Shown piece by piece: positions 1-8,685 of a DNA stretch of 8,685 nt. Source of the DNA: a candidate division WOR-3 bacterium. Lineage in GTDB: Bacteria > SDB-A. The notes beneath the pieces were generated by a model, which saw nothing but the letters and a program-made list of their open reading frames with translations, searched no databases and was not told the origin of the DNA. Location: positions 1 through 8,685 of the forward strand of contig JAFGON010000089.1 in the NCBI GenBank assembly GCA_016926475.1, written 5' to 3'. Made by a program: the position numbers and the translations under genes. Position 1 is the first letter of the stretch. Each line of letters begins with the position of its first letter.

Positions 1-25
1 GAAAAAAGACCAGTTGGGTCCTGAA

Positions 26-70
26 AGAAAACGTTATACATGTTTTCTGCGCTGTTTTCTCGTCCGAGAA
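26..70. repeat. Cluster of short dyads in the leader upstream of the selenium operon
   Basis: Seen in sequence: AGAAAAC (26-32) and GTTTTCT (42-48) form a 7-bp inverted repeat with a 9-nt centre. A second direct copy of GTTTTCT lies at 54-60. It overlaps a 14-bp dyad at 57-70 (TTCTCG, 2-nt centre, CGAGAA). The last dyad has too small a loop for a good RNA hairpin, so a protein-binding DNA site is the more natural reading. A weak -10-like TATACA (35-40) lies inside the first dyad. Whether this is an operator, or the edge of a gene cut by the window, is not settled. Confidence 0.35.
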
Positions 71-108
71 TATCTCCTGAACGCTTAAAGAATCCTGACA
101 TTTTTATA

Positions 109-135
109 TTTCCGCTGTCACGCGGAAGGCTTTTT
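109..135 (+). terminator. Hairpin plus T-run before yedE (terminator or attenuator)
   Basis: TTCCGC (110-115) pairs perfectly with GCGGAA (122-127) across a 6-nt loop, and T109-G128 adds a wobble pair. Three bases after the stem comes a run of five T (131-135). This fits an intrinsic terminator read on the + strand, either ending a gene left of the window or acting as an attenuator in the yedE leader. The stem is short and the T-run is slightly displaced and interrupted by C, so efficiency is uncertain. Only about 22 bp separate it from the yedE ribosome binding site, which leaves little room for a separate promoter after it. Confidence 0.45.
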
Positions 136-157
136 CCCGTTTTACAAAATCAAACAT

Positions 158-165
158 GGAAGGAG
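158..165 (+). promoter_or_regulatory. Shine-Dalgarno site of yedE
   Basis: GGAAGGAG lies 6 nt before GTG 172 and only 3 nt before TTG 169, the other in-frame start. The spacing favours GTG 172. The ATG at 156 is out of frame and stops after seven codons. Confidence 0.7.
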
Positions 166-171
166 TGATTG

Positions 172-1302
172 GTGGGTAAAATCACGGGATTTTTCGCCTC
201 AAAATGGGGTATAGTGTTGTCCGGTGGGATCATCGGGATAATCGCCGTGCTTCTGCAGAAATTCGGAAACCCACAGAACATGGGCGTCTGTGTCGCCTGC
301 TTTGAACGGGACATAGCAGGTGCTCTTGGCCTTCACAGAAATCCTGCGGTTCAGTACATAAGGCCCGAAATTATCGGATTCGTCCTCGGATCTATGATAT
401 CGGCCCTTATTTTCAGGGAATTCAAACCGAGAAGCGGTTCTTCTCCTCTGGTAAGGTTTTTTCTCGGAATGTTCGCCATGATAGGCGCTCTCGTTTTTCT
501 GGGATGTCCGTGGAGAGCATTTTTAAGGCTATCAGCAGGGGACGGAAACGCGGTTTCAGGAATCTTCGGATTGATTACGGGTGTTTCGACAGGCTCTTAT
601 TTTCTTAAAAAAGGTTTCTCTCTCGGTAGGAATATTAAAACATCCTGGGCGGGAGGTTTGATTTTTCCTCTTTTTATGATTTTACTCCTGGCTTTTTTAG
701 CCTTCAAAGTTTCCTTTGGGGAAGGCGCCCCGATATTTTTCAGCGAAACCGGTCCTGGCTCAAAATACGCTCCTTTAATCTTGTCTCTCGGCGCGGGTCT
801 TCTGATAGGTTTTCTTGCCCAGAGGTCGAGGTTCTGCACGATGGGAGCCGTAAGAGATGTGGTTCTCATAAGAGATTGGCATCTGATAAGCGGAGTCGGG
901 GCTCTTGTGGTCGCGGCTTTTATTTTGAATATAGTTTTCAAGCAGTTTCATCCCGGATTTGCACTTCAGCCTGTTTCACACTCTTTTCATATTTGGAATT
1001 TCCTCGGCATGGCGCTTTCAGGGCTTGCTTTCGCTCTAGCAGGCGGTTGTCCAGGCAGGCAGTTGTTTCTTTCGGGAGAAGGAGACCAGGACGCAGGCTT
1101 GTTCGTCATGGGAATGATAGTAGGAGCGGGATTTTCACACAACTTCCTTATGGCGGCGTCTCCAGACAAGCTTAACGAAGCCGGTAACCTCGTAATCGGC
1201 GGGCCCGGTATCTTCGGCAAGTACGCTGTCGTTGCGGGTTTGATTTTTTGCGTGATTTTGGGCCTGACAATGAAAAATATCAGAGAAAAAAAAGGAGCAT
1301 GA
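172..1302 (+). CDS. yedE: YedE-family putative selenium transporter (YeeE/YedE membrane protein)
   Basis: Integral inner-membrane protein of 376 aa with about ten hydrophobic segments, for example near residues 14-30, 66-82, 94-113, 161-182, 202-218, 238-257, 276-293, 308-322 and 350-367 (numbered from TTG 169). Family signatures are visible: a GNPQNMGVCVACFERDIAGA-like N-terminus with C41 and C44, the motif GCPWR (C113), RSRFC (C223) and GGCPGRQL (C294). Repeated Cys/GxP signatures in two halves are typical of YeeE/YedE transporters; those beside selD and yedF are considered selenium transporters, while related YeeE proteins move thiosulfate. The substrate here is inferred from the operon. 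It is the first gene, and its TGA stop is 1 nt from the next ATG. GTG 172 is preferred over TTG 169 because of Shine-Dalgarno spacing. No transport assay can be inferred from sequence. Confidence 0.9.
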   Translation: MGKITGFFASKWGIVLSGGIIGIIAVLLQKFGNPQNMGVCVACFERDIAGALGLHRNPAVQYIRPEIIGFVLGSMISALIFREFKPRSGSSPLVRFFLGMFAMIGALVFLGCPWRAFLRLSAGDGNAVSGIFGLITGVSTGSYFLKKGFSLGRNIKTSWAGGLIFPLFMILLLAFLAFKVSFGEGAPIFFSETGPGSKYAPLILSLGAGLLIGFLAQRSRFCTMGAVRDVVLIRDWHLISGVGALVVAAFILNIVFKQFHPGFALQPVSHSFHIWNFLGMALSGLAFALAGGCPGRQLFLSGEGDQDAGLFVMGMIVGAGFSHNFLMAASPDKLNEAGNLVIGGPGIFGKYAVVAGLIFCVILGLTMKNIREKKGA

Positions 1303-1303
1303 A

Positions 1304-1525
1304 ATGGATGAAATCACTGTCGACGCGAGAGGGCTTTCATGTCCGCAGCCTGTCCTCGATACATTAAAAGCAATTGACTGTTACAAAAGCGGTTTCATCG
1401 AAGTTCTTGTAGACACGGCTACATCGAGGGATAACGTCAGGAGAGCGGCTGAAAAAAAAGGTTTTAAAGTCGAGATTGCCGAAGAAACGGAAAGGGATAT
1501 ATTTAAACTAAAGCTGTCCAGATAA
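1304..1525 (+). CDS. TusA/SirA-like sulfur (selenium) carrier, YedF N-terminal-domain type
   Basis: Small protein of 73 aa covering a single TusA/SirA fold. The N-terminus VDARGLSCPQPVLDTLKA carries the family CPxP motif, with C13 as the residue expected to hold persulfide or perselenide. Selenium-associated YedF proteins usually consist of this domain followed by a DsrE-like domain. Here the gene stops after the first domain, so it is either a stand-alone carrier or a shortened YedF. It begins 1 nt after yedE behind AAAGGAG (1291-1297) and ends 1 nt before the desulfurase gene, so translational coupling is likely. Its position between a transporter and a PLP enzyme suggests it takes the chalcogen from the latter and passes it toward SelD. 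Family assignment is firm; selenium specificity rests on context. Confidence 0.9.
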   Translation: MDEITVDARGLSCPQPVLDTLKAIDCYKSGFIEVLVDTATSRDNVRRAAEKKGFKVEIAEETERDIFKLKLSR

Positions 1526-1526
1526 C

Positions 1527-2690
1527 ATGAGCATAATCTATCTGGATAATTCGGCAACTTCATGGCCGAAACCGCGTGAAGTCACCAAAGCGATGAAATC
1601 CTTCATGGAGTATCCTGGTTCAAATTCATCAAGAGGTTCTCACAGAATGTCTATCGAATCCGGGAGGATGGTTTATGAATGCAGAGAAAAAATCGCTTTG
1701 TTATTCGGTCAAGCTGATCCTACGAAAGTCATTTTCACGAGCAACGCTACAGAAGCTGTCAACACGGTTCTGTACGGCGTACTCGGTGAAAACCAACATA
1801 TAGTGACCACTTCCTTAGAACACAACGCAGTCATGAGACCCTTAAACCATCTCAGATCTTTAGGGAAATTGGAGTATTCGGTTGTCAGGGCATCCGAGAA
1901 GGGTGAAATAGACCCAAATGATTTCAAAAAATCAATATCGAAAAGAACGAAAATGTTTGTTGTCAACCACTGCTCTAACGTCATTGGTTCCCTCACGCCG
2001 GTTGAAGAAATAGGATATATAGCAAAGGAGAACGGGATTCTATTTCTTGTTGACGCCGCTCAGAGCGCCGGTGAATTCCAAATAGACTTAAAAAAAATGA
2101 ACATTGATTTCTTGGCTTTGACTGGGCACAAAATGCTGTATGGACCGATGGGCACGGGAGCTCTCGTCCTGGGAGACAATGTTGATGAAATAAGACCTCT
2201 TAAAAGAGGGGGGACGGGAAGCTCTTCTTCCGAGGAGACGCAACCCGATTTCCTTCCCGACAGACTTGAAAGCGGAACGTTGAACGCAGTAGGAATAGCG
2301 GGTCTTCTCGCCGGTATTGACTGGATTCTAAATATTGGACAGGAAAAGATATATTCTACAATAAAGAAGAAGTTTTTAAAATTCATGGAATTGCTTGAGG
2401 ATACACATACGATAGAAATTTTCAGGTCGTATTCCATTGAAAATCAGTCCGGGACGTTTTCTATAAGAATTAAAAACAGGGCGGTTAGCGACGTCGGCAG
2501 AATACTCGACGAAAAATACGGAATTATGTCGAGAGTCGGACTCCACTGCAGCCCATCATGCCACAAGACGATAGGCACGTATCCTCATGGCACCGTCAGG
2601 ATTTCACCAAGTTATTTCACAGAAGAGGAAGAGATCCATAGAACTGTGAAGGCTTTGGATGAGATCGCAAAAGGGATTGAAAATGCCTGA
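1527..2690 (+). CDS. PLP-dependent cysteine desulfurase / selenocysteine lyase (NifS/Csd class V aminotransferase)
   Basis: 387-aa fold-type I PLP enzyme expected to remove S (or Se) from cysteine (or selenocysteine), leaving alanine and an enzyme persulfide or perselenide. Visible features: N-terminal YLDNSATSWPKP; the PLP-stacking histidine in SLEHNAV (H99); VDAAQSAG with D176; the Schiff-base lysine K202 in LTGHKMLYGPMG; the GTGS region near 229-232; the catalytic cysteine C341 in GLHCSPSCHKTIGTYP; and R358 in GTVRISP. The HC-P-x-x-HKTIGT pattern matches the subfamily of desulfurases found next to yedF and selD in selenium operons. A second cysteine, C345, lies four residues after C341, where I expect a non-cysteine residue. 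No clear Shine-Dalgarno precedes ATG 1527, which fits coupling to the upstream gene. The TGA stop overlaps the next start. Cysteine versus selenocysteine preference cannot be read from sequence. Confidence 0.9.
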   Translation: MSIIYLDNSATSWPKPREVTKAMKSFMEYPGSNSSRGSHRMSIESGRMVYECREKIALLFGQADPTKVIFTSNATEAVNTVLYGVLGENQHIVTTSLEHNAVMRPLNHLRSLGKLEYSVVRASEKGEIDPNDFKKSISKRTKMFVVNHCSNVIGSLTPVEEIGYIAKENGILFLVDAAQSAGEFQIDLKKMNIDFLALTGHKMLYGPMGTGALVLGDNVDEIRPLKRGGTGSSSSEETQPDFLPDRLESGTLNAVGIAGLLAGIDWILNIGQEKIYSTIKKKFLKFMELLEDTHTIEIFRSYSIENQSGTFSIRIKNRAVSDVGRILDEKYGIMSRVGLHCSPSCHKTIGTYPHGTVRISPSYFTEEEEIHRTVKALDEIAKGIENA

Positions 2691-2913
2691 AAACAAGGAA
2701 TTCGGAGTAGTCCTGTTTTTCTCGGCCGCATCGGCTTTCAAGCTTGAAAAAAGGTTGAAGTCAAAAAACATATCTCATAAATTGATACCGGTTCCCAGGC
2801 ATCTTGATTCTGACTGCGGAACAAGCCTCCGCTTTTTTTGGCAGGATTACGATTCTGTAGTAGAAGAAATAAAGACGGGAGAAATAGAAGTAAAAATTGT
2901 TTCGAAACTTTAA
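2683..2913 (+). CDS. DUF3343 protein, putative Se/S carrier
   Basis: 76-aa protein whose core reads FFSAASAFKLEKRLK, then KLIPVPRHLDSDCGTSLRFF. This is the DUF3343 pattern: an alpha/beta start with F-x-S-x-x-A-x-x-x-E, then IPVPR and a conserved cysteine in a CG pair (C45). The family is small, commonly sits beside selD, yedF and desulfurase genes, and is proposed to carry selenium or sulfur; its biochemistry is not well established. ATG 2683 is preferred to the in-frame ATG 2659 because it has GGGA (2673-2676) six bases upstream, gives family length, and overlaps the previous gene by only 8 nt. The 2659 start would add eight unrelated residues. It ends 13 nt before selD. Confidence 0.85.
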   Translation: MPENKEFGVVLFFSAASAFKLEKRLKSKNISHKLIPVPRHLDSDCGTSLRFFWQDYDSVVEEIKTGEIEVKIVSKL

Positions 2914-2914
2914 T

Positions 2915-2922
2915 GAAAGGAG
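2915..2922 (+). promoter_or_regulatory. Shine-Dalgarno site that fixes the selD start
   Basis: GAAAGGAG lies 4 nt before ATG 2927. It sits in the 13-nt gap after the DUF3343 stop, and supports translation starting upstream of the in-frame TGA rather than at the GTG near 3050. Confidence 0.8.
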
Positions 2923-2926
2923 CCGA

Positions 2927-3964
2927 ATGGACGAAAGAAAAAAAATATTCCTGACAAGCTTTTCGGAAAAGGCGGGTTGAGCTGCGAAAATAGGTCCGTG
3001 TGACCTAAAAGAACTGCTGTCGGAGCTTAATCTTTCTCTGGGACCTGAAGTGCTGGTCGGCTTAGAGAGCTCTGATGACGCCGGCGTCATTAAACTGGAC
3101 GATGAAAGGGCTCTGGTTCAGACCGTGGATTTCATCACTCCCATAGTCGACGATCCATATTATTTCGGGAGAATAGCTGCGGCAAATTCCCTGAGCGATG
3201 TCTATGCGATGGGCGGAACACCTTTAACAGCGCTCAACATATGTCTTTTTCCGGTAACAAAACTCGAAAGTGAAAACCTGAAAAGAATATTGGCCGGAGC
3301 TCTGAGCGCCGTTGTTGAGGCGGGGGCATTTCTTGTTGGAGGGCACTCCATCGAAGACAAAGAGCTCAAATTCGGTCTTTCCGTAACAGGTATCGTTCAC
3401 CCAAAAGGAATTTGGCGCAACAACACTCCTCAAAATGGAAACGGGTTGGTCCTGACGAAGCCTTTAGGAACAGGAATAATCTCGACAGCTATAAAAGCTG
3501 GAATGGCTGATGAAAAAGACGAAGCGGAAATAATCGTCTCCATGTCTTCTCTTAACAAAACCGCTTCTGAAGTAGCAAAAAAATATTCTCCGAGCGCCTG
3601 CACGGACGTCACGGGATTTGGTTTGATCGGTCATCTTTCTGAAATGATCTCTGGATCGGGGAAAGGAGCTTTGTTGAAATCTTCAGAAATTCCTTTGTTT
3701 TCTTCCGTTCTCGAACACGCTTCTTCAGGAATGATACCCGGCGGTGCCGGAGCAAACAAAAAAACTTTCGAATGTCGAGTGGATTGCTCAACGAAAATTG
3801 ACGATCTTGTATATGATATTCTTTTCGATCCGCAGACTTCCGGTGGCCTTCTCCTGTCTGTCGCTGACCCAAACGGTTTTATAGAAGAATTAGCTTCAAA
3901 AGGAATAAAAGCATGGTCTATTGGGGAAATTAACGACAACTCCGAAAGAATAGAAATTAGATAA
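2927..3964 (+). CDS. selD: Selenide, water dikinase SelD, selenocysteine-containing (in-frame UGA at codon 18)
   Basis: SelD makes selenophosphate, the selenium donor for selenocysteine and selenouridine, from selenide, ATP and water in the cytoplasm. The frame is 345 aa with Sec plus TAA, close to the 347 aa of E. coli SelD. The N-terminus reads LTSFSEKAGUAAKIGPCDL, where U18 is TGA 2978-2980. This aligns with the E. coli active-site C17 and K20 (here U18 and K21, same spacing). Downstream are the metal/ATP aspartates D51 (SSDDAGV), D68 (QTVDFITPIVDDPYYFG) and D91 (SLSDVYAMGG), then GGHSIEDKELKFGLSVTG, CTDVTGFGLIGHL and FDPQTSGGLLL. A gene caller that treats TGA as a stop would begin at GTG 3050 and lose the catalytic loop. 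It is the last gene of the operon and ends 8 bp from the convergent PQQ-like gene. Sec insertion needs selA, selB and selC elsewhere in the genome. A nonsense mutation at exactly the catalytic codon is the unlikely alternative. Confidence 0.93.
2978..3007 (+). promoter_or_regulatory. Sec UGA codon and candidate bacterial SECIS hairpin in selD
   Basis: TGA 2978-2980 is followed ten bases later by TAGGTC (2991-2996), loop CGTGT (2997-3001), and GACCTA (3002-3007), a perfect 6-bp stem with a 5-nt loop. The loop starts 16 nt after the UGA and has G as its second base. Both points agree with described bacterial SECIS rules (apical loop about 16-37 nt from UGA, with a G in the first two loop positions). 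SelB would bind it. No wider supporting stem is obvious. Confidence 0.7.
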
Positions 3965-3979
3965 GTTTCGTCCTATTCT
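3947..3979. other. Inverted repeat across the convergent selD / PQQ-like gene ends
   Basis: AGAATAG (3947-3953) and CTATTCT (3973-3979) form a perfect 7-bp inverted repeat. Inside it, GAAA (3953-3956) can pair with TTTC (3966-3969). The element contains both stop codons, TAA 3962-3964 (+) and TAG 3975-3973 (-). It could act as a weak bidirectional terminator, but it is AT-rich and lacks a following T-run, so chance pairing is possible. Confidence 0.3.
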
Positions 3980-5454
3980 GTCCAGCCGTTGTGCTCGCTG
4001 TTGCCTCCCCACATAGCCCAACCCGTGTTGTCTTTATCCCCTGTGTCTATACAGAAAAGCTTGCCCAGTGTGGTGCCCCAGAAAACTTTTCCGTCCATTA
4101 CGCTCGGCTGAAAAACGATTGGTTCACCGCAGTCGTGGCTCCAGATTACTTCTCCGGATTCAGCGTCAATACAGAATATTTCTCCTGAACTGCTTCCGAC
4201 GAATATCTTACCGTTAACAATAGCCGGAGGGGTCAATGATCTTCCGTATTCGCAGGTGTCGTTGTTTTCGAATTCCCATATACTTTCGCCTGACAGAATG
4301 TCGTTTCTTCTCAAAAGGTTTCCTTGAGAACTGAAGAGGTCTGAATCGTAGACCACGGGTCTGGATCCCTGGTAAGACCATGCTCCGGAAACTGTGAAAA
4401 CGCCGACATTTTGCTCTGCGAGCGAGAGATTCGCGGTCGAAGGAGCTGTCGAAAAACCGACCTGCGCGTCGAGATCAGCCTGCTGGCGAGCCGAAGCCGA
4501 AGTTCTGTCAGGGTTGAGATAGTCGGCTGTTATGTAGCTTATCTGTGTTTCGTTGAGCTGTTCTCCGGTTTCTTTTTCAAAATAACCGAAACCTTCGAAC
4601 CTCTGTAAAATTCTCTCTCCTGTAGAATTTGTGATTTCTTCGTCCTGTCTCATGCTGGCGTATAACCTGTTACCGTCTATCCAGGGAGCTGAACTTGCGT
4701 TGTAGTTTTCCCTCCAGAGCTCGTGTCCGTCTTCAACGTCGTAGGAATAGACCATACCGTCAAAACTCGATAAATAAACCTCGTCCCCGGACACAACCGG
4801 AGCTGAAATTATGTCCGATACAATGCTCTTGCTCCAGATGTTTATGCCATTCATAAGGTCGAAACAAGCCAGAATATGCCCATTTGAACCTGGGTATGCC
4901 ATGAAGACACGTCTTCCGGATATTGAGGGTTGGCTCATCAAAGGATCGCCAAGCCAATGGTGCCATAGATTTTTACCGTCTCTGGCTCTTAGCGCGTATA
5001 TTATGCAGGACTCCGTGTTAAAAACCACTATCCCGTTTTTTACTACCGCCGCTGTTGGTCCGTCGTCTCCTGTGTGTACCGCCCATTTTATTTCTCCATT
5101 CTCCGCATCAATGGCGTAGAAAGAGTAGGAACCGAAACCGCCGCCGATGAAAAGTACTCCGTTTTCATAAGCCGGAGTAGCCAGAGGTAGACCTTCCGGA
5201 AGCTGAAGTGTCCATCCTTTCATGCCGTCTCTGGTTCTGAAAGTTAAAGGCAGGTATTCGGAGTATTCTTCTGGGTTTTTAACGACACATGGTTCCCCTT
5301 CGATTTCATAGTTTGGATCCTGGGTTTGGTAGTAAATTTGGTCTTGGATACTGAGCATAAGTTCTGTCATCTGGTTTTGTAAGGCAAAAATGCGGCAGAA
5401 AAAAAACAGAAAAGCCGTAGAGAAGACGCTTTTAATTGAAAATAGTGTTTTCAT
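3973..5454 (-). CDS. Secreted PQQ-like (BamB-type) beta-propeller protein
   Basis: 493 aa counted from ATG 5454, chosen because GGAGG lies 5 nt upstream and because the protein then starts with a signal peptide (MKTLFSIKSVFSTAFLFFF, probable cleavage near IFA, residue 24). A longer frame from GTG 5535 would bury the signal peptide. The mature part holds repeated PQQ-like propeller strands: FYAIDAENGEIKWAVHTG (about 112-129), IYALRARDGKNLWHHWLG (152-169), LACFDLMNGINIWSKS (195-210), VYSYDVEDGHELWREN (235-250), NDILSGESIWEFEN (384-397), FCIDAESGEVIWSHDCG (427-443) and a final LFCIDTGD. Between about 270 and 380 the repeat pattern is lost in a polar insert. The C-terminus WAMWGGNSEHNGW resembles the W-x-M/F-x-G-x-x-x-x-H/R-x-G motif of such proteins. 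Nothing indicates real PQQ binding or dehydrogenase activity; a scaffold or surface role is more likely. No lipobox is seen, so it is not clearly a BamB lipoprotein. Confidence 0.8.
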   Translation of the reverse strand: MKTLFSIKSVFSTAFLFFFCRIFALQNQMTELMLSIQDQIYYQTQDPNYEIEGEPCVVKNPEEYSEYLPLTFRTRDGMKGWTLQLPEGLPLATPAYENGVLFIGGGFGSYSFYAIDAENGEIKWAVHTGDDGPTAAVVKNGIVVFNTESCIIYALRARDGKNLWHHWLGDPLMSQPSISGRRVFMAYPGSNGHILACFDLMNGINIWSKSIVSDIISAPVVSGDEVYLSSFDGMVYSYDVEDGHELWRENYNASSAPWIDGNRLYASMRQDEEITNSTGERILQRFEGFGYFEKETGEQLNETQISYITADYLNPDRTSASARQQADLDAQVGFSTAPSTANLSLAEQNVGVFTVSGAWSYQGSRPVVYDSDLFSSQGNLLRRNDILSGESIWEFENNDTCEYGRSLTPPAIVNGKIFVGSSSGEIFCIDAESGEVIWSHDCGEPIVFQPSVMDGKVFWGTTLGKLFCIDTGDKDNTGWAMWGGNSEHNGWTE

Positions 5455-5459
5455 CTGTT

Positions 5460-5464
5460 CCTCC
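5460..5464 (-). promoter_or_regulatory. Shine-Dalgarno site fixing the PQQ-like gene start
   Basis: On the minus strand GGAGG lies 5 nt before ATG 5454. The in-frame GTG at 5535 has no comparable site, so the shorter protein with an N-terminal signal peptide is preferred. Confidence 0.8.
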
Positions 5465-5495
5465 GGTTTATTTTGCACTTGTACTCTTTTTAGGG

Positions 5496-5589
5496 TGGAA
5501 TTATTCCAGAAATTTTCAATAATAGCGATTTTCACGGTTTTGAATTCCGTGTTAATGCCTTTTTAAAACTTATAAGGAATTAAACTCCG
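5496..5589. promoter_or_regulatory. GGAATT-containing dyads between the TetR gene and the PQQ-like gene
   Basis: The 141-bp gap 5455-5595 contains three related elements. One is a 13-bp palindrome TGGAATTATTCCA (5496-5508). The second is CACGG/CCGTG (5533-5537 and 5547-5551), whose minus strand reads GGAATTCAAAACCG. The third is GGAATTAAACTCCG (5576-5589, plus strand). The last two share GGAATT-N5-CCG in opposite orientation. No convincing -35/-10 pair or terminator is seen in the gap. These may be regulator sites for the PQQ-like gene, but in AT-rich DNA part of the similarity could be chance. Confidence 0.25.
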
Positions 5590-5595
5590 AAACTA

Positions 5596-6201
5596 TCAAG
5601 GGACAAAAGCCCTGAGCAGATAATCGAGTTCAACCTCTAGTTTTGAAAGATCTTTCGCAGTTTTGAAAACATAGGGGTGCACTATAGCGAAAACAGCTTT
5701 GGAAAAGAAATGACGGGAGAGTTCTACATCGAGGTCTTTTCTGAATTCACCGTTTCTTATTCCTTCGTTGATAATGTCAGAAAAAAGTGAAGAAGCGATT
5801 TCGTCGCTTTTTCGAAGAGTTTGAAGATTTCTTTCGGATATGTTTTCTTTTTCGAGCCTGTACTGTCGAAAACGGACAATCAAAAGGTGGTATTCGGGGT
5901 GTTTTTGAAAAGTTTTGTATTCATGAATCCCGTATGTTTTGAGCTTTTCATAACTGGATTTCATGTCCTTTATCATTTTGGAGTATTCTTTGTTTCCTTC
6001 GAGGAAAGCCTCGGCAATTATCGCCACGAGGATATCGGCTTTTCCTTTGAAATATGAATAAAGAGTTATTCTCGAGAACTCAGATTTTTTTGCGATCTCG
6101 CCGAGAGAGACGGCGTCGTAACCCTTTTTAAGAAAAAGTTCCTTCGCCGTCTCCAGCATGATTTCTCTTCTATTTTCAATTTCTCTCTGTTTTCTGTTCA
6201 T
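5596..6201 (-). CDS. TetR/AcrR-family transcriptional regulator
   Basis: 201 aa from ATG 6201, or 206 aa from GTG 6216. Neither start has a clear Shine-Dalgarno; ATG is taken because an A-rich stretch precedes it and the family domain loses nothing. The N-terminal TetR domain is plain: IMLETAKELFLKKGYDAVSLGEIA, then the helix-turn-helix KKSEFSRITLYSYFKGKADIL (about residues 38-58), with the usual S-x-x-T-L-Y-x-Y-F-x-x-K recognition helix. The C-terminal half is helical and divergent, as expected for a ligand/dimer domain; its ligand cannot be named. It starts 29 bp after the stop of the upstream FG-GAP gene on the same strand with no terminator visible, so the two may share the promoter at 8622-8649. 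It may regulate that promoter and/or the PQQ-like gene downstream, which is inference from position. Confidence 0.9.
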   Translation of the reverse strand: MNRKQREIENRREIMLETAKELFLKKGYDAVSLGEIAKKSEFSRITLYSYFKGKADILVAIIAEAFLEGNKEYSKMIKDMKSSYEKLKTYGIHEYKTFQKHPEYHLLIVRFRQYRLEKENISERNLQTLRKSDEIASSLFSDIINEGIRNGEFRKDLDVELSRHFFSKAVFAIVHPYVFKTAKDLSKLEVELDYLLRAFVP

Positions 6202-6230
6202 ATTTTCTTTTAACACTAATTATGCAGCAT

Positions 6231-8576
6231 TTATCTGAGGAGTGCAATTTTCGTCGAGAGAAAATCTTCATCAGTTTTTAAAGTCAAAAAATACTGCCCG
6301 GAAGGAAAAGAGCGCATGTCAAAAATCAATTCCTGCAAACCAGGGCACAGGTTTCCTTGGAAAATGTTTTTGACTTGTCTTCCGCAGACGTCGAAAATTG
6401 AAACGCTGACCATGCAATTTGATTTCTGGAAGAAACTCACCTTGAAATTGCCGTTTAAAACACGGGCGCAAAGCAGAGATTCTGATCCGTTTAAGGGGTT
6501 TGTAGGTGTGAAGCTCTCTTCTATTCCTGTCGGGTAAAAAGGAGTTCCCTGAACCCATTTCACAGAGACCAGAGGAAAATTGTTTGAGTTGGGAGAGCAG
6601 TCAAAAATTGAATCTCCGTACCCCTCGTTCATTTTCCAGTAACCGGATAAACCCTGTTCTGTTCCGTTGAGATACAAAGACATGTTGTCGAGTATTTCCT
6701 GATGGGTCCTTGTTACATTCCAAAGACGGACTTCGTCAATTATTCCGTCAAATCTGAAATTGTTGCTCTGCAAAAGGCCAATCGAAAGGTTTGTGGAGGA
6801 GTTGTCGGCGATTTTTCCGGTAGGAGCCGGGTTGAAAGTCAAATTCTGCTCGACGCCGTTTATGTAGATTTTGACGGTACTGTCGGAAAAACTGTATGTC
6901 GCGGCAACGTGCTGCCAACCGTTGAGATTAATTGAGCTGTCCGGGGTCAAGGTTAAACTGTTCTGTCCTCCTTCGTGTTTCAGTTTAAAGCCAAGACAGT
7001 GGACTCCGTAGACGCCTTTGAAAAGTACAAGAGAGTAGTTGACTTTGTCGAGAATTGTCCCGTAACCCAGTGCAGAGTTTGACCCCCAGCCTGTTGGATA
7101 AATCCAGGCTTCGATGGTCAAGGAATCTGTAATATTGACACTTGGTGTGCCATCTCGTATCACAGAACTCAAAGTCGTTGAAAACTTCAACGCGCTCTCT
7201 CCGTCAAATGCGCTGATTAAGTCTTCGATGACGAAAGTGTCAGTCTCAAGATTGTTGGAAACGATAAGCGTGACTGTGTATGTCCCCGGAACAGTGTAGG
7301 AATGAGAAGGGTTTTCTTCATTTGAATCAATTGTGCCGTCGGAATCGAAATCCCAAGCCCAACTCAGCGCCTGAGGCTTGCAATACGACAAATCGGTGAA
7401 ATTGACTGTAAGAGGTGCGTGTCCGGTGTTAATATCCACTTCGAAATCCGCTATGCAGAAAGAATTTAAACTTTCCCACCACCTCAAATGATGAGAAGCG
7501 GCTTCAGCGCTACCTCCTATTAGATCTAAGTCTCCGTCTGAATCCAGATCTGCGATGTCCAGGTCCAAAAGGTCCCATGCGTCAGTGCTTATTATATACT
7601 GTGAGAAATTCTGATAACCGTCGTTTTCAAAAAACACTGTCAAAGAAGCCGACCATCCGGTTGCGAAAATATCATAATCACCGTCATCATCGATATCGCA
7701 GATGATAGGAGTTCTAGGGCCTCCAAAACTTGTCCTCAGGGGATGGCAGGTGAAACTTTCGTTGCCGTCGTTTTCAAACCACCCTACAACTGCACTTGTC
7801 CCGCACGATCCGGCGACGAAATCCATGTCGCCATCCCCGTCTACGTCTCCTGCCTGGATTCTGTTTGGTTTAACCCATCCGTTGAATATTAAATGTCCCG
7901 TGAAGCTTTCGTTGCCGTCGTTTTCAAACCACCATATTCCGGAAGCTTGAGCTGCAGCGAAGATGTCTGCGTCTCCGTCAGAATCTATATCAGCGGGAGA
8001 AGCTTCGCTCACTAGCGTCCAGTTATCTTTGATTATGTGCTCTGTGAAATTTCCCGAGCCGTCGTTTTCGAACCAACCCAGCACACCGGAAGAGCAAGAC
8101 GTAGCTAGTATGTCGATTATTCCGTCTGAGTTGATGTCAATAATCAGATCGGTAAAAGGGTCAATTACCTGTACTCCGTTTACGACATGCCATGTAGTGT
8201 CGATGATATTTTCCGTGAAATTGCAGCTTCCGTCGTTTGAAAACCAGCTTATCTTGTTTTGACCGGAAGACACAATGTCAAGTGTGCCGTTTTGATCCAG
8301 GTCGGCGACGTCGACAGCCCTGGGGTGAGAATAGTTTTCTGAAACTGAGTGAGATGTGAAATTTTGATTTCCGTCGTTTTCGAGCCACTTTATGTGATTG
8401 TTCAAATAGGAAGAATAGACAATATCGGTAAAACTATCTTCGTTGAGGTCAATTCCTTTTACGGATATTGCTCCACCCAGGTTGTTGAAAAGAATATGCT
8501 CTTCGAACAAGGCTTCAGCGCTTATCGAAAACACCGACAGAACAGTTATAATAAAGACCAAAACAATTGTTTTCAA
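6231..8576 (-). CDS. Secreted FG-GAP/VCBS beta-propeller, PKD and LamG protein with a C-terminal sorting-like tail
   Basis: 781 aa from TTG 8576. That start has AGGAGG 4 nt upstream, gives a clean signal peptide (MKTIVLVFIITVLSVFSISA), and is the only option downstream of the promoter: the in-frame ATG at 8636 lies in the promoter spacer and the ATG at 8615 is at the expected start of transcription. Domains: seven FG-GAP-type blades (about 30-373), each with a D-x-D/N-x-D-G-x-x-D calcium-loop motif (near residues 43, 92, 147, 196, 244, 294, 343, spaced about 49) and W-F-E-N-D-G, so a complete seven-bladed propeller; a PKD domain (about 375-457) with APLTVNFTD and WAWDFDSDG; a LamG/concanavalin-like domain (about 460-680) with LTIEAWIYPT, WQHVAATYS, YINGVEQ and IDEVRLWN; then a FlgD/type IX-like C-terminal domain (about 690-781) with VSIFDVCGRQVKNIF and SGQYFLTLKTD. 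Probably surface-bound or released, with carbohydrate or protein binding; substrate unknown. Confidence 0.88.
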   Translation of the reverse strand: MKTIVLVFIITVLSVFSISAEALFEEHILFNNLGGAISVKGIDLNEDSFTDIVYSSYLNNHIKWLENDGNQNFTSHSVSENYSHPRAVDVADLDQNGTLDIVSSGQNKISWFSNDGSCNFTENIIDTTWHVVNGVQVIDPFTDLIIDINSDGIIDILATSCSSGVLGWFENDGSGNFTEHIIKDNWTLVSEASPADIDSDGDADIFAAAQASGIWWFENDGNESFTGHLIFNGWVKPNRIQAGDVDGDGDMDFVAGSCGTSAVVGWFENDGNESFTCHPLRTSFGGPRTPIICDIDDDGDYDIFATGWSASLTVFFENDGYQNFSQYIISTDAWDLLDLDIADLDSDGDLDLIGGSAEAASHHLRWWESLNSFCIADFEVDINTGHAPLTVNFTDLSYCKPQALSWAWDFDSDGTIDSNEENPSHSYTVPGTYTVTLIVSNNLETDTFVIEDLISAFDGESALKFSTTLSSVIRDGTPSVNITDSLTIEAWIYPTGWGSNSALGYGTILDKVNYSLVLFKGVYGVHCLGFKLKHEGGQNSLTLTPDSSINLNGWQHVAATYSFSDSTVKIYINGVEQNLTFNPAPTGKIADNSSTNLSIGLLQSNNFRFDGIIDEVRLWNVTRTHQEILDNMSLYLNGTEQGLSGYWKMNEGYGDSIFDCSPNSNNFPLVSVKWVQGTPFYPTGIEESFTPTNPLNGSESLLCARVLNGNFKVSFFQKSNCMVSVSIFDVCGRQVKNIFQGNLCPGLQELIFDMRSFPSGQYFLTLKTDEDFLSTKIALLR
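7751..7933. repeat. Near-identical 33-bp direct repeats inside two propeller blades
   Basis: Bases 7751-7783 and 7901-7933 differ at one position (A7755 versus G7905) and are exactly 150 bp apart, one blade of 50 codons. They encode the WFENDGNESFT segments of blades 4 and 5. Other blades share the protein motif but much less of the DNA. Confidence 0.85.
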
Positions 8577-8580
8577 CTTT

Positions 8581-8586
8581 CCTCCT
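8581..8586 (-). promoter_or_regulatory. Shine-Dalgarno site of the FG-GAP protein gene (decides the TTG start)
   Basis: AGGAGG on the minus strand lies 4 nt before TTG 8576. It is the strongest ribosome binding site in the window and supports a non-ATG start. Confidence 0.85.
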
Positions 8587-8612
8587 TTGTTTACTCTTGT
8601 AGTTTTAATTAA

Positions 8613-8637
8613 CATATGTATATTATAGCTACACATG
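8613..8637. promoter_or_regulatory. Inverted repeat over the -10 box, candidate operator
   Basis: CATATGTA (8613-8620) and TACACATG (8630-8637) are inverted copies matching at 7 of 8 bases, with 9 nt between them; TTAA and TAA flank them outside. The centre contains most of the -10 box. A dimeric repressor here would block RNA polymerase. The TetR-family protein encoded downstream on the same strand is the obvious candidate, by position only. Confidence 0.45.
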
Positions 8638-8649
8638 TAATTTTGTCAA
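8622..8649 (-). promoter_or_regulatory. Consensus sigma-70 promoter of the FG-GAP protein gene
   Basis: Minus strand: TTGACA (8649-8644), 16-bp spacer, TATAAT (8627-8622). Both hexamers are perfect. Transcription would start near 8615, leaving a leader of about 40 nt to TTG 8576. Confidence 0.85.
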
Positions 8650-8685
8650 GTTTTTTTTGAGGTATAAATCTTCTTAGTTGGAAAA

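Follow-up and report, generated by a model that had tools for sequence, protein, structure and literature searches.

Selenophosphate synthetases (SelD) that themselves contain selenocysteine (Sec) have long been known and made up 19% of the prokaryotic SelDs in one survey. In addition, YedE, YedF and DUF3343 have been proposed as selenium genes on the basis of their gene context (Lin et al. 2015, PMC5322559), and fusions of NifS with SelD have already been published, reported from few genomes (PMC4561486, PMC2398784). The selD gene analyzed here lies in a window (the whole stretch of DNA under analysis) of 8,685 nucleotides. Its product shares with the Sec-containing SelDs (SPS2-type, TIGR00476) the Sec that stands where E. 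coli has Cys17, the lysine and aspartate residues, the AIRS domains and a bacterial SECIS element right after the UGA, and it differs from them only in its host lineage and in nothing that concerns the mechanism. Sec SelD is a well-established and common selenoprotein family, and the present protein is another member of it, from an uncultured lineage; the nearest named record, 77% identical, is labelled candidate division WOR-3. Somewhat less ordinary is only that the same genome encodes a second SelD, a Cys-type NifS-SelD fusion; such fusions, too, have been described before. What is gained is the correct start and the full length of SelD for this uncultured lineage, together with the very probable use of selenocysteine by its members; in all other respects the biology was already established.

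The UGA codon in the active-site loop of SelD

The gene and its signals are as follows.

2927 to 3964, forward strand: selD, selenide, water dikinase of 345 amino acids with Sec predicted at residue 18 (TIGR00476, NF002098, read-through translation)
2978 to 2980, forward strand: in-frame TGA, the predicted Sec codon, aligned with E. coli Cys17 (same codon in 4/4 phylum genomes)
2916 to 2922, forward strand: Shine-Dalgarno sequence AAAGGAG of selD, four bases ahead of ATG 2927 (from the sequence)

A mechanical open reading frame call placed the start of selD at GTG 3050 and returned only 304 amino acids. An earlier note on this DNA had proposed that the frame instead runs upstream of this GTG, through TGA 2978-2980, to an ATG with a good Shine-Dalgarno sequence, and read-through translation bears this out: the frame extends from ATG 2927 to TAA 3964, with the TGA at codon 18 as its single internal stop. 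Truncation by standard gene calling, which had also been foreseen, is thus real, but the accompanying claim that the Sec trait of the genome would be hidden was overstated, since selA, selB, selC and a formate dehydrogenase still reveal it.

The read-through protein scored 372.4 bits against the curated equivalog model TIGR00476 (cut-off, 125) and 327.3 bits against NF002098 (cut-off, 299), and both the N-terminal and the C-terminal AIRS domains were present (PF00586, 89 bits; PF02769, 59.5 bits). When aligned to E. coli SelD (PDB 3u0o), U18 falls on C17 and K21 on K20, and D51, D68 and D91 each fall on the aspartate of the same number, exactly as the earlier note had assigned them. Alignment with Sec- and Cys-type homologues, which the note had suggested, likewise placed the TGA on the catalytic cysteine.

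We then compared four genomes of the phylum, namely, the source genome, two congeners (G001 and G002) and a more distant member of the family (G003). The SelDs of the other three are 78, 67 and 62% identical to that of the source genome, and each of the four carries one TGA at the same codon, which argues that the TGA is not there by chance. The surrounding segment KAGUAAKIGPCDL is invariant in 4/4 genomes, and on both flanks of the TGA residues are conserved while synonymous differences are also present. A true stop at this UGA, with a protein that starts at GTG 3050 and has no catalytic loop, would match the standard call, but it is very improbable: the region ahead of the GTG is conserved as protein in the four genomes, with synonymous and other changes, the TGA sits within the invariant segment, the loop carries the catalytic residue and the lysine of active SelDs, and the genome encodes tRNA-Sec, selA and selB. 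Even less credible is a sequencing or assembly error, or a pseudogene, at what was a cysteine codon. Although the assembly is fragmented (106 contigs), the same TGA occurs in four separate assemblies, which makes a misread base at 2978-2980 very unlikely, and the frame is otherwise intact across 345 codons, with a conserved hairpin.

Among related loci of other phyla, both Sec and Cys forms of SelD were found. A SelD tree with 35 rows showed strong clustering of the Sec/Cys label, which needed four changes.

The hairpin downstream of the UGA

Ten bases past the TGA starts a predicted hairpin, which folds at -9.5 kcal/mol (z, -2.5).

2991 to 3007, forward strand: predicted bacterial SECIS hairpin, with stem TAGGTC 2991-2996, loop CGTGT 2997-3001 and stem GACCTA 3002-3007 (fold, stem test, bSECIS rules)

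The published bSECIS model asks for a loop of 3 to 9 nt with a G in its first two positions, an upper stem of 4 to 16 bp, a distance of 16 to 37 nt from the UGA and a minimum free energy of at most -7.5 kcal/mol. The SelD hairpin satisfies all of these rules, with a 5-nt loop (CGUGU) with G second, a 6-bp stem, a spacing of 16 nt and an energy of -9.5 kcal/mol. An Rfam search of the window gave no match.

Taken over the entire 45-nt region, the fold energy separated Sec from Cys SelDs poorly (P = 0.06). As this measure is too blunt, a position-specific stem test was used next, and it alone separated the two types. In the source genome, the stem was stronger than in synonymous redraws (P = 0.006). 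Across 35 loci, the 20 Sec-type SelDs had a stem at the place of the hairpin that exceeded the stems of synonymous redraws in strength (Fisher P = 7e-17), whereas the 15 Cys-type SelDs had no such stem there (P = 0.87), and the two types differed with a P of 7e-7; these values are too small, because the loci include close relatives and the choice of test followed a look at the folds, but the split is still clear. Furthermore, synonymous conservation in selD was highest at codons 21 to 26 (P = 0.0007 for codons 19 to 27), and no other stretch of the gene scored as high as the hairpin codons. Codons 21 to 24 and 26 are identical in 4/4 genomes, compared to only 14/131 comparable codons gene-wide. 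In the congener G002, the stem has U-G in place of the outer U-A pair.

Selenocysteine machinery and a second selenoprotein

The source genome (2.15 Mb, 106 contigs) is 100% complete, and the search for selA, selB and tRNA-Sec (selC) that the earlier note had called for recovered all three. They lie on one contig (C90) and one strand in the order tRNA-Sec, selA, selB. The tRNA-Sec (59.3 bits) has the anticodon TCA (UCA in the RNA) and lies directly ahead of selA (492 bits), with selB (311 bits) adjacent to it. In two congeners, tRNA-Sec gave no match, and ARAGORN made no call at their contig starts. This absence looks like an artifact, as the contigs begin inside a tRNA-Sec-like sequence, with a TCA anticodon visible by eye, directly before selA. 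Within the first ~85 bases of these loci (L068 and L069), the contigs of both congeners start at the same base, an odd shared assembly break.

Further selenoproteins were sought family by family, nonexhaustively, in the source genome. This yielded the alpha subunit of formate dehydrogenase (FdhA; 910 bits; L058, G000:C73:14100-16112), with a TGA at the catalytic position (CARLUHSSTVAGLA), so that the search for other UGA-containing selenoproteins suggested in the note had a positive outcome. FlpD/MvhD was not found in this genome. A hairpin follows the TGA of FdhA in the source genome, the only copy folded, and its loop region is GGUCU, the loop sequence of E. coli fdhF. FdhA loci with a TGA at the catalytic Sec position are L058, L059, L060 and L062, with two copies in one congener. 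Neither selenouridine synthase (TIGR03167) nor YqeB (TIGR03309) was found in the source genome, and Sec is therefore the only SelD-dependent trait found there.

Genome-wide reassignment of UGA to another amino acid (code 4 or 25) has nothing in its favor besides one in-frame TGA and is refuted: TGA is the ordinary stop of the genes for YedE, the aminotransferase, a TetR regulator, SelA and others, and thus is not reassigned, and SelD and FdhA carry one TGA each, at a known Sec position.

The claim that SelD is a selenoprotein with an in-frame UGA at its active site is supported by the codon alignment, the hairpin and the Sec machinery. We put at about 97% the probability that the selD product is a selenophosphate synthetase and itself a selenoprotein; the insertion of Sec at residue 18 and the enzyme activity are predicted from the sequence. 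According to this reading, a ribosome at UGA 2978-2980 would receive Sec-tRNA-Sec from SelB, with the hairpin at 2991-3007 as the recruiting element, and Sec would be inserted at residue 18, in the flexible N-terminal loop. Sec18 would then replace the usual cysteine in the synthesis of selenophosphate from selenide and ATP. SelA would turn the selenophosphate into more Sec-tRNA-Sec, and SelD would hence feed its own synthesis as well as that of formate dehydrogenase.

Upstream genes with a probable role in selenium use and a second SelD

Four genes precede selD in the window.

169 to 1302, forward strand: putative selenium transporter of the YedE family (TIGR04112, 484 bits; cut-off, 200)
1304 to 1525, forward strand: TusA/SirA-like protein of 73 amino acids, equivalent to just the N-terminal part of YedF (PF01206, 60.7 bits)
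1527 to 2690, forward strand: class V aminotransferase, cysteine desulfurase or Sec lyase-like (TIGR01977, 447 bits; cut-off, 377)
2659 to 2913, forward strand: DUF3343, putative selenium/sulfur carrier (PF11823, 60.9 bits)

These genes match or resemble the families of the described YedE/YedF/Sec lyase/DUF3343 neighborhood. However, the second protein has the TusA-like domain only, without the DsrE-like second domain that defines YedF, and against the YedF model TIGR03527 it reached 53.7 bits over profile positions 1 to 62 of 194, below the cut-off of 110. Similarly, the lyase-like enzyme scored 333 bits against the model of the Sec lyase SclA, under its cut-off of 525. The true start of the DUF3343 gene is probably an ATG located 24 bases further in. 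The upstream genes probably import selenium, release it and carry it to SelD. Elsewhere in the window, positions 6231-8636 of the reverse strand encode a probably secreted FG-GAP/LamG/PKD protein, whose T9SS-type sorting tail scores just below the model cut-off.

The second SelD of the source genome (L054:3779-5998, contig C66) is a protein of 739 amino acids in which a Cys SelD (GLGCACK) carries a NifS-type cysteine desulfurase as an N-terminal fusion. Such a fusion is also present in G003 (L056:3182-5392), beside the Sec SelD, and was not found in the congeners G001 and G002. The architecture is the same as in the published fusions, but here the fusion coexists with a separate Sec SelD. The Sec SelD is consequently not the sole possible source of selenophosphate in this genome. 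One could imagine a division of labor, which we consider rather unlikely, in which the Cys fusion would start Sec synthesis and the Sec enzyme would take over afterwards. The fusion, fed selenium by its own desulfurase domain, would act when the Sec SelD is absent or selenium is scarce. With a Sec and a Cys SelD side by side, this genome gives a modest opportunity to test the start-up of a Sec pathway that itself depends on Sec. NifS-SelD(Cys) fusions also occur in Bacteroidota, Zixiibacteriota and Chloroflexota (L026, L030, L032, L038, L040 and L046) and are thus more widespread than the few cases in the two papers cited above.
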